Below are positions 1-64,000 of a DNA stretch of 64,000 nt, piece by piece (positions within the stretch are counted from its first letter, which is position 1; each line of letters begins with the position of its first letter). A program made the translations under genes and the position numbers. Source of the stretch: Oscillospiraceae bacterium (GTDB lineage Bacteria > Bacillota > Clostridia > Oscillospirales > Ruminococcaceae); assembly GCA_025757845.1 (NCBI GenBank), contig CP107211.1, positions 1,488,001-1,552,000 of the forward strand, read 5' to 3'. The notes beneath the pieces are model-generated. The model saw only the letters and a list, made by a program, of their open reading frames with translations, did no database searches and had not been told where the DNA came from.

Positions 1-306
1 GCCGGGGCACCGCTCTTCGTGCTGGATGGTGCCGTCATTGTGGGCACGGCGGCACAGGCGGAGTGTGACCGGCTATGCGTGGTCACAGCACCCTTTGAAA
101 CCAGTGTGGCCCGCATCGTAGCACGGGACGGCATCGCACCTGAAATGGCCTGCCGCCGTCTCAACGCCCAGACGCCGGAAGCAGAGCTGACCGCACAGGC
201 GGATTACGTTCTGCACAACGACGCAGACCTTGCCGCCCTGCAGGCTGCTGCAGAGCAGCTGTGCAGCGCACTTCGGACAGAAGGAGGTGCGTCCCACCGG
301 TTTTGA
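1..306 (+). CDS. coaE: Dephospho-CoA kinase, C-terminal part (5' end outside window)
   Basis: The frame is open from base 1, so the P-loop half of the protein lies upstream. The visible 101 residues begin APLFVLDG and contain RIVARDGIAPEMACRRLNAQ, which matches the family's R-x-x-x-RDG-x-x-x-E-A-x-x-R-x-x-x-Q lid and substrate helix; NDADLAALQ is the usual end. The family phosphorylates the ribose 3'-OH of dephospho-CoA with ATP, the last step of CoA synthesis, in the cytoplasm. The stop overlaps the TTG start of the next gene (TTGA), suggesting translational coupling. Confidence 0.85.
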   Translation, partial: AGAPLFVLDGAVIVGTAAQAECDRLCVVTAPFETSVARIVARDGIAPEMACRRLNAQTPEAELTAQADYVLHNDADLAALQAAAEQLCSALRTEGGASHRF

Positions 307-983
307 ACGAACAATTTGAAAAAGACTCCAACGGCATGCCGCAGTATGACCCGGCTGCCGCCCATGAACGCCGCATGGCCCGCGCAGCAGCCCGCCGCCG
401 TGCGCAGCAGCGACGCCGCAAGCGTCGGCTGCGCCTGCTGATTTTGTGCCTGCTGGCGCTGGTGCTGCTTGTGGCAGTCCCGCACCTGTGGTACCGGGCC
501 GAACAGCTGCTGTACCCCCGCAAGTATGAACAGCTGGTGGACCAGTGGGCGCAGACTTACAACCTGGACCCGCTTCTGGTGGATGCCTTTATCCGTACCG
601 AAAGCGGTTTTGACCCGGTGGCCACTTCCAGTGTGGACGCCCGCGGCCTGATGCAGATGACCGAAGAGACCTTCCTCTGGCTGCGCAGCAAGATCGCGGC
701 GGACGAGGATCTGGCTTTTGCAGACCTGTACGACCCGGACACGAGCATCCGCTTCGGGTGCTACTACCTGCATCTGTGTCTGGAACGCTACAACGGTGAT
801 GTGGCCACCGCTGCAGCCGCCTACCACAGCGGCTGGGGCACTGTGGACAATCTGCTGCGGATGGAAGAGCACTCGGCCGACGGCCAGACGCTGCAGGGCT
901 TTCCCTACAGTCAGATGAACCACTATGTAAACAAGATCACCTCCTGCTATGGTGCGTATCAGCGCATCTACGCGGGAAATTGA
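303..983 (+). CDS. Membrane-anchored lytic transglycosylase (SLT domain)
   Basis: A very basic N-terminus (many Arg) is followed by one membrane span (LLILCLLALVLLVAVP), then an SLT/goose-lysozyme-like domain. The domain has the catalytic-Glu motif IRTESGFDP, the ARGLMQM motif, and AAAAYHSGWGTV, the usual A-Y-N-x-G segment with His in place of Asn. The family cleaves the MurNAc-GlcNAc bond in peptidoglycan, forming 1,6-anhydro-MurNAc. The start is uncertain. TTG at 303 overlaps the coaE stop and has AGAAGGAGG 15 bases upstream; GTG 261 and ATG 336 are alternatives. The M18 aminopeptidase follows after 23 bases, so coaE, this gene and the peptidase probably form one operon. Confidence 0.82.
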   Translation: MNEQFEKDSNGMPQYDPAAAHERRMARAAARRRAQQRRRKRRLRLLILCLLALVLLVAVPHLWYRAEQLLYPRKYEQLVDQWAQTYNLDPLLVDAFIRTESGFDPVATSSVDARGLMQMTEETFLWLRSKIAADEDLAFADLYDPDTSIRFGCYYLHLCLERYNGDVATAAAAYHSGWGTVDNLLRMEEHSADGQTLQGFPYSQMNHYVNKITSCYGAYQRIYAGN

Positions 984-1006
984 TAAAAGTAAGGAGAATG
1001 TCAACC

Positions 1007-2410
1007 ATGAGTGAAAAACTTTCTGCCAAGCAGTATGCAGAGCAGCTGCTCTATAAGCCGGAATACGCTGCCGACAAGCAGCCCGACGTGAAGGAAAAGG
1101 CCGCCGCTTTTGCAGAGGGCTACAAGAACTTCCTGGACCATGCCAAGACCGAACGCGAGGCTGCCGCCACCAGCGAGCAGATGCTGCTGGCTGCCGGTTA
1201 CAAGCCCTTTGAGCCGAAAAAGACCTATGCACCCGGTGAGAAGATCTACTTCATCCAGGAGCACAAGGCCGTCGTGGCGGCTACCATCGGTCAGAAGCCC
1301 TTTGAGGAGGGCTTCCGTCTGGTGATCGCCCACATCGACAGCCCCCGTCTGGACCTGCGCCCGAACCCCCTGTATGAGTCCGACCACCTGAGCTACTTCA
1401 AGACCCACTACTACGGCGGCATCCGCAAGTATCAGTGGGGCACCATGCCGCTGGCCATCCACGGCGTGTTTACCCGTGCCGACGGCTCCAGCATGTCCTT
1501 CAGCGTGGGCGAGGACGAGAACGATCCTGTGTTCTGCATCACCGACCTGCTGCCGCATCTGGGTGCCGAGCAGAACGACCGCAAGCTGAGCGACGGCATC
1601 AAGGCCGAGGAGCTGAACGTGCTCATCGGTTCCGACGCCGTGGAGGAAGAGGACGTCAAGGAGGCTGTCAAGCTGAACACCCTGATCCTTCTGCACGAGA
1701 AGTACGGCATCACCGAGCGCGATTTCACCCGCGCTGAGATCGAGGTCGTGCCTGCTCACAAGGCCCGCGACGTGGGCTTTGACCGCTCTATGGTGGGCGG
1801 CTACGGCCATGACGATCGTGTGGACGCTTATCCCGCCCTGGTGGCCGAGATCGAGACCAAGGACCCCATGCACACCACCGTCTGCGTGCTGACCGATAAG
1901 GAAGAGATCGGCTCCGACGGCGTGACCGGCATGCAGAGCATGTATGTGTTCCACTTCCTGCAGCTGCTGTGCCGTGCCGCCGGTCAGGATGACATCATTG
2001 CCTTCCAGAACAGTGTCTGCCTGTCCGCCGATGTTACCGCCGCCTACGACCCGTCCTGGGCCGGTGCCTTTGAGCCGAAGAACGGCACCTATGCAGGCCG
2101 CGGCGTGGCTTTCTTCAAGTACACCGGCAGCCGCGGCAAGAGCTCTGCCAGCGACGCCAACGCCGAGCTGGTAGGCGACATCACCCGTCTGCTGGACGCC
2201 AACAATGTGGCATGGCAGATCGGTGAGCTGGGTCGTCTGGATCTGGGCGGCGGCGGCACCATCGCCAAGTATGTGGCCAACCGCGGCATCCCGGTGCTGG
2301 ATATCGGCGTGCCGGTGCTGTCCATGCACTCTCCCTTCGAGGTCATCCACAAGACCGACCTGTACATGGCTTACCGCACCTTCTCGCTGTTCTGCCAGGC
2401 TGAGCAGTAA
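1007..2410 (+). CDS. apeA: M18 family zinc aminopeptidase
   Basis: A 467-residue cytosolic metallopeptidase of the aspartyl aminopeptidase / aminopeptidase I family, which removes N-terminal residues from peptides using two zinc ions. Family signatures are visible: VIAHIDSPRLDLRPNP (first metal His and Asp), GGYGHDDRVDAYPAL (bridging Asp region), DKEEIGSDG (catalytic Glu pair) and PVLSMHSPFE near the C-terminus (last metal His). Length is typical. ATG 1007 was chosen because AAGGAG lies 10 bases upstream; ATG 998 is too close to that site. A strong hairpin terminator follows. Confidence 0.93.
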   Translation: MSEKLSAKQYAEQLLYKPEYAADKQPDVKEKAAAFAEGYKNFLDHAKTEREAAATSEQMLLAAGYKPFEPKKTYAPGEKIYFIQEHKAVVAATIGQKPFEEGFRLVIAHIDSPRLDLRPNPLYESDHLSYFKTHYYGGIRKYQWGTMPLAIHGVFTRADGSSMSFSVGEDENDPVFCITDLLPHLGAEQNDRKLSDGIKAEELNVLIGSDAVEEEDVKEAVKLNTLILLHEKYGITERDFTRAEIEVVPAHKARDVGFDRSMVGGYGHDDRVDAYPALVAEIETKDPMHTTVCVLTDKEEIGSDGVTGMQSMYVFHFLQLLCRAAGQDDIIAFQNSVCLSADVTAAYDPSWAGAFEPKNGTYAGRGVAFFKYTGSRGKSSASDANAELVGDITRLLDANNVAWQIGELGRLDLGGGGTIAKYVANRGIPVLDIGVPVLSMHSPFEVIHKTDLYMAYRTFSLFCQAEQ

Positions 2411-2424
2411 GTTCTGTGCTTGAA

Positions 2425-2486
2425 AAAATATCCGCAGCGTTTCCCGGTTTGCAAAAACCAGCGGAAATACTGCGGATATTTTATTT
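2425..2486 (+). terminator. Rho-independent terminator after the M18 aminopeptidase
   Basis: A perfect 13-base stem (AAAATATCCGCAG at 2425-2437 with CTGCGGATATTTT at 2470-2482) has further pairing in the loop (TTTCC with GGAAA) and is followed by TATTTTTGG. Confidence 0.85.
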
Positions 2487-2500
2487 TTGGCGCAAAAAGC

Positions 2501-2531
2501 TTGACCTTCAACCGGCTTTAAGGTGTAATGT
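2501..2531 (+). promoter_or_regulatory. MerR-type promoter/operator of the downstream regulator
   Basis: TTGACC (2501-2506) and TAATGT (2526-2531) are separated by 19 bases, the over-long spacer typical of MerR-controlled promoters. Within the spacer is a dyad: ACCTTCAA from 2504 against TTTAAGGT ending at 2524 (7 of 8 positions match). The layout suggests autoregulation by the MerR protein encoded 20 bases downstream. Confidence 0.75.
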
Positions 2532-2550
2532 AAGGGCGGAGGTGAAGCAA

Positions 2551-3396
2551 ATGAACATCAAACAGGCTTCAGAGCAAAGCGGTGTGTCCGCCCCGAACAT
2601 CCGCTTTTACGAAAAAGAAGGGCTTCTTACACCGGCACGCAGACAGGGCAATGACTACCGCGATTACACCGCCGGGGATGTCCGCACCCTCAAGCTCATC
2701 CGGATGCTGCGCATGCTGGATGTGCCGTTGCCCACCATCAAGGCGGTGCTGCGCGGGGAACAGCCCCTGCAGCAGGCGCTGCAAGCCCAGCAGACCGTGC
2801 TGGAGCAGCAGGTGGCGTATCTGGCAGCAGCCATGCAGTTTTGTGCCGACCTTGCCCGGCAGCAGCCGCAGGCAGAAACGCTGGACGTGGATGCCTGCCT
2901 GACCCGCATGGAACACCCCGCCACGCAGCAGGGCTTCTTTACGGGCTGGCTGCAGGATTACTGCACGCTGGCACAGGTGCAGCACCAGAGGCATTTTTCC
3001 TTTATCCCGGAGGGCAGCATCAACACCCCGCAGGAGTTCACAGCGGCCCTGCAGACCTATGCAAAGGCCAACGGGATGCAGTTCAGCCTTGAAAAAGAGG
3101 GAATGTACCCGGAGTTTTCGCTGGATGGCATTCCGTATAAAGCTTACCGCAATCCGGGCAAGTACCGGGACGAGATCTGCTGTGACGCCGTGCATCCCGA
3201 GCAGCTTGACACCGGGCTTCCACCCCGGCGGGAGAAGCTGCTGCGCATCGCGCGTATCGTGCTGCCACCGGTGTGCACCTTTGCCGCCATCATGGCGGCA
3301 GGGTGGGTAGTCACCGGCGGTGCCGGCTGGTTTTGGCTGGCGGTGCTGGCATCCGGCGGGATGCTGCTGGGGCGCTGCATGGAAAAGTGGCTGTAA
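2551..3396 (+). CDS. MerR family transcriptional regulator with C-terminal membrane segments
   Basis: The 281-residue product has an N-terminal MerR winged helix (MNIKQASEQSGVSAPNIRFYEKEGLL, then the NDYRDYT wing). A coiled coil rich in Gln/Ala follows (about 70-110), then a long effector-like middle part. The C-terminus has two probable membrane spans (IVLPPVCTFAAIMAAGWVV and GWFWLAVLASGGMLL). A membrane-attached C-terminus is unusual for MerR proteins, so the ligand may be sensed at the membrane; the ligand is unknown. GGCGGAGG precedes ATG 2551. The gene is alone and has its own MerR-like operator. Confidence 0.85.
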   Translation: MNIKQASEQSGVSAPNIRFYEKEGLLTPARRQGNDYRDYTAGDVRTLKLIRMLRMLDVPLPTIKAVLRGEQPLQQALQAQQTVLEQQVAYLAAAMQFCADLARQQPQAETLDVDACLTRMEHPATQQGFFTGWLQDYCTLAQVQHQRHFSFIPEGSINTPQEFTAALQTYAKANGMQFSLEKEGMYPEFSLDGIPYKAYRNPGKYRDEICCDAVHPEQLDTGLPPRREKLLRIARIVLPPVCTFAAIMAAGWVVTGGAGWFWLAVLASGGMLLGRCMEKWL

Positions 3397-3402
3397 GGCG
3401 CA

Positions 3403-4245
3403 TCACCCCAGCGGCAGCGCCTCGGCAACAGTCAGGAACGTGTAGCCGTTGTCGGCATACCACCGGATAATGTCCGGCAGGGCCTCTGCCGTGGTGCGTG
3501 TAGTGGAGGAATCGTGCATCAGAACAATGCAATGTGTCTGCTCACCGGTCTCCCGCACGACGTTGCGGTAAATGGTGTCCGCACTGGGGTGGCCGCCCAC
3601 GGCGTCCTCGGCGCAGACGTTCCAGTCCACCCATTGCCAGCCTTTTTGTTCCACTTCGGCTTTCAGCTGCTTCATCAGCCCCTTGCCACCATAGCGGCGG
3701 CTTACCGTGTTGGTGCTGCCGCCTGGGAAGCGCAGATAACGGATGCTCTCTGCGTCCACATAGGGCGCGATGCGCTCTTTCAGCAGGGCGATGTCCGCCC
3801 AGTAGGCTTCGCTGCTGCGGTAGATGTCGCTATATTCGTGGGAGGCAGAGTGCAGTGCGATCTGGTGCCCGGCGGATGCAGCTTCGGTGAGCAGGGGCAG
3901 ATATTTCTCGTTGTAGTCGGTAGCCACCACAAAAAAGGTGCCGTGCACCCCGGCGGCATTCAGGGCTGAGAGAACATCCGGCGTGGTCTTGCTGGGGCCA
4001 TCATCAAAGGTCAGACAGACCCACTTTTCCGGCAAGGCGGCATTGGGCTGCGTTTCCGCTGTGGCCACCGTGGACACAGCAGGGGAGAAGGGCACTGCAT
4101 CCGGCCAGACGGTCAGATCCGCCTGTGTGCAGACAGCCGGACTGCGCGCCGGAAAACACATTCCGGCCGCAAAAGCAGCTGCCATACCCGCAAGGAACCC
4201 CGCCCCCAAAAGCACCCGCCGCAGACGTGGTACAGACAAACGCAT
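3403..4245 (-). CDS. Secreted/membrane-anchored polysaccharide deacetylase (NodB domain)
   Basis: 280 residues. An Arg-rich start and a hydrophobic stretch (VLLGAGFLAGMAAAFAAGM) act as signal or anchor. The catalytic domain has the family motifs: TFDDGPS (metal Asp pair), HSASHEYSD (metal His residues), RFPGGS, the DWN segment and VLMHDSS. Family members remove N-acetyl groups from peptidoglycan or similar glycans; the spore-cortex enzyme PdaA is related, but nothing here fixes the substrate. GGGAGG lies upstream of the ATG. It is convergent with the MerR gene, with only 6 bases between them. Confidence 0.9.
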   Translation of the reverse strand: MRLSVPRLRRVLLGAGFLAGMAAAFAAGMCFPARSPAVCTQADLTVWPDAVPFSPAVSTVATAETQPNAALPEKWVCLTFDDGPSKTTPDVLSALNAAGVHGTFFVVATDYNEKYLPLLTEAASAGHQIALHSASHEYSDIYRSSEAYWADIALLKERIAPYVDAESIRYLRFPGGSTNTVSRRYGGKGLMKQLKAEVEQKGWQWVDWNVCAEDAVGGHPSADTIYRNVVRETGEQTHCIVLMHDSSTTRTTAEALPDIIRWYADNGYTFLTVAEALPLG

Positions 4246-4337
4246 GCTAAAACCTCCCTCGCACGTTGTTTCTGGATTTTTGTTGGCTCTATTAAGATAT
4301 GAACGCCGAAAAAATCTATGAAAAAGCCGAAAAACGC

Positions 4338-4366
4338 TTGACGATTTCCGGCAAATGTGGTACTAT
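4338..4366 (+). promoter_or_regulatory. Sigma-A promoter of tRNA-Leu
   Basis: TTGACG (4338-4343), 17 bases, TACTAT (4361-4366). The predicted start is about 60 bases before the mature tRNA. Confidence 0.7.
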
Positions 4367-4431
4367 ATTCAAGCAGTCCGCACAAACGGCTTCCCACCTC
4401 AGATGTCCGCAGGGCTGCGCGAACAGAATAT

Positions 4432-4515
4432 GCGAGGGTGGCGGAACTGGCAGACGCGCACGTTTGAGGTGCGTGTGGTTTATCCTTGGGGGTTCGAGTC
4501 CCCTCCCTCGCACCA
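4432..4515 (+). tRNA. tRNA-Leu (anticodon GAG)
   Basis: A class II tRNA with CCA encoded. The acceptor stem is GCGAGGG (4432-4438) with CCCTCGC (4505-4511), then A and CCA. The anticodon stem CACGT/GCGTG encloses loop TTGAGGT, giving anticodon GAG for CUU/CUC. There is a long variable arm and a GGTTCGAGT T-loop. A strong terminator follows, so it is a single-gene unit. Confidence 0.95.
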
Positions 4516-4517
4516 GA

Positions 4518-4569
4518 AAAACTCCACGAAATATCGAAGAAAATTCGATGCTTCGTGGAGTTTTCTTTT
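4518..4569 (+). terminator. Terminator after tRNA-Leu
   Basis: Stem AAAACTCCACGAA (4518-4530) pairs with TTCGTGGAGTTTT (4552-4564). A second small hairpin (ATCGAA/TTCGAT) lies in the loop, and the structure is followed by CTTTTTG. Confidence 0.85.
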
Positions 4570-4692
4570 TGCCGTCGTGTCAGATACTGCCAGATACTGC
4601 CGCAAAATGCCTGATTTTGTGGTGCCATTGTAGGGAGACTGTAGGGTGAAAATGATGGGCGACGACTTCTGTCGGATTGTCCTGTCGGCCGC

Positions 4693-4721
4693 TTGCGCAA
4701 TGGGCGGGGGTGTGGTATGCT
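4693..4721 (+). promoter_or_regulatory. Sigma-A promoter of the LOG-family gene
   Basis: TTGCGC (4693-4698), 17 bases, TATGCT (4716-4721), 55 bases before the chosen ATG. Confidence 0.6.
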
Positions 4722-4776
4722 GAAACAAAAACAGCGGGCATCCGGCCGAAACTGCGCCGGGGAAGGGAGCGATCCG

Positions 4777-5325
4777 ATGAAGATCACAGTATATCTGGGA
4801 GCCAGCGAGGGCAATGACCCGGCGCTGAAAACAGCCGTGCAGGAGCTTGGCCGCTGGATCGGTCAGAGCGGCAACGCGCTGGTCTACGGCGGCTCCCGCA
4901 GCGGACTGATGGGTCTGCTGGCCGACAGCGTATTAGCCGCCGGCGGGCAGGTGACTGGGGTGGAACCGCGGTTCTTTGTGGAACAGGAGCTGCAGCACAA
5001 CGGTCTGACCGAACTCATCGTCACGGAGAATATGGCCCAGCGCAAGGCGAAGATGATCGAGCTGGGCGATGCATTCGTGGCGTTTCCCGGCGGCACCGGG
5101 ACGCTGGAAGAGATCGCAGAGGTCATGTCCATGGCGTCGCTCCGGCAGCTGGATGCGCCCTGCATCCTCTACAATCTCAACGGCTACTACGACAGCCTGA
5201 AAGCCTTGCTGAACGAGATGATCTGCAAGGGACTTTCCTCGGCCCAGCGGCAGGCAGGGATCCATTTTGCGGCAGACCTTGCCCAGATTCGTGCCCTGCT
5301 GGAATCAGATACTGGAATCAGATAA
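4777..5325 (+). CDS. LOG family protein (TIGR00730, predicted nucleotide phosphoribohydrolase)
   Basis: The 182-residue product has a Rossmann-like fold with the LOG signature PGGTGTLEE and the upstream GGSRSGLMG nucleotide loop. Plant and bacterial homologues cleave cytokinin nucleoside monophosphates to base plus ribose 5-phosphate. In gut bacteria the true substrate is not established. ATG 4777 is preferred over upstream starts: GGAAGGGAG precedes it and the extra N-terminus would be unlike the family. It is a single gene with its own promoter and terminator. Confidence 0.88.
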   Translation: MKITVYLGASEGNDPALKTAVQELGRWIGQSGNALVYGGSRSGLMGLLADSVLAAGGQVTGVEPRFFVEQELQHNGLTELIVTENMAQRKAKMIELGDAFVAFPGGTGTLEEIAEVMSMASLRQLDAPCILYNLNGYYDSLKALLNEMICKGLSSAQRQAGIHFAADLAQIRALLESDTGIR

Positions 5326-5340
5326 AAACCACTGAACAGG

Positions 5341-5380
5341 AAAAAGCCTCTGCACCGGAAAACCAGTGCAGAGGCTTTTT
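5341..5380. terminator. Bidirectional terminator between the LOG gene and the lipoprotein gene
   Basis: A perfect 15-base stem (5341-5355 with 5366-5380) carries A5 on one side and T5 on the other, so it can end both convergent transcripts. Confidence 0.88.
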
Positions 5381-5415
5381 GCAAGATTTCAAGCAACCTG
5401 TGTGAGTATTCAGAC

Positions 5416-5667
5416 TCAGGCGGCAGTGGTGGAAGCAGCCTCGCTGGATGCAGCTTCGGAAACAGCAGCCTCGCTGGATGCAGCCTCAGAAGAAGCAGAC
5501 TCGGTCTCCACCTCGCTGGAAGCGGCCTCGGAAGAAGCAGCAACAGAAGAGGACACAGCCTCAGAGGTAGAAGAAGCAGCGGTGGAAGAAGCAGAACCGC
5601 CGCAAGCGGTCATACCGGCAGCCAGAGCCAGAGCAACAACAGCAACAGCAACATTCTTGAGTTTCAT
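5416..5667 (-). CDS. Small Ser/Ala/Glu-repeat lipoprotein
   Basis: 83 residues. MKLKNVAVAVVALALAAG is a lipoprotein signal peptide and MTAC-GGS a plausible lipobox, so Cys would be lipidated and the rest exposed outside. The mature part is low complexity: repeated SSEAA, SSTA and SEAAS units with few other residues. I know no specific function; a spacer, surface filler or phosphoprotein-like linker are possible. The start at 5667 has AAGGAG at normal spacing; a longer frame begins 24 bases upstream. A sigma-A promoter and shared terminator support a real single-gene unit. Confidence 0.75.
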   Translation of the reverse strand: MKLKNVAVAVVALALAAGMTACGGSASSTAASSTSEAVSSSVAASSEAASSEVETESASSEAASSEAAVSEAASSEAASTTAA

Positions 5668-5741
5668 ATCTATAATCTCCTTGTTTCTCAAAAAATATCT
5701 CCGCAGAGGGCCTTGTGTACGGGGCCTGTCTGCAAGACAAT

Positions 5742-5769
5742 ATTCTAGTCTTTTTTACAAAAAAATCAA
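5742..5769 (-). promoter_or_regulatory. Promoter of the lipoprotein gene
   Basis: On the minus strand TTGATT (5769-5764), 16 bases, TAGAAT (5747-5742), about 75 bases before the start codon. Confidence 0.65.
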
Positions 5770-5795
5770 GAGGATTTTAGGCAAAGATTGCAATA

Positions 5796-6082
5796 TTTCG
5801 GGAGAATCTACGCTTTTGTTATAATTTTGCGCCAAAAGTCGAACACTTTTTGGTAAACTGCTTTCGTAAAGATTCCGCCTTTGGAGCTCGTGGAAAAGAA
5901 TCTTAGTGGAGATGACATTTCTGTGACGATTTGTCGCGCTGCTTCCCGGAAAAAAAGTGAAGGTGCCGCTTGGGGCCGAACCCGCAGAGGACGGGGAAGA
6001 GGACATCTCGTTCTGACATTCGCAAACCTCTTTTTGTAGTTGTTGCATGAAGAAGAGCCTGCGGGGAAACCTGCAGGCTTTT
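5796..6082 (+). ncRNA. Possible structured small RNA (no family assigned)
   Basis: The roughly 470 bases between the lipoprotein start and the ZIP gene hold no convincing ORF. They do hold an extended -10 box (TG-T-TATAAT, 5817-5825) with only a weak -35 (TTTCGG at 5796). Several paired elements follow: CCAAAAGT 5832-5839 with ACTTTTTGG 5845-5853, AAAGATTC with GAATCTT (5868-5904), and GAGATG plus CTTCCC (5909-5947) with GGGAAG plus CATCTC (5994-6009). A GC-rich terminator ends at 6082. The long rod with an internal bubble recalls 6S RNA, but I see no sequence signature of 6S, SRP RNA, RNase P or tmRNA. Confidence 0.35.
6057..6082 (+). terminator. Terminator upstream of the ZIP gene
   Basis: GCCTGCGGG (6057-6065), GAAA loop, CCTGCAGGC (6070-6078), then TTTT. 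It lies before the ZIP start, so it ends an upstream transcript rather than the ZIP mRNA. Confidence 0.7.
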
Positions 6083-6092
6083 CTGCCGTGCG

Positions 6093-6122
6093 TTCACCTT
6101 TTGCGCTGCCGGAACATAAAAT
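6093..6122 (+). promoter_or_regulatory. Promoter of the ZIP transporter gene
   Basis: TTCACC (6093-6098), 18 bases, TAAAAT (6117-6122), between the upstream terminator and the TTG start at 6143. Confidence 0.5.
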
Positions 6123-6142
6123 GGGCAAAGGGGGAATGCGTT

Positions 6143-6886
6143 TTGAACCAGATCTTTTTTGCGGCCGGGGTGCTGCTGTTCCCGGCGGTGTGCACCACAC
6201 TGGGGGCGGCCGGGGTGTTCCTGCTGCGTCGGTCGGCGGCACCGCGCACCCAGCGGGTGCTCAGCGGGATGGCGGCGGGCATCATGCTGGCGGCCAGCGT
6301 GTGGAGCCTGCTGCTGCCGGCCATTGAGCGCACCCGGGAGCTGGGCGTCGCGGCGTGGGTGCCGCCCTCGGCAGGGCTGGTGCTGGGGGCGGCAGGTCTG
6401 CTGCGGCTGGAGAGCATGGCCGGGCAGCTTTTGCAGCGGGGCAAGAGCCGCATGGTGCTGGCGGTAACGCTGCACAACCTGCCGGAAGGCATGGTGGTGG
6501 GCCTTGCGGCGGCGCTGGCCCTGAGCGGGGAACCGGATGCCGTGAGCGGTGCGCTGGCGTTGAGCCTGGGCATCGGGCTGCAGAACATCCCGGAAGGGGC
6601 CGCCGTCAGCCTGCCGCTGGCGCACAGCGGCCGCACCCGCCTGCAGGCGTTCGGGGCCGGGGCGGCATCCGGGCTGGTGGAGCCGCTGGGCGCGTTGGCG
6701 GCATTCGCATTGGCCGGGTGGGTGCAGGCGGCACTGCCCTGGCTCATGAGTGCGGCGGCGGGCTGCATGGTGTGCGTGACGGCGCAGGAGATGATCCCGG
6801 AGGCCGTGGAGCAGGACGAACCCGCCGGAGTGGTGAGCATCGTGCTGGGGTTTGCCCTGATGATGGCGCTGGACGTGGCACTGTAA
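6143..6886 (+). CDS. ZIP family divalent metal transporter
   Basis: A 247-residue protein with about seven to eight membrane spans. The two ZIP metal-site motifs are clear: HNLPEGMVVG in one span and NIPEGAAVSLPL in the next. Family members import Zn, Mn or Fe; the metal is not readable here. The start is TTG 6143 with AAAGGGGG 8 bases upstream. A longer frame from 6047 would run through a terminator hairpin and is rejected. A terminator follows at 6997. Confidence 0.88.
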   Translation: MNQIFFAAGVLLFPAVCTTLGAAGVFLLRRSAAPRTQRVLSGMAAGIMLAASVWSLLLPAIERTRELGVAAWVPPSAGLVLGAAGLLRLESMAGQLLQRGKSRMVLAVTLHNLPEGMVVGLAAALALSGEPDAVSGALALSLGIGLQNIPEGAAVSLPLAHSGRTRLQAFGAGAASGLVEPLGALAAFALAGWVQAALPWLMSAAAGCMVCVTAQEMIPEAVEQDEPAGVVSIVLGFALMMALDVAL

Positions 6887-6996
6887 AAAAGTCATACCGT
6901 AACAAAATTCAGTCTGCCGGGCACAGAGCTGAAATGCTCGCAACGGGAACCGGGAGCTCTTGCACGGCCGTGAACGAATAACAGAAAAGCAGAAGA

Positions 6997-7030
6997 GCCC
7001 GCTTCCGGATAAAACGGAAACGGGCCCTTT
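6997..7030 (+). terminator. Terminator between the convergent ZIP and MscS genes
   Basis: GCCCGCTTCCG (6997-7007) pairs with CGGAAACGGGC (7015-7025) with one mismatch, then CCTTTTTG. The T run favours the plus strand. Confidence 0.7.
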
Positions 7031-7046
7031 TTGCGCGTGGATGCGC

Positions 7047-8129
7047 TCAGTTCTTTTCGATGTAGACGCTGGTGGAGGGAAAGGCAAAATCCACGCCGTC
7101 AGCCTGCATGATGTCCAGGATGTTCAGGTTCAGGTCGTTCTGCATCTGCAGGAACTCGGCGTAGATGTTGGTCAGCAGGTAGGCCGAGATCAGGATGTTG
7201 ATGCTGGAATCTCCGAAGCTGGCCAGCTGCACGATGTTGGTGCCGTGGTTGGTGAGGGGGCTTGCATCCAGCATGGCCTGCAGGTCCTGCATCAGCTTTT
7301 CCAGCTGCGGGCGGGTGGTGCTGTAGGTGACACCCAGGGTGAACTTGTAGGGGCGCATGGTGCGCAGGGCGGCGTTCTGCACGGTGGCAGAGCAGATCTT
7401 GCTGTTGGTGATCACATTGACGGTTTTGTCCGGCGAGCGGATGCGGGTGGAGCGGAAGTTGATGTCGATCACTTCGCCTTCCACATCGCCCACGGTGATC
7501 CAGTCGCCCACCGAGAAGGGTTTGTCCAGCAGGATGACGATGCCGCTGAACAGGTTGCTGGCGCTTTCCTGCGCCGCCAGCGAGATGGTCAGGCCAATGA
7601 GACCGGCACCGGCAACGATGCTGCCGATGGGGAAGCCCACCTCCTGCGCACCGGCGGCCACGCCCACTGCAATGACCAGTACCTTGTAGGTGGTGTTCAG
7701 CAGGGAGAGCAGGGTCTTGTTGGAGCGGATCTCCGGGCTGCAGGATGCCAGCACCAGATCGGCCAGCTCAGAAGCTGCATACAGGCCCTCGCACACCAAC
7801 AGGGTCATGACCAGCTGGAATGCCATCAGGAACAGCTTGCGCACACCGGGAATGGCCCACGGCAGGCTGGACGCGGCCAGATAGATGCCCACCACCGTGC
7901 ACATGCGCTGCACCGGCACCGCAAAGCTGCGCAGCAGGATGGGCGTGCCGGTGAAATGCCAGCTGCGTGCCTCCAGGGCGGGGAAGCCCTTGTGGGTCAG
8001 CCAGCGGCGCACGAGCCATGCCGCAAGCAGAATGAGCAGAGCGCATACGGCCCGGGCAGCAAAGGCGGGCCAGCCCTCCAGCAGCATCGAGCCGAGCTCA
8101 AAGGAAAGATCACGGATCGAGAAAATCAT
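7047..8129 (-). CDS. MscS family mechanosensitive channel
   Basis: 360 residues. Four hydrophobic spans in the first half lead to the pore-lining helix and the conserved beta-domain segment: AGLIGLTISLAAQESASNL, FSGIVILLDKPFSVGDWI, then GEVIDINFRSTRIRSPD and NVITNSK. The family opens under membrane tension to release solutes in osmotic down-shock. GGAGG lies upstream of the ATG. A good minus-strand promoter (8163-8191) makes it a single-gene unit. Confidence 0.93.
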   Translation of the reverse strand: MIFSIRDLSFELGSMLLEGWPAFAARAVCALLILLAAWLVRRWLTHKGFPALEARSWHFTGTPILLRSFAVPVQRMCTVVGIYLAASSLPWAIPGVRKLFLMAFQLVMTLLVCEGLYAASELADLVLASCSPEIRSNKTLLSLLNTTYKVLVIAVGVAAGAQEVGFPIGSIVAGAGLIGLTISLAAQESASNLFSGIVILLDKPFSVGDWITVGDVEGEVIDINFRSTRIRSPDKTVNVITNSKICSATVQNAALRTMRPYKFTLGVTYSTTRPQLEKLMQDLQAMLDASPLTNHGTNIVQLASFGDSSINILISAYLLTNIYAEFLQMQNDLNLNILDIMQADGVDFAFPSTSVYIEKN

Positions 8130-8162
8130 ACAAAACCTCCGGTATTTTTACACAATGAGACT

Positions 8163-8191
8163 ATGATAACATATTTGCGCGATGCGGGCAA
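8163..8191 (-). promoter_or_regulatory. Promoter of the MscS gene
   Basis: On the minus strand TTGCCC (8191-8186), 17 bases, TATCAT (8168-8163), with TG one base before the -10 box. Confidence 0.65.
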
Positions 8192-8266
8192 GCGCGTCGA
8201 GCGTGCAGGGGACACTGCCTAAAAGAATGACTTTGATAAAAGATGCACAAATCGTGTGCTGCCCTC

Positions 8267-8295
8267 TTGACAAGACCGGTCCGTCACGCTATACT
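8267..8295 (+). promoter_or_regulatory. Promoter of the riboflavin-transporter transcript
   Basis: A perfect TTGACA (8267-8272), 17 bases, TATACT (8290-8295). The start is a few bases before the FMN riboswitch. Confidence 0.8.
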
Positions 8296-8310
8296 CTGTA
8301 CCAGAAAGTT

Positions 8311-8422
8311 CGTTTCAGGGCGGGGTGCGATTCCCCACTGGCGGTAAAGTCCGCGACCACCCGCAAGGGTGCTGACCCGGTGCAACTCCGGGACCAACGG
8401 TATAGTCCGGATGCAAGAAACG
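8311..8422 (+). promoter_or_regulatory. FMN (RFN) riboswitch
   Basis: P1 is CGTTTC (8311-8316) with GAAACG (8417-8422). Between them is the conserved RFN core: AGGGCGGGGTGCGATTCCCC, then CTGGCGGTAAAGTCCGCGA, then GACCCGGTGCAACTCCGGGA and GGTATAGTCCGGATG. FMN binding is expected to favour the terminator at 8444 and switch off ribU. Confidence 0.95.
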
Positions 8423-8443
8423 GCAGACAACGTTTGTGTCTAC

Positions 8444-8484
8444 GCGCCCTGTTGCAGTTTTTTGTTGCAGCAGGGCGCTTTTTT
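8444..8484 (+). terminator. Expression-platform terminator of the FMN riboswitch
   Basis: GCGCCCTGTTGCA pairs with TGCAGCAGGGCGC (13 pairs, one G-U) and is followed by TTTTTT. It sits between the aptamer and the ribU start, as in transcription-attenuating RFN switches. Confidence 0.88.
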
Positions 8485-8572
8485 GTTTGTCTTACCCGTT
8501 CCGAGTTCCATGCGAAAAGGGCTTTCCAATCAATTTTTTGAACGGGGCGAACCCCGGGGGAGGACAAAACCT

Positions 8573-9172
8573 ATGCGAAAGAATACGACCCACAACCTGA
8601 CCGTTGCCGCCATGCTCAGCGCGGTGGCCTTTATCCTGATGTTCATCGAGTTTCCCATCCCGATGCTCATTCCCAGCTTTGTCAAGATGGACTTTTCCGA
8701 CCTGCCGGCCCTGCTGGGTGCCTTTGCACTGGGCCCCGTGTACGGCGTAGTGATCAGCTTCATGAAGAACCTGCTCCACATCGTCATCAAGGGCACCTCC
8801 ACCGCCTGTGTGGGCGAGCTGTGCAACTTCATGCTGGGCGCGGTGTTCTCGGCGGTGGCGGGCTTCATCTACAAGCACCGCAAGAGCCGCAAAACGGCCA
8901 TCCTTGGTGCCCTTGCCGGTGCCGCAGCCATGGCGGTGTTCAGTGTGCCGTCCAACTACTTCATCACTTACCCGGCCTATGTGGAGTTCTACCACATGCC
9001 GCTGGAAGCCATTCTTGGCATGTACCAGGCCATTCTGCCTTCGGCCAACAGCCTGATCAAGTGCCTGGTCATCTTTAACATGCCCTTCACGCTGGTCAAG
9101 GGCCTGCTGGATGCCGTGCTCTGCATGCTGATCTACAAGCCGCTGTCTCCCATCCTGCACGGCCGCAAGTAA
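8573..9172 (+). CDS. ribU: Riboflavin transporter RibU (ECF substrate-binding subunit)
   Basis: A 199-residue membrane protein with six predicted spans. Typical RibU features are the start TVAAMLSAVAFILMFIEFPIP, the motif MDFSDLPALLGAFALGP, and KNLLH-x-x-x-KGT with the following G-E-L-x-N-F. It binds riboflavin and docks on the shared ECF energizing module, whose genes are not in this window. ATG 8573 follows GGGGGAGGA. The FMN riboswitch in the leader confirms the substrate class. Confidence 0.93.
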   Translation: MRKNTTHNLTVAAMLSAVAFILMFIEFPIPMLIPSFVKMDFSDLPALLGAFALGPVYGVVISFMKNLLHIVIKGTSTACVGELCNFMLGAVFSAVAGFIYKHRKSRKTAILGALAGAAAMAVFSVPSNYFITYPAYVEFYHMPLEAILGMYQAILPSANSLIKCLVIFNMPFTLVKGLLDAVLCMLIYKPLSPILHGRK

Positions 9173-9216
9173 TTTTTGCTTTTCTCTTTTCTTTCTTTCT
9201 TCTTTTCTTCTCAATC

Positions 9217-9277
9217 AAACAGCAACTCCCCGGCTGGGGCTGCCCAATTGCAGCGGTCCCGGCCGGGGAGCTGTTTT
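9217..9277. terminator. Terminator between ribU and the MATE gene
   Basis: AACAGC plus CTCCCCGGC (to 9234) pairs with GCCGGGGAG plus CTGTTTT (9262-9277). The AAAC side also gives T's on the minus strand, so it may act both ways. Confidence 0.75.
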
Positions 9278-9295
9278 ATCATGGAAAAGAATCTA

Positions 9296-10714
9296 TCAGG
9301 CCAGCGCGCCCTTGTCCAGCCATTTGCCGCGGGCCAGCCGGAGCAGGAACAGGGCACCGCGGGTGCACAGCTCGGCGCACATAGCAAACCACACGCCCAC
9401 AAGCCCGAAGCGGGGAGCCAGCAGCACGGCCAGCGTGAGCCGGATGCCCCACATGCTCACAAGGTTCAGCACAAAGCAGCCGGTGCTGTCACCGGCACCC
9501 TGCATGGCACCGCTGGCCACGATGCTGGCCCCGAACATCGGCTCGGCAAAGGCTTCGATGCGCAGCACCTGCGCACCCAGCGCAATGACGGCGGCGTCGG
9601 CGGTGAAGATGCCCATCAGGGCCGGAGCAAACACATACAGGCCCACGCCGGTCAGCGCCATGATGGCCATGCCCATACCGGTGCACAGCCAGGCAATGCG
9701 TTTGGCCATATCCCGCCGGTGGGCGCCCACGGCCTGGCCTACCATGGCAAGGGAGGCGTCCTGGATGCCGTAGCCTGCCATGTAACACAGGCTTTCGGCG
9801 CTCACGCCCAGGCTGTTGGCCGCAATGGCGGTGGTGCCCAGCCCGGACACGATGCGGATCAGCAGCACCTGAGCAGAGGAAAGGGCGGCTCGCTCTGCAG
9901 AAAGGGGCGCACCCACCCGCCACAGATTCCGCAGGCAGGACCGGGTGATCTTCCAGGAGCCGGGCTTGCGGATGCACAAAGGGCCCTCTCGCAGCAGCAA
10001 AAAGCCCAGGGCGCACAAGCCGCCAATGGCCGTAGCCAGGGCGGTGCCCAAAGCAGCTCCCGGCACCCCCCATCCGGCACCCCATACCGTAAAGGAGCGT
10101 CCGGCCACCACCATGGTACGGGTGGGGTTGATCAAAAAGAAATTGAAAACGATGTCCAGCAGGCAGGTGGCTACGCTGATAAGGCCCGGGGTCAAGGCGT
10201 CACCAGTGGAGCGCAGCATGGAGGAGTAGGTGCCTGTGGCCATGGTAAAGGGCAGGGCAGCCGCCCAGATGGCAAAATAGGCCGAGGCATCCGCCTGCAG
10301 GGCCGGGTCGGCCCCCAGCCAGCCGGGCAGATACCGGCTGATGCCGATGCCGAAAGCGGCTGCCGCCAGACCGACGAACAGGTTGAACAGCATGGACTGC
10401 CGCAGCACGCCCCGGGCATCCTCCTGCCGGTCGGCACCCAGATACTGTGCAACCTGAATGGAAAAAGACATATACAGCCCGGCCAGCATGCCGTGCAGCA
10501 GCCAGGTGCTGGAGCTGACGATGCCGATGGATGCAGTGGCCGAAGCTCCGATATGGCCCACCATGGCAGCGTCGATGTACTCCATGGCCGTGACCACGAT
10601 CTGCTGCAGAATGGACGGGATGCTCAAGGTCAGCACGATCTGGGCCGTCTGCTGCAGCGGTACCTGCTCGCCCTGCCGCATTTTGGCCGAGAGTTGTTCA
10701 AGGGTAATGGACAT
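9296..10714 (-). CDS. MATE family multidrug/cation efflux transporter
   Basis: 472 residues with 12 predicted spans in two related halves. MATE signatures are ILQQIVVTAMEYIDAAMVGHIG near the N-terminus, AAALPFTMATGTYSSMLRSTGD, and the second-half equivalents FGASIVASGAMQGAGDS. The family exports cationic drugs and metabolites using Na or H gradients. The start at 10714 has AAGGAGGA just upstream; a longer open frame to 11140 overlaps the divergent gene and is rejected. The promoter at 10763-10791 is nearly consensus. Confidence 0.92.
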   Translation of the reverse strand: MSITLEQLSAKMRQGEQVPLQQTAQIVLTLSIPSILQQIVVTAMEYIDAAMVGHIGASATASIGIVSSSTWLLHGMLAGLYMSFSIQVAQYLGADRQEDARGVLRQSMLFNLFVGLAAAAFGIGISRYLPGWLGADPALQADASAYFAIWAAALPFTMATGTYSSMLRSTGDALTPGLISVATCLLDIVFNFFLINPTRTMVVAGRSFTVWGAGWGVPGAALGTALATAIGGLCALGFLLLREGPLCIRKPGSWKITRSCLRNLWRVGAPLSAERAALSSAQVLLIRIVSGLGTTAIAANSLGVSAESLCYMAGYGIQDASLAMVGQAVGAHRRDMAKRIAWLCTGMGMAIMALTGVGLYVFAPALMGIFTADAAVIALGAQVLRIEAFAEPMFGASIVASGAMQGAGDSTGCFVLNLVSMWGIRLTLAVLLAPRFGLVGVWFAMCAELCTRGALFLLRLARGKWLDKGALA

Positions 10715-10762
10715 GGATTCCTCCTTACGGGTCAGAAAAACGGATAACGAGTCCGGACACCT

Positions 10763-10791
10763 ATTATAAAGGCGGATGGTACAAAAGTCAA
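10763..10791 (-). promoter_or_regulatory. Promoter of the MATE gene
   Basis: On the minus strand TTGACT (10791-10786), 17 bases, a perfect TATAAT (10768-10763). Confidence 0.82.
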
Positions 10792-10816
10792 TCTGCTGCC
10801 TTTTTGTGCCCGGTGA

Positions 10817-10845
10817 TTGATTTTTTGGGTGCGGCGTGATACACT
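10817..10845 (+). promoter_or_regulatory. Promoter of the MraY-like gene
   Basis: TTGATT (10817-10822), 17 bases, TACACT (10840-10845), with an extended TG at 10837-10838. Confidence 0.7.
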
Positions 10846-10892
10846 CAACAACACAAGGCATGAATTGCAAAAGAAATGAGGAGAATAGAAAT

Positions 10893-11846
10893 ATGATCGA
10901 ATCTCTGGTGTCTGTCGTCGGGCAGCGCGGGGTGGATGCCGCAGCGTTTCTGCTGGCATTTGCACTCACCGCGCTTACCGATTCGCTGTTCCACAACAAG
11001 CTTCCCCACGACCATGGCCGTGAATTTGCCGTCAATGGCGGCCTGTCCAAGGGCAAGGCCCGCGGTTCCGGCCTGATCTTCGTGCTGTGCATCGCGCTGG
11101 TGTCGCTGGCATTCCTGCCGTTCCGGGTGGAATATGTCATCTACACCGTGCTGCTCATCGCTTCCATGCTCTCCGGCTACTTTGACGATGCCGCCGAAAA
11201 GGCCTGGAACGAGTACAAAAAAGGCATCATCGACTTTGTCATCGCCGTGGTGGCAGGCGTGACCTACCTCAACTTCAACGGCTGCGGCGTGCAGTTCCTG
11301 CAGTGGAGCTTCACCCTGCCGTATGCCGTGTATCTGCTGCTCATCGTCATCCTGATCTGGGCCAGCATCAACGTGGTCAACTGCACCGACGGTGTGGACG
11401 GCCTGTCCGCCAGTTTGGCGGTGGTGACCATCGGCACCTACCTGATCGCCTACCACGAAGAGCTGGCCGACTACAGCACCGCCGGTGTGGTGTTCATGGG
11501 TGCGCTGCTGGCTTACCTGTGGTCCAACGCAAAGCCCAGCACCCTGCTGATGGGCGATGCCGGCAGCCGCGCCATGGGTTTCTTCATCGCCATCCTGTCG
11601 CTGAAGTGCGGCCACCCCTTTGCCTTCCTGCTGGCAGCCATCGTGTTCATCGTGGACGGCAGCCTGGGCATCCTGAAGATCAGCCTGAAGCGCTTCCTGC
11701 ACATCTCCATCCTCAAGAACACCCGCACCCCGCTGCACGACCATGTGCGTAAGAACAAGGGCTGGAGCGACGAGCAGGTCGTAGCCCGCTGGCTCATCCT
11801 GCAGTGCGTGGCATCGGCTCTGCTGCTGCTCGTGGTGCACGGCTGA
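10893..11846 (+). CDS. MraY-like glycosyl-1-phosphate transferase
   Basis: A 317-residue polytopic protein of the MraY/WecA superfamily. The catalytic Asp motifs are present: GYFDDA, NCTDGVDGL and GDAGSRAMG, followed by an HDH-containing loop with KNKGWSDEQ, as in MraY. The family transfers a phospho-sugar from UDP (phospho-MurNAc-pentapeptide for MraY) to undecaprenyl phosphate. The gene stands alone, not in a division/cell-wall cluster, so it may be the cell's MraY or a paralogue with another nucleotide sugar. Upstream GAGGAG supports ATG 10893. Confidence 0.85.
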   Translation: MIESLVSVVGQRGVDAAAFLLAFALTALTDSLFHNKLPHDHGREFAVNGGLSKGKARGSGLIFVLCIALVSLAFLPFRVEYVIYTVLLIASMLSGYFDDAAEKAWNEYKKGIIDFVIAVVAGVTYLNFNGCGVQFLQWSFTLPYAVYLLLIVILIWASINVVNCTDGVDGLSASLAVVTIGTYLIAYHEELADYSTAGVVFMGALLAYLWSNAKPSTLLMGDAGSRAMGFFIAILSLKCGHPFAFLLAAIVFIVDGSLGILKISLKRFLHISILKNTRTPLHDHVRKNKGWSDEQVVARWLILQCVASALLLLVVHG

Positions 11847-11862
11847 TAAACCATCATAAAAA

Positions 11863-11909
11863 CAAAAGCAGCGCCTGACGGTTTGAAATTTCCGTCAGGC
11901 GCTGTTTTT
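11863..11909. terminator. Terminator between the MraY-like gene and folD
   Basis: CAGCGCCTGACGG (11869-11881) pairs with CCGTCAGGCGCTG (11892-11904), then TTTTTG. The A-rich 5' side also serves the minus strand. Confidence 0.88.
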
Positions 11910-11926
11910 GCATCCGAAAATTGTTG

Positions 11927-12781
11927 TTACAGCCCGGCCTTTTTGGCGGCAGCCTGCACCACATGGCCCACCAGCACCGAGGTGGTCACGGTGCCCACAC
12001 CGCCCGGCACGGGGGTGATAGCATCCACGACAGGCTCTGCCTCGGCAAAGCGCACGTCACCGCACAGCTTGCCCTCGTCGTTCAGATGGATGCCCACATC
12101 CACCACGGTCTGGCCGGGACGCAGGCAGTCAGCACCCACGGCGCCCATCCGGCCCATGGCCACCACGACCACATCCGCCTCTTGGCAGATCTGGGGCAGG
12201 TCCTGGGTGCGGGAGTTGCAGATGGTCACGGTGGCATTTTCCCGGTCCAGTATCATGGCGGCGGGCTTGCCCACTACCAGGCTGCGGCCTACCACCACGG
12301 CGCGTTTGCCAGAGAGGGGAACATTGTAGTGCTTCAAAATCTCCAGGCAGGCCTGTGCGGTGCAGGGAGCGTAACCCAAATCGGTGTTGGTGAACACACC
12401 GGCCAGAGAACCATCGGTGATGCCGTCGATGTCTTTTTCCGGAGCCAGTGCGGCACGCACGGTGCGGTCATCAAACTGCTTGGGCAGCGGGCGGAACAGC
12501 AGACAGCCGTGGATGGCATCGTCGGCGTTGATCTCTGCGATGACCTTCAGCAGGTCGTCCTGTGCTGCGTCGGCGGGGAGCAGATACTGTTTCACTTCCA
12601 CGCCCACCTTGCCGCAGCGGGTCATCACGCCGCGCTCATAGGAAAGATCGTCCTCGCGTGCACCCACGCGCACCACGGCCAGCGTGGGCACGATGCCCTT
12701 TGTCTTGAGCTGTTCACACAGAGCAGCGTTGCGTTCGTTCATGGCGGCCACTACGGGCGCGCCCTTCAGGATGCTTGCCAT
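11927..12781 (-). CDS. folD: FolD-type methylenetetrahydrofolate dehydrogenase (cyclohydrolase site altered)
   Basis: The 284-residue product has the FolD Rossmann part: VVVGRSLVVGKPAAMIL, ADVVVVAMGRMG, and ITPVPGGVGTVTTSVL at the C-terminus. The family interconverts methylene-, methenyl- and 10-formyl-THF. In a gapless alignment from the motif Tyr (Y48), the catalytic Lys (human/E. coli Lys56) is Val52. The Gln of the usual VQLPLP motif is Phe96 (FRPLP); the KDIDG Asp is kept. This predicts dehydrogenase without cyclohydrolase. FchA lies just upstream in the same operon. AGAGGA precedes the ATG. Confidence 0.88.
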   Translation of the reverse strand: MASILKGAPVVAAMNERNAALCEQLKTKGIVPTLAVVRVGAREDDLSYERGVMTRCGKVGVEVKQYLLPADAAQDDLLKVIAEINADDAIHGCLLFRPLPKQFDDRTVRAALAPEKDIDGITDGSLAGVFTNTDLGYAPCTAQACLEILKHYNVPLSGKRAVVVGRSLVVGKPAAMILDRENATVTICNSRTQDLPQICQEADVVVVAMGRMGAVGADCLRPGQTVVDVGIHLNDEGKLCGDVRFAEAEPVVDAITPVPGGVGTVTTSVLVGHVVQAAAKKAGL

Positions 12782-12850
12782 TTTGTATTCCTCTCATTTC
12801 AGGTAATGCGGTATGGCGTGTGGGGAGCTTTCTCCCCGCCCACCGTCGGG

Positions 12851-13483
12851 TCAGGTGCGCAGTTGCTTTGTGACCTGCGCAAACACGGCGTCCGCCTTCG
12901 GGACATACTCGCTCAGCAGGGCGTCGGCCTGCGCATCCAGTGCGGCGGCATGGGTTTTGTCGGTCATCAGCTTTGTGTTGATGAACACGTTCAGGCTGGC
13001 GGCCTGCAGGGCAGCCTTGCACAGTGCGGCGGCGCAGCCTGCATCGGACACGGCCAGCGCGCTGCCCTTGGCTGCATATTCTTCCACAAGTGCAATGCCT
13101 TCGGCGCACTTGCCCATGATTTCCAGCGGCACGGCACAGGCAGTATCCAGTGCGATTTCCAGCACAGCGGCCTTGTGAGCCACCTGCTCCGGAGTGTCCT
13201 TGGGCAGGCCATAGGCGGCGGCCAGCGGCGCAAAGGCTTCGGCATCCGCCTGCACCAGTGCTTCCAGCTCCGCGCGCAGGGCGCCGGCCCGCTCGTTCAG
13301 GGTCAGAATGTCCGCTTCCACGGCGGCATACTTCTTTTTGCCCACCGTCAGGCAGCCCACCATGTTGCCCAGTGCCACACCGGCGGCACCCACCAGTGCC
13401 GCGGTACCGCCGCCGCCCGGTGTGGGTGCTTTGCTGGCCAGTTCTGCCAGGAACCGGCTGCAGCTTTCGTTCATCATGTCCAT
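12851..13483 (-). CDS. fchA: Methenyl-THF cyclohydrolase / cyclodeaminase family (FchA)
   Basis: A 210-residue, mostly helical protein of the formiminotransferase-cyclodeaminase C-terminal family. Signatures are the N-terminal SKAPTPGGGGTAALVGAAG, GNMVGCLTVGKKKY and the segment SDAGCAAALCKAALQAASLNV. Stand-alone clostridial FchA hydrolyses 5,10-methenyl-THF to 10-formyl-THF; other members deaminate formimino-THF. It overlaps the end of the cyclo-ligase gene by 10 bases and precedes folD, so all three are co-transcribed. GAGAGGGG lies upstream of the ATG. Confidence 0.87.
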   Translation of the reverse strand: MDMMNESCSRFLAELASKAPTPGGGGTAALVGAAGVALGNMVGCLTVGKKKYAAVEADILTLNERAGALRAELEALVQADAEAFAPLAAAYGLPKDTPEQVAHKAAVLEIALDTACAVPLEIMGKCAEGIALVEEYAAKGSALAVSDAGCAAALCKAALQAASLNVFINTKLMTDKTHAAALDAQADALLSEYVPKADAVFAQVTKQLRT

Positions 13484-14046
13484 GTGTACAAACCCCTCTC
13501 TGTCACAAACGCGTCCAGCCGCTGGTCGTGCTCATCCACGGCAGCGTGTGCAACGCGCTGAACTTCCAATGCAATGCCGATCTTTGCCGCTTTTGTGCAG
13601 CGGGGCAGGTAGCGGTCGTAGTAGCCTTTGCCCATGCCCACCCGGAAGCAGTCTGCATCAAAGGCAGTGCAGGGCACCAGCACCAGATCCAGCTGTTCCG
13701 GTTCCAGCAGCACCGACCGTTCCAGTACCGGCGTGCGGATGCCGTACAGTCCTGTCTCCCAGCCGTCCGGGCCGGGCACGGCGGCGGTGAGGGAGCAGTT
13801 TTCTCCGCACACCGGGTAGGCCAGCACCTTGCCCCGGCGGGCCGCTTCGGCGGCAAACCCGGCAAGGCCGGCTTCACCCCCAAAGGCCGCATACAGCAGG
13901 ATGGTCTGGGCATTCTGCACGGCGTCCAGCTGCCACAGCCGGGCACACAACGCCGCGTTGGCGGCGGCCCGCTGCTCCGGCGAAAGGGCCCGGCGGGCCG
14001 ATTTGCCGGATGTGCGCTGGGCCTGCTTTTCCTCGGCGATGTCCAC
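13474..14046 (-). CDS. 5-formyltetrahydrofolate cyclo-ligase
   Basis: A 190-residue enzyme converting 5-formyl-THF plus ATP to 5,10-methenyl-THF, returning the storage form to the active pool. Family motifs are the basic helix KSARRALSPEQR, LVPCTAFDADCFRVGMGKGYYDRYLP (the G-x-G-K-G-Y-Y-D-R signature) and the C-terminal DEHDQRLDAFVTE. GTG 14046 is chosen as start because GAGG lies 8 bases upstream; GTG 14055 would overlap that site. It is first in the operon with fchA and folD. Confidence 0.88.
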   Translation of the reverse strand: MDIAEEKQAQRTSGKSARRALSPEQRAAANAALCARLWQLDAVQNAQTILLYAAFGGEAGLAGFAAEAARRGKVLAYPVCGENCSLTAAVPGPDGWETGLYGIRTPVLERSVLLEPEQLDLVLVPCTAFDADCFRVGMGKGYYDRYLPRCTKAAKIGIALEVQRVAHAAVDEHDQRLDAFVTERGLYTWT

Positions 14047-14171
14047 GCAAAACACCTCGTTTCATCTGTGATCGTGGAAAGCTGAAAAATCCACAAAATC
14101 GACAATGCATTTTTATACAAATATAATAAACACTTCAGTCCAAAAAAGCAAGCCTTTTGGCGAAAAGAGGA

Positions 14172-14200
14172 TTGAAGGTTTTGCAGCTTTCTGCTATGAT
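14172..14200 (+). promoter_or_regulatory. Promoter of glyA
   Basis: TTGAAG (14172-14177), 17 bases, TATGAT (14195-14200); the leader is about 80 bases with no recognised riboswitch. Confidence 0.7.
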
Positions 14201-14286
14201 AATACAAAGCAATGCGGCCCAGTGTGCAGGAGCCGGGTGCTTGAACAAGACGTCGATCTGTCTGTATCAAGAGAGAGGTAACTGAA

Positions 14287-15540
14287 ATGTACAAAGAAAT
14301 GATGGATACCATCGGCCTGGTCAATACCGTAGACCCGGAGCTGGGGGCTGCCATGAACCGGGAGCTGACCCGTCAGCGCCAGAACATCGAGCTCATTGCC
14401 AGCGAGAACATCGTCTCGCCCGCCGTCATGGCTGCCATGGGCAGTGTGCTCACCAACAAGTACGCCGAGGGCCTGCCCGGCAAGCGTTACTACGGCGGCT
14501 GCATCTATGTGGATGAGGTGGAGAACATCGCCATCCAGCGCGCCTGCAAGCTGTTCGGTGCCAAGTACGCCAACGTCCAGCCCCATTCCGGTGCACAGGC
14601 CAACCTGGCCGTCTACTTCGCCCTGCTGGATCTGGGCGATACCGTCATGGGCATGGATCTGTCCCAGGGCGGCCATCTGACCCATGGCTCCCCCGTGAAC
14701 ATGTCCGGCAAGAACTACCACTTTGTTTCCTACGGCGTCAATGCCGATGGCGTGATCGACTACGCCGAGCTGGAAAAGCAGGTCAAGAAGGTGCGCCCCA
14801 AGCTGATCGTGGCCGGTGCATCCGCTTACCCCCGTGCCATCGACTTTGAGAAGATCGCTGAGATCGCCCACGGTTACGGTGCATTCCTGATGGTGGATAT
14901 GGCCCATATTGCCGGTCTGGTGGCCGGCGGCCAGCACCAGAGCCCGGTGCCCTATGCCGATGTGGTGACCACCACCACCCACAAGACCCTGCGCGGCCCC
15001 CGCGGCGGCCTGATCCTGACCAACAACCCGGTCATTGCCAAGCGCATCAACTCGGCCGTGTTCCCCGGCACCCAGGGCGGCCCGCTGGAGCACGTCATCG
15101 CCGCCAAGGCCGTCTGCTTCGGCGAGGCCCTCAAGCCGGAGTTCAAGGAGTACGCCCGCAAGATCGTGGAGAACGCTCAGGCTCTGGCCGCAGCTCTGCA
15201 GGAACGCGGCGTCAAGCTGGTGTCCGGCGGTACCGACAACCATCTGATGCTCATCGACCTGCGTGACGAGGAGTGCACCGGCAAGGATCTGGAAGCCCGT
15301 CTGGACAGCGTGCACATCACTGCCAACAAGAATACCGTCCCCGGCGAGACCCGCAGCCCGTTCGTCACCTCCGGCGTGCGTCTGGGCACTCCGGCGGTCA
15401 CCACCCGCGGCATGGGCGTGGCCGAGATGAAGGTCATCGCCGACTGCATTGCCGACTGCATCTGGCACTACGACGAGAAGAAGGATGAGATCAGCGAGCG
15501 TGTGCTCAAGCTGACCCGCGACTTCCCGCTGTACGAGTGA
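14287..15540 (+). CDS. glyA: Serine hydroxymethyltransferase
   Basis: A 417-residue PLP enzyme converting serine plus THF to glycine plus methylene-THF, the main entry of one-carbon units. Signatures are [47 protein letters not shown] and [13 protein letters not shown] (PLP Lys). Full length. GAGAGAGG precedes the ATG. It is divergent from the cyclo-ligase-fchA-folD operon, so THF one-carbon supply and interconversion sit together. Confidence 0.97.
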
Positions 15541-15556
15541 TCCTATCCCAGAAAGA

Positions 15557-15601
15557 AAATGAAGCCGCTGCGCAGAAAAATACGCAGCGGCTTCATTTTT
15601 T
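15557..15601. terminator. Terminator between glyA and the DUF454 gene
   Basis: AATGAAGCCGCTGCG pairs with CGCAGCGGCTTCATT, flanked by A's and T's on both sides; bidirectional for convergent genes. Confidence 0.88.
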
Positions 15602-15614
15602 GCTGTTGGATTGC

Positions 15615-16031
15615 TTACTCTTCCAGTGCCTGTGCCATGGCATCGTCCGCTTCCTGCTGGGTGATGGTCTGCACCTTGAAACCGAAGTAGACGATGTGCC
15701 CCACCCAGACAATGGCCATAATGGCGCGGCCCACGGGCACCTTGTCCATCAGGATGAACCCGGGGAGCATGATGGCCGTTACCGTGCCGATGAGGAGCGC
15801 CTTGGCCTTGCGGGTCATGCCGCGGCGGCGGAAATAGCTGCCGATGTACTTTTTATAAACGGTCGTGTGGGTGAACCAGGTGTGCAGCCGCTCGGAGCTG
15901 TTGGCAAAGCAGAAGGCCGTGAGCAGATAGAACGGCACCGTGGGCAGAATGGGCAGTGCAATGCCGATGGTGCCCAGCGCCAGGCTGATGCAGCCGAGGG
16001 CAACAAAAAACGCTTTTTTGAGAGGATGCAT
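15615..16031 (-). CDS. DUF454 (YbaN family) inner-membrane protein
   Basis: 138 residues. The family core is clear: GCISLALGTIGIALPILPTVPFYLL, then FCFANSSERLHTWFTHT, then a basic segment RRRGMTRKAKAL and a second pair of spans. Function is not established in any organism I can name. AAAGGA precedes ATG 16031. It is a single gene with no informative neighbours. Confidence 0.85.
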   Translation of the reverse strand: MHPLKKAFFVALGCISLALGTIGIALPILPTVPFYLLTAFCFANSSERLHTWFTHTTVYKKYIGSYFRRRGMTRKAKALLIGTVTAIMLPGFILMDKVPVGRAIMAIVWVGHIVYFGFKVQTITQQEADDAMAQALEE

Positions 16032-16198
16032 GACAAAGGTCCTTTCTGTGTCCGGTGAGATGTCGAATGTTAGAACGAACTAACTTTTGAGCAAAAAGAA
16101 ACGCCATTCCAGAAGGAACGGTGCGTTTGCAAGAACAAACTGCATGGAGTGTATCATAAAAAATCCGTGTCTGTCAAGAGAAAATTTCTCCGGAAACG

Positions 16199-16227
16199 TT
16201 GTGTTCTGCCGCCGGGCGTGATAGGAT
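16199..16227 (+). promoter_or_regulatory. Promoter of the corrinoid adenosyltransferase gene
   Basis: TTGTGT (16199-16204), 17 bases, TAGGAT (16222-16227), 32 bases before the ATG. No cobalamin riboswitch is present. Confidence 0.6.
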
Positions 16228-16258
16228 AAAATGGAACAGAACGAATAAGGAGAACGGT

Positions 16259-16774
16259 ATGGAACAGATGGGACTGCTGCATTTGTATTACGGCGACGGC
16301 AAGGGCAAGACCACCGCCGCCATGGGCCTTGCGCTGCGTGCACTGGGCAGCGGAAAAAAGGTGGTCATCGTGCAGTTCCTGAAGGGCGGCAAGAGCGGGG
16401 AGATCCCGCTGCTGGAGCAGCTGGGGGCCACGGTCTACCGGGGCAAGGCCGGGCAGAAATTCGTCTTTCAGATGAACGACGCCGAAAAGGCCGCCACGCG
16501 GACCCTGCAGGACCGGAACCTGACCGTTGCCATGGCGCAGGAAGCGGACCTGTTGGTGCTGGACGAGGCCGGCAGCGCCTGGGAACTGGATATGGTGGAC
16601 AAGGACCTGCTTCGCCGGGCGGTGCTGCAGCGTCCCGCCGGGCAGGAATGTGTGCTCACGGCCCACGCCGCCCCGCAGTGGATGCTGGACGCCGCCGATT
16701 ATGTGACCAAGATGGAGTGCATCCGCCACCCCTATCAGAAGGGAATTGCCGCCCGCAAAGGCGTCGAATACTGA
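16259..16774 (+). CDS. Corrinoid adenosyltransferase (CobO/BtuR type)
   Basis: A 171-residue P-loop protein that adds the 5'-deoxyadenosyl group from ATP to cob(I)alamin or cobyrinic acid diamide. Motifs are YYGDGKGKTTAAMGLALRA (Walker A with the family's GKGKT), VVIVQFLKGG, DLLVLDEAG (Walker B) and VLTAHAAPQWMLDAADYVTKM. AAGGAG lies upstream of ATG 16259. No other cobamide synthesis genes are nearby, which fits a salvage role. Confidence 0.92.
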   Translation: MEQMGLLHLYYGDGKGKTTAAMGLALRALGSGKKVVIVQFLKGGKSGEIPLLEQLGATVYRGKAGQKFVFQMNDAEKAATRTLQDRNLTVAMAQEADLLVLDEAGSAWELDMVDKDLLRRAVLQRPAGQECVLTAHAAPQWMLDAADYVTKMECIRHPYQKGIAARKGVEY

Positions 16775-16791
16775 CCTTTGCACCGCACGGC

Positions 16792-16820
16792 TTGCAATTT
16801 GCCTACCGGTGTGATATGAT
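16792..16820 (+). promoter_or_regulatory. Promoter of the metal-binding protein gene
   Basis: TTGCAA (16792-16797), 17 bases, TATGAT (16815-16820), with an extended TG. The leader is about 170 bases and contains GTTAG-N6-CTAAC at 16932-16947, a possible operator or hairpin. Confidence 0.7.
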
Positions 16821-16998
16821 GAAGCTGTACAATGCGCGCGCATTTCTGAGCAGCCCGGGCCGCAGGCCCAAAAAGGGGATCGCTCCGCACTGCTGCCGGG
16901 GCACCCCGACAGCATTTTGTTTAAAGCTGCGGTTAGTATTCCCTAACGTGCAGTGGCTCGCCGAACGCGCGCAGAAACCATCATGGAGGGAACAGACA

Positions 16999-17259
16999 AT
17001 GATCGAAACAGTGGTAAAGGTAGACGGTATGATGTGCGGCATGTGCGAGAGCCATGTCAACGATGCCGTGCGCAAGGCATTTCCGGAGGCAAAGAAAGTG
17101 GCCTCTTCCCACACCAAGGGCCAGACGGTGATCCACTCGGAACAGGCTCTGGACGAGGCAAAGCTGCGGGATGTCATCAACGCCACCGGCTACGAAGTCA
17201 AGGGCGTATCGAGTGCACCGTATGAGAAAAAAGGTTTTTTCTCGTTTTTGAAAAAATAA
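16999..17259 (+). CDS. Small heavy-metal-associated (HMA) domain protein
   Basis: 86 residues forming one ferredoxin-like HMA domain. VKVDGMMCGMCESHV has the family's M-x-C-x-x-C metal site, and INATGYEV is the usual last strand; the tail is basic (EKKGFFSFLKK). Such proteins carry Cu(I) or Zn to a P-type ATPase or act in metal defence, but no ATPase gene is nearby. GGAGGG precedes ATG 16999. The gene has its own promoter with a long leader; the reductase-like gene begins 36 bases downstream. Confidence 0.85.
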   Translation: MIETVVKVDGMMCGMCESHVNDAVRKAFPEAKKVASSHTKGQTVIHSEQALDEAKLRDVINATGYEVKGVSSAPYEKKGFFSFLKK

Positions 17260-17294
17260 ACCCGGAAACCATTTCATGAGGGAGGCGCATCTGC

Positions 17295-18248
17295 ATGAGG
17301 ATCCTGGTGTACGGAGCCGGCGTGCTGGGCTGTGAACTGGCCCATGTGCTGCTGCAGAACAAAAAGAACGACGTGACCCTGCTGGCACGCGGGGAGTGGA
17401 AGGAGCGCATCGACCAGAAGGGTCTGGTCATCCGCCAATGGGCGCAGCGCAAAACCACGGTGGACCGGGTGCGCACCATCGACGTCCTGGCCCCGGAGGA
17501 CTTCTACGACCTTGTGTTCGTGGTGCTGCAGGCCGGTCAATTGCCGGATGTGCTGCCCGTCCTCAAGGCCAACCGGAGTCCCTACTTTGTATTCGTGGGC
17601 AACGACCCCCATGCAAAGCAGGTTCTGGAAGCTATGCAGCGCCCAGCCGACAAGGTCGCCTTTGGCTTCCAGAACACCGCAGGCCGCCGGGAGCGCGACC
17701 GGGTGGTCAGTGTGCACACCGGTGTGGGCATGACGGTGGGCGGTGCCACGGCTCCGCTTTCCGGCACCTTCCGCATCCGGCTCAAGACCGCCTTTGACGG
17801 CACAAAGTATAAGCTGACGTTCTACAGCGATATGGACGAGTGGCTCAAGTGCCACATTGCGTTCATTCTGCCGGTCTGCTATGTGTGCTATGCCTGCAAC
17901 GGGGACCTGACCCGCGCCACCAAACAGCAGCGCGCTGCCATTCTGGATGCCGCCTATGAGGGCTGTGAGATGCTCAAAGCTCTCGGCATCCCGGTGAACG
18001 ACGCAGAGAATACGGACTACTACAAGCCCGGCACGGCAGGCCGCCGCAAGATGGACGCCATGGTGCTTGCCATGACCAAGACGCCGCTGGGCCGCCTGTG
18101 TGCTTCCGACCACGCCATGCACGCAGTAAAGGAGATGCAGTACCTGGACGAAGCCTTTGAGGCTTTACGCAAACAGGCCGGAACGCCCATGCCCATGTGG
18201 GAAAAGCTGCGCAACGAAATGCCTGCCTGGAACACCCTGCAGAAATGA
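17295..18248 (+). CDS. Ketopantoate reductase family (PanE/ApbA-like) oxidoreductase
   Basis: 317 residues. The N-terminus MRILVYGAGVLGCELAHVLL is the NAD(P)-binding GxGxxG loop, followed by VTLLARG and a helical C-terminal domain (about 175-300) as in 6-phosphogluconate-type folds. Ketopantoate reductase makes pantoate for CoA, but the catalytic Lys and Asn motifs are not obvious and many paralogues act on other 2-oxo acids, so the substrate is open. GGGAGG lies 10 bases before the ATG. Confidence 0.78.
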   Translation: MRILVYGAGVLGCELAHVLLQNKKNDVTLLARGEWKERIDQKGLVIRQWAQRKTTVDRVRTIDVLAPEDFYDLVFVVLQAGQLPDVLPVLKANRSPYFVFVGNDPHAKQVLEAMQRPADKVAFGFQNTAGRRERDRVVSVHTGVGMTVGGATAPLSGTFRIRLKTAFDGTKYKLTFYSDMDEWLKCHIAFILPVCYVCYACNGDLTRATKQQRAAILDAAYEGCEMLKALGIPVNDAENTDYYKPGTAGRRKMDAMVLAMTKTPLGRLCASDHAMHAVKEMQYLDEAFEALRKQAGTPMPMWEKLRNEMPAWNTLQK

Positions 18249-18270
18249 TCCTTCGGGCGCAAAGCCCCGC

Positions 18271-18312
18271 AAAAAGCCCCCGGCTCTCACGATCAAGAGC
18301 CGGGGGCTTTGC
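18271..18312. terminator. Terminator between the reductase and GDPD genes
   Basis: AAAGCCCCCGGCTCT (18273-18287) pairs perfectly with AGAGCCGGGGGCTTT (18296-18310); T's follow on both strands. Confidence 0.88.
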
Positions 18313-18333
18313 TGTGTCTGTCCGGGAAGAAGA

Positions 18334-20292
18334 TCATGCCTGATCCAACAGTTCCTCCGGGTCTTCCAGCACCTCCTCAATGGCGCTGTCATCCGGGTCG
18401 ACCTCGCTGTCGGCGCTTTCCGTCAGGCCCAGCAGTTCCTTGAGCCGGTCACGCATCAGCACAAGGTTCCGGTCAAGGTCGGCGTCCTCATTGAGCAGGT
18501 CCTGTACCATCTCAGGCTTGTCGGTGATCACATCATCCACGCCAAGGCTCAGCAGGTCACGGGCGTCCTCCGCACGGTTGACCGTCCAGGCGGACACCGT
18601 CTTGCCGCGCAGATGGATCTGCTGCACCATGCCGGAGGTAATAAAGGTGGATTCCACGCTGAAAAAGTCGGCGGCAGGCAGGTCGTAATAGGTGCCTACG
18701 CCCAGCGCCAGAATATACCCCGTCTCGATCTCGGGGTCCAGCTCCTTTACCTTGCAAAGGGTCTCGTAGCTCTGGGAGGTGATCGCGCAGTCCTTTTCAA
18801 AGCCTTTTTCCCGGATGATGCGCACGGTCTCAGCTTCCAGCTCCGGGGTGGCGGCATTGGGCTTGATCTCGATGTTCAGCTGGATTTTCCCCTTGCACAG
18901 GTCCAGCACCTCTTCCAGTGTGGGGATCTGCGTACCGGCGTACCGGGCACTGAACCACCGCCCGGCATCCAGCTCTCGCACCTGTGCAAAGGTCAGGTCG
19001 TAGATGTTGGCGTTGCGGCCGGTGCAGCGGCGCAGGCTGGTGTCGTGGGTCACCATGACCACACCATCCTTTGTCATCTGCACATCCAGCTCGGCCCGGT
19101 CGCTGTGGTGGTCGATGGCCAGCTGAAAGGCGGGCAGGGTGTTCTCCGGTGCGGCCGTCGAATAGCCGCGGTGTGCCGTGACGATGGGAGCCGTACCGCC
19201 CAGCATGGTGCGCAGCTCATCATCCGCCGGCAGGGCAATATAAATAAAGGAAAGGCCGATTGTGACCAGCGTGACGCCGACCACCGCAGCGGCCAGCAGG
19301 CGACGGCCCTTCGCACGGACGGGCTTCCCATTCTGGGTATCCTCCGGCACGGCATCACCCTCCCGCAGACGGCGGTACAGCAAAAACAGGATGCTGCACT
19401 GCGCAATGGTGATGGAGCAGTCGAGCAGGAACTGGAAGAACGGCACCTCGACCAGCAGGCTGGCGCGGGACAGCGCCACCATGGCAGCGGTGTTCTGGAG
19501 CCCGATGCCCAGAATGACCGCGTACAGCGGTGCCAGTACGCACAGGGCCAGGCTGCCCGAACGGAGGACTGCCGAGAGATTCCAGCGCAGCAGAAGCAGC
19601 GCTGTGCGGAAAATTCGCTGCCGCACGAACCCGACGCTCTCCCGGACGGCCTGCCACAGGCTGCGGCGCTCCAGGACAAACAGGGGCAGCACCAGCGCAC
19701 AGGAGAGGAACAATAGAACCAGCAGTACCACGATCGCCAGATACAGCGCATGATAACGTGTGGTGGCGCGCAGTACGCCCAGAAGATACTCCGGTACGGC
19801 AAACTGGGTGACGTAGTTGGATGTCAGGAAAAAGCTGGTGAAGGGGATGAGCACGGCGCTGTATACGAGGACCGGCCAGTTCTGCGGAAGAAACGTGTGC
19901 CGGATGTCCACCAGCGCATCCCGCAGCAGGGCAGGCAGCTGCACCGGTCTGCCGCTGCGGACCAACTCCAGTCCGTGCAGCAGCACCGAAAATTCATACA
20001 GCGCCCAGAATGCTGTCAGCAATGCAATGACCACAAGACACAGGATGATGGCCGGGGAGACAAAAATGTCCGAAGCATTGCTGTTGTTCAGGTAATGCAC
20101 GGGCGCGAACCGGAGTGTCAGCGACCAGAGCTGCTGCATCAGTGGGATAAACAGCAGGTTGGTTGCGACTGCGTACAGTCCGACCAGCGCCGGCAGGATG
20201 ACCCCGGCATGGTGCAGCAGAGCACCGGCTGAGCGCTGCAAAGAATGATAGGTCTGGTTGAAAGCGTGCAGGGAAGAAGCGAAAGATTTCAA
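18334..20292 (-). CDS. Membrane glycerophosphodiester phosphodiesterase
   Basis: 652 residues. The N-terminal 360 hold about seven membrane spans (the GDPD membrane-domain family). The rest is a GDPD barrel with VTAHRGYSTAAPENTLPAF (catalytic His/Arg and Glu), AELDVQMTKDGVVMVTHD (metal site and second His) and NIEIKPN. GDPD enzymes hydrolyse glycerophosphodiesters to glycerol 3-phosphate plus alcohol; here they may act on lipid head groups or teichoic acid. The C-terminal tail is acidic. The frame is open 440 bases further, but TTG 20292 with AAAAGAGG 10 bases upstream gives the family-like N-terminus. Confidence 0.88.
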   Translation of the reverse strand: MKSFASSLHAFNQTYHSLQRSAGALLHHAGVILPALVGLYAVATNLLFIPLMQQLWSLTLRFAPVHYLNNSNASDIFVSPAIILCLVVIALLTAFWALYEFSVLLHGLELVRSGRPVQLPALLRDALVDIRHTFLPQNWPVLVYSAVLIPFTSFFLTSNYVTQFAVPEYLLGVLRATTRYHALYLAIVVLLVLLFLSCALVLPLFVLERRSLWQAVRESVGFVRQRIFRTALLLLRWNLSAVLRSGSLALCVLAPLYAVILGIGLQNTAAMVALSRASLLVEVPFFQFLLDCSITIAQCSILFLLYRRLREGDAVPEDTQNGKPVRAKGRRLLAAAVVGVTLVTIGLSFIYIALPADDELRTMLGGTAPIVTAHRGYSTAAPENTLPAFQLAIDHHSDRAELDVQMTKDGVVMVTHDTSLRRCTGRNANIYDLTFAQVRELDAGRWFSARYAGTQIPTLEEVLDLCKGKIQLNIEIKPNAATPELEAETVRIIREKGFEKDCAITSQSYETLCKVKELDPEIETGYILALGVGTYYDLPAADFFSVESTFITSGMVQQIHLRGKTVSAWTVNRAEDARDLLSLGVDDVITDKPEMVQDLLNEDADLDRNLVLMRDRLKELLGLTESADSEVDPDDSAIEEVLEDPEELLDQA

Positions 20293-20600
20293 AGTTTGTC
20301 GGACCTCTTTTGCGTGGATTTTTGTTGTTTTCCGGGCGGGAGGATGGCATTGTCTGTCGGATTTTACCCGGATTTTACGATTCCGCAGGGAATGTAACAT
20401 CAGTGTAACACAATTCTGACCAAAAAGATATGTGCGGATGGAGAGCACATTTACCAAAAATGAAAGAAAATTTTTTACACCGGTGCCGGGCGCACCGCAG
20501 GGTGCGTCTAGGAGCGAAAAAAGCGCAGGGCGATACATCGTTAAAAAATTATGGATTGCAGCTGACAGATGTTGTTTTCGATGGATTTTTATAGAAAGTC
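20293..20600. other. Intergenic region between divergent GDPD and carboxyltransferase genes
   Basis: It holds no supported ORF. Near 20482-20515 are small GC-rich inverted repeats (CGCACC/GGTGCG) of unknown role. On the minus strand an extended -10 (TGT-TACACT, about 20402-20410) could drive the GDPD gene. I see no riboswitch family here. Confidence 0.5.
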
Positions 20601-20629
20601 TTGCAATTTCCTGGCAAAAACAGTATAAT
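20601..20629 (+). promoter_or_regulatory. Promoter of the biotin-dependent carboxyltransferase operon
   Basis: TTGCAA (20601-20606), 17 bases, perfect TATAAT (20624-20629), 45 bases before the first start codon. Confidence 0.82.
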
Positions 20630-20674
20630 AAAACCAATTTTGAAAGCTCACACAGACAACCAGGAGGTCTTATC

Positions 20675-21994
20675 ATGGCTTCAAAGATCAATAAGGGAGA
20701 AATCCTCGCCAAGTTTTTCGATGACGGGGAATACACCGCGCTGTTTGCCGATGGTGCGGTGAGTGCTGCCTGCGGCTATGCAGCAGGTCAGCAGGCATAC
20801 GCTGTCTATCAGAACGGCGAGGCTGTTACCGTCAAGGACGTTGAGAAGAACATCAAGGTCCTGGAGATGGCCGCACAGACTGGCTGCCCGGTCGTCACGT
20901 TCTATAACTCGGTGGGCGCAAAGCTGGCCGAGGGCCTGGATGTGCTCACAACCAATGCCAAGCTGAATGCGCAGATCGCAAAGGTTTCCGGCGTGATCCC
21001 GCAGGTGGCGGTGGTTCTGGGTGTGTGCGGCGGCACCAGCGCACTGAGCGCTGCCAATGCCGACGTGTGCATCATGGCCGAGGGCGCAGAGCTGTTCTTC
21101 ACCGCTCCGTTCACCTCTGCCGCCAAGGGCGACAAGGTGGCTGATGCCGGCAGTGCTGCTGCCGCTGCCAAGGCCGGTGTGGCATCCATCGTGGCTGCCG
21201 ACGCCGCCGAGGCTGCCGAGAAGGCTGCCCACATCGTGGGTCTGCTGCCCGCCAACAACCTGACCGGCCCTGCGATCTTTGAGTTCGAGCAGCCCACTGC
21301 TGCTCTGGCTGCCGGTGCAGAGCCTGCCAAGGCTGCTGCCGCTGTGGTGGACAAGGACAGCACCGTGGAGCTGTATGCAGGCTTTGGCAAGTCGGTCTAC
21401 ACCGCATTTGCCACCGTCGGCGGCAACGCCGTGGGCGTTGTGGCTACCGGCAAGAACCTGTGCCACAACTGCGTGGCCAAGATCGCCCGCTTTGTGCGCC
21501 TGTGCGACGCCTTCAGCGTGCCGGTGGTCACCGTTGTGGACACCGAGGGCTTTGTGCCCAGCGTAAGCGATGACATCGCCGGCGGCATCCGTGAGGCTGC
21601 CCGTCTGGCCGCCACCTACGCCGACGCCACCACCGCAAAGGTCACCGTTCTGGCCGGCAAGGCTGTGGGCCCTGTCTACACCGCATTGGCTGCTGCGGAC
21701 CTGCGCATTGCCGTCACTGGCTGCGTGGTCAGCGCTCTGGAGCCCAGCGCAGCGGTCAGCGTTCTGTACAAGGACGAGATCGACGCTTCCGACAACATCA
21801 TTGCTGCCACCAACGCCAAGGCTGCCGCTTACACCGCAGAGGTGTGCAGCGCTGCCAACGCTGTGGCCTGCGGTGCTGCCGATATGGTCTGTGACGCTGC
21901 CAATGTGCGCTCCAGCGTGGTTGCTGCACTGGAACTGCTGAGCACCAAGCGTGCTGCCCGCCTGCCCAAGAAGCACGGCAACATGGCTCTGTAA
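20675..21994 (+). CDS. Carboxyltransferase (12S / methylmalonyl-CoA decarboxylase alpha-like), divergent
   Basis: 439 residues, shorter than the usual ~510. Both crotonase-like halves are recognisable. The N-half has VLGVCGGTSALSAANADVCIM and IVGLLPANN. The C-half has CVAKIARFVRLCDAFSVPVVTVVDTEGF, GGIREAARLAATYADATTAKVTVL and GKAVGPVYTAL, parallel to the family's D-K-A-x-R-F-x-R-x-x-D-A-F and PGF-x-P motifs. Relatives move CO2 between carboxybiotin and an acyl-CoA. The protein is very Ala-rich and several family motifs are softened. AGGAGG precedes the ATG. A biotin carrier and a pyruvate-type carboxyltransferase follow. Confidence 0.8.
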   Translation: MASKINKGEILAKFFDDGEYTALFADGAVSAACGYAAGQQAYAVYQNGEAVTVKDVEKNIKVLEMAAQTGCPVVTFYNSVGAKLAEGLDVLTTNAKLNAQIAKVSGVIPQVAVVLGVCGGTSALSAANADVCIMAEGAELFFTAPFTSAAKGDKVADAGSAAAAAKAGVASIVAADAAEAAEKAAHIVGLLPANNLTGPAIFEFEQPTAALAAGAEPAKAAAAVVDKDSTVELYAGFGKSVYTAFATVGGNAVGVVATGKNLCHNCVAKIARFVRLCDAFSVPVVTVVDTEGFVPSVSDDIAGGIREAARLAATYADATTAKVTVLAGKAVGPVYTALAAADLRIAVTGCVVSALEPSAAVSVLYKDEIDASDNIIAATNAKAAAYTAEVCSAANAVACGAADMVCDAANVRSSVVAALELLSTKRAARLPKKHGNMAL

Positions 21995-22042
21995 GCATCC
22001 GAACGTTTTATCTGATACGATTTTGATTTGGAGGATTCTTCC

Positions 22043-22423
22043 ATGAAGTACTACAATATTACCGTCAATGGTGTTGCTTACAGCGTTTCCGTGGAGGAGA
22101 CCGCTGCAGGTGCTGCTCCTGTTGCTGCTGCCGCTCCGGCTGCCCCCGCTGCTCCCAAGGCTGCTCCGGCTCCCGCTGCCGCCCCGAAGGCTGCTGCTGG
22201 TGCCGCAGGCGCTGTTTCCGTCAAGGCACCCATGCCCGGCAACATTCTGGACGTCAAGGTCAGCGCAGGTGCTTCCGTCAAGGCCGGCGATGTGCTGGTG
22301 ATCCTGGAGGCCATGAAGATGGAGAACGAGATCCTGGCTCCCCAGGACGGCACTGTTGCATCCGTCAATGTCAACAAGGGCGACACCGTCAACTCCGGTG
22401 ACGTTCTGGTTTCCATGAACTAA
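22043..22423 (+). CDS. Biotin carboxyl carrier protein (1.3S-like)
   Basis: 126 residues. A short N-terminal strand region (MKYYNITVNGVAYSVSVEE) is followed by a long Ala/Pro linker (about 21-57) and a biotinyl domain with the canonical EAMKMENE; Lys92 would be biotinylated. The linker lets the domain swing between active sites. The gene lies between the two carboxyltransferase subunits, and no biotin carboxylase gene is present. Confidence 0.93.
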   Translation: MKYYNITVNGVAYSVSVEETAAGAAPVAAAAPAAPAAPKAAPAPAAAPKAAAGAAGAVSVKAPMPGNILDVKVSAGASVKAGDVLVILEAMKMENEILAPQDGTVASVNVNKGDTVNSGDVLVSMN

Positions 22424-22439
22424 GGGAGAGGTGACAACC

Positions 22440-23843
22440 ATGGCGAAAAAGCCGATCAAAGTGACCGAAGTGGTCCTGCGTGATGCGCACCAGTCCCTGC
22501 TGGCTACCCGCATGACCATGGACGAGATGCGTCCGATCCTGCCCGAGATGGACAAGATCAATTACTTCTCTGTGGAATGCTGGGGCGGCGCCACCTTCGA
22601 CAGCTGCATCCGCTTCCTGGATGAGGACCCCTGGGAGCGTCTGCGCATCCTGCGCAAGGAGCTGCCCCACCAGAAGCTGCAGATGCTGTTCCGCGGCCAG
22701 AACATGCTGGGCTACCGCCCCTACGCAGATGATGCCGTGGAGTATTTTGTGCAGAAGTCCGTGGCAAACGGCATTGATGTCATCCGCATCTTCGACGCAC
22801 TGAACGATCCCCGCAACCTGCAGACTGCCATCAAGGCAGCCAACAAGGAAGGCGCTCATGTGCAGGGCTGCATCAGCTATACCCTGAGCCCTGTGCACAA
22901 CAACGAGTACTTTGCAGCCTACGCCAAGACCCTGGAAGAGATGGGCGCAAACTCCATCTGCATCAAGGATATGGCCGGTCTGCTCACTCCCTATACCTGC
23001 TATGACCTGGTCAAGAAGCTGAAGGAGACCGTCAGCATCCCCGTTGACATCCACAGCCACTACACCGCTGGTCTGGCTTCCATGTCCATCCTGAAGGGCA
23101 TCGAGGCAGGTGCTGACATCATCGACACCGCCATGAGCCCCCTGAGCCTGGGCACCAGCCACATGCCCACCGAGAGCCTGGTCGCTGCCCTGCAGGGCAC
23201 CGATTACGACACCGGTCTGGACCTGAAGCAGCTGAACGTGGTGCGTGCTTACTTTGCAAAGCTCCGTGAGAAGTATATTGCCAACGGCCAGATCAGCCCC
23301 AAGAGCCTGGGCGTTGATGCCAACACTCTGCTGTACCAGGTGCCGGGCGGCATGTTCTCCAACATGCTCAAGCAGCTGAAGGATGCCGGCAAGGAGGACA
23401 AGCTGGACGAAGTGCTGGCCGAGATCCCCCGCGTCCGCGAGGATGCAGGCTATCCGCCGCTGGTCACCCCAACCAGCCAGATCGTTGGCACGCAGGCCGT
23501 GTTCAACGTCATCCTGGGCGAGCGCTACAAGATGGTCACCAAGGAGTTCAAGGGCCTGGTCCACGGCGACTACGGCAAGACTCCCGCTCCCATCAAGCCC
23601 GAGTTCACCAAGAAGATCCTGGGCGACGAGCAGCCCATCACCTGCCGCTTTGCCGACACGCTGGCTCCTGAGATGGACAAGCTGAAGGCCGAAGCCGCCA
23701 AGTGGGCAACGCAGGAAGAGGACGTGCTGACCTACGCCATGTTCCCGCAGGTGGCACCCAAGTTCTTCGACAAGCGCAATGCCAAGAAGCAGGGCGTGGA
23801 CGGCGACCATGTGGACTACACCAATCAGTCCCACCCCGTCTGA
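22440..23843 (+). CDS. Pyruvate/oxaloacetate carboxyltransferase subunit (5S / OadA-like)
   Basis: 467 residues. The TIM-barrel carboxyltransferase domain has LRDAHQSLLATRM, VECWGGATFDSCIRFL, LFRGQNMLGYR, CIKDMAGLL (the Lys carbamylated in relatives) and DIHSHYTAG (metal His pair). The C-terminal conserved region runs to GRT-like VHGDYGKTPAP. It lacks the biotinyl domain found in full OadA, as in the 5S subunit of transcarboxylase. It interconverts oxaloacetate and pyruvate with carboxybiotin. ATG 22440 is preceded by GGGAGAGG. Confidence 0.92.
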   Translation: MAKKPIKVTEVVLRDAHQSLLATRMTMDEMRPILPEMDKINYFSVECWGGATFDSCIRFLDEDPWERLRILRKELPHQKLQMLFRGQNMLGYRPYADDAVEYFVQKSVANGIDVIRIFDALNDPRNLQTAIKAANKEGAHVQGCISYTLSPVHNNEYFAAYAKTLEEMGANSICIKDMAGLLTPYTCYDLVKKLKETVSIPVDIHSHYTAGLASMSILKGIEAGADIIDTAMSPLSLGTSHMPTESLVAALQGTDYDTGLDLKQLNVVRAYFAKLREKYIANGQISPKSLGVDANTLLYQVPGGMFSNMLKQLKDAGKEDKLDEVLAEIPRVREDAGYPPLVTPTSQIVGTQAVFNVILGERYKMVTKEFKGLVHGDYGKTPAPIKPEFTKKILGDEQPITCRFADTLAPEMDKLKAEAAKWATQEEDVLTYAMFPQVAPKFFDKRNAKKQGVDGDHVDYTNQSHPV

Positions 23844-23868
23844 TCTGCTCATCTGAACTGAACAGCGA

Positions 23869-23897
23869 GCCTCCCGTATACAAGCGGGAGGCTTTTT
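23869..23897 (+). terminator. Terminator of the carboxyltransferase operon
   Basis: GCCTCCCG pairs with CGGGAGGC over an 8-base loop, then TTTTTG. Confidence 0.88.
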
Positions 23898-23986
23898 GTT
23901 TTGGCAAAAACAGGAGGATTTCGCCTTTATGCAACTAAAATGCAACAAATACACCCACTTTTTACCAGAAATCTGACACAACTGCA

Positions 23987-24015
23987 TTGACTTGCCACGG
24001 CATTCCTTTTATAAT
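23987..24015 (+). promoter_or_regulatory. Promoter of the transposase-type HTH gene
   Basis: TTGACT (23987-23992), 17 bases, perfect TATAAT (24010-24015); among the strongest in the window. Confidence 0.8.
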
Positions 24016-24060
24016 TAACAATCATATCAAGTGTTATTCTGAGCAAAGGGGGTTATTGCC

Positions 24061-24420
24061 ATGAGGCGTATTACCGAAGAACACCTCGCCGACCTGTGTG
24101 AAGCGGATTACCGGAACCTGATGGGGGTTACCCGGGAAGAATTCGGCCGCATGCTGCAGGCGCTGGAAGAAGGCTACCGCCGGGAGCACAAGCGCAAGCC
24201 GCGCTTTACCAAGATCACCATGGTCGACAAACTGATCCTCACCCTGACCTATCGCTGCCAGTACCGCAGCATGGACAGCATTGCAAAGGAATACGAAGTC
24301 TCGCTGGACACCATTTCCGACAACATCCACTGGGTGGAACAGACCCTGCTGAACGCAGATCTGCTGGAAAGCAGCGTGACCTGCGTGTATAAAACGAATG
24401 CCGGAACAACGGCTCATTGA
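24061..24420 (+). CDS. Stand-alone transposase-type helix-turn-helix protein
   Basis: 119 residues. The sequence from about 15 to 105 (LMGVTREEFGRMLQALEEGY to SIAKEYEVSLDTISDNIHWVEQTLL) looks like the N-terminal HTH domain found before the DDE domain in IS5/Harbinger-type transposases. No DDE domain follows: the frame stops and a terminator begins within 6 bases. No inverted repeats flank it. A strong promoter, GCAAAGGGGG ribosome site and terminator suggest a maintained gene, either a domesticated DNA-binding protein or a recent remnant. Confidence 0.65.
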   Translation: MRRITEEHLADLCEADYRNLMGVTREEFGRMLQALEEGYRREHKRKPRFTKITMVDKLILTLTYRCQYRSMDSIAKEYEVSLDTISDNIHWVEQTLLNADLLESSVTCVYKTNAGTTAH

Positions 24421-24425
24421 CCCGG

Positions 24426-24470
24426 AAGCCCTGACGCGATCTTTATTTTCAGGATCGCGCCGGGGCTTTT
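24426..24470 (+). terminator. Terminator after the HTH gene
   Basis: AAGCCC and CGCGATC pair with GATCGCG and GGGGCTT, with a small internal asymmetry, followed by TTTG. Confidence 0.8.
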
Positions 24471-24527
24471 GTTTCGCACCTGCGCGCAATGCCGTATTCC
24501 GGCCCGGAAAGAGCCTGATCCTGCACC

Positions 24528-24556
24528 TTGAATTTTTCAGAAAAGAATAGTAAAAT
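24528..24556 (+). promoter_or_regulatory. Promoter of the yicC-thiN operon
   Basis: TTGAAT (24528-24533), 17 bases, TAAAAT (24551-24556), about 90 bases before yicC. Confidence 0.75.
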
Positions 24557-24647
24557 GATACTATATGTATCGTAACATGGGCTTGTATACCCAAAGGCGG
24601 ATACATATGCCGGAAACTGTACGCAAACACACAAAAAAGGAGAACGT

Positions 24648-25526
24648 ATGATTTTAAGCATGACCGGTTTCGGCAGGGGAACCGCAGTGCGCAGCGGCCG
24701 TGAGATCACGGTGGAACTGCGCAGCGTAAACTCCCGCTATTTTGAGTATTCCTCGCGCATTCCGCGCACCTGCAGCTATCTGGACAGCCGCCTGAAAAAG
24801 CAGCTGAACGAGCGCATTACCCGCGGCAAGGTGGAGTTGAGCATGACCATCCAGAACGTGGATGCCGCCGACACGGTGGTCACCGTGAACATGGAGCTGG
24901 CCCGCAGCTATCAGCAGGCCATGCGGGATCTTTCGGAGCAGCTGGGGGTCAAGAACGACATTTCTGCCGCTGTCCTGACCCGCTTCCCGGATGTGCTGGC
25001 CACCCGCCACGCCGATGTGGACGAAGAGCAGCTGTGGGAAGATGTGTCTGCCGTCACGGCCCAGGCACTGGACCGTTTTGTGGAGATGCGTGCTGCCGAG
25101 GGTGCCAAGATGAAGGCCGACGTGGAAAACCGCCTGAACTTCCTGGAGGAATGCGTCGGCAAGGTGGAGACCCTGAGCGCAGGCCGGGTGGAGGCCTATA
25201 CCAACCGCCTGTACGAAAAACTCAAGGTCATTCTGGAGGACCGCGACATCGACGATGCCCGCGTGCTGACCGAAGCCGCCATCTTTGGCGACAAGACCGC
25301 CGTGGATGAGGAGACCGTCCGCCTGCGCAGCCACATCTCGCAGTACCGCGGGATCCTGCAGCTGAACGAGCCGGTGGGCCGCAAGCTGGACTTCCTGACG
25401 CAGGAGCTGAACCGCGAAACGAATACCATCGGCTCCAAGTGTCAGGATCTGGACATCACCCGCATCGTGGTGGATATGAAGGCGGAGATCGAGAAGATCC
25501 GCGAGCAGATCCAGAATCTGGAGTGA
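24648..25526 (+). CDS. yicC: YicC/YloC family endoribonuclease
   Basis: 292 residues, full length. The family start MILSMTGFGRG and ELRSVNSRYFE are present, as are SHISQYRGILQLNEPVGRKLDFLTQELNRETNTIGSKC and the end V-x-M-K-A-E-I-E-K-I-R-E-Q. Homologues are reported to be RNA endonucleases affecting small-RNA decay. AAAAGGAG precedes the ATG. It is first gene of the long housekeeping operon and directly upstream of remA, as in Bacillus. Confidence 0.93.
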   Translation: MILSMTGFGRGTAVRSGREITVELRSVNSRYFEYSSRIPRTCSYLDSRLKKQLNERITRGKVELSMTIQNVDAADTVVTVNMELARSYQQAMRDLSEQLGVKNDISAAVLTRFPDVLATRHADVDEEQLWEDVSAVTAQALDRFVEMRAAEGAKMKADVENRLNFLEECVGKVETLSAGRVEAYTNRLYEKLKVILEDRDIDDARVLTEAAIFGDKTAVDEETVRLRSHISQYRGILQLNEPVGRKLDFLTQELNRETNTIGSKCQDLDITRIVVDMKAEIEKIREQIQNLE

Positions 25527-25550
25527 TACAGACTTTTTCGGAGGAATGCA

Positions 25551-25832
25551 ATGAAGCTGATCAACATCGGGTTTGGCAATATGGTCAGCGCGGGCCGGGT
25601 CGTGGCAGTGGTCAGCCCGGATTCTGCGCCGGTCAAGCGTCTTGTCAAGGAAGCGCGGGAGCGCGGCATGCTGATCGACGCTTCCTATGGGCGCAGCACC
25701 CGTGCCGTGCTCATCATGGATTCCGATCATGTGGTGCTCTCGGCCCTTCAGCCGGAAACGGTGGCCAACCGTGCGGCCGGGCAGGAGAGCAAGGGAACAA
25801 CAGAGGAGGAACAGACCCATGGAGAAGGATAA
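25551..25832 (+). CDS. remA: RemA/DUF370 family DNA-binding regulator
   Basis: 93 residues. [32 protein letters not shown] and [27 protein letters not shown] match RemA, which in Bacillus activates biofilm matrix genes and forms a ring-shaped DNA-binding oligomer. The role in this organism is unknown. The C-terminal 20 residues are hydrophilic and overlap the start of gmk by 14 bases. CGGAGGA precedes the ATG. Confidence 0.93.
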
Positions 25833-26391
25833 ATTTCTGTTTGTTGTGTCCGGTGCCGCCGGCACCGGCAAGGACAGCGTGGTCAAGGCACTGCGCGAGG
25901 CCCATCCGGAGATCGAAAAAACCGTGTCTGCCACCACCCGCAGCCCCCGCCCCGGGGAGCAGGAAGGTGTGGATTACTACTACCGCACCCAGGAGCAGTT
26001 CCGTCAGCTGATCGACACCGATCAGGTGGTGGAATACAACTTCTACAACGGCAACTACTACGGCACCCTGCGCGAGGAAGTGGACAAGCGTCTGGAAGCC
26101 GGCAAACTGGTGGTTCTGGTCATCGACGTGCACGGCGCTGCCAACATCCGCCGGATGTTCCCGGGTGCTACTACGGTGTTCCTGCTGCCGCCGTCGGTGG
26201 AAGAACTGGAACACCGCCTGCGTGGCCGCGGAACCGAGACCGAAGAAAGCATCCGCGAGCGTCTGGCCACGGCCCAGAGCGAGCTGGCCGAGCAGGATAA
26301 GTTCACCCTCAAGCTGGTCAACAACGAGGTAGCATCCTGCGCAGAAGAGCTGTATCAGGTCATCTGCCGCCGCGCCGGGATCGCACAGTAA
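25819..26391 (+). CDS. gmk: Guanylate kinase
   Basis: A 190-residue enzyme phosphorylating GMP to GDP with ATP. Family motifs are [19 protein letters not shown] (GMP site), [17 protein letters not shown] and the C-terminal [16 protein letters not shown]. The P-loop reads [10 protein letters not shown], with Asp where Ser/Thr/Gly is usual after GK, and Ser at the next position. AGGAGGA lies within the end of remA, so the two genes are coupled. In Bacillus rpoZ follows; here priA follows. Confidence 0.94.
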
Positions 26392-26417
26392 ATCAAACCG
26401 CAAAGGAGCCCGTGCCC

Positions 26418-28679
26418 ATGCCAAAAACGGTGGGTGTTGCCGTAAGCAACGCGACCTTCCATTTTGATAAACTGTACACCTATGCCGTTTTGCCGGAGCA
26501 TCAGGACAAGGTGCGTCTGGGCAGCATGGTGCTGGTGCCCTTTGGCCGGGGCAGCCGCGCCCGCATGGGGGTGGTGCTGGCCTGTGACGCCGAGCCGGAA
26601 CATTCCAAGCTCAAGTTTCTGTTCGACGTGGCTCCGGCGTCGGCCTGTCTGACCCCGGAGCTGCTGCGGCTGGTGCACTTTCTGAAGGAGCGCACCTTCT
26701 GCACCTATTACGAGGCGGTCAAGGCGGTCATCCCTTACGGGGCACAGTACAAGCCCACCGTGGCGGCCGATGGGGTTACGCCCGTGCTGCAAAAGCAGCT
26801 GGTCCGTCATACAGAAAATTCCTACCGGTTGGCCGGTACCCTGCCGCAAAAGCCGAAGCCCACCGCCAAACAGCTGGCGGCCGTGGCCCTGCTGGGCGGC
26901 GGCCCCCGCACCCTGACGGAGCTGGAAGAAAAGGGCATCAGCCGCGCCGTGCTGGACAATCTCTGTACCAAAGGCGTGCTGGAATGCACCAAGGTGAACA
27001 AATCCATCGACCTGTATGCCTCCATCCCGTTGCAGAATGAGCCCATCGTGCTCACGCAGGAGCAGCAGGCCGCTTATGACGCGCTGCTGCCGAAATTGGA
27101 GGACGCCGCCCCGCATTCGGCCCTGCTGTATGGCGTGACCGGCAGCGGCAAAACGCTGGTATTCTTAAAGCTCATTGCCCGGTGTCTGGAGCTGGGCAAA
27201 CGTGCGCTGGTGCTGGTGCCGGAGATCAGCCTGACACCGCAGATGATCCTGCGGCTCAAGCGGCAGTTTGGCCGCCGGGTGGCGGTGCAGCATTCGGCCC
27301 TCAACCACACCGAACGTCTGCTGCAATGGCAGATGATCCAGGACGGCGGTGCCGACATCGTGGTGGGCACCCGCAGCGCGATCTTCTCACCGCTGGAAAA
27401 CATCGGCCTGATCATCGTGGACGAGGAACAGGAACATACCTACCGTTCCGAGTCAGCGCCCCGCTACTCCGCCCATGAAGTGGCCCGGCAGCGTGCCGCC
27501 GAGAATGGTGCCCTGCTGCTGCTGGCCAGCGCCACCCCCAGCACCGAGAGCTTTTACGCGGCCCGGAACGGCCGCACCCAGCTGGTGCGGCTTACCCAGC
27601 GTTACGGCGGCAATCCGCTGCCCCGGGTGCAGATCGTGGATATGCGGGCCGAGCTGGCCTCCGGCAACCCGCGGGAGATCAGCCTTGCACTGGAAGATGC
27701 CATCCGCCGCAATCTGGAGGCGAAAAAGCAGACCATTTTGCTCTTGAACCGCCGGGGCTACCAGACCATGGCCCAGTGCAAGGACTGCCGCGAGGTACTG
27801 AAATGCTCCAAGTGCAGCGTGCCCATGGTGTATCATAAGTCAGCCCACAAGCTGCTGTGCCACTACTGCGGCAGCCAGATGGACCCGCCGCCCACGGTCT
27901 GCCCGACTTGCGGCGGCAAGCTGCAATACCGGGGCTTCGGCACCCAGAAAGCTGAGGAAGAGCTGGCAAAGCTGTTTCCGGAAGCACGGGTGCTGCGCAT
28001 GGATCAGGACTCCACCGCCGCCAAGGACGCTCACGAAAAACTGCTGGCAAAGTTTGCAAACCATGAGTACGACATCATGGTGGGCACCCAGATGGTGGCC
28101 AAGGGCCTCGATTTTGAGGACGTGACCCTTGTGGGCGTGCTGGGCATCGACTCGCTGCTGTTCGCACAGGGCTTCCGCGCCTACGAGAATGTGTTCAGCC
28201 TCATCACGCAGGTAGTGGGCCGTAGCGGCCGTGCAAAGGACCCCGGCTTTGCCATCATCCAGACCACCGACCCCGACAACCCGGTGCTCAACCTTGCCGC
28301 CGCACAGGACTACGACGCCTTTTTCGAGCAGGAGATCGCGTACCGGAAACTGGGCCTGTACCCGCCCTTCTGCGGGCTGTGCGTCATCGGCTTTGCCGGG
28401 CCAAAGGAAATCGAAGTGGCCCGGGCCGCCGCCCGATTCTCGGCATTGCTGGGGCAGCAGGCGGCAAAACAGCCCGACCTGCCTTTGCGGGTGCTGGGCC
28501 CCACGCCGGGCAGCATTGAAAAGATCAACGACAGTTACCGCTACAAGCTCACCGTCAAGTGCCGCAACGACCGACGCTTCCGCGACCTGGTGCGCAGTAC
28601 GCTGGACTGTTATGAACAAGAAAAACTTCCGTCCAAGGCCACCGTTGTGGTGGACCTGCATTCGGACGGTGATATCTGA
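26418..28679 (+). CDS. priA: Primosomal replication restart helicase PriA
   Basis: 753 residues. An N-terminal 3'-DNA-binding domain (VAVSNATFHFDKLYTY) is followed by a wedge region. The helicase core has GVTGSGKT (Walker A), IIVDEEQEHTY (DEEH-type motif II), ASATPSTES and VGTQMVAKGLDFEDVTLVGV. Two Cys4 zinc sites bind within the core (CKDCREVLKCSKC and CHYCGS...CPTCGG). PriA reloads the replisome at stalled forks. ATG 26418 has AAAGGAG 9 bases upstream. coaBC, usual before priA in Bacillus, is absent. Confidence 0.96.
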   Translation: MPKTVGVAVSNATFHFDKLYTYAVLPEHQDKVRLGSMVLVPFGRGSRARMGVVLACDAEPEHSKLKFLFDVAPASACLTPELLRLVHFLKERTFCTYYEAVKAVIPYGAQYKPTVAADGVTPVLQKQLVRHTENSYRLAGTLPQKPKPTAKQLAAVALLGGGPRTLTELEEKGISRAVLDNLCTKGVLECTKVNKSIDLYASIPLQNEPIVLTQEQQAAYDALLPKLEDAAPHSALLYGVTGSGKTLVFLKLIARCLELGKRALVLVPEISLTPQMILRLKRQFGRRVAVQHSALNHTERLLQWQMIQDGGADIVVGTRSAIFSPLENIGLIIVDEEQEHTYRSESAPRYSAHEVARQRAAENGALLLLASATPSTESFYAARNGRTQLVRLTQRYGGNPLPRVQIVDMRAELASGNPREISLALEDAIRRNLEAKKQTILLLNRRGYQTMAQCKDCREVLKCSKCSVPMVYHKSAHKLLCHYCGSQMDPPPTVCPTCGGKLQYRGFGTQKAEEELAKLFPEARVLRMDQDSTAAKDAHEKLLAKFANHEYDIMVGTQMVAKGLDFEDVTLVGVLGIDSLLFAQGFRAYENVFSLITQVVGRSGRAKDPGFAIIQTTDPDNPVLNLAAAQDYDAFFEQEIAYRKLGLYPPFCGLCVIGFAGPKEIEVARAAARFSALLGQQAAKQPDLPLRVLGPTPGSIEKINDSYRYKLTVKCRNDRRFRDLVRSTLDCYEQEKLPSKATVVVDLHSDGDI

Positions 28680-28700
28680 TAATTTTTGGAGGTACCATTT

Positions 28701-29237
28701 ATGGCAATCCGCAACATTGTAAAAGAAGGCGACCCCATCCTGAACAAGGTCTGCCGCCCCGTTACCAACTTTGACGATCGTCTGGCCACCCTGCTGGATG
28801 ATATGCGTGAGACCATGATCGCCGCCGACGGCGTGGGTCTGGCCGGCCCGCAGGTGGGCATACTGCGCCGCCTGTTCGTGGTGTGGGACACCACCGACGC
28901 ACCGGAAGAGATCCCGGAGGATTACGAGTACAAGTTCATCGACTTTGTGAACCCCGAGATCCTCGCGGTGTCTGAGGATGAGGAGACCGCCTATGAGGGC
29001 TGCCTGTCCTTCCCGGGGCACAACGGTGCGGTGACCCGTCCCGCCGCCGTCAAGGTGCGTGCACAGGACCGCCACGGCAACTGGTTTGAACTGGAAGCCG
29101 AGGACCTGCTGGCCCGCTGCATCCAGCATGAGAACGACCATCTGGACGGCATCACCATCATGCAGTCCAGCGAATATTTCTACGAGGACACCGAAGAGGG
29201 CAAGAAAGCCGCCCGTGAAGCGAAAGGAAACAATTGA
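28701..29237 (+). CDS. def: Peptide deformylase
   Basis: 178 residues. The three motifs GVGLAGPQVG, EGCLSFPG and QHENDHLDG provide the Cys and two His metal ligands and the catalytic Glu. It removes formyl groups from new proteins. TTGGAGG precedes ATG 28701. The stop overlaps the fmt start by one base, coupling deformylase with formylation. Confidence 0.96.
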   Translation: MAIRNIVKEGDPILNKVCRPVTNFDDRLATLLDDMRETMIAADGVGLAGPQVGILRRLFVVWDTTDAPEEIPEDYEYKFIDFVNPEILAVSEDEETAYEGCLSFPGHNGAVTRPAAVKVRAQDRHGNWFELEAEDLLARCIQHENDHLDGITIMQSSEYFYEDTEEGKKAAREAKGNN

Positions 29238-30157
29238 TGCGCATTCTGTTCATGGGCACGCCGGACATTGCCGCCGAGTGCCTGAAAGCCCTGTATTCCG
29301 CCGGGCATGACATCTGCGCGGTATACACCCGGCGCGACAAGCCTGTGGGCCGCAAGCAGGTGCTCACGGCCCCGCCGGTCAAGGAAGTGGCACTGGAGCA
29401 CGGCACCCCGGTATTCCAGCCCCGCACCCTGCGGGACGGCAGCGAGGATGCCAACATCCGTGCCCTTGCCCCGGAACTGATCGTGGTGGTGGCTTACGGC
29501 TGCATCCTGCCCAAGTCGGTGCTGGAGCTGCCGAAGTACGGCTGCATCAACCTGCACGTCTCGCTGCTGCCGAAGTACCGCGGCAGTGCTCCGGTGCAGT
29601 GGTCGGTGCTGAACGGTGATGCCGAGACCGGCGTGTCCATCATGCAGATGGACGAAGGTCTGGACACCGGCGACGTACTGCGCTGCGAGAAGATCGCCAT
29701 CGGCCCGGAGGAGACCAGCGGCGAGCTGTTCGACCGGGTGACGGCCGTGGGTGCCCGCGTGCTGTGCGAGGTGGTTCCGGCCATTGCTGCCGGGACCCTG
29801 ACGCCGCAGCCCCAGGACCATGCAAACGCTACGCTGGCCCCGATGCTGAACAAGGAAATGGCGGAGTTCCGCCTGACCGAGTCCGCCGCCCACATCCACA
29901 ACTGGGTGCGCGGCATGAACCCCTGGCCCTGCGCCTGGTTCGTGACCTCCGGCGGCAAAAAGGTCAAGGTGATGGAGTGCCGTGCGGTCGCCTCTCAGGG
30001 GGAAGCCCCGGGCACCGTGCTGGCAACAAAGCCCCTCACCGTGGCCTGTGCTGACGGCGGCATCCAGCTGCTGCAGGTGGTGCCGGAAGGCAAAAAGCCC
30101 ATGGATGGCACCTCCTTTGCGGCCGGTCTGCGCCTGAAAACGGGGGACGTCCTCTGA
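29237..30157 (+). CDS. fmt: Methionyl-tRNA formyltransferase
   Basis: A 306-residue enzyme that formylates initiator Met-tRNA using 10-formyl-THF. Motifs are MRILFMGTPDIAAECL, NLHVSLLPKYRGSAPVQW (SLLP with the catalytic His/Asn region), MDEGLDTGDVL and the C-terminal OB-like domain from about 205. The start overlaps the def stop (TGATG) and its own stop overlaps the rsmB start. Confidence 0.96.
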   Translation: MRILFMGTPDIAAECLKALYSAGHDICAVYTRRDKPVGRKQVLTAPPVKEVALEHGTPVFQPRTLRDGSEDANIRALAPELIVVVAYGCILPKSVLELPKYGCINLHVSLLPKYRGSAPVQWSVLNGDAETGVSIMQMDEGLDTGDVLRCEKIAIGPEETSGELFDRVTAVGARVLCEVVPAIAAGTLTPQPQDHANATLAPMLNKEMAEFRLTESAAHIHNWVRGMNPWPCAWFVTSGGKKVKVMECRAVASQGEAPGTVLATKPLTVACADGGIQLLQVVPEGKKPMDGTSFAAGLRLKTGDVL

Positions 30158-31479
30158 TGGCGGCCAATCCGCGGGCGGCAGCGGTCGCCGCGCTGGTGCG
30201 GCAGGAGCAGGACGGCTTTTCCAACCTGATCCTGGACGCCGAACTCAAGCGCCAGAAGCTGGAAGGCCGCGACAAGGCCTTTGCCAGTGCCATTTTTTAC
30301 ACAGTGCTGGAACACCGGGGTACACTGGACTATATTCTGGAACAGTTTCTGCCCAAGGGTCTGGCAAAGCTGGATGCCCCGGTGCGCGAGATCTTGCGTG
30401 CTGCGCTGGCACAGGCCCGCTATATGCAGGTGCCGGTGTCAGCTGCCGTCAATGAGGCGGTCAAGCTGACCCGGAGCTTTAAAAAATCCAGTGCATCGGG
30501 GCTGGTCAACGCTGTGCTGCGCCGCGCCTGTACCTATGATCTGGACACGGCAGTGTTCAGGGATGACATAGAGCGCCTGATGGTGCTGGGCTCGGCCGGG
30601 CGGGATGTAGCAGAATTCCTGTACAAGAACTACCCGGACGAAGCAGTGGACATCCTCACCTACAAGGCAGACGGCGGCCTGACCAGCCTGCGGGCAAACC
30701 CGCTCAAAGCGGACGCCGCTGCGCTGTGCGAAAAGCTCACTGCACTCGGTGTGCGGGAGGTGCGGCAGGGCGTAGTGCCCGGCAGTGTGTTGGCCCGATT
30801 CGAGGGCAGCCCCGCCGACCAGGAACTGTTCCGGCAGGGATATTACCATGTGGAGGGGCAGGCCAGCCAGCTGGCGGCCCTTTGTGTGGAGGCAAAACCC
30901 GGTGAGACCGTGCTGGACCTGTGCGCCGCGCCCGGCGGCAAGACCCTGCTGCTGGCCGAGGAAATGCAGAATAGCGGTACACTGTACAGCTGCGACGCGG
31001 CGGAGAACCGCGTACAGCTCATCCGCACCGCCGTGGAACGGATGGGCTTTACCAATGTGAAAACCCTGTGCAATGACGCAACGCAGACAAACCCGGCCCT
31101 GCCGCAGGCCGACCGCATTCTGGCGGATGTGCCCTGCAGCGGTCTGGGCATTCTGGCAAAAAAGCCGGATCTGCGCTATAAAAAGCTGGACCCGGCCCGG
31201 CAGGCTGAATTATTGGCCACCCAGGCGGCCATTCTGGATACAGCGGCCCGGCTGCTCAAGGCCGGCGGGCGGCTGGTCTACTCTACCTGCACCATCGCGC
31301 CGGAAGAAAACCAGCTGCAGATCCGCGCATTCCTGCAGCGGCACCCGGAGTTCTGCGTGGCAGAGCCTGCCGTGGCCTTCCCGGCAGGCATGACGGTAAC
31401 CGAATACGGGGCGCTCTCGGTGCCCACCCGCACCGGCATGGACGGCTTTTTCCTCTGTGCGCTGCAAAAAACGCGCTGA
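30157..31479 (+). CDS. rsmB: 16S rRNA (cytosine-967-C5)-methyltransferase RsmB
   Basis: 440 residues. An N-terminal NusB-like helical domain (about 1-130) precedes a SAM-dependent m5C methyltransferase: VLDLCAAPGGKTLLLAEEM (SAM), DVPCSGLGILAKKPDL (catalytic PC motif) and LVYSTCTIAPEENQ (second Cys). It starts on the fmt stop codon (TGATGG), so it is translationally coupled. Confidence 0.95.
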   Translation: MAANPRAAAVAALVRQEQDGFSNLILDAELKRQKLEGRDKAFASAIFYTVLEHRGTLDYILEQFLPKGLAKLDAPVREILRAALAQARYMQVPVSAAVNEAVKLTRSFKKSSASGLVNAVLRRACTYDLDTAVFRDDIERLMVLGSAGRDVAEFLYKNYPDEAVDILTYKADGGLTSLRANPLKADAAALCEKLTALGVREVRQGVVPGSVLARFEGSPADQELFRQGYYHVEGQASQLAALCVEAKPGETVLDLCAAPGGKTLLLAEEMQNSGTLYSCDAAENRVQLIRTAVERMGFTNVKTLCNDATQTNPALPQADRILADVPCSGLGILAKKPDLRYKKLDPARQAELLATQAAILDTAARLLKAGGRLVYSTCTIAPEENQLQIRAFLQRHPEFCVAEPAVAFPAGMTVTEYGALSVPTRTGMDGFFLCALQKTR

Positions 31480-31530
31480 GAGGTGCAATGCCGCCGTGTA
31501 CTGGTTCGTATTGATCAATAGGAGAACACA

Positions 31531-32571
31531 ATGGAACAAAAACGCTGTATTTCTTCGCTGACGCTGGCGGAGCTTTCCGCTGAGCTCAAGGCGCTGGGGC
31601 AGCCGGGCTTCCGGGCCAAGCAGATCTTCCACTGGGTGCACCAGAAGCTGGTCACCGAATTTTCGGCCATGACCGACCAGCCCAAGACCCTGCTGGCCAA
31701 GCTGGAAGAAACCTTCTACATCGCTGCCCCGCAGATCGAGCGCCGTCAGGAAGCAAAGGACGGCACCGTGAAGTATCTGCTGCGCATGGCCGACGGCAAC
31801 TGCATCGAAACGGTGGTCATGCGCTACCACTACGGCAACACGGTGTGCGTGTCCACTCAGGTAGGCTGCCGCATGGGCTGCCGCTTCTGCGCATCCACCC
31901 AGGCCGGGCGTGTGCGCAACCTGGAAGCCGGTGAGATCTGCTCCGAGATCTACACCGCCCAGAAGGACATCGGGGAGCGCATTTCCCACATCGTGCTCAT
32001 GGGCATCGGCGAGCCACTGGACAATTTTGACGAAGTGATGCGTTTTCTGGAAAACATCACCTCACCGGAGGGCGTCAACATCGGCATGCGCAACATCAGC
32101 CTGTCTACCTGCGGCCTGGTGCCCAAGATCGACATGTTGGCCGAAAAGAAGCTGCAGCTCACCCTGTCGGTGTCACTGCACGCCCCCAACAACCAGATCC
32201 GCAGCAGCATGATGCCGGTCAACGACGCTTACCCGGTGGAGCAGCTGATCCAGACCGTGCGACGCTATCAGGACACCACCGGACGCCGCGTCAGCTTTGA
32301 ATACTCCATGGTGCGCGGCGTCAACGACTCCGACGCCTGTGCAAAGCAGCTGGCGGACCTGATCCGCGGCATGGGTGCTCACGTCAACCTGATCCCCATC
32401 AACCCCGTGGACGGCAGCCCCTACTCCGCGACCGATGCGGCCAATGTGCGCCGTTTCCAGCAGAAGCTGGAAAGTCTGGGCGTCAACGCTACGGTCCGCC
32501 GCCGTCTGGGCAGCGAGATCAGCGCCGCCTGCGGCCAGCTGCGCCGCGATGAAATGAACGGGAAGGCATAA
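31531..32571 (+). CDS. rlmN: Dual-specificity 23S rRNA/tRNA m2A methyltransferase RlmN (radical SAM)
   Basis: A 346-residue radical SAM enzyme methylating A2503 of 23S rRNA and A37 of some tRNAs at C2. The cluster motif is CRMGCRFCAST. Other family parts are FRAKQIFHWVHQK at the N-terminus, MGIGEPLDN, LSVSLHAPN and the C-terminal catalytic Cys region GSEISAACGQLR. AGGAGA precedes the ATG. Confidence 0.96.
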   Translation: MEQKRCISSLTLAELSAELKALGQPGFRAKQIFHWVHQKLVTEFSAMTDQPKTLLAKLEETFYIAAPQIERRQEAKDGTVKYLLRMADGNCIETVVMRYHYGNTVCVSTQVGCRMGCRFCASTQAGRVRNLEAGEICSEIYTAQKDIGERISHIVLMGIGEPLDNFDEVMRFLENITSPEGVNIGMRNISLSTCGLVPKIDMLAEKKLQLTLSVSLHAPNNQIRSSMMPVNDAYPVEQLIQTVRRYQDTTGRRVSFEYSMVRGVNDSDACAKQLADLIRGMGAHVNLIPINPVDGSPYSATDAANVRRFQQKLESLGVNATVRRRLGSEISAACGQLRRDEMNGKA

Positions 32572-32586
32572 CAGAGGGAGAAGCCT

Positions 32587-33336
32587 ATGAAACTTGCAGG
32601 AAAAACGGACGTCGGGCTTGTCCGGCAGGACAATCAGGACGATTACCGTGCTGGGCAGCTGCCCGGGGATGCGGCTTGGGCCCTGGTGTGCGACGGCATG
32701 GGCGGCGCACGCGGCGGCAGGGAAGCATCCCAGAGCGCATGCGATGTGATCGAGCGCTGTTTTCAGGAGCACTACAACAAATGTCTGCCCGGAGAGGAAG
32801 AGCTCTTTCTCAAACGGACGCTGGTCAGCGCCAACCGCTTTGTGTTCCAGAAGTCCATCCGGGAAGAGTCTCTGGCCGGTATGGGCACCACGGCGGTGTG
32901 CGCACTGGTGCGCTCCGGCAAAGCCTATCTGTGCCACGCAGGCGACTCCCGTGCCTATCTGTTCCGGGACGGCAGCCTGGCCCAGCTCACCCATGATCAC
33001 TCCTATGTGCAGGAGCTGGTGGACTGCGGCACCATCACCGTGGAGGAAGCCGAGCATCACCCCCAGAAGAACATCATCACCCGGGCGCTGGGCGTGGATT
33101 ACCGCCTGGACCCGGAGTTCACCAGTGTGGCTGTGCATCCGGGCGACATTCTGCTGCTGTGCTCCGACGGCCTGACCAACGCGGTACCCCGGCCTCAGCT
33201 GGAACAGCTGCTGCGTACTGGCAGCTTCTACGACCTGCCGGATCTGCTGATCCGGGCCGCCAACGAGAACGGCGGCAAGGACAACATCACGGCCTTGCTG
33301 CTGGGCGTGGAGCCGCTGGAGGTGCACCATGGATAA
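32587..33336 (+). CDS. prpC: PP2C-type Ser/Thr protein phosphatase (PrpC/Stp)
   Basis: 249 residues. The PPM metal-binding motifs are present: TDVGLVRQDNQDDY, LVCDGMGGARGG, GMGTTAVCAL, AGDSRAYL, LLLCSDGLTNAV and GGKDNITALL. It removes phosphates added by the PASTA kinase encoded just downstream (8-base overlap), forming an antagonistic signalling pair that usually controls cell-wall synthesis and translation. Confidence 0.96.
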   Translation: MKLAGKTDVGLVRQDNQDDYRAGQLPGDAAWALVCDGMGGARGGREASQSACDVIERCFQEHYNKCLPGEEELFLKRTLVSANRFVFQKSIREESLAGMGTTAVCALVRSGKAYLCHAGDSRAYLFRDGSLAQLTHDHSYVQELVDCGTITVEEAEHHPQKNIITRALGVDYRLDPEFTSVAVHPGDILLLCSDGLTNAVPRPQLEQLLRTGSFYDLPDLLIRAANENGGKDNITALLLGVEPLEVHHG

Positions 33337-35227
33337 CCTGATCGGCAAAAAGCTGGATGGGCTGTATGAAGTCAAGGAACTCATCGGCTCCGGCGGCATG
33401 GCCAATGTGTACAAGGCGGTTATGCTGGGCCGCAACGGCCCGGTGCCCGCCGGTACTGTGGTGGCGGTGAAGGTGCTCCGGCAGGAGTACACCCACGACC
33501 CGGAGCTTGTGCGCCGGTTCAAGAACGAATCCAAGGCCATTTCGCTGCTCAACCACCCCAACATCGTCAAGGTATACGACGTTTCGGTCAACGACCAGCT
33601 GCAGTATATCGTCATGGAATATGTGGACGGTATGACCCTGCGGGAATACCTCAACGAGCGGGGCGGCAAACTCACCAGCCGGGAGACTGTGCACTTTATT
33701 TCCCAGATCCTCAAGGCGCTGGAGCACGCCCACGCCAACGGTGTGGTGCACCGGGACATCAAGCCCCAGAACATCATGCTGCTGGACAACGGCCAGCTCC
33801 GCATGATGGACTTTGGCATCGCGCGCATCTCCCGGGCCGAAAACCAGCTGCTCAGCGGCAAGACCATGGGCAGTGTGCACTATATCAGCCCGGAGCAGGC
33901 CAAGGGCGACGAGACCGACTGCACCAGCGATATTTACTCGGTGGGCGTCATGATGTACGAGATGCTCTCCGGTCAGCTGCCGTTTGATGCAGAGGACGCC
34001 GTGGAGGTGGCCATCAAGCAAATCTCGGATCAGCCGAAATCCCTGCACGAGATCGCTCCGCAGGTGCCTGCCGCACTGGTGGAGATCACCGAAAAAGCCA
34101 TGGCGAAGCTGCCGCAGAACCGGTATGCTTCGGCCCGTGAAATGCTGGACGCGCTGGATACCTATGTGCAGAACCCGTCCGTCATGTTCGAGTATCAATA
34201 TATCACAGAGGATGCACCCGAAAAGGTGGTGAAACGTACGATGAATCAGAACAAAGCTGCCCGCCAGAACCATCCGAACGAGTCGGCTGCCCCGCGCGGC
34301 AAAAATGCAAAGCGCAAGCGGCGCACCATTTTTCTGCCGGTCCTGTTCGGCATCACGATCGCTTTTGCACTGGCCTGTTTGGCCCTGTGCTGGCTGATCC
34401 TGAACGACTCGTCCAACCTGATGAACAACAAGGCCGATATCACCCTGAACGATTACATCGGCATGACCCAGGAGGAAGCCCAGGCCACCGAGCAGGTGGC
34501 TTCCGGCCAGATCAGCGTGACCTGGGAGCAGGAATACAACAGCAACTATGCGGCCGGTTATATCTACAAACAGTCGCCGGTGTCCGGCCGCACCGTGCGT
34601 GAGGGCCAGGGCGTGACCCTGACCGTCAGCCTGGGCACCCAGTATGTCACCGTGCCGGACCTGACCAACTATGTGCAGGCCGACGCCGAGCAGCAGCTCA
34701 AGAGCCTGGGCGTTTCTGTGCTGGTGACCCAGGCCGTGGACACCTCCGTGGCCTCCGGCGCCGTGATCCGCACCGACCCGGCAGCCGGCACCCAGGTAGA
34801 ATCCGGATCCACGGTGGTGGTCTATGTCAGCCGCCCGCAGGTGGCCACCACCACCAAGGTGCCGTCGCTGTCCGGCATGAGCGTGGACGATGCCCGCACC
34901 CTGCTGGTGCAGAACCATCTGGGCCTGGGCAGCCAGACCGACCAGTACAGCGACCAGCCGGTGGGCACGGTCATCGGGCAGAACCCGGCGGCCGGTTCCA
35001 CCGCCAAGCTGAACGGCCGCGTGAACATCACCGTGAGCGCCGGCCCGGAGCCCGCGCCGGTGGAGCCGGAAGCACCCAGCGGCAGCGGCAGCGACTGGTG
35101 GGGCAGCCTGTGGGGCGGTGACAGCAGTTCCTCTTCCGGCTCTTCTTCCAGCACCGAGACTGGTGAATCCGCTTCCAGCAGCGAAGGCTCCGGCCTTGCC
35201 GACTGGTGGACTTCGCTGTTGGGCTGA
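33329..35227 (+). CDS. prkC: PASTA-domain Ser/Thr protein kinase (PrkC/PknB)
   Basis: 632 residues. The kinase domain (about 13-280) is complete: GSGGMANVYKA, Lys48 in VAVKVL, HRDIKPQN (Asp143), DFG (161-163) and SPEQ. A basic linker precedes one membrane span (about 334-357). Three PASTA domains follow (about 371-436, 439-502, 508-572), which sense muropeptide or lipid II outside the cell. The C-terminal tail is odd: two DWW-x-SL-x-G motifs (589-596 and 625-632) flank a Ser/Glu-rich stretch. It is coupled to prpC upstream and rsgA downstream. Confidence 0.96.
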   Translation: MDNLIGKKLDGLYEVKELIGSGGMANVYKAVMLGRNGPVPAGTVVAVKVLRQEYTHDPELVRRFKNESKAISLLNHPNIVKVYDVSVNDQLQYIVMEYVDGMTLREYLNERGGKLTSRETVHFISQILKALEHAHANGVVHRDIKPQNIMLLDNGQLRMMDFGIARISRAENQLLSGKTMGSVHYISPEQAKGDETDCTSDIYSVGVMMYEMLSGQLPFDAEDAVEVAIKQISDQPKSLHEIAPQVPAALVEITEKAMAKLPQNRYASAREMLDALDTYVQNPSVMFEYQYITEDAPEKVVKRTMNQNKAARQNHPNESAAPRGKNAKRKRRTIFLPVLFGITIAFALACLALCWLILNDSSNLMNNKADITLNDYIGMTQEEAQATEQVASGQISVTWEQEYNSNYAAGYIYKQSPVSGRTVREGQGVTLTVSLGTQYVTVPDLTNYVQADAEQQLKSLGVSVLVTQAVDTSVASGAVIRTDPAAGTQVESGSTVVVYVSRPQVATTTKVPSLSGMSVDDARTLLVQNHLGLGSQTDQYSDQPVGTVIGQNPAAGSTAKLNGRVNITVSAGPEPAPVEPEAPSGSGSDWWGSLWGGDSSSSSGSSSSTETGESASSSEGSGLADWWTSLLG

Positions 35228-35238
35228 CGGAGGCAGGC

Positions 35239-36117
35239 ATGAACGGTTATATCGTAAAAGGCATCGGCGGCTTTTACTACGTTAAAACGCCGGATGGCAT
35301 CGTGGAATGCAAGCCCCGCGGCATTTTTCGCAAGCAGAAGATCACCCCGGTGGCCGGGGATGAGGTAACGCTGGAAACCGAGAACGGGGCTTCGGTCATT
35401 GCACAGATCGCCCCGCGCAAGAACGTATTCGTGCGGCCGCCGGTGGCAAACCTGGACGTTCTGTTTCTGGTGGCCAGCACCACCCAGCCTACCCCCAGCA
35501 CCCTGGTGCTGGACAAGCTGTCCGCCATTGCAGTGGACAAGGGCGTGCAGCCGGTGATCGTGTGCACCAAGGGCGATCTGGCGGAGACAGAGTTCCTGCG
35601 CAGTGCGTATGAAAAATCCACCCTGCCGTTCATCCGCATCGACTACAGCAGCGGAGCCGGGCTGGACGAGGTCAAACAGTGGATCAGCGGACGGCTGTGC
35701 GCGTTCTGCGGCAACTCCGGTGTGGGCAAGTCCACGCTGCTCAACGCATTGCTGCCGGATGCTGCCCGGGAGACCAGCGCCATCAGCCAGAAGCTGGGCC
35801 GCGGCCGCCACACCACCCGGGAAGTGACTATTTTTGAAGCCTTTGGCGGCCGCATTGCCGACACGCCGGGCTTTGCCAGCCTGGAAGCAAACCGGGCAGG
35901 CTTTATCCCTAAGGAAAATCTGGAGCACGCTTTCCCAGAGTTCGGACCCTATCTGGGGCAATGCCAGTTCACCGGCTGCTCCCACCGGACCGAAAAGGGA
36001 TGCGCTGTGCGGCAGGCTCTTGCCGAGGGCAAGCTCTCCCAGACCCGGTACGACAGCTACTGCGCCATGTACGATGAGGTCAAGGACGTCAAGGACTGGC
36101 AGCGCCCTAAATTTTAA
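35239..36117 (+). CDS. rsgA: Ribosome small-subunit GTPase RsgA
   Basis: 292 residues. An OB fold is followed by a circularly permuted GTPase: TKGD (G4) comes before GNSGVGKSTLLN (G1) and DTPGF (G3). A C-terminal zinc site uses CQFTGCSHRTEKGC. RsgA assists late 30S maturation. ATG 35239 has GGAGG close upstream. In Bacillus rpe follows; here thiN does. Confidence 0.95.
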   Translation: MNGYIVKGIGGFYYVKTPDGIVECKPRGIFRKQKITPVAGDEVTLETENGASVIAQIAPRKNVFVRPPVANLDVLFLVASTTQPTPSTLVLDKLSAIAVDKGVQPVIVCTKGDLAETEFLRSAYEKSTLPFIRIDYSSGAGLDEVKQWISGRLCAFCGNSGVGKSTLLNALLPDAARETSAISQKLGRGRHTTREVTIFEAFGGRIADTPGFASLEANRAGFIPKENLEHAFPEFGPYLGQCQFTGCSHRTEKGCAVRQALAEGKLSQTRYDSYCAMYDEVKDVKDWQRPKF

Positions 36118-36137
36118 AAAGCAAGGAAGGTTTGTTT

Positions 36138-36773
36138 ATGGCACGGTGTGTGATCCTTTCGGCCTGCCCGGTCTCTCCGGCGCTGGCCGGTCTGCTGCGG
36201 GAAGATGATTTTATCATCGCCTGCGATGCAGGCTACCGCAACTGCGTGCCCCTGCACTGCAAGCCCCATGTGATCGTGGGCGACTTCGACACGGCACCCT
36301 GCCCGCAGCAGGAGGACGACGAGATCGTAGTTCTGCCCCATGTCAAGGACGATACCGATACGGAATACGCGGCAAAGCTGGCCGTGCAGAAGGGCTTTGA
36401 CGAGGTGCTTCTGCTGGGGGGCCTCGGCGGCAGGCGGCTGGAGCACACCCTTGCCAACCTGTGCACCGGCCTCGGCCTGGAGAAGCGTGGCGTGCGTGCC
36501 ACCCTGCAGGACGAGCGCAGCCGTATCACCTTTGTGATGCCCGGCGAGACGCGCCGCTACCCCAAAGAGGATTACTTCTATTTCTCGGCGTTCCCCATGG
36601 AAGGCCGTGCAGAGGGCGTCTGCGAGCAGGGTTCCTATTACGAACTCACCGATGCAGAGCTGACCGCAGGCTACCCGCTGGGTGTCAGCAACGAATACGC
36701 CGAAGGCTCCGACTGCATCACGGTGTCCACTCGCGAAGGGGCACTGGTCATCGTGGAAACGGTGGCGGACTGA
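36138..36773 (+). CDS. thiN: Thiamine pyrophosphokinase
   Basis: 211 residues. CDAGYRNC, VGDFDT (metal Asp pair), DDTDTEYAAKLA and LGGLGGRRLEHTLANL are the catalytic-domain motifs; GYPLGVSNEY in the small domain binds thiamine. It makes thiamine diphosphate from thiamine with ATP. AAGGAAGG lies 7 bases before ATG 36138. It is the last large gene of the operon and sits directly before spoVM, as in Bacillus. Confidence 0.94.
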   Translation: MARCVILSACPVSPALAGLLREDDFIIACDAGYRNCVPLHCKPHVIVGDFDTAPCPQQEDDEIVVLPHVKDDTDTEYAAKLAVQKGFDEVLLLGGLGGRRLEHTLANLCTGLGLEKRGVRATLQDERSRITFVMPGETRRYPKEDYFYFSAFPMEGRAEGVCEQGSYYELTDAELTAGYPLGVSNEYAEGSDCITVSTREGALVIVETVAD

Positions 36774-36851
36774 TTCTTTTCCGGCAATTCCGGAACATTC
36801 CGGCTGCAAACTGCTTATAGTGTGGTATCAGATGGAAAGGTGGGGATCGGG

Positions 36852-36938
36852 ATGCAGGTGATCGTGCTCAAAAGCCCCAGACTGCTGCGCGGTGTGCTGC
36901 GCAGACTGTTTGGCATCCGCAGCAACACGCAGGAATAA
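36852..36938 (+). CDS. spoVM: SpoVM-like spore morphogenesis peptide
   Basis: A 28-residue peptide, MQVIVLKSPRLLRGVLRRLF then GIRSNTQE. Aligned without gaps to Bacillus SpoVM (26 residues), it keeps Met1, Lys7, Pro9, a basic residue at 10, Leu12, Gly14, branched residues at 15-16, Arg17 and Gly21. Pro9 and the amphipathic helix after it let SpoVM sense the curved forespore membrane and anchor SpoIVA. AAGGTGG lies 9 bases before the ATG. The position after rsgA-thiN matches the Bacillus locus. Ordinary ORF cut-offs would miss it. A terminator follows at once. Confidence 0.78.
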   Translation: MQVIVLKSPRLLRGVLRRLFGIRSNTQE

Positions 36939-36954
36939 GCGCAAGTCAAGCAAA

Positions 36955-36988
36955 GCTCCCGTCGGGCAGGCCCCGGCGGGAGTTTTTT
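36955..36988 (+). terminator. Terminator after spoVM
   Basis: CTCCCGTCGGG pairs with CCCGGCGGGAG (11 pairs, one G-U), then TTTTTT. It separates spoVM and the thiN operon from the next gene. Confidence 0.86.
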
Positions 36989-36991
36989 GCT

Positions 36992-37020
36992 GCATATCTC
37001 CCGGCCCGGCCGCATACCGT
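36992..37020 (+). promoter_or_regulatory. Candidate sigma-E (sporulation) promoter of the SipL-like gene
   Basis: GCATATC (36992-36998), 14 bases, CATACCGT (37013-37020). Against the Bacillus sigma-E consensus (K-M-ATATT, 13-15 bases, CATACA-N-T) each box has one mismatch, and the spacing is right. It lies about 35 bases before the start codon. No sigma-A promoter of comparable quality is visible there. Confidence 0.55.
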
Positions 37021-37054
37021 GTGGTAGAAGCGGACAGGGAAAGGAGCATCTTGC

Positions 37055-38584
37055 ATGGAACTGAAGATCTTTCGGGACACGATGCCGCAGGCGGGCACGG
37101 TGTGCACCGTCAAGGCAGAGCTCCCGCTGGAGACCGAGATTCTGGTCTCGGACTATCTGCCGCCGGTGTTCAAACTGGTCAAATGCTTTGCAAAGCCGGT
37201 CATCCTGCAAAAGCAGCTGCAGCCGGGCAGGCTGACACTGGAGGGTTATCTGCGCTGCACGGTCTATTATCAGGGCGAGGAGGGTACAGGTCTCTGCCAG
37301 ACCGAACAGAAACTGCCCTTTACAAAACAGTTGGAGCTTCCGGAGTTTGACTTTACGGCCTGGACGGCGGTGGTGGAGGGTCAGACCGAATACCTCAACA
37401 GCCGGGTGGTCAACCCGCGCCGCATGGAGGTGCGAGGCGCCGTGGGGCTGGTGGCGACCGTGCGCACCCAGAACAAAGCGGAGGTGATCACTGCACTGGC
37501 CGATGGCGGCATTGAGCAGCAGCTGGACACCCTGCAGGGCGTGCGCAGCATTGCGGTGCTGGATAAGCTGATCTCGGCCGAAGGGGAGCTGGCTTTTCCC
37601 AGCCCGCCGGCGGCGGTGCTGGACATTGCAGGCACAGCCACTGCACAGGAGGTACGGCTGCTGTCCGGCAAAGCGGTGGTCAAGGGCGAAGTACGGGTGC
37701 AGTGTGCCTGGCGTGCCGAGCAGGAAACCGAATTGCAGAGCCTGAGCACGACTCTGCCGTTCCAGCAGGTGCTGGATGTGGACGGCCTGACCGAGGACTG
37801 CAAGTGTCTTTGCGTGGTGGAGCCGGTAGGCTTTTCCCTGACGGAAGGGCAGCCGGACGCGGCGGGCACCCTGTCGGCCAGCCTGATGCTGCATTTGCGG
37901 GCCTGGCGCAGCTACCAGCTGCAATATGCGGCGGACGCCTTTTCCACCCGGTTTGAAACGGAGCTTGTCCCACAGGAGCTGGTGGCCGAAAAACTGGTCT
38001 GCATGCTGAATGCAACCACGACAGTTTCCGGTTCCGGCCCGCTGCCGGATGCCGGGGCACAGCTGCGTGCCTGTTTTGTATCGTATGGGCCTGTCAGCAT
38101 CTCGCAGCAGAGTGGGCAGGGCGGCGGCTGGACGCTGACAGCCCGCGCCACGGCCACCGCCTTTGCGGAGAACAGCCTGGGAGAGCTGGACAGCTACGAA
38201 AAAACGCTGGAGCTTTCCGTGCCCATCCCGGCCGAGGTGCCCGCCGGGATGCAGCTGCAGCCGGAATGCTGGCTGAGTACCGACAGCGTACAGTGTACCT
38301 GCACTGGCGGAACCCTTACCGTAACCATCACCGCCCGGGCTGAGGGTGCCATCCTGGGACGCAGTACCCGCCAGGGCATTGGCAGCATTTCGCTGGGCGA
38401 AGCCCTGACCCCTGCCGACCCGGAGATCACCTTGCGCATTTACTATGCACAGGAAGGGGAGGCGCTGTTCGATATCGCGCGGCGGTTCCATGTGCCGCCG
38501 GCCCAGATGCTGGCGGCCAACGGACTGGACCCCGACACCCGGGTGCTGACGCAGGCACAGCATTTTCTGGTGCCGGGCCTCTGA
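37055..38584 (+). CDS. sipL: SipL-like spore coat morphogenetic protein (DUF3794 repeats plus LysM)
   Basis: 509 residues, no signal peptide. Repeated DUF3794-type beta domains fill most of the protein (for example KVTC-like EILVSDYLPPVFKLVKC and VVEPVGFSLTEGQPDAAG). A C-terminal LysM domain follows (about 462-508: IYYAQEGEALFDIARRF to HFLVPGL). This architecture is that of clostridial SipL, whose LysM binds SpoIVA during coat assembly, the job of SpoVID in Bacillus. GGGAAAGGAG precedes the ATG. It lies next to spoVM and behind a sigma-E-like promoter, both consistent with a spore role. Confidence 0.8.
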   Translation: MELKIFRDTMPQAGTVCTVKAELPLETEILVSDYLPPVFKLVKCFAKPVILQKQLQPGRLTLEGYLRCTVYYQGEEGTGLCQTEQKLPFTKQLELPEFDFTAWTAVVEGQTEYLNSRVVNPRRMEVRGAVGLVATVRTQNKAEVITALADGGIEQQLDTLQGVRSIAVLDKLISAEGELAFPSPPAAVLDIAGTATAQEVRLLSGKAVVKGEVRVQCAWRAEQETELQSLSTTLPFQQVLDVDGLTEDCKCLCVVEPVGFSLTEGQPDAAGTLSASLMLHLRAWRSYQLQYAADAFSTRFETELVPQELVAEKLVCMLNATTTVSGSGPLPDAGAQLRACFVSYGPVSISQQSGQGGGWTLTARATATAFAENSLGELDSYEKTLELSVPIPAEVPAGMQLQPECWLSTDSVQCTCTGGTLTVTITARAEGAILGRSTRQGIGSISLGEALTPADPEITLRIYYAQEGEALFDIARRFHVPPAQMLAANGLDPDTRVLTQAQHFLVPGL

Positions 38585-38748
38585 CCCTAAAAGCACAGAC
38601 ATTGCTCTTTCCGGAGTGGTGCCTGTGCTTTTTGTATGCCCGAACAAGCGATCCGGCCAAACGAAATCTTATGTCTGCCATAAAAATTTTTGAGCGTTTT
38701 TATCACAAAAAATGTTACAAGGCCCTTTTCTCCGGCCCGGCGGTGGAG

Positions 38749-38754
38749 TATAAT
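38749..38754 (+). promoter_or_regulatory. -10 box for azlCD
   Basis: A perfect TATAAT at 38749-38754 lies 36 bases before the ATG; the -35 region is poor, so strength may depend on an activator. Confidence 0.45.
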
Positions 38755-38790
38755 AGACAATGTTTGGAACAGGAAAGGAGCAATTTCAAC

Positions 38791-39570
38791 ATGGAAACAA
38801 GCAATTCGCTTCTGGATGCGGACATCATCCGGGAGCAGAAGCCTGTGTGGGCCTTCAGCCGAAAGGTGTTTTGTGAGGGCATCCGGGATGGCGTGCCCAT
38901 CGCACTGGGCTATTTTGCCGTCTCTTTCTCGCTGGGCATTGCAGCCCGCAAGGCGGGTTTTACCCCGTTTCAGGGGTTTCTGGCCAGTCTGCTGAACAAC
39001 GCATCGGCCGGTGAATACGCTGCCTTTGCGCTTATTATGAGCGGTGCCAGCTATTTTCAGGTGGCCGTGATCACCCTCATCGCCAATGCGCGCTATCTGC
39101 TCATGAGCTGCGCGTTGGCCCAGCGGTTTGCACCGGGCACACCCTTCTGGCACCGGCTGGTCATCGGTTACGACGTAACGGACGAGCTGTTCGGCATCAC
39201 CATTGCACGGCCCGGCAGCCTGAACCCCTGCTATACTTACGGTGCCATCCTGCTGGCAGCCCCGGCGTGGGCATCCGGCACGGCATTGGGCATCGTTGCC
39301 GGCAACCTGCTGCCGCTGCGTGCGGTCAGCGCCCTGAGCGTTGCGCTGTACGGCATGTTCCTTGCCATCATCATCCCGCCTGCCCGCAAGGATAAGGTGG
39401 TGGCTGTGCTGGTGGCCATCAGCTTTGCATTGAGTTTTGCCTGCAACTATCTGCCGGGCATCTCGGCACTTTCGGACGGCACCCGGACCATCCTGCTCAC
39501 CGTGCTTATTTCCAGTGCGGCTGCGGTGCTGTTCCCGGTCAAGGATCAGGAGGCGGAACATGACGCATAA
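38791..39570 (+). CDS. azlC: AzlC family branched-chain amino acid exporter, large subunit
   Basis: A 259-residue membrane protein. FCEGIRDGVPIALGYFAVSFSLG is the AzlC start signature, and the motif FALIMSGASYFQVAVI with NARYLLMS is characteristic. AzlC with AzlD exports leucine, isoleucine and valine or analogues. AGGAAAGGAG precedes ATG 38791; an open frame further upstream has no ribosome site. It overlaps azlD by 11 bases. Confidence 0.93.
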   Translation: METSNSLLDADIIREQKPVWAFSRKVFCEGIRDGVPIALGYFAVSFSLGIAARKAGFTPFQGFLASLLNNASAGEYAAFALIMSGASYFQVAVITLIANARYLLMSCALAQRFAPGTPFWHRLVIGYDVTDELFGITIARPGSLNPCYTYGAILLAAPAWASGTALGIVAGNLLPLRAVSALSVALYGMFLAIIIPPARKDKVVAVLVAISFALSFACNYLPGISALSDGTRTILLTVLISSAAAVLFPVKDQEAEHDA

Positions 39571-39865
39571 CAACTACATTTACATTGCGGTCATGGCACT
39601 GGTGTCGTATGCGATCCGCATCCTGCCGCTTACTCTGATCCGCAAACCCATCAAGAACCGGTTCGTTCAGTCGTTCCTGTACTATGTGCCCTATGTCACG
39701 CTGGCCGTCATGACCTTCCCGGCCATCGTGCAGGCCACCCAGAGCCCGGTGGCCGGTGCTGTGGCGCTGGTGATCGGCATTGCAGCGGCCTGGTGCGGTG
39801 CAAGCCTGTTCCAGGTGGCTGTGGCCTGCTGCGCTGTGGTCTTTGTGCTGGAATTCTTCCTCTGA
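39560..39865 (+). CDS. azlD: AzlD family branched-chain amino acid exporter, small subunit
   Basis: 101 residues with three to four spans. YIYIAVMALVSYAIRILPL and FLYYVPYVTLAVMTFPAI are AzlD signatures. GGAGGC lies within the end of azlC, so the two subunits are coupled. A terminator follows. Confidence 0.93.
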   Translation: MTHNNYIYIAVMALVSYAIRILPLTLIRKPIKNRFVQSFLYYVPYVTLAVMTFPAIVQATQSPVAGAVALVIGIAAAWCGASLFQVAVACCAVVFVLEFFL

Positions 39866-39871
39866 AAAAAT

Positions 39872-39915
39872 GCAGCTGCGCTCTGAAGCCTTCGCTTTGG
39901 GGCGCAGTTGCTTTT
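39872..39915 (+). terminator. Terminator of azlCD
   Basis: GCAGCTGCGCTC pairs with GGGCGCAGTTGC (two G-U pairs), then TTTTC. Confidence 0.78.
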
Positions 39916-39971
39916 CTTACTGCACAAAATGTGCTATACTGACAGCAAACCAGGGGAGGGAGATAGTACCG

Positions 39972-40814
39972 ATGAAACGCGTTCTGATCACAGGCGGCAG
40001 CGGCTTTCTGGGCGCACGCATCCTGCAGCAGGGGCTGGGGGATGCAGAGCTTTGCAGCCTGCCCCGCGGCTTTCTGGCAGCAGCCGGGGAGGCAGAAGTG
40101 ACCGAGACCATTCAGAAACTACAGCCTGCGGCCATTGTGCACGCGGCGGCTCTGTCGGACACCGGCTATTGCGCACAGCACCCGGAGGAAGCCCATCGTG
40201 CCAACGTGGAGCTGCCGGTCTGGGTGGCAAAAGCTGCCTGCGCATCTGGCGCAAAGCTGCTGGCGTTCAGTTCAGATCAGGTCTATGCCGGAATCACGCA
40301 GCCCGGGCCGCTGCCGGAGACATTGCCCCTGCAGCCGACCAATGTATATGGCCGCTGCAAACTGGAAATGGAACAGCGTGTGCTGGAACTCTGCCCGGAC
40401 GCTGTGCTGCTGCGGGCCAGCTGGATGTATGACCTGCCGGGCTACGGGCTGCCCATCCGGGGCAACCTGCCGCTGAACCTTTTGCGCGCCGCCCTGCATG
40501 GGACGTCGGTGACCTTTTCGGCCAACGACTGCCGGGGCGTGACCTATGTCCGACAGGTGATCGCAAACCTTGCTCCGGCACTGAGCCTGCCCGGCGGCGT
40601 GTACAACTTTGGCAGCTCCAATACGGAAAATATGGTGCACACGGCACAGCAGTTCGCGCAGGAGCTGGACATTGCGGTGCAGATTGAAGCCGCCGACTGG
40701 CCGCGCAATCTGGCCATGGACGGCAAAAAGTTGGAAAAGGCCGGCATCCGCTTTGATACCACACAGCAGGGCATCCGGCACTGCCTGCGGGATTACGGCT
40801 TAGCCAGTCGGTAA
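39972..40814 (+). CDS. RmlD-like NAD(P)-dependent sugar-nucleotide reductase/epimerase
   Basis: A 280-residue extended short-chain dehydrogenase. It has RVLITGGSGFLGARIL (nucleotide loop), IVHAAALSDTGYC, the catalytic set FSSDQVYAG plus NVYGRCKLEME (YxxxK), and RASWMYD. RmlD-type enzymes reduce dTDP-4-dehydrorhamnose, but no rhamnose genes are near, so the substrate is open. An extended -10 (TGC-TATACT) lies about 30 bases upstream. The DUF1653 gene follows after 13 bases. Confidence 0.82.
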   Translation: MKRVLITGGSGFLGARILQQGLGDAELCSLPRGFLAAAGEAEVTETIQKLQPAAIVHAAALSDTGYCAQHPEEAHRANVELPVWVAKAACASGAKLLAFSSDQVYAGITQPGPLPETLPLQPTNVYGRCKLEMEQRVLELCPDAVLLRASWMYDLPGYGLPIRGNLPLNLLRAALHGTSVTFSANDCRGVTYVRQVIANLAPALSLPGGVYNFGSSNTENMVHTAQQFAQELDIAVQIEAADWPRNLAMDGKKLEKAGIRFDTTQQGIRHCLRDYGLASR

Positions 40815-40827
40815 AAGGAGAAAAACG

Positions 40828-41052
40828 ATGAGCGAAGAGATCCGGCCGGGGCGTTACCGGCATTTCAAAGGCAAAGAATATGAGGTGCTGGGTGTGGCCC
40901 GCCACAGCGAGACCGAGGAGGAATATGTGGTCTACCGGCAGCTGTACGGGGAGCACAGTCTGTGGGTGCGGCCCGCCTCCATGTGGAACGAGATGGTTAC
41001 CCGCGACGGCAAGACCCAGCGACGGTTCACCTATGTGGACGAGGAAGCCTGA
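40828..41052 (+). CDS. DUF1653 protein
   Basis: 74 residues with the family pattern PGRYRHFKGKEYEVLGVARHSETEEEYVVYRQLYG and LWVRPASMWNEMV. The domain is a small beta fold of unknown function, common beside housekeeping genes. AAAGGAG precedes the ATG; it is co-transcribed with the reductase gene. Confidence 0.88.
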   Translation: MSEEIRPGRYRHFKGKEYEVLGVARHSETEEEYVVYRQLYGEHSLWVRPASMWNEMVTRDGKTQRRFTYVDEEA

Positions 41053-41110
41053 TGTGCGGACAAAGAAATTGTAAAATCTCTGTATCGCACAAAAACTGAA
41101 AAAACTCTAG

Positions 41111-41184
41111 AAAAAAGCAGGGGATTCTGCGCGAAACCAGTCCATTCCGGGTGGAAGCGTGCGCGGAAAACCGCTGCTTTTTTG
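41111..41184 (+). terminator. Terminator after the DUF1653 gene
   Basis: AAAAAAGCAG at 41111 pairs with CTGCTTTTTT at about 41174-41183 across a long GC-rich arm with imperfect pairing. Confidence 0.55.
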
Positions 41185-41249
41185 CTGTCTCTGACCCGGA
41201 AACGACCATCGGGCAATGTTGCAGCCGTTCACGGAAAAGTCATACTTTA

Positions 41250-41278
41250 TTTACATTAAATGGCAACTTTGTTATAAT
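41250..41278 (+). promoter_or_regulatory. Promoter of the nucleobase permease
   Basis: TTTACA (41250-41255), 17 bases, perfect TATAAT (41273-41278) with extended TG. The 57-base leader has no purine riboswitch signature. Confidence 0.78.
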
Positions 41279-41341
41279 GAATCCGCTTTTTGCAAAGCAT
41301 CCGAAACCCAAAACGTCAAGATTCTGAGGAGAGTGGAACAT

Positions 41342-42739
41342 TTGAAGGAAGTCAAACTTGAAGAGGCTGCTTACCAGTTTGATGGCAAGATGTCTCTGCG
41401 CCAGGCCATCCCCCTGGGCCTGCAGCATGTCTGCGCCATGTTCGTGGGCAACCTGACCCCGCTGCTGATCATCACCAGTGCCTGCGGCATTGCCGGTGGT
41501 GAATTTGCAGACCTGCAGGTCACCCTGCTGCAGAGCGCCATGTTCGTGGCCGGTGTGGTCACGCTGGTGCAGCTGTTCACGGTCGGCCCCGTGGGCGGCG
41601 GCGTGCCCATCATCATGGGTACCAGCTCCGGTTTTATCGGCGTGTTCAACAGCGTTGTCGGCAGCATGGGAGGCGGTGTGCTGGCCTATGGTGCCATCAT
41701 GGGCGCTTCCATCATCGGCGGCATCTTTGAAAGTGTGCTGGGCTTCTTCCTCAAGCCTCTGCGCAAGTTCTTTCCGCCTGTGGTCACCGGTACCGTGGTG
41801 CTGTCCATCGGTCTGTCGCTGATCTCGGTGGGCATCAATTCCTTTGGCGGCGGCAACAGCGCCAAGGACTTCGGCTCGGTGGAAAACCTGCTGCTGGCCC
41901 TGTTCGTGCTGGTGGTCATCCTGATCTTCAAGCACTGGACCACCGGCTTCCTCAGCTCTTCCGCCATCCTCATCGGCATTCTGGCCGGTTATGTGGCAGC
42001 CTTTGTCATGGGCTTTGTGCTGCCCACCACCGGTGTCACCGCTGACGGCGTGGAGTACACCAAGGCCTGGGTGCTCAACTGGGACAAGGTGGCACAGGCT
42101 TCCTGGTTTGCCATCCCCAAGCTGGTCCCGGTCAAGATCGTGTTTGATATGCGTGCCATCCTGCCGGTGCTGATCATGTTCATTGTCACCGCCGTGGAAA
42201 CGGTGGGCGACATCTCCGGTGTGATGGAGGGCGGCATGAACCGCGAACCCACCGACAAGGAGCTGTCCGGCGGTGTCATCTGCGACGGCCTCGGCTCCAC
42301 CTTTGCGGCACTGTTCGGCGTGCTGCCCAATACCTCTTTCAGCCAGAATGTGGGTCTGGTGGCCATGACCAAGGTGGTCAACCGCATGGCCCTGGCCTCC
42401 GGTGCCGTGTTCCTGATCCTGTGCGGCCTGATCCCCAAGCTGGGCGCCCTGATCTCCATCATGCCGCAGGCCGTTCTGGGCGGCGCAGCCGTGATGATGT
42501 TCTCTTCCATCGTGGTCAGCGGCATCCAGCTGATCACCAAGGAAAAGATGACCCCGCGCCAGCTGACCATCGTGTCGGTGGCGCTGGGCGTAGGCTACGG
42601 CATGGGTGCCAACAGCGGCATCCTGGCCAATACGCCCCATGCATTCCAGCTGATCTGCGGTGAGTCCGGTATTGTTCCGGCTGCCTTCGTAGCCATCCTG
42701 CTGAACGTCCTGCTGCCCAAGAACGATCAGGCAGAGTAA
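41342..42739 (+). CDS. Uracil/xanthine permease (NCS2 family)
   Basis: A 465-residue nucleobase:cation symporter with about 12-14 spans. Motifs are PLGLQHVCAMFVGNLTPLLI, the NCS2 signature region from FFPPVVTGTVVLSIGLSLI, the substrate-helix segment TAVETVGDISGV, and GVLPNTSFSQNVGL. TTG 41342 is the likely start, with GAGGAGA 9 bases upstream; the more upstream frame has no ribosome site. It lies beside the molybdenum hydroxylase island, so xanthine or another purine is the natural guess for its cargo. Confidence 0.92.
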   Translation: MKEVKLEEAAYQFDGKMSLRQAIPLGLQHVCAMFVGNLTPLLIITSACGIAGGEFADLQVTLLQSAMFVAGVVTLVQLFTVGPVGGGVPIIMGTSSGFIGVFNSVVGSMGGGVLAYGAIMGASIIGGIFESVLGFFLKPLRKFFPPVVTGTVVLSIGLSLISVGINSFGGGNSAKDFGSVENLLLALFVLVVILIFKHWTTGFLSSSAILIGILAGYVAAFVMGFVLPTTGVTADGVEYTKAWVLNWDKVAQASWFAIPKLVPVKIVFDMRAILPVLIMFIVTAVETVGDISGVMEGGMNREPTDKELSGGVICDGLGSTFAALFGVLPNTSFSQNVGLVAMTKVVNRMALASGAVFLILCGLIPKLGALISIMPQAVLGGAAVMMFSSIVVSGIQLITKEKMTPRQLTIVSVALGVGYGMGANSGILANTPHAFQLICGESGIVPAAFVAILLNVLLPKNDQAE

Positions 42740-42742
42740 ATC

Positions 42743-43381
42743 TTATCCCTTTTCCCGGACAAGCGCTTCCAGCTGCGCCAGTGCGGCGGGCGTATCGGTG
42801 TCAGCCAGCTCTTCCGGCTGTGCGATACAGGCGGTATGCACCAGCGTCGGGTACTTGTGCAGCAGGACGCTGCCGCCCTTGCCCTCCGGCAGGGTGAGCA
42901 GCTCCGGGAAAAAGCCGTTGCTGAACAGAACGGGGCTTCCCACAAGGGGGTCCGGGCCGTTTCCGGCCAGGGCACCCAGACGGAAGATCACCCGTTCTGT
43001 TTCTTTTTGCGTCTGTGCAAAGGCCGTCAGCAGCTGGTCCACTGTAGCCCGGCGCAGCAGGGGCTGGTCACCGGGCAGAAACATGCACCCGGTCAGTTCC
43101 GGATGCTGTGCCAGCAGCGCCGAAAGTCCCAGCCGCACGGTATCGTTCCGGCCGGGCAATGCATGCAGGAGCACCGGCACCCCCTGTGCTTTGCACAGCG
43201 CCTGCACCTGCGCCGAGCGGGTCACCACGATGCGTGCCGACAGCTGCGGCGTGTCGGTGGCGGCAAAGGCCCGGCACAGCAGGGGCTGACCGTCAAACTG
43301 CGCCAGAAGCTTGTTGGAGCCAAAGCGAGTACTCAGACCAGAGGCCATGAGCACACACCCCGTAGAAGCATGCATTTGCAT
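42743..43381 (-). CDS. mocA: Molybdenum cofactor nucleotidyltransferase-like protein (MocA type)
   Basis: A 212-residue Rossmann-like nucleotidyltransferase. The N-terminal loop VLMASGLSTRFGSNKLLAQFDGQPLL matches the family's L-A-A-G-x-S-x-R-x-G-x-x-K-L, and FLPGDQPLL is the metal Asp motif. MocA attaches CMP to molybdopterin for hydroxylases; in selenium-dependent islands this gene is a regular member. It ends 3 bases after the convergent permease and shares a promoter region with the hydroxylase operon. Confidence 0.85.
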   Translation of the reverse strand: MQMHASTGCVLMASGLSTRFGSNKLLAQFDGQPLLCRAFAATDTPQLSARIVVTRSAQVQALCKAQGVPVLLHALPGRNDTVRLGLSALLAQHPELTGCMFLPGDQPLLRRATVDQLLTAFAQTQKETERVIFRLGALAGNGPDPLVGSPVLFSNGFFPELLTLPEGKGGSVLLHKYPTLVHTACIAQPEELADTDTPAALAQLEALVREKG

Positions 43382-43416
43382 AAAAAAGACCTGCGCTTTC
43401 CGATGGGATTTTTTCC

Positions 43417-43446
43417 ATTATAGCGCAATTGCCGATTGAAACGCAA
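43417..43446 (-). promoter_or_regulatory. Promoter of mocA
   Basis: On the minus strand TTGCGT (43446-43441), 18 bases, TATAAT (43422-43417). Its -35 box shares base 43441 with the -35 box of the opposite promoter. Confidence 0.7.
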
Positions 43447-43465
43447 TCTGTGTCTGTGTTAAAAT
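43436..43465 (+). promoter_or_regulatory. Promoter of the molybdenum hydroxylase operon
   Basis: TTGAAA (43436-43441), 18 bases, TAAAAT (43460-43465). It overlaps the mocA promoter face to face, so one bound regulator could control both. Confidence 0.65.
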
Positions 43466-43500
43466 AGAAACAGCAAGGATAAAAAGAGAGGGACCTGCAC

Positions 43501-44283
43501 ATGATGACGATCCGAGAATACAAACGGGCCGAAAGTCTGGAAGAAGCCTGGCAGCTCAACCAGAAAAAGGCCAACCGCATCCTGGGCGGCATGATCTGGC
43601 TCAAGATGGAGACCATCAATGTCGGCACAGCCATCGACCTGTCCGGCATGGGGCTGGACACGATCGAGGAAACGGATGCGGGCTTTTCCATTGGGGCGAT
43701 GGTCACCCTGCGCCAGCTGGAGACCCACCCCGGACTGGAAGCCTTTACCCACGGGGCCGTCCGGGAGGCGCTGCGCCACATCGTGGGCGTGCAGCTGCGC
43801 AACCTGGCCACCGTCGGCGGCAGCATCTACAGCCGGTTTGGCTTTTCGGATGTGCTGACCCTGTTCCTGGCCATGGACTGCTCGGTGGAGCTGTACAAGG
43901 GCGGCATCGTGCCGCTGCGGGAGTATGCCGAGCGTCCCTACGACCGGGACATCGTGGTGCGTCTGCTGGTCCGGAAAGAAGCGGCCGATTACTGCTACCA
44001 GTCGGTGCGCAACAGCCAGACCGACATTCCGGTGCTCACCTGTGCCGCTGCCCGGCTGCAGGATGGCAGCTACCGGTTTGCGGTGGGGGCCCGCCCGCTC
44101 AAGGCTGTGCTGTATGAAGAACCGGCAGCTCCGGCGCAGCAGCTGGCCGAAACCATCCAACAACAGGTGGTCACCGGTTCCAACATGCGCGGCAGCGCCG
44201 AATACCGCCGCCACCTGACTGGTGTGCTGGTGCGGCGTGCAGCCGAAGAACTGGAAAACCGCGCCGGACAGGAGGAAACCTAA
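43501..44283 (+). CDS. Molybdenum hydroxylase FAD-binding subunit
   Basis: 260 residues of the CO-dehydrogenase flavoprotein type. RILGGMIWLKM replaces the usual GGT-D-L first loop, and VGVQLRNLATVGGSIYSRFGFSDVL is the family's R-N-x-A-T-x-G-G-N segment. The subunit passes electrons from the iron-sulfur clusters to NAD(P) or another acceptor. It is the first gene of the operon; the next gene starts directly after its stop. GGATAAAAAGAGAGG supplies the ribosome site. Confidence 0.9.
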   Translation: MMTIREYKRAESLEEAWQLNQKKANRILGGMIWLKMETINVGTAIDLSGMGLDTIEETDAGFSIGAMVTLRQLETHPGLEAFTHGAVREALRHIVGVQLRNLATVGGSIYSRFGFSDVLTLFLAMDCSVELYKGGIVPLREYAERPYDRDIVVRLLVRKEAADYCYQSVRNSQTDIPVLTCAAARLQDGSYRFAVGARPLKAVLYEEPAAPAQQLAETIQQQVVTGSNMRGSAEYRRHLTGVLVRRAAEELENRAGQEET

Positions 44284-44757
44284 ATGCAGATCAATCTGAT
44301 GCTGAACGGAGTGCGCGTCTCGGACGATGTGGCTCCCGATACGCTGCTCATCGACTTTGTGCGCAGACATGGATGCCTGAGCGTCAAACGCGGCTGCGAA
44401 ACTTCCAACTGCGGCTTGTGCACGGTCTTTCTGGATGACAAGCCGGTGCTGTCCTGTTCTGTGCTGGCCGCCCGCGCCGACGGTCACAAGGTGACCACGC
44501 TGGAGGGCCTGCAGGAAGAAGCTGCCGAATTCGGTGCCTTCATCGCCGATCAGGGCGCAGAGCAGTGCGGCTTCTGCAACCCGGGCTTTATCATGAATGC
44601 TCTGGCGCTGTTCCGGGAAAATCCATACCCGTCTGCCGAAGAAATCAAAGAATATCTTTCCGGCAATCTCTGCCGCTGCTCCGGCTATGAAGGCCAGCTG
44701 CGCGGCATCCTGAATTTTCTGGACTGGAAGAAACAGAAGGAGGCGGCTGCTGAATGA
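44284..44757 (+). CDS. Molybdenum hydroxylase [2Fe-2S] subunit
   Basis: 157 residues. The plant-ferredoxin-type cluster uses GCETSNCGLCTVFLDDKPVLSC, and the second cluster uses CGFCNPGF and CRCSGYEG. It relays electrons from the molybdenum site to FAD. The stop overlaps the large-subunit start by 4 bases (ATGA). Confidence 0.95.
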   Translation: MQINLMLNGVRVSDDVAPDTLLIDFVRRHGCLSVKRGCETSNCGLCTVFLDDKPVLSCSVLAARADGHKVTTLEGLQEEAAEFGAFIADQGAEQCGFCNPGFIMNALALFRENPYPSAEEIKEYLSGNLCRCSGYEGQLRGILNFLDWKKQKEAAAE

Positions 44758-47045
44758 ACACGGTCAACAAACCGTTCCGCAAAAAGGACGCCATGCAGCT
44801 GGTCACCGGCCAGCCGGTCTATATGGATGATGTGATCCCGCAGGACTGCCTGATCGTCAAGCTGCTGCGCTCGCCTCATGCAAACGCCATGGTCCGGACG
44901 ATCAACACGACCGTGGCCAAGAAGGTGCCTGGCATTGAAGCCATCTTCACCTGGGAGGATGTCCCGCAGGATGCGCCCCGCTACACCCAGGCAGGCCAGA
45001 CCTTCCCGGAGGCAAGCCCCCGTGACCGACTGCTCATCGACCGCCACGTCCGTTTTGTGGGTGATGTGGTGGCCATCGTGGCCGGTAAGGACGAAAAGTG
45101 CGTGGACAAGGCCCTCAAGCTCATCAAGGTGGAGTACCAGGTACTGGAGCCGGTGATGGATTTCCACACCGCCAAGGACAACCCGGTTCTGGTGCACCCG
45201 GAGGACAACTGGGAGGCCCTGTGCCCGGTAGGGGCCGACAACAAGCGCAACCTGTGTGCCCACGATGAGTGCGGCTCCGGAGACATCGACGCAGTGCTGG
45301 CGGGGTGCGATGTGGTGATCGACCATGTTTACCACACCAAGGCATGCCAGCAGGCCATGATGGAAACCTTCCGCACCTATTGTTCCATTGACACTTATGG
45401 GCGGCTGAACGTGCTCAGCTCCACCCAGATCGTGTTCCATGCCCGGCGCAACATCGCCAACGCTCTCCACATCCCCAAATCCATGGTGCGTGTGGCAAAG
45501 CCCCGGGTGGGCGGCGGTTTTGGTGCCAAGCAGACAGCGGTCAGCGAGGTATACCCCGCCTTTGTGACCTGGAAAACCAAAAAGCCCTCCAAGATCATTT
45601 TCAGCCGGGTGGAAAGCCAGACGGCCTCCTCTCCGCGTCACGAAATGGAGATGCATGTCCGGCTGGGTGCCACGAAGGATGGCATCGTGAAGGGCATCGA
45701 CCTGTACACGCTGTCCAACACCGGTGCCTATGGCGAGCACGGCCCCACGACCGTGGGCCTGTCCGGCCACAAATCCATCCCGCTGTACGGCAAGGCCGAA
45801 GCGTTCCGCTTTGTCAGCGATGTGGTGTATACCAACCACATGTCTGCCGGTGCCTACCGCGGCTACGGTGCGACCCAGGGCCTGTTTGCTGTGGAATCTG
45901 CCGTGAACGAGCTGGCCCACAAGCTGAACATGGACCCCTTTGCCCTGCGCCTGAAGAACACGGTGCAGGAGGGCGATGTGATGCCTGCCTACTACGGTGC
46001 CGTGAACACCAGCTGTGCGCTGGACCGCTGTCTTGTCAAGGTGCGGGAGATGGTCGACTGGGAGCACAAATACCCGGCCCGTGATCTGGGCAACGGCAAG
46101 GTGCGCGCCGTCGGCATGGGCATGGCCATGCAGGGCTCCGGTATTTCCGGCATGGACGTGGGCAGTGCGACCCTCAAGCTGAACGATGATAGATTCTACT
46201 CGCTGATCATCGGTGCAGCGGATATGGGCACCGGCTGTGACACCACGCTGGCGCAGATCGCCGCCGAGGTGTTGGAGTGCCCCTTGGACAACATCACCGT
46301 CTTTGGTACTGATACCGATTCCTCCCCCTACGACTCCGGCTCCTACGCATCCAGCACCACCTACGTCACCGGCAAGGCCACTGAGAAGTGTGCCATGAAG
46401 CTGCGGGAACAGATCTGCAAGCTGGGTGCCGAGCTGCTGGGCTGCCCGGCAGATGCTGTGGAGTTTGACGGCAAAGAAGTGTTTGAAAGCGCCGCCCCGG
46501 AAACGAAAAAGACCCTGTCCGAGATCGCCTATGCGTCTCAGTTCGGCCATATGGTCCCGCTGGAAGCCACCGAGACCCACACTTCGCCCCTGTCGCCGCC
46601 GCCCTTTATGGTGGGTGCTGCCGAGGTGGAAGTGGATACCGAGACCGGCGAGGTGAAGGTGCTGGAGTTTGACGCCTGCGTGGACTGCGGTACGCCCATC
46701 AACCCCAACCTGACCCGTGTGCAGGCGGAAGGCGGCATCCTGCAGGGCATCGGTATGACGCTGACCGAGAATGTTACCTATGACCGGAAGGGCTGCCCGG
46801 AAGAGAACTCGCTGTTCCAGTACAAGATCCCCACCCGCATCGACATCGGAAAAATCAACGTGGAGTTTGAGAACAGCTATGAGCCAAACGGCCCGTTTGG
46901 TGCAAAATCCATCGGTGAGGTGGTCATCAACACGCCGCTGCCGGCCATTTCAGACGCCATTTACAACGCCATCGGCACCCGTTTCTATGAGCTGCCCATT
47001 ACTCCGGAGCAGATTGCCATGGCCGCTGCTGAAAACCACAAATGA
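44754..47045 (+). CDS. Molybdenum hydroxylase large (molybdopterin-binding) subunit
   Basis: 763 residues, full length for the xanthine dehydrogenase/aldehyde oxidase family. Signatures are LVTGQPVYMDD at the start, RVGGGFGAKQ, GAYRGYGATQG (molybdopterin), the IGAADMGTGCDTTLAQIAAE segment and PFGAKSIGE with the catalytic Glu. The companion genes point to the selenium-dependent type, in which a labile selenium ligand replaces the terminal sulfur on molybdenum. Substrate is probably a purine, given the permease nearby; nicotinate or another heterocycle is possible. Confidence 0.93.
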   Translation: MNTVNKPFRKKDAMQLVTGQPVYMDDVIPQDCLIVKLLRSPHANAMVRTINTTVAKKVPGIEAIFTWEDVPQDAPRYTQAGQTFPEASPRDRLLIDRHVRFVGDVVAIVAGKDEKCVDKALKLIKVEYQVLEPVMDFHTAKDNPVLVHPEDNWEALCPVGADNKRNLCAHDECGSGDIDAVLAGCDVVIDHVYHTKACQQAMMETFRTYCSIDTYGRLNVLSSTQIVFHARRNIANALHIPKSMVRVAKPRVGGGFGAKQTAVSEVYPAFVTWKTKKPSKIIFSRVESQTASSPRHEMEMHVRLGATKDGIVKGIDLYTLSNTGAYGEHGPTTVGLSGHKSIPLYGKAEAFRFVSDVVYTNHMSAGAYRGYGATQGLFAVESAVNELAHKLNMDPFALRLKNTVQEGDVMPAYYGAVNTSCALDRCLVKVREMVDWEHKYPARDLGNGKVRAVGMGMAMQGSGISGMDVGSATLKLNDDRFYSLIIGAADMGTGCDTTLAQIAAEVLECPLDNITVFGTDTDSSPYDSGSYASSTTYVTGKATEKCAMKLREQICKLGAELLGCPADAVEFDGKEVFESAAPETKKTLSEIAYASQFGHMVPLEATETHTSPLSPPPFMVGAAEVEVDTETGEVKVLEFDACVDCGTPINPNLTRVQAEGGILQGIGMTLTENVTYDRKGCPEENSLFQYKIPTRIDIGKINVEFENSYEPNGPFGAKSIGEVVINTPLPAISDAIYNAIGTRFYELPITPEQIAMAAAENHK

Positions 47046-47749
47046 TCGGGGAACAGCAGTTTCCGTTTCTGGCGGAAAAAGGCCATGTGGTCTCGCTGAT
47101 GGGCGGCGGCGGAAAAACAACGCTGCTGTATGTCATGGCCAGCCATTGCGCGCAGAAAGGTTGGCGGGTGCTGGTGTCCACTACCACCCACATCCTGCGC
47201 CCGGAAAACGGGCTCTGGGCAAAGACTGACGCCGAAATACAGGAACTCTGGGCCCGCGGCTCTTATGCCGTGGTGGGCTCTCCGGCTCCCAAGGGTAAGT
47301 TGACCGCACCGCCGGAAGCAGACCTTGCCCACTGGATGGCACAGGCAGACGCCGTGTTTCTGGAAGCCGACGGTGCAAAGCATTTCCCGTGCAAAGCCCC
47401 GGCGGAGCAGGAACCTGTTCTGCTGCCGCAAAGCGACATCGTACTGGCGGTGGCCGGGCTTTCCGCACTGGGCCACCCTTTGAAAGAATGCTGCTTCCGG
47501 TTGGAACAAGCCTGCATGCTGCTGGGCGTTCCGCCGGAGGCCTGCCTGACCCCGGAACTTCTGGCTCAACTGCTGGCAAGTGAGCAGGGCGGCCGGAAAC
47601 GAGTGGGCAGCAGGGCCTTTTATGCGGTGCTCAATCAGGCAGATACGCCGCAGCGCCAACTGCTCGGGAAGCAGACGCTCTGTGTTCTGCAGGAACGTTA
47701 TCGTGTGAACGGCGTTCTGACACAATTTGAAGAGGGAGAACGTGCATGA
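47042..47749 (+). CDS. yqeC: YqeC-type putative selenium-dependent hydroxylase accessory protein
   Basis: A 235-residue P-loop protein: [18 protein letters not shown] is the unusual GGGGKTT Walker A, and [16 protein letters not shown] is the characteristic second motif. The family occurs almost only beside selenium-dependent molybdenum hydroxylases (Haft and Self type island); its reaction is not established. It overlaps the large subunit and selD by 4 bases each. Confidence 0.9.
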
Positions 47750-48780
47750 GCAAGGATGAAAAAATCGTATTCTGTACCGGGGGCGGCTGCACGGCAAAGC
47801 TGGGTGCCGGTGTACTGAGCCGCATTCTGGAAAAGCTGCCCCGCGGCGAAAAGGACCCGAATCTGCTGGTGGGGTATGACAGCCGGGATGATGCCGCCGT
47901 CTACCGCGTTACAGAAGGTCTGGCCCTGGTGCAGACGGTGGACTTTTTCCCACCCATGGTGGATGACCCCTATACCTTCGGGCAGATCGCAGCGGCCAAC
48001 GCCCTGAGCGACGTGTATGCCATGGGTGGCGAGGTGAAAACTGCCCTCAATCTGGTGTGTTTCCCGGAAAATATGGACCTGAACGTTTTGGGCGAGATCC
48101 TGCGCGGCGGAGCCGAAAAGGTAGCCGAAGCAGGGGGCATTCTGGCCGGAGGTCATTCCATTGCAGACACCGGCGTCAAATACGGCCTGTCGGTGACCGG
48201 CCTTGTGGACCCGCATCATCTGTACGCAAACGATGCCGGCCAGCCGGGAGACAAGCTGCTGCTGACCAAAGCGCTGGGTGTGGGGCTGCTGTGCACCGCA
48301 AACCGCGTGGGCGAGGCGGCCCCGGAACACATGGCTGCCGCCATTCATTCCATGACAACCCTGAACAAGACCGCTGCGGAGATCAGCCGCCGGTATACTG
48401 TGCACGCGGCCACCGATGTGACTGGCTTCAGTTTTCTGGGGCATCTGCACGAGATGATGGGCGGGAAACTTTCCTGCAAGATCAACGCCCGCGCCGTGCC
48501 GGTGCTGCCGGGCGCGAAAAAGGCGGCAGATGACTTCCTGTACACCGCCGCCGGGCAGCGCAACCGCAATCATACCGGGCCTTTTGTCCGGTTTGAGGGC
48601 GTTCCGTTTGCCATGGAAGAAGTCTTGTTCGACCCGCAGACATCCGGCGGTCTGCTGCTGGCAGTGGACCCGGCGGAGGCCAGCGCGCTGGAGAAAGAAC
48701 TGCAATCTGCTGGTCTGCCCGCGAAGATCGTGGGCGAGATCGTTCCCCGAACCGAGATCGAGATCACAGTAACATACTGA
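47746..48780 (+). CDS. selD: Selenophosphate synthetase
   Basis: 344 residues. The catalytic loop is GGGCTAKLG: Cys15 and Lys18 match E. coli Cys17 and Lys20, and the residue is encoded as Cys (TGC), not selenocysteine. Other motifs are [54 protein letters not shown] and [10 protein letters not shown]. It makes selenophosphate from selenide and ATP. No selA, selB or tRNA-Sec is in the window, as expected if this copy serves the hydroxylase cofactor. Confidence 0.95.
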
Positions 48781-48802
48781 TCTACTGAAAGGAGAAACGA
48801 TT

Positions 48803-49405
48803 ATGACTCATGTTGATGCAAGAGGAGACGCCTGCCCGCTGCCGGTCGTCAAGGCCAAGCGCGCTATTTCGGAGCTGAAGGGTGCCGGTCAGGTGGAAAT
48901 TCTGGTGGACAACGAGATCGCCGTGCAGAACCTGACCAAGATGGCCCAGCAAAAGGGTTATCAGTACAGCGCCGAAAAGCTGGCCGAACGGGAATACCGA
49001 GTGCTGTTCACCATCGGGGAGGCCCCGGCGGCTGAAGAGACCCCGGCCGTCTGCATGCCGGACGCCCGCACGGATACCGTGGTGGCCATTGGCGCAAACA
49101 CTATGGGTGCCGGGGCCGAGGAGCTGGGCAAGACCCTGCTCAAGGCGTTCGTGTTTGCCCTGACGCAGCAGGACAAGCTGCCCAAGACGGTTCTGTTCTA
49201 TAACGGCGGTGCATCCCTGACCTGTGAGGGCTCTCCCATGCTGGAGGACCTCAAAACGCTGGAATCGGAAGGTGTGGAGATCATGACCTGCGGCACCTGC
49301 CTGAACTATTACGGCCTGACCGAGAAGCTGGCCGTAGGCAGCGTGACGAACATGTATGCCATCGTGGAAAAGCTGACCCATGCCGGGAACGTGGTCAAGC
49401 CGTGA
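48803..49405 (+). CDS. yedF: YedF-like sulfurtransferase/selenium metabolism protein
   Basis: 200 residues in two parts. The N-terminal TusA-like domain has VDARGDACPLPVVKAKRAI, whose Cys can carry sulfur or selenium as a persulfide or selenide. The C-terminal DsrE-like domain runs from about 90, with FYNGGASLTCEGS and MTCGTCLNYYGL. This fusion accompanies SelD in selenium-metabolising bacteria and may deliver selenium to the cofactor. AAAGGAG precedes the ATG; the stop overlaps the next start. Confidence 0.92.
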   Translation: MTHVDARGDACPLPVVKAKRAISELKGAGQVEILVDNEIAVQNLTKMAQQKGYQYSAEKLAEREYRVLFTIGEAPAAEETPAVCMPDARTDTVVAIGANTMGAGAEELGKTLLKAFVFALTQQDKLPKTVLFYNGGASLTCEGSPMLEDLKTLESEGVEIMTCGTCLNYYGLTEKLAVGSVTNMYAIVEKLTHAGNVVKP

Positions 49406-50541
49406 TCTATCTGGACAATGCTGCCACCACGCTGTACAAACCGCAGGAAGTGGACGCCGCCATTCTGGACGCCCTGCACACCGCAGGCAATCCCGGCCGC
49501 GGTGCCCATGAGCCGACCCTGCATGCTTCCCGGCTGGTGTATGCCGCACGGGAAGCGCTGGCAGAGCTTTTCCACGCGCCGGACCCTGCCTGCATTGCCT
49601 TTACGGCCAACGCCACCGGCGCGTTGAACACCGCCCTGTGCGGGCTGCTGGGGCCGGGGGATCATGTCATCACCACCGTGTGTGAGCATAATTCGGTCCT
49701 GCGGCCGCTGTACCGGCTGCGGACACAGGGGGTCCAGCTCAGCTTTGCCGGGGTAGACGCCAAAGGCCGCCTGCAATATGAAAAATGGGAAGAGCTTGTG
49801 CGCCCAAACACCAGAGCGCTGGTCGTGACCGGAGCGTCCAATGTGACCGGCAACTGTACCGATCTTGCAAAGGCTGCGGCCTTTGCGCACCGGCACGGCT
49901 TGCTGCTGATCGTGGATGCCGCGCAGACGGCCGGAGCCCAGTCCATCGACGTACAGGCGCTGGGTGTGGATGTGCTGTGCTTCACCGGGCATAAGGCTTT
50001 ACTGGGGCCGCAGGGCACCGGCGGGCTGTATGTGCGTCCGGGTGTGCAGATCGCGCCCCTTGTAGTGGGCGGCAGCGGCGTGCACAGCTATGACGAGCAG
50101 CATCCCGCCCAGATGCCCACCGCACTGGAGGCCGGCACCCTGAACGTGCACGGCCTTGCCGGGCTTTGCGCCGGAGTACAATGGCTTCTGACACAGGGCG
50201 TGGAAACGCTGGCCGCCCGCGAAGCTGCACTGGCTCGCTGTTTTTACGAAGAAGTATGCGGTATGCCGGGCGTGACTGTATACGGCGACATTGAGACCGC
50301 TCTGCGTGCGCCCATCGTCTCCCTGAATATCGGAGACGAGGACTCTGCCCGGGTGGCCGATATCCTGTGGGAGGACTACGGCATCTGTGTGCGGGCCGGA
50401 GCACATTGCGCCCCGCTGATGCACAAGGCGCTTGGCACGGTGGAACAGGGCGTGGTACGGTTCAGCTTTTCACACAGCAATACCATGGAAGAAGCTCTGC
50501 ACGCTGCACAGGCCGTGCGGGAGCTGGCACAGGAGCTGTAA
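49402..50541 (+). CDS. Cysteine desulfurase family protein of the selenium/molybdenum island
   Basis: A 379-residue class V aminotransferase. MIYLDNAATT, TANATGALNTAL, CFTGHKALLGPQGTGGLYV (PLP Lys) and RAGAHCAPLMHKALGT (Cys loop) are seen. Related enzymes liberate sulfur or selenium from cysteine or selenocysteine; in this island it probably feeds SelD/YedF or the Mo site. The start is GTG 49402, overlapping the yedF stop (GTGA). It ends directly before the DUF3343 gene. Confidence 0.92.
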   Translation: MIYLDNAATTLYKPQEVDAAILDALHTAGNPGRGAHEPTLHASRLVYAAREALAELFHAPDPACIAFTANATGALNTALCGLLGPGDHVITTVCEHNSVLRPLYRLRTQGVQLSFAGVDAKGRLQYEKWEELVRPNTRALVVTGASNVTGNCTDLAKAAAFAHRHGLLLIVDAAQTAGAQSIDVQALGVDVLCFTGHKALLGPQGTGGLYVRPGVQIAPLVVGGSGVHSYDEQHPAQMPTALEAGTLNVHGLAGLCAGVQWLLTQGVETLAAREAALARCFYEEVCGMPGVTVYGDIETALRAPIVSLNIGDEDSARVADILWEDYGICVRAGAHCAPLMHKALGTVEQGVVRFSFSHSNTMEEALHAAQAVRELAQEL

Positions 50542-50772
50542 ATGCGCACAAAAAAGACCTATATCGTGCTCTCCTTCCGCACAACGGTGGAAGCCATGGC
50601 CTGGGAGAAGCACTGCGCCACAGCACAGATCCCCGGGCGGCTGATCCCGCTCCCACGGGAGATCTCCGCCGGGTGCGGCCTTGCTTGGCGCATGACGCCG
50701 GAGGATTGGGAGCACTGGAACAGCCTGCTGGACCCGGCGGCTTACGACGCGGTGTCGCAGGTGGAGCAATGA
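50542..50772 (+). CDS. DUF3343 protein
   Basis: 76 residues. TYIVLSFRTTVEAMAWEKHC and LPREISAGCGLAWR fit the family, which has a putative Se/S-binding Cys near the latter motif (Cys at about 49). The fold resembles a small ferredoxin-like domain. It follows the desulfurase without a gap and is part of the selenium/molybdenum operon; the role is inferred from that context only. Confidence 0.88.
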   Translation: MRTKKTYIVLSFRTTVEAMAWEKHCATAQIPGRLIPLPREISAGCGLAWRMTPEDWEHWNSLLDPAAYDAVSQVEQ

Positions 50773-50790
50773 CGAACAGGAGAACATTTC

Positions 50791-51840
50791 ATGAGCGCAT
50801 TGGTTGATGCCCTGCAGAAAGGGCAGGTCACCGGAGACTGTACCCTTGCGGCGGTTCTGGATGGACCGGAGGCCGGCAGCCAGATTCTGCTGCGCGGCGG
50901 GCACCCGGTGTGGCAGACCCACAGCAGCGGCGTATTGCAGCGCAGCCTTTCCCGTTTGCAGGAATGCACAGCCACCGGGTTTCTGGAACTGGACGGCGCG
51001 CGGGTGTTTGTGGAACGATTCGGTGCGGTACCGCAGATCGTTGTCTGCGGCGGCGGTCATGTGGCGGTATCGGTGGTACGGCTGGCAAAACTGCTGGGCC
51101 TGCCGGTGCTTGCTATGGAGGACCGCACGGAATATGCGCAGGACCTGCGGGATGCCGGAGCGGACACGGTCCTCTGCTTACCGTTTGCGCAGGCACTGGA
51201 GCAGGTGCCCGGCGGGGCAGAGACCTACTTTGTGGTCGTGACCCGCGCCCATGCCTTTGATGTGGCCTGCCTGGAGCAGATCTTGCAGAAACCGGCGGCT
51301 TACGTTGGCATGATGGGCAGCCGGGGCCGGGCCGCACTGGTACGGCGACAGCTGCTGGAAGCCGGGGTGGATGCTGCACGGGTGGAAGCTGTTTTGGCCC
51401 CCATCGGACTTGCCATCGGGGCCAAAACAGCCGAAGAGATCGCGCTGTCCATTCTGGCGCAGATCGTGGAAGTGAAAAACGCCCGCCCTCAGACCGAGGG
51501 CTTTGCTCCGGCGCTTCTGGCGGCGATGGAGCAGGCCGCACAGAACGGCCAGCCTGCAGTGCTGGCGACGATCATTGCACGGCACGGCTCCACCCCGCGG
51601 GAGGTCGGCTCCAAAATGCTGCTCCTGCCCGATGGCACGACTGTGGGCAGTGTGGGCGGCGGCATCATGGAATACCGTACTCGGCAGGCCGCCGCTGAAA
51701 TGCTGGCCGGGCATACAGCATCGGTGCAGACGGTCACATTTTCGGCCGACGGCAAAAACGAAGATGCCGCGGTTGCGGCCTGCGGTGGTTCCATGGAGCT
51801 TCTGCTGGAAATCATTCCGGAAGGAGGATCCATGAAATGA
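50791..51840 (+). CDS. XdhC/CoxI-type molybdenum hydroxylase maturation protein
   Basis: 349 residues. The Rossmann domain has VVCGGGHVAVSVVRLAKLLG and VVVTRAHAFDVACLEQIL, then AYVGMMGSRGRAALVRRQL and IGLAIGAKTAEEIALSILAQIV. A C-terminal CoxI-like part follows, with ATIIARHGSTPREVGSKMLLL and TVGSVGGGIME. The order is swapped relative to the classic XdhC, where the CoxI part comes first; this is the form seen in selenium-dependent islands. XdhC inserts sulfur on molybdopterin before apo-enzyme loading, so this protein may insert selenium. It overlaps yqeB by 4 bases. Confidence 0.9.
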   Translation: MSALVDALQKGQVTGDCTLAAVLDGPEAGSQILLRGGHPVWQTHSSGVLQRSLSRLQECTATGFLELDGARVFVERFGAVPQIVVCGGGHVAVSVVRLAKLLGLPVLAMEDRTEYAQDLRDAGADTVLCLPFAQALEQVPGGAETYFVVVTRAHAFDVACLEQILQKPAAYVGMMGSRGRAALVRRQLLEAGVDAARVEAVLAPIGLAIGAKTAEEIALSILAQIVEVKNARPQTEGFAPALLAAMEQAAQNGQPAVLATIIARHGSTPREVGSKMLLLPDGTTVGSVGGGIMEYRTRQAAAEMLAGHTASVQTVTFSADGKNEDAAVAACGGSMELLLEIIPEGGSMK

Positions 51841-52652
51841 AACAGGATGCCTTGATTCTGGTGCGCGGCGGCGGCGACCTTGCTACCGGCACCATCCATC
51901 GTCTGTGGTCCGCCGGGCTGCGGGTGCTTGTACTGGAAACCGCTCACCCGGCGGCTATCCGGCGGCAGGTGTCGCTCTGCGAAGCTGTGTACGAAGGTGA
52001 AACAACGGTAGAGGGTCTGAGGGCTGTTCGTATCGACACACTGGAACAGGCTCCGACCGTCTGGGCACAGAATGCGGTGCCCGTCCTCATCGACCCGGCA
52101 GGCAGCTGCGTGGCACAAGCAAAGCCGGATGTATTGGTGGATGCCATTCTGGCCAAGAAGAATCTTGGCACCACCCGTGATATGGCACCGCTGACCATCG
52201 CCCTTGGCCCCGGATTTACAGCCGGACAAGATGTGGATGTCGTGGTCGAGACGAAGCGCGGCCATCGGCTGGGCCGTATCATCCGGGAGGGCGCTGCCAT
52301 CCCGAACACTGGTATTCCGGGTGTCATCGGCGGTTATGGCAAGGAGCGGGTCATCCATGCGCAGACGGAAGGCATCTTTCAGGATGTGCGAAAGATCGGT
52401 GACCTGGTGGAAGCAGGGGAGATCATCGCACAGATCCGGACGTCGGAAGGCAAATCCATCCCGGTCACCACACAGATCGGCGGCATCCTGCGCGGTCTGC
52501 TGCGCAGCGGCTACCCGGTCACTCCGGGGTTCAAGGTGGCTGATGTGGACCCCCGCCGGGAAGAGCTTTCCAACTGTTTCCTGATCTCGGATAAATCCCG
52601 CTGTATTGCGGGCAGTGTGCTGGAGCTTGTCTGCGCACAGCTGTGGAACTAA
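51837..52652 (+). CDS. yqeB: YqeB/EF2570-type selenium-dependent molybdenum hydroxylase accessory protein
   Basis: 271 residues. LILVRGGGDLATGTIHRLW opens with a Rossmann-like GGGD motif, and GPGFTAGQDVDVVVET and GYPVTPGFKVADVDPR are family marks. The C-terminal half looks biotinyl/lipoyl-like (about 175-230), with VKIGDLVEAGEIIAQI-type turns. It is diagnostic of the island but its reaction is unknown. It is the last gene, followed by a strong terminator. Confidence 0.92.
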   Translation: MKQDALILVRGGGDLATGTIHRLWSAGLRVLVLETAHPAAIRRQVSLCEAVYEGETTVEGLRAVRIDTLEQAPTVWAQNAVPVLIDPAGSCVAQAKPDVLVDAILAKKNLGTTRDMAPLTIALGPGFTAGQDVDVVVETKRGHRLGRIIREGAAIPNTGIPGVIGGYGKERVIHAQTEGIFQDVRKIGDLVEAGEIIAQIRTSEGKSIPVTTQIGGILRGLLRSGYPVTPGFKVADVDPRREELSNCFLISDKSRCIAGSVLELVCAQLWN

Positions 52653-52654
52653 CA

Positions 52655-52716
52655 ACAAAAAGCGCCTCTGCTCCGGATGGAGTGACCATCCATGAAACAG
52701 AGGCGCTTGCTTTTTT
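52655..52716. terminator. Terminator of the selenium/molybdenum operon
   Basis: AAAGCGCCTCTG (52659-52670) pairs with CAGAGGCGCTT (52698-52708), then CTTTTTT; A's upstream make it usable for the convergent small gene. Confidence 0.85.
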
Positions 52717-52722
52717 ATGGGA

Positions 52723-52917
52723 TCAGTTGCGGTAGCAGCGGTCCTGACCGACCAGCCAGTCCTCACACAGATGCTGGGCTTCCTCCAGGCTGCGGCTCTC
52801 GCAGTCAAAAAAGGCACCGTGCAGGGAACGGTAGGAGTAGTGAACACGCGGAATACCGTTTGCGTCCTTGAATCGTTCGCAGCGTTCCTGTCCGGGCATC
52901 AGATAGCATTGTTCCAT
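52723..52917 (-). CDS. Small Cys-containing protein of unknown function
   Basis: 64 residues, no membrane segment, with five cysteines (4, 13, 39, 51, 61) and aromatic clusters (HYSYRSLHGAFFDC, CEDWLVGQDRCY). I do not recognise the family. GAAGGAG 9 bases before the ATG and a shared terminator support translation. It lies convergent to the selenium/molybdenum operon; no link is shown. Confidence 0.65.
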   Translation of the reverse strand: MEQCYLMPGQERCERFKDANGIPRVHYSYRSLHGAFFDCESRSLEEAQHLCEDWLVGQDRCYRN

Positions 52918-53069
52918 CGTTCATTTCTCCTTCAATCTTTTTGCTGCGGCGGCAGGGCACGCAACGCTTGCTATTGTATCACGCAGGAGAAACGTTTGCT
53001 ATTGCTGTTTTACCCAAAGATACATTTTGTTTTTCTATGCGGTTGTGGCACAAAAAGGCTTGACAAGGT

Positions 53070-53573
53070 TTATTCGTGCAGGGCACGCTCTTCTTCAAGG
53101 GATGCTTTCATCCCATGGATGCGGCCCAGACCATAGGCCAGCAGAACGCTGCACAGCAGATTTACAATGGAAAACGTCTGCCCGTTTAGGATATTGACAA
53201 CACCGATGATCAGATTGGCAAGGCAGATCAGCCAGAGCGATTTACCGATGCGTGCAAGATGCGCAATGCGGGAATCTATGTCCGAAAACAGGTCAAACGA
53301 CCCGAGCTCGGCTTTGCGGCGGAAATAGACCCAGTTCACACAGCCGCCGACATATTCTGCACCGGTTTCTTCCACAAATCTGCGATAGTCCCGGTCTGCA
53401 TTCATCTCCATGCGGATGATGTATTCGCCCGGTTCACAGCGCACGAAGGTGTACGAGCAAAACGCTGCATGCTCCAAAGCCCAGCCTTCCGCCGCCATCT
53501 CGTTGAGCCAGAGTTCTTCCTTCTTGAAATCCCATGCCAGATAGACTTTATGGATGGTTTTGCGCGTGTTCAT
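53070..53573 (-). CDS. DUF2812 membrane protein
   Basis: 167 residues. The N-terminal soluble part matches DUF2812 (KVYLAWDFKKEELWLNEMAAEGWALEHA and YIIRMEMN-x-D). Two membrane spans close the protein (SLWLICLANLIIGVVNIL and FSIVNLLCSVLLAYGLG). The family usually lies beside a PadR regulator, as here, and may be its membrane-stress effector. The start at 53573 uses AAGGAGG seven bases upstream; it follows the padR stop with a 2-base gap. Confidence 0.85.
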   Translation of the reverse strand: MNTRKTIHKVYLAWDFKKEELWLNEMAAEGWALEHAAFCSYTFVRCEPGEYIIRMEMNADRDYRRFVEETGAEYVGGCVNWVYFRRKAELGSFDLFSDIDSRIAHLARIGKSLWLICLANLIIGVVNILNGQTFSIVNLLCSVLLAYGLGRIHGMKASLEEERALHE

Positions 53574-53575
53574 GG

Positions 53576-53887
53576 TCATTCCTCCTTCAGGATGCTTTCG
53601 CCGTTTGCAACCAGCTGCTGCAGCCGGGCAAGCTCGTGCTTCAGGACTGCAAGTCCTTCTGCGGTCAACTGATACTCTTTTTTGCGGCTCCCACGTTCCA
53701 CGGGCAGCTGTCGGATCCATCCTTTTTCGCACAGGGAGTTCAGCGCTCCATACAATGTCCCTGCGGCAAGGTGTACCCGCCCGCCGGAAAGCTGCTCGGT
53801 CTGCTGCATGATGCCGTATCCATGCTGCGGATGATAAAGAGAAAGCAGAATGTAATAGGTGGACTCGGTCAGGGCCATGGCTTCCAT
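53576..53887 (-). CDS. PadR family transcriptional regulator
   Basis: 103 residues. The PadR winged helix is clear: TESTYYILLSLYHPQHGYGIMQ, LAAGTLYGALNSLCEKGWI and SRKKEYQLTAEG. ATG 53887 has GGAGAGG 9 bases upstream; an in-frame start at 53947 would read through the operator. Two perfect palindromes in its promoter imply autoregulation of the padR-DUF2812 operon. Confidence 0.92.
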   Translation of the reverse strand: MEAMALTESTYYILLSLYHPQHGYGIMQQTEQLSGGRVHLAAGTLYGALNSLCEKGWIRQLPVERGSRKKEYQLTAEGLAVLKHELARLQQLVANGESILKEE

Positions 53888-53922
53888 CGTTTCGATACCT
53901 CTCCGTTTCAATCGAAAGTCTT

Positions 53923-53941
53923 TATATCGCGTTCCGATATA
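53923..53941. promoter_or_regulatory. PadR operator 1 (downstream of the promoter)
   Basis: TATATCG-N5-CGATATA, perfect 7-base arms. On the minus strand it lies just after the predicted transcription start. Confidence 0.75.
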
Positions 53942-53951
53942 TCGCAAGTGC

Positions 53952-53981
53952 AGTATATCGTGCGACGATATAGTTTGTCAA
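53952..53981 (-). promoter_or_regulatory. Promoter of the padR operon
   Basis: On the minus strand a perfect TTGACA (53981-53976), 18 bases, TATACT (53957-53952). The spacer is largely filled by operator 2. Confidence 0.85.
53954..53972. promoter_or_regulatory. PadR operator 2 (between -35 and -10)
   Basis: A second TATATCG-N5-CGATATA with the same arms and spacer length, centred 31 bases from operator 1. Binding here would block RNA polymerase directly. Confidence 0.78.
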
Positions 53982-54044
53982 GTGCATTTTTGCAATATGG
54001 AAAAACGATGGAAGCAGGAAAAATATTTTGTGCAATTTTCATAG

Positions 54045-54073
54045 TTTTCTTCTAAGGATTTTGGTGGTACAAT
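54045..54073 (+). promoter_or_regulatory. Promoter of the phoH-ybeY-era operon
   Basis: TACAAT (54068-54073) with extended TG, 17 bases after a weak TTTTCT (54045-54050). Confidence 0.55.
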
Positions 54074-54107
54074 ATAGCTATCGAAGCAGGCACATCAGGA
54101 GGAGCAC

Positions 54108-55091
54108 ATGGCAGAAAAGAACATTGAACTGGATAGTGTAGAGATCGCCGCGGCGGTCTTTGGCAACTGCGACCGGAACATCCGGCTGCTGGAAAACGAG
54201 TTCTCCGTTACGGCCGTCTGCCGGGGCACACAGCTCCGGCTCTCCGGCGAACCGGCCAACGTAGCGGCGGCCAGCCGCGCGGTGGAAGGCATGCTTCTTC
54301 TGATCGAGAACCATACCCCGCTGGAGGATCAGACTGTGCGCTACTGCATCAGCCTGGCCCATGACGGCGCTGAGAAACGGGTGCGGGAACTGACCGAGGA
54401 TTTTGTAACGGTTACGGTCAAAGGGCGGCCCATCCGGCCCAAGACGCTGGGCCAGAAGGAATACCTGAATGCCATCCGGAACAATGCCATCACCTTTGGT
54501 GTCGGCCCGGCGGGCACCGGTAAGACCTACCTCGCCGTAGCTATGGCCGTAAAGGCCTTCAAGGCCAAGGAGGTGTCCCGCATCGTGCTGACCCGCCCGG
54601 CGGTAGAAGCAGGGGAGAAGCTTGGTTTTCTGCCCGGTGATCTGCAGCAGAAGGTGGACCCGTATCTGCGCCCGCTGTATGACGGTCTGTTTGATATGCT
54701 GGGTGCCGAGACATATGAGCGTCTGGTGGAAAAGCAGATCATTGAGGTGGCCCCGCTGGCCTATATGCGCGGCCGTACGCTGGACGACTCCTTCATCATT
54801 CTGGATGAGGCGCAGAACACCACGCCGGAGCAGATGAAAATGTTCCTGACCCGCATGGGCGTGGGTTCCAAGGTCGTTGTGACCGGCGATGTGACTCAGA
54901 TCGACCTGCCGGAACGCACCCGCAGCGGCCTTGTGGATGCGCTGCATGTGCTGAAGCAGGTCAAGGGCATTGCCCAGTGCTATTTTACCGAAAAAGACGT
55001 TGTGCGCCACCGCCTTGTGCAGGAGATCATCAAGGCATACGACAGGGCTGCACATCCCGAAAAACAACCAAACCAGAAAGGAGAGGACTGA
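54108..55091 (+). CDS. phoH: PhoH-like ATPase
   Basis: 327 residues. An N-terminal KH-like region (about 5-75) precedes the PhoH P-loop domain: FGVGPAGTGKTYLAVAMAV (Walker A), RPAVEAGEKLGFLPGDL and FIILDEAQNTTPEQMKMFLTRMG (Walker B), VVTGDVTQIDLP. The family is linked to RNA handling together with YbeY. AGGAGG precedes the ATG. The sporulation genes yqfC/yqfD that precede phoH in Bacillus are not here. Confidence 0.95.
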   Translation: MAEKNIELDSVEIAAAVFGNCDRNIRLLENEFSVTAVCRGTQLRLSGEPANVAAASRAVEGMLLLIENHTPLEDQTVRYCISLAHDGAEKRVRELTEDFVTVTVKGRPIRPKTLGQKEYLNAIRNNAITFGVGPAGTGKTYLAVAMAVKAFKAKEVSRIVLTRPAVEAGEKLGFLPGDLQQKVDPYLRPLYDGLFDMLGAETYERLVEKQIIEVAPLAYMRGRTLDDSFIILDEAQNTTPEQMKMFLTRMGVGSKVVVTGDVTQIDLPERTRSGLVDALHVLKQVKGIAQCYFTEKDVVRHRLVQEIIKAYDRAAHPEKQPNQKGED

Positions 55092-55095
55092 TTCT

Positions 55096-55587
55096 ATGTC
55101 CAATAAAGTTCTGATCACCAATTCCCAGAAGGCCGTCAAGGTTCCGTCCGGCCTCCGCATCCTGATCCGCCGCGCCTGCAACGCTGTGCTGGAGTTCGAG
55201 CACTTTGAGGCTCCGGCTGAGATCAGCGTGACCTTTGTGGACAACGCGGCCATTGCAGAGCTGAACAACCAGTACCGCAACAAGCCCATGCCCACCGACG
55301 TTTTGAGCTTCCCGCTGGGTGTGGATGGCAAATATGATGTGGACGAAAACAACGGCTGCAAAATGCTGGGCGATATCGTCATCAGCATGGAGCGCGCCCA
55401 GGAGCAGGCGACCCTCTACGGCCATCCGCTGCAGCGGGAAGTGGCATTTCTGACCGTGCATTCCATGCTGCATCTGCTGGGCTACGACCATGAGAACGGC
55501 GGCCTGGAAGCTATGCGGATGCGGGAAAAAGAAGAGGCCGTGCTGCTGCAGCTGGGCCTGCCCCGCACGGTGAGCTATACCGAATGA
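55096..55587 (+). CDS. ybeY: Endoribonuclease / rRNA maturation factor YbeY
   Basis: 163 residues. The metal site HSMLHLLGYDH (H-x3-H-x5-H), VTFVDNAAIAELN and PTDVLSFPL identify it. It acts in 16S rRNA 3' maturation and ribosome quality control. AAAGGAG lies before ATG 55096, four bases after phoH. Confidence 0.95.
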   Translation: MSNKVLITNSQKAVKVPSGLRILIRRACNAVLEFEHFEAPAEISVTFVDNAAIAELNNQYRNKPMPTDVLSFPLGVDGKYDVDENNGCKMLGDIVISMERAQEQATLYGHPLQREVAFLTVHSMLHLLGYDHENGGLEAMRMREKEEAVLLQLGLPRTVSYTE

Positions 55588-55640
55588 TTTGCCTTTGATC
55601 CAACGTGCATTTCTGCACACAGCAAGACAGGAGTTTGATT

Positions 55641-56579
55641 TTGAGTAACACGACGCCCGTTCAGGGCCATTACGATACGTCGTCGGTTTTTGTGGCGGTC
55701 ATCGGCCGCCCCAATGTGGGCAAATCCAGCCTGACCAACCTGCTGGTTGGCGAAAAGGTGGCCATTGTCACCTCCAAGCCGCAGACCACCCGTACCCGCA
55801 TTACTGGTGTGATCACCCGCGGCCCGCTGCAGTATGTGCTGCTGGATACCCCCGGCGTACACAAAGCCCGCAACAAGCTGGGCAAGCGCATGGACAAAAC
55901 CGCCAGCGATTCCATTGCCGACGTGGATGTTTCCATGATGCTGTTTGAGCCCTATGGTGCCCTGAATGAATCCGAGATGGTTCTGGTGGACATGCTGCGC
56001 AGCAGCGGCGGCCCGGCCATTGCCGTCATCAATAAGACAGACCTTGTCAAGGATGCCGCTGACCTGGAAGCCCGCAAAGAAGAGCTGAAGGCGCTGGGTG
56101 TATTCGATGACATCTACACGGTCAGCGTCCGCAACGAGGACGGCTGTGAAACGCTGTTCGATGCCTTGAGCCGCTACGCCGTAGAAGGCCCCCATTACTT
56201 TGATGATGATGCCTACACCGATATGCCGGAGAAGGAACTGGTGGCAGAGGTCATCCGTGAAAAGGCCCTGCTGTTCATGCGCGACGAGATCCCGCACGGC
56301 ATCGCGGTGGTCGTGGAGCGCTTCAAGGAGCGCCCCGGCACCGATCTCATCGACATTGATGTGAACATTTACTGTGAGCGGGAAAGCCACAAGGGCATGG
56401 TCATCGGCAAGGGCGGCGCCATGCTGAAAAAGATTGCCAGTGCGGCCCGTGCCGACTGCGAAGAGTTTCTGGGCTGCCGCGTGAACCTGCAGTGCTGGGT
56501 CAAGGTGAAGTCGGACTGGCGGGATAACGAGTTCCTGCTGAACAATTTCGGTTTCAAGCAGAACAACGGCAACCGCTGA
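55641..56579 (+). CDS. era: GTPase Era
   Basis: 312 residues. The GTPase motifs are GRPNVGKSS (G1), TTRTRITGV (G2), LLDTPGVHK (G3) and NKTD (G4). A C-terminal KH domain has ESHKGMVIGKGGAMLKKI. Era binds 16S rRNA in 30S assembly. TTG 55641 is chosen as start because ACAGGAG lies 8 bases upstream; the more upstream frame lacks a site. Confidence 0.95.
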   Translation: MSNTTPVQGHYDTSSVFVAVIGRPNVGKSSLTNLLVGEKVAIVTSKPQTTRTRITGVITRGPLQYVLLDTPGVHKARNKLGKRMDKTASDSIADVDVSMMLFEPYGALNESEMVLVDMLRSSGGPAIAVINKTDLVKDAADLEARKEELKALGVFDDIYTVSVRNEDGCETLFDALSRYAVEGPHYFDDDAYTDMPEKELVAEVIREKALLFMRDEIPHGIAVVVERFKERPGTDLIDIDVNIYCERESHKGMVIGKGGAMLKKIASAARADCEEFLGCRVNLQCWVKVKSDWRDNEFLLNNFGFKQNNGNR

Positions 56580-56674
56580 GACTTTCCAATGCAGGGCGGG
56601 TTTTCCTCGGATAACGCCACCGCCGCCAGAGAACACTGACGGCAGTGGCGCTGCCCGGAAAGGAGACCCGGCCA

Positions 56675-56836
56675 ATGGACGTGCAAACAAGCTGGCAGGC
56701 CTTTGCCTGCACGGGAAACATTCTCCGTTATCTGGAGTACAAACAGACACAGATGCCGGACGAGCATCCGGCAGGAGACACGGATCATGGAGACCTTTGT
56801 AACACTGGGTCTGGTGTTGAAAGAGACCCGCTATAA
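56675..56836 (+). CDS. yqzL: YqzL-like small protein
   Basis: 53 residues. The start, QTSWQAFACTGNILRYLEYKQ, carries the YqzL pattern W-x-x-F-x-x-T-G-x-x-x-x-Y-L-x-x-K. It also sits between era and recO, as yqzL does in Bacillus. Function unknown. GGAAAGGAG lies about 10 bases before the ATG. The last 50 bases overlap the start of recO in another frame. Confidence 0.72.
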   Translation: MDVQTSWQAFACTGNILRYLEYKQTQMPDEHPAGDTDHGDLCNTGSGVERDPL

Positions 56837-57536
56837 AGAATCGGACCGGATCCTCACGATCCTGACCCCGGGGCTGGGGGTGATCTCGGCTTCGGCACAG
56901 AGCAGCCTGCGGCTGAAAAGCAAATTGTTCAGCGCGTGCGGGCTGTTTTGCTATTCGGAATTCACGCTGGTGCCGGGGCGCAACATGTATACTGTGCGCG
57001 AAGCGGCCGTCAAGAATGTCTTTCACGGCATTTCTTCCTCCATCGAGGGGATGAGTCTGGCCATGTATCTGGCCGAAATGGCTGCTGCGTTGACCCCCAC
57101 CGGACAGGAAGCTGAGCGGGAACTGCGTCTGCTGCTGAACTGCCTGTACATGATCAGTGAGCACAAGGCGGACCTGCGGGCCATCAAGGCTGTTTTTGAG
57201 CTTCGCACCATGAGCGAGTGTGGCTTTCTGCCGCAGTTGGTGTGCTGCCGCGACTGCGGCACCTACGATGCAGGCGATGCCTTTTATCTGGATGTGCAGG
57301 AGGGCTATCTGCTCTGTGCTGATTGTGCGTCCAAGGCTGGGAAACGCTGCAATCTGGATCGCAATGCACTGTTTGCACTGCGGCACATCTGCCTTGTGGA
57401 GGACAAAAAAATATTTTCGTTCAAGATTTCTGTGGGCAGCCTGGAAAAGCTGGCGACCGTAGCGGAGCAGTATGCGCTAACGCATCTGGACAAGCCGCTG
57501 AAGAGCTACGACTTTTTAAAAACGGTGCTGCCCTGA
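56787..57536 (+). CDS. recO: DNA repair protein RecO
   Basis: 249 residues. An N-terminal OB fold (TLGLVLKETRYKESDRILTILTPGLG) precedes a helical domain with a Cys4 zinc site (CCRDCG ... CADC). RecO loads RecA with RecR and anneals strands. ATG 56787 follows GCAGGAG; the open frame upstream belongs to yqzL sequence. Confidence 0.94.
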   Translation: METFVTLGLVLKETRYKESDRILTILTPGLGVISASAQSSLRLKSKLFSACGLFCYSEFTLVPGRNMYTVREAAVKNVFHGISSSIEGMSLAMYLAEMAAALTPTGQEAERELRLLLNCLYMISEHKADLRAIKAVFELRTMSECGFLPQLVCCRDCGTYDAGDAFYLDVQEGYLLCADCASKAGKRCNLDRNALFALRHICLVEDKKIFSFKISVGSLEKLATVAEQYALTHLDKPLKSYDFLKTVLP

Positions 57537-57549
57537 GCAAAAGGATATT

Positions 57550-59962
57550 ATGGAAACAAGCTACTTAAAAACATTAGAACTGGATAAGATCATCGCCCGT
57601 GCTGCGGAGGGCTGTGTATGTAAGGAAGCAAAGGCGAAGCTCCTGGCACTTGAGCCGCAGTGTGACCCAGACGAGGTGCGCTATGCGCTGGAGCAGACGG
57701 ATGCCATCAATACGCTGCTGATCAAGAACGGTTCGCCCCGTTTCGGCGGAGTGGAGGGCGTCAGTGCGCTGGCCGCCCGTGCGGTCAAGGGCGGCGTGCT
57801 TTCCATGGGCGAGCTGCTGATGGTGGCCGGTGCTTTGCGCAACTTCCAGAACCTGACCAACTGGTACGGTTCTTCGGAGCACGATATGCTCCCGACCGAT
57901 GATCTGTTCTATGCATTGTCCCCGGAGCCGGGCCTGGAACAGCAGATCTCCAGTGCGATCCTTGCCCCGGATGCGATGGCCGACACGGCCTCCCGCACCC
58001 TGAACGACCTGCGCAAGAAGATCCGTGCGACCGAAAACAGCATCCGCGACCGTCTGGAAAGCATGGTGCGCAACATGGACACCTCAAAATATCTGCAGGA
58101 GAGTGTGGTCTCCATGCGCAACGGCCGCTACGTTGTCCCGGTCAAGAGCGAATACCGCGGCGAAGTGAGCGGCATCATCCATGACGTTTCCTCTACCGGT
58201 GCAACGGTGTTTGTGGAACCGCAGGCTGTCGTGGAAGCCAATGCCCGCATCCTGCAGTATCGTGCCCAGGAAGCGCAGGAGATCGAGCGCATTCTGGTAG
58301 CCTTTACCGCACAGGTGGCAGCCATTGAGCCGCAGTTCCAGTACAGCTATCAGGCCATGCTGGACATTGATGTCCTGCTGGCAAAGGCGCGTCTGGCGCT
58401 GGAGCTCAAGGCATTCAAACCTGCAGTGCGCACCGACAATTCCTTCTCGCTGATCCGGGCACGCCACCCATTGATCGACCCACAGAAGTGCGTGCCGGTG
58501 GACATTGCACTGGGCAAAGAATATGATTCGCTCATCATCACCGGCCCGAACACCGGCGGCAAGACCGTCACCCTGAAAACGGCCGGTCTGCTGTGCGCGA
58601 TGGCACAGTGTGGTTTCCTGATCCCGGCCGACGAGCGCAGCGAGGTCTGCGTGTTCGATGAGTTTTCTCGTGGACATCGGCGATGAGCAGAGCATCGAAC
58701 AGAGCCTTTCCACCTTCTCAGGCCATATGAAAAAGATCACCGGCATTCTGGAGCTGGCCATGCCGCACACCCTTGTGCTGCTGGACGAGCTGGGCGCCGG
58801 TACCGACCCTGCCGAGGGTGCCGCGCTGGCTGTGGCCATCATTGAAGAACTGCGCCGCCGCGGCGTGCTGCTGATGGCCACCACCCACTATGCAGAGCTC
58901 AAGGTGTTCGCACTGGAGACCAAGGGCGTCGTGAACGCCAGCTGCGAATTCGATCTGGAAACGCTGCGCCCGACCTATAAGTTGAGCGTCGGCGTGCCGG
59001 GCAAGTCCAACGCATTCCTCATCAGTGAGAAGCTTGGCATCCCGGAGCGGGTCATTGAGGCAGCGCAGCAGCATCTGTCGGCCGAGGATAAGCGGCTGGA
59101 TGCCGTTCTGGGTCAGCTGGATGATCTGAAATTGCAGCTGAAGGAAAGCCAGCACGAGGTGGAAGAGCTGAAGAACGAGGCATCCCACCAGCTGGAGGCT
59201 GCCCAGAAAAAGCGGGATGAACTGATCCAGCAGGGCGAAAACGAGCTGGAAGCGGCCCGCGCCAAAGCCCGTGCGCTGGCCCAGCAGGTGGAAAGCCAGG
59301 CCTATGCGCTGACCGACGAACTGCGTCAGCTGCAGAAGGACGAGCGCCTGAGCACCCAGCAGAAAGCCCAGCGTGCCCGTGAGATTGCCAAAAAGGAATC
59401 CGAAAAGCTGTTTATGGGCACCGAGGTGGTGCACAATCCGGTCAAGGAATTTGTGCCGCTGAAAGAGGTCAAGGTAGGGCAGGAGGTCTGCATTGCAGAG
59501 CTCAACCAGCTGGCCACAGTGCTTTCGCTGCCGGACAAGAACGGGGATGTTCTGGTACGGGCCGGCATCATCAAGACCAAGGTCCCGCTCAATGGGCTCA
59601 AACAGCCGGAAAAGCTGGTCAAGGACCCGAAACCGCAGACCAAGGCACAACAGCGGTATTCCCGCCTGACCGGCGACGCAAACCGTCCGAATGGCCGCGT
59701 GGAGCGGGTGCACCGCAGCGCCAAAATGGAGTGCAATCTGCTGGGATTGACCGTGGACGAGGCCTTGCCAGAGGTAGATTCCTTCATCGACCGCGCCATT
59801 CTGAACGGCCAGACCGTAGTCTACCTGATCCACGGCAATGGCACCGGCGCACTGCGCACCGCCATCCACAAGCACCTGCGCGGCAACCGCATGGTCAAGA
59901 GCTTCCGTCTGGGCCGTTACGGCGAAGGCGAAAGCGGCGTGACCGTCGTGGAGCTGAAATAA
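57550..59962 (+). pseudogene. mutS2: MutS2 with an internal frameshift
   Basis: Two frames together make an 803-residue MutS2. The first (to 58686) carries the N-terminal clamp/core and GPNTGGKTVTLKT (Walker A). The second carries IGDEQSIEQSLSTFSGHM, LVLLDELGAGTDPAEGAAL (Walker B), a coiled coil and the C-terminal Smr nuclease domain (HGNGTGALRTAI). Removing one T from TTTT at 58663-58666 restores VFDEF-LVDIGDEQ. MutS2 acts in ribosome-collision rescue and recombination control. The frameshift could be real, a sequencing error in the T run, or suppressed in the cell; both halves look otherwise intact. Confidence 0.88.
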
Positions 59963-59973
59963 GGGGTCATTTC

Positions 59974-60007
59974 AAAGCCTGCCCACTGCTTATGGGCAGG
60001 CTTTTTT
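59974..60007 (+). terminator. Terminator after mutS2
   Basis: AAAGCCTGCCCA pairs with TGGGCAGGCTTT over a 7-base loop, ending in a run of T's. Confidence 0.88.
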
Positions 60008-60009
60008 GC

Positions 60010-60038
60010 TTGCACTGCAGAAAAAAACCGAGTATACT
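60010..60038 (+). promoter_or_regulatory. Promoter of the amidase gene
   Basis: TTGCAC (60010-60015), 17 bases, TATACT (60033-60038), immediately after the mutS2 terminator. Confidence 0.75.
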
Positions 60039-60080
60039 CGTATTATTATAGGAAGTTTATCTGGACAGGAAGTACATATC

Positions 60081-60944
60081 ATGGCAGAACGTCGCAAGCC
60101 CACACACCAGAAAAAGAAGCGAAGAGCGAAACGGAAGGAGCGTTCTTTTCTCCGCACGGCCCTCACACTCTGTTTCTGTGTGCTTGCCTTTGTTTTTTCG
60201 GCGTTTCTCTGGCGAGAAGCATTGCGGGTCTCCACAACGGAACAGGGGAATGCAAACACATTCGAAGGAGAGTTCCGGCCGCAGGTAGGCGACCCGCCGT
60301 ATCGTGTAGCCATTGATGCCGGGCATGGCGGCAACGACCCGGGCGCAAGGGGAGTGGTGGAAGAAAAAGACATGACGGCCGCCACGGCCTCCGTGCTGCT
60401 TGCATGGCTGGAGCAGGACCCGAATTACATTCCGCTCCGGACGCGGGATGCCTTTGACCAGACCGCAACGCCTGCCGAGCGGGCAGCCGCCGCCAATGCG
60501 CAGGCCCCACAGTTGCTGCTTTCCATTCACGGAAACTCCGCCGCAAACGGTTCCAGTGCAACCGGCTTTGAGTGCTATCCATCTGTGCCGGGGCGCACAT
60601 GGCATGCGGAGAGTTGTTGCTTTGCTCAGAAATTGGCAGAGGGGATGCAGAACGCCGGAGCGCACCTGCGTGGGCGCGGCGGCATCCGTTACATTTATTA
60701 TCTGGAAAATGATCAGAAGCAGCTGGTGGAGAGCACCCATACCGAAGTGCGTGCAGAACGGAGCTTCACACTGCTGGAGGATGTAAACTGTCCGGCCGTG
60801 CTGGCGGAACAATGCTTTGTGACCAATGCGGATGATGTGGAACGCTTTGGCAGCGAACAGGGCTGCAAACGAACTGCGCGTATTTACTACGAGGCCATCT
60901 GTGCATATTTTGGCACCACGCCGCTGCCGGATGCAAACCAATGA
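60081..60944 (+). CDS. Membrane-anchored N-acetylmuramoyl-L-alanine amidase (Amidase_3)
   Basis: 287 residues. A very basic N-terminus and one span (LTLCFCVLAFVFSAFLW) anchor the catalytic domain outside. Zinc-site motifs are AIDAGHGGNDPGARG (His), a Glu in the V-E-E-K segment and LLSIHGNSA (His); VLAEQCFVTNADD carries the catalytic Glu. It cleaves the MurNAc-L-Ala bond. Cell separation or a CwlD-like cortex role are both possible. ATG 60081 has ACAGGAAG upstream. Confidence 0.88.
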   Translation: MAERRKPTHQKKKRRAKRKERSFLRTALTLCFCVLAFVFSAFLWREALRVSTTEQGNANTFEGEFRPQVGDPPYRVAIDAGHGGNDPGARGVVEEKDMTAATASVLLAWLEQDPNYIPLRTRDAFDQTATPAERAAAANAQAPQLLLSIHGNSAANGSSATGFECYPSVPGRTWHAESCCFAQKLAEGMQNAGAHLRGRGGIRYIYYLENDQKQLVESTHTEVRAERSFTLLEDVNCPAVLAEQCFVTNADDVERFGSEQGCKRTARIYYEAICAYFGTTPLPDANQ

Positions 60945-61004
60945 TTCTCAAAACGGGGAAGAGACGTTTCCTGTGCCAAAAATTAAAATGCCGCAACCCA
61001 AGTC

Positions 61005-61056
61005 ATCAGGGCCTCCGGATCGCAGAAACCTGCGTGAAGGGAAGGTCCTGATTTTT
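61005..61056 (+). terminator. Terminator after the amidase gene
   Basis: ATCAGGGCCT (61005-61014) pairs with AGGTCCTGAT (61043-61052), one G-U. An inner CGCAG/CTGCG hairpin lies in the loop, then TTTT. Confidence 0.72.
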
Positions 61057-61194
61057 AGGATATGTATTTTCGTATAATGCACGTTATGCGAAACAGAGGG
61101 AAGCGAAAAAACCCTCTTTTCCAGATTTTGGCTCTTTTGGCGTCCCGCCGGTGCTTCGGCTGGCCAAATCACGTTTTTCAGGCTTAGCGGCAAT

Positions 61195-61443
61195 TTATCT
61201 GTTTTTTATGATTTTATATTTTGTTTTTTCATTATAATTTGATTCTTCGGACTGCACAGTCTTTACAATCTTTTTTTCGGCACTCGTTGTTGTTTGCCAG
61301 TCATTATTTATATTTGTATTAGGTCGTTCCAATCTTTTTATTTTTCTGTGTACGACGATTTGGTCATGACGGATCAAATCGTTGGCTGCATTCCGGTTGA
61401 CATTTTTGCGGATATCTTTTAAAGCACCGATTTCGCTCTGCAC
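61195..61443 (-). CDS. Doubtful small ORF in AT-rich DNA
   Basis: 82 residues, Lys/Asn-rich, hydrophilic, starting with GTG and without a clear ribosome binding site. Base composition is unlike the neighbouring genes. I recognise no domain. It may be a remnant of transferred DNA, or chance in an AT-rich spacer. Confidence 0.2.
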   Translation of the reverse strand: MQSEIGALKDIRKNVNRNAANDLIRHDQIVVHRKIKRLERPNTNINNDWQTTTSAEKKIVKTVQSEESNYNEKTKYKIIKNR

Positions 61444-61591
61444 AGACTTTTTTTGATTGTGCCGACAATGCCCAGCTGCAGCCGTTTTACAAACGTGCCT
61501 TTATAGAATCTCTGCCGGCTGGAAAACCAACAGGTGCCGCGGTGGATTCCTGTTGCACTCTGTAAAATTCGTTAATTTATTCACAGAGCAA

Positions 61592-61629
61592 ACAAAAAAG
61601 CACCTTTTGATTCTGAGATCATAAGGTGC
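61592..61629 (-). terminator. Terminator of the radA-recombinase operon
   Basis: On the minus strand GCACCTT (from 61629) pairs with AAGGTGC (to 61600) and inner TGAT/ATCA also pair, with one mismatch; TTTTTTG follows. Confidence 0.82.
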
Positions 61630-61648
61630 CTGACAAACCATATTTCAA

Positions 61649-62875
61649 TTACTTTTCCGTATCTGCGTCCGAATTTGCTGCGAGCGTCTCGGTGTCCAGT
61701 CCGAAACCCTCTTTTGCAGAGCCATCAAAGGCTGCCATGGGTGCAGAAGAATCTTCCGCAGTTGCGCTGTTTTCTGTGGTTTCGGCAGTGCTGCCAGGCA
61801 ATTCTTCCCTGCTCTCCCCTGTTTCAGCTTCTGTTGTATCCAAGGCTGCTTTGCCGGGCTTTTTGCGGGATGCCTTGCCCAGCGGGTTTTCTTCAATGGC
61901 GGCACGCACCTGGAATTCCTGCAGATGGGTATAGATTTGCGTCGTACCAACGCTGCTGTGGCCCAGCAATTGTTTCAAGGTCAGGATGTCCACATTGCCG
62001 GTCTGGTACATCAGCGTTGCAGCCGTATGGCGCAGTTTGTGGGTGGAAAAACCTTTCAGTCCGGCTGCTTTCATGGCTCCGGTCACCAGCTGCTCCACTC
62101 GCCGGTTGGAAATGCGCTCCTTGCGCCGCCGGGTCACGAACACGGCACGTTCTTTTGGCGAAAGACCTTCCATCACATTGCGCTTGTTCAGGTAAAGCTG
62201 CAGCGCTTCCACGCAGGCATCGTTCAGATACACCATGCGCTCTTTGTGGCCCTTGCCGAACAGCCGGATCTGCCGCTGTTCCAGATCAATGTCATCCAAG
62301 TCCATGCCCACAAGCTCCGACAGACGCATGCCGCAGTTCAGGAACAGGACCACCATGCAGTAATCCCGCTCCGGGAAATCGCTCTGGGTCTGGGTGCTTT
62401 CCAGCAGATCCATGGACTGTTCTGCAGTCAGGTATTTAGGCAGGACCTTGTCCTGTTTGGGAGGTTTGATCGCAGCGGTCGGGTCGGAATCCAACCGGTT
62501 GACCTGATTGACCAGATAATCATAAAAGCCGTGGAGACTGGCCAGCCGCCGGGCAGTCGAGGACTTTTTGTTGCCGCATTCCCGGTTGAGGAAATACAGG
62601 TATTCGTAGATATCCTCTTTGGTCACGCTGGCCCAGAATGCCGTGTCCAATCCTTTGGGGTCGATGTCCTGCATCTCGCTGTCTGCCGGAACAAGGCCGC
62701 GTCGGCGCTTCATAAAGCGGCTGAACCCACGCAGGTCACAAAAATAGCTGAACGCCGTATTGGCGCTTTTGCCGGCGATCACTTCCAGATAGCGTACATA
62801 TTCCACAATATCCGGCGAAGCATCCTCAAAGGGCTTGTGTTTGCCGGGGTTCTTTTCGTCCAGATAAATCGACAT
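61649..62875 (-). CDS. XerC/XerD-like tyrosine recombinase with acidic C-terminal tail
   Basis: 408 residues. A SAM-like N-terminal DNA-binding domain (about 20-145) precedes the catalytic domain: CGMRLSELVG (Arg), FGKGHKER (Lys), STHKLRHTAATL (His-x-x-Arg), LLGHSSVGTTQIYTH (His and the nucleophile Tyr). Beyond the usual end (~330) is a tail of about 75 residues rich in Glu, Ala, Ser and Thr. Ten bases after radA in a housekeeping context, it may be the chromosome-dimer resolvase rather than a mobile-element integrase; no attachment site is visible. Confidence 0.88.
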   Translation of the reverse strand: MSIYLDEKNPGKHKPFEDASPDIVEYVRYLEVIAGKSANTAFSYFCDLRGFSRFMKRRRGLVPADSEMQDIDPKGLDTAFWASVTKEDIYEYLYFLNRECGNKKSSTARRLASLHGFYDYLVNQVNRLDSDPTAAIKPPKQDKVLPKYLTAEQSMDLLESTQTQSDFPERDYCMVVLFLNCGMRLSELVGMDLDDIDLEQRQIRLFGKGHKERMVYLNDACVEALQLYLNKRNVMEGLSPKERAVFVTRRRKERISNRRVEQLVTGAMKAAGLKGFSTHKLRHTAATLMYQTGNVDILTLKQLLGHSSVGTTQIYTHLQEFQVRAAIEENPLGKASRKKPGKAALDTTEAETGESREELPGSTAETTENSATAEDSSAPMAAFDGSAKEGFGLDTETLAANSDADTEK

Positions 62876-62884
62876 GGCATCCTC

Positions 62885-64000
62885 TTACAAACGATCTGTT
62901 TTCAGTGCGTTGATGGCATCGGAAATATACGCGGCACCGATCAGCTTCATGCCCGGATAATCCGCCGGGTTCAGGTGGTTCAGGCTGTGCTTGGGCACCA
63001 CGGCGCGTTCAAACCCAATGCGTTCTGCCTCATGCAGACGCTGTTCCAAGTTGGGCACACTGCGCACTTCCCCGCCCAGGCCGACCTCGCCAATGGCGAT
63101 CAGCTTGTCGCTGACCGGGCGGTCCAGCAGCGAGGACACCATACTCAGACACACCGAAAGATCACAGGCCGTGTCCCGCAGGGCAATGCCGCCCACAATG
63201 TTGACATACACGTCCAGATTGCCGAAGAAATAGCCTGCACGCTTTTCCAACACGGCGATGAGCAGATTCATGCGGTTATAGTCGTAGCCGCTGCAGGCAC
63301 GCCGTGGGGCCGGGAAATTCGTCTTGGTGGCAAGGGCCTGGATCTCGCTCAGAATGGGTCGGCTGCCCTCCATGGTACAGGCCACGCAGTTTCCGGAAAC
63401 GCCCAGTGGACGGCCTTCCAGCAGCATCTGCGACGGGTTTTCAATCTCGGCCAGACCGGTACCGGTCATATCGAACATGCCAAGCTCATTCGTGGAGCCA
63501 TAGCGATTCTTTGCCGCCCGCAGGATGCGGTATGGCAGCATCTTGTCGCCCTCAAAGTAAAGCACGGTGTCCACGATATGCTCCATGACTTTGGGGCCAG
63601 CAATGGCACCGTCCTTGTTCACATGACCCACGATGAACATGGGGATCTCCTGTTTCTTGGCAACAGCCAACAGACGCGCCGCGCTCTCCTTGACCTGGCT
63701 GACTGTACCAGACGACGACGAGATGTCCATACAGCGCATGGTCTGGATGGAGTCGATGACCACAAGGTCCGGTTTTTCCTTTTCAATCAGGCCACAGATC
63801 TCGTCCACATCGTTTTCGGCGGCCAGAAAAATATTGTCCTGCGGCACCTTCAGGCGGGCTGCACGCAGCTTGACCTGCCGGACCGATTCTTCGCCCGTGA
63901 TATACAGAACGCTATGCTGATTGGAAATGGCACCGCACAGTTGCAGCAGCATGGTGGATTTGCCCACGCCCGGCTCGCCGCTCAGCAACACAACGCCGCC
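62885..64000 (-). CDS. radA: DNA repair protein RadA, C-terminal 372 residues (start outside window)
   Basis: The frame is still open at base 64000, so the N-terminal zinc finger lies beyond the edge. Visible parts are LLSGEPGVGKSTMLLQL (Walker A), TGEESVRQVKLRA, VVIDSIQTM (Walker B), the RadA-specific KNRYGSTNELGMF, and a Lon-like domain to the end (DVYVNIVGGIAL, GEVGLGGEVR). RadA drives branch migration in recombination. It is co-transcribed with the recombinase gene. Confidence 0.95.
   Translation of the reverse strand, partial: GGVVLLSGEPGVGKSTMLLQLCGAISNQHSVLYITGEESVRQVKLRAARLKVPQDNIFLAAENDVDEICGLIEKEKPDLVVIDSIQTMRCMDISSSSGTVSQVKESAARLLAVAKKQEIPMFIVGHVNKDGAIAGPKVMEHIVDTVLYFEGDKMLPYRILRAAKNRYGSTNELGMFDMTGTGLAEIENPSQMLLEGRPLGVSGNCVACTMEGSRPILSEIQALATKTNFPAPRRACSGYDYNRMNLLIAVLEKRAGYFFGNLDVYVNIVGGIALRDTACDLSVCLSMVSSLLDRPVSDKLIAIGEVGLGGEVRSVPNLEQRLHEAERIGFERAVVPKHSLNHLNPADYPGMKLIGAAYISDAINALKTDRL

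Follow-up and report, generated by a model that had tools for sequence, protein, structure and literature searches.

The window (the whole stretch of DNA analysed, 64,000 nucleotides) carries on its + strand rsgA (35206..36117; TIGR00157, 198.8 bits for a cut-off of 100), thiN, encoding thiamine diphosphokinase (36132..36773; TIGR01378, 127.9 bits, cut-off 76.4), an open reading frame (ORF) at 36852..36938 that was assigned to spoVM from its translation, its profile score and its position after thiN, and sipL (37055..38584), whose product combines a SipL/SPOCS domain (PF12673) with a C-terminal LysM domain (72.4 and 23.5 bits, both above cut-off). Translation of the window placed the ATG of the short ORF at 36852 and the end of its stop codon at 36938, with a product of 28 residues, exactly as the sequence-only reading had described it. 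The end of thiN and this ATG are separated by 78 bases. Upstream of thiN, the gene order is rlmN, stp, prkC and rsgA, which is common to many related loci. Downstream of sipL, the window has an AzlC gene and not spoIVA. A pair consisting of a Stp-type phosphatase and a PASTA kinase (32587-35227) stands directly upstream of rsgA-thiN-spoVM. On visual inspection of the window, no YqfC/YqfD-like ORF was recognized ahead of phoH.

A candidate ribosome-binding site (GGAAAGGTGG / AAAGGTGG; 36836..36843, + strand) was read from the sequence and ends 8 bases before the ATG. The motif AAAGG was found at most 25 bases upstream of spoVM in 25 of 37 related loci. In the spoVM/sipL interval, an intrinsic terminator was located at 36949..36991 on the + strand (stem of -30.2 kcal/mol, z = -4.28, T run). 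A ribosome site and a terminator had both been proposed for the ORF.

Other features of the window were recorded. The mutS2 region (57550-59962) is divided into two overlapping ORFs covering profile positions 3-374 and 374-790, which reflects a frameshift or else an error in sequencing or assembly. A selenium-dependent molybdenum hydroxylase cluster occupies 44754-52652 and includes XdhA-like, YqeC, SelD, YedF, cysteine desulfurase/selenocysteine lyase, XdhC-like and YqeB members. An FMN riboswitch was detected at 8307-8426 (107.5 bits).

The identity of the short ORF was examined with a SpoVM profile built from 27 orthologues, the window peptide being excluded. Among the 1604 open segments of the six frames, the ORF scored 51.7 bits and the runner-up 4.9 bits; the best score in 20 trinucleotide-shuffled windows was 13.4 bits with the same profile. 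Taken alone, the window peptide reached 12.5 bits with NCBIfam SpoVM_broad (E 0.11; curated cut-off 31) and matched no Pfam family. All 28 aligned clade members matched SpoVM_broad with E values of 1 or less, the best being 2e-12, and Pfam SpoV gave weak matches in two of the 28 (best E 0.064), the window not being one of them. Comparison of the clade profile with solved structures returned a sole, weak match, the SpoVM entry 2mvh (E 0.4). Could such a frame be open by chance and unrelated to SpoVM? Its shortness and the 12.5 bits of the window peptide with SpoVM_broad speak for this; the synteny with thiN, the conservation, the clade matches to SpoVM_broad, the profile score and the dN/dS values given below speak against it. 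This explanation is vanishingly improbable and was rejected on the synteny and on a profile score far above those of the shuffles. We conclude that ORF 36852-36938 is a true spoVM. It illustrates how a peptide this short can be lost to annotation through a score cut-off.

The window peptide has all six residues on which the assignment had originally been based (Lys7, Pro9, Leu12, Gly14, Arg17 and Gly21), but positions 7, 17 and 21 vary across the 28 aligned sequences. Met1, Val5, Ser8, Pro9, Gly14, Leu16 and Phe20 are invariant in this alignment, and Gln2 and Leu12 nearly so. In the 2mvh alignment, Lys7, Pro9, Leu12, Gly14 and Arg17 are shared by the window peptide and SpoVM; Gly21 is presumably also common to known SpoVM. 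The peptide resembles SpoVM of Bacillus subtilis and Clostridioides difficile (NF033436, 2mvh) in its length and in its occurrence with SpoIVA and SipL. It differs from them in the invariance of Ser8, in having sipL downstream instead of rpmB, and in its Faecalibacterium host, which is described as non-spore-forming. SpoVM peptides have about 26 residues. In the available excerpt of PMC5607322, Pro9 is the only fully conserved residue of the family alignment; there, Pro9 kinks the helix and is required for the recognition of positively curved membranes. The window peptide has 28 residues and Pro9. Two positions that the same excerpt mentions for B. subtilis differ or vary here: Lys2, which matters in B. 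subtilis, is replaced by Gln, and Ile6, which binds SpoIVA in B. subtilis, corresponds to Leu in the window and to Ile, Val, Leu or Trp in relatives.

Forty-seven loci were compared (46 genome loci and L001), 37 of which include thiN. The ORF had been said to lie right after thiN; besides the window, this order was found in all 37 loci with thiN, including L001, a near-copy of the window. The thiN-spoVM distance was 56-114 bases in 36 loci and 612 bases in L025. We take spoVM of B. subtilis to stand after thiN as well. The description of the position as ancestral holds on the thiN side only, because sipL, not rpmB, stands downstream; a position of spoVM near rpmB is given in the part of PMC5607322 that was available. 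L001 (MT838237.1, 1-5514) is a GenBank entry labelled 'Bacteriophage sp.' and UNVERIFIED, from human faeces in Mexico; it is actually a piece of bacterial chromosome. It carries thiN, spoVM, sipL and azlC, and its ThiN, SpoVM and SipL are 99.0%, 100% and 99.0% identical to those of the window. No sipL was found in the viral contigs that were searched for it.

Among the 45 genome loci readable past sipL, 37 have spoIVA directly after it; the spoIVA start was read for 7 of these. The thiN-spoVM-sipL-spoIVA group is a coat-basement cluster. The loci without spoIVA after sipL (L002-L006, L009, L020 and L024) are all eight from Faecalibacterium, and from the strain names we take them to be human strains. 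For the sipL product, 485 relatives were found, with 66-99% identity among the 120 matches listed. The single match with a name among these 120 is from Faecalibacterium. Relatives in named genomes belong to Faecalibacterium, then to Gemmiger, Fournierella, Pygmaiobacter and other Oscillospiraceae. The closest sipL relatives in named genomes being from Faecalibacterium, the earlier guess of a Faecalibacterium-type host proved sound.

In 14 of the 46 genome loci spoVM was not beside sipL, and 13 of these cases could be explained. The gene was elsewhere within the same locus in L009, L032, L040 and L044, and on another stretch of the genome for L002, L003, L006, L007, L012, L041, L042 and L043. 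The L021 genome has a partial spoVM, the match ending 6 bases before the end of a 3508-base contig. The peptide search gave no spoVM match in the L037 genome. The C. difficile SipL-SpoIVA module, as presented in the available portions of PMC5607322 and PMC3789822, is similar in its SipL with C-terminal LysM, its SpoIVA and its sigma-E-like upstream sequences; it differs from the present clade, in which most of the readable loci have spoVM, sipL and spoIVA clustered.

Loss of the frame or of Pro9 in relatives had been named as the observations that would speak against spoVM. The frame is open in all 37 loci with thiN, Pro9 is kept in all 28 aligned sequences, and no frame break was seen in full spoVM copies. 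For 29 distinct Faecalibacterium spoVM sequences (L025 left out), the median dN/dS was 0.18, and all 368 computable pairs out of 406 were below 1; since pairs are not independent, the pairwise values reported here are descriptions and not P values. In the human-gut lineage, a set of 13 of the spoVM sequences grouped by resemblance, the median was 0.13 (73 of 78 pairs computable). Of the 913 codon differences in this lineage, 344 alter the amino acid, a share of 0.38; 200 simulations gave shares of 0.77-0.84. About 34% of random variants at the distances of this lineage would contain a stop. In Faecalibacterium, spoVM is under purifying selection. Recent pseudogenization of spoVM was rejected on the dN/dS of 0.13-0.18 and the low share of amino acid-changing differences.

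Upstream of spoVM, a promoter-like element of ambiguous sigma type (GGAACATTC-N11-TGCTTATAGTGTGG; 36792..36825, + strand) was recognized from a conserved upstream pattern. A degenerate -10-like pattern, selected after the sequences had been seen, is present in 34 of 37 spoVM upstreams; its frequency in shuffles is 0.225, and 7 of the 41 control upstreams (those of thiN, stp and rlmN) contain it. The strict sigma-E pattern (CATA, 15-18 bases, ATANNNT -10) was found in 0 of the 37 spoVM upstreams, and assignment of the spoVM promoter to sigma-E is unsupported by it. Upstream of sipL, the window has a strict match, the sigma-E-like promoter CATA-N16-CATACCGT (36993..37020, + strand). This pattern occurs in 13 of 47 sipL upstreams (window included), in none of the 41 controls and at a frequency of at most 0.006 in shuffles, and CATANNNT occurs in 26 of the 47 sipL upstreams and in none of the 41 controls. 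The strict pattern also precedes 10 of 14 stand-alone spoIVA genes, from genomes with spoIVA outside the cluster (shuffles at most 0.006). These sigma-E counts are descriptive because the patterns were chosen after inspection of the sequences. A profile scan was trained with 18 sipL upstreams from genera other than Faecalibacterium. In Faecalibacterium, 13 of 25 sipL and 3 of 19 spoVM upstreams beat 95% of the shuffles; so did 7 of 18 spoVM upstreams of other genera and none of the 41 controls. In the accessible text of PMC3789822, sigma-E has ATA at -35 and a CATA-type -10 box that it shares with sigma-K, and in C. difficile sigma-E promoters were mapped in front of both spoIVA and sipL. An additional requirement for SpoIIID is given for B. 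subtilis spoVM in the passages at hand from PMC5607322.

Sporulation genes were then counted in 31 Faecalibacterium genomes, which stand in for the genome of the window. SpoVM matches were obtained in 31/31 (the G012 copy being partial, near a contig end), partly by construction because model A2 includes some of those sequences. With the window peptide as sole query, 18 of 20 genomes of Faecalibacterium and relatives matched; G012 and G015 were missed. SpoIVA matched in 31/31 and co-occurs with SpoVM in the same genomes. Spo0A_C was above cut-off in 31/31, with strong scores (at least 125 bits) in 30 and only 64 bits in G023. SigE-like proteins of at least 300 bits were found in 27/31; none passed the TIGR02835 cut-off, and one example passed the other SigE model (341.4 for a cut-off of 339). 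The advice to look for spoIVA, spo0A and sigE thus led to SpoIVA, Spo0A and SigE-like proteins in the Faecalibacterium relatives. SpoIIE-like proteins were found in 31/31 (strong, at least 167 bits, in 29), none passing the curated cut-off. SpoIID was strong (at least 213 bits) in 28/31, 8 being above cut-off, whereas the group with Faecalibacterium is said to be without SpoIID in the available part of PMC7924749. SpoVAC was detected in 28/31 and SpoIIAB above cut-off in 28/31. GPR matches were present in 26/31 and span only about positions 6-232 of the 353 of the model. A GPR-type protease (example L118:1270-2247) is found in 26/31 genomes though its SASP substrates were not.

In single genomes, spoIIGA-sigE-sigG are adjacent, as are spoIIAA-spoIIAB-sigF; a GPR-type gene is followed by spoIIP, and a SpoVAC-SpoVAD pair is present. 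Spo0A, SigE, SigG, SpoIIAB, SpoIID, SpoIIP, SpoIVA, SpoVAD and GPR were above a curated cut-off in such genomes, and the single-genome examples of SpoIIGA (56 bits), SpoIIAA (72 bits) and SigF (206 bits; cut-off 321) were below. Spo0A, SigF, SigE and SigG are all represented in the genus, SigF-like having been seen in one genome beside SpoIIAB.

Alpha/beta SASPs (PF00269) were found in 0 of the 31 Faecalibacterium genomes; the same model finds the B. subtilis control and 120 of 147 genomes sampled from the same order, G003 (Faecalibacterium) being among the 27 misses. As most of the sporulation genes sought were found, Faecalibacterium might form normal, mature endospores that have escaped notice, its SASPs having diverged beyond the model. 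The performance of the model on the order and on B. subtilis, GPR matches without the last third of the model and the formal description as non-spore-forming make this unlikely. The excerpts available from PMC8452069 place SASPs in all endospore formers and report that C. difficile no longer forms spores once both main SASPs are deleted. Because of that deletion result, the loss of SASPs could by itself account for the missing spores. In the accessible part of PMC3533761, B. selenitireducens has no SASPs and is counted among the species that lost sporulation. On these partial sources, the two papers would fit a loss of SASPs leading to no mature spores, rather than SASP-free spores.

The B. 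selenitireducens case, where the two losses coincide in the excerpt of PMC3533761, would also suit the decay of genes left over from a lost sporulation pathway, as would the SASPs not found, the placement of spoIVA away from the cluster in some Faecalibacterium and the divergence of SpoIIE and SpoIIGA. Decay is nevertheless very unlikely: full spoVM copies are intact where about a third of random variants would carry a stop, dN/dS is low, the partners occur throughout Faecalibacterium as well as in Gemmiger, Fournierella and Pygmaiobacter loci, and a sigma-E-like promoter precedes most stand-alone spoIVA genes. Alternatively, the module of sigma-E and the basement layer could have taken on another role, such as making an internal compartment or an envelope state other than a resistant spore. 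Such a change of use would agree with SASPs not being found while spoVM is selected and the engulfment and coat-basement genes are kept. SpoVAC in 28/31 genomes and the SpoVAC-SpoVAD pair fit the filling of a spore core, and we consider repurposing unlikely.

The preferred explanation, to which we give a probability of roughly 0.8 from the sequence comparisons, is that spoVM is functional within a retained and selected Faecalibacterium programme. The members meant are Spo0A, SpoIIAA-AB-SigF, SpoIIGA-SigE-SigG, SpoIIE, SpoIID, SpoIIP, SpoIVA, SipL and SpoVA. Most likely, the lineage would still carry this programme as far as engulfment and basement-coat assembly, if not further, in circumstances that cultures do not provide; finished spores, if any, would be without alpha/beta SASPs. 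By homology, the SpoVM peptide would form a short amphipathic helix kinked at Pro9 and, in the mother cell, would settle on the convex forespore membrane. It would anchor SpoIVA, and SipL would join SpoIVA and bridge it to the coat, giving the basement layer of the spore coat. Membrane sensing, SpoIVA binding and mother-cell expression are predicted for this SpoVM on the strength of its relatives. The coat-basement module is probably used, because spoVM is selected, both partners are present and a sigma-E-like promoter stands before most of the relocated spoIVA genes. In the available text of PMC5607322, C. difficile SpoVM binds SpoIVA yet is largely dispensable; the role of SpoVM here could for that reason be secondary to that of SipL. 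Several observations weigh against the functional programme: alpha/beta SASPs in 0/31 genomes, a partial GPR, SpoIIE and SigE (TIGR02835) below their cut-offs, the single SpoIIGA, SpoIIAA and SigF examples also below cut-off, a window peptide below the SpoVM_broad cut-off, a spoVM upstream element without strict sigma-E match, and species descriptions as non-spore-forming.

Few bacteria of the human gut are more abundant than Faecalibacterium. In the portions of the papers that could be consulted, F. prausnitzii is described as non-spore-forming and extremely oxygen-sensitive (PMC6295017), sporulation-related genes are among its clade-specific markers (PMC9676633), the genus is placed in a group that has many species of unknown phenotype and a preserved spoIIIA operon (PMC7924749), and F. 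prausnitzii is called a spore-former in passing (PMC8953710). In view of the last three, the presence of some sporulation genes in Faecalibacterium is not new. In the open-licence literature, no paper was found on SpoVM together with Faecalibacterium, nor on Faecalibacterium with sporulation genes and SpoIVA; among the 10 papers listed of 68 on SASPs, one mentions Faecalibacterium, a single time. Faecalibacterium is like the former spore-formers of PMC8340488 in being a gut lineage without reported spores. According to the available part of that paper, sporulation loss is tied to spo0A loss, and former spore-formers are without spo0A and most of the signature genes of stages II-V, whereas Spo0A and those stage II-V genes that were tested are retained in Faecalibacterium.

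Extreme oxygen sensitivity and the description as non-spore-forming, as they appear in the excerpt of PMC6295017, make the host-to-host passage of Faecalibacterium a puzzle. Tentatively, and as a possible rather than a probable answer, the whole genus may make an endospore-like resting cell with a SpoVM-SpoIVA-SipL basement and SpoVA, without alpha/beta SASPs; such a soft spore would be missed by heat and ethanol tests and would explain transmission between hosts. With a selected spore-coat anchor and its partners, a sigma cascade and engulfment genes, and with SASPs not found, the transmission question becomes directly testable.
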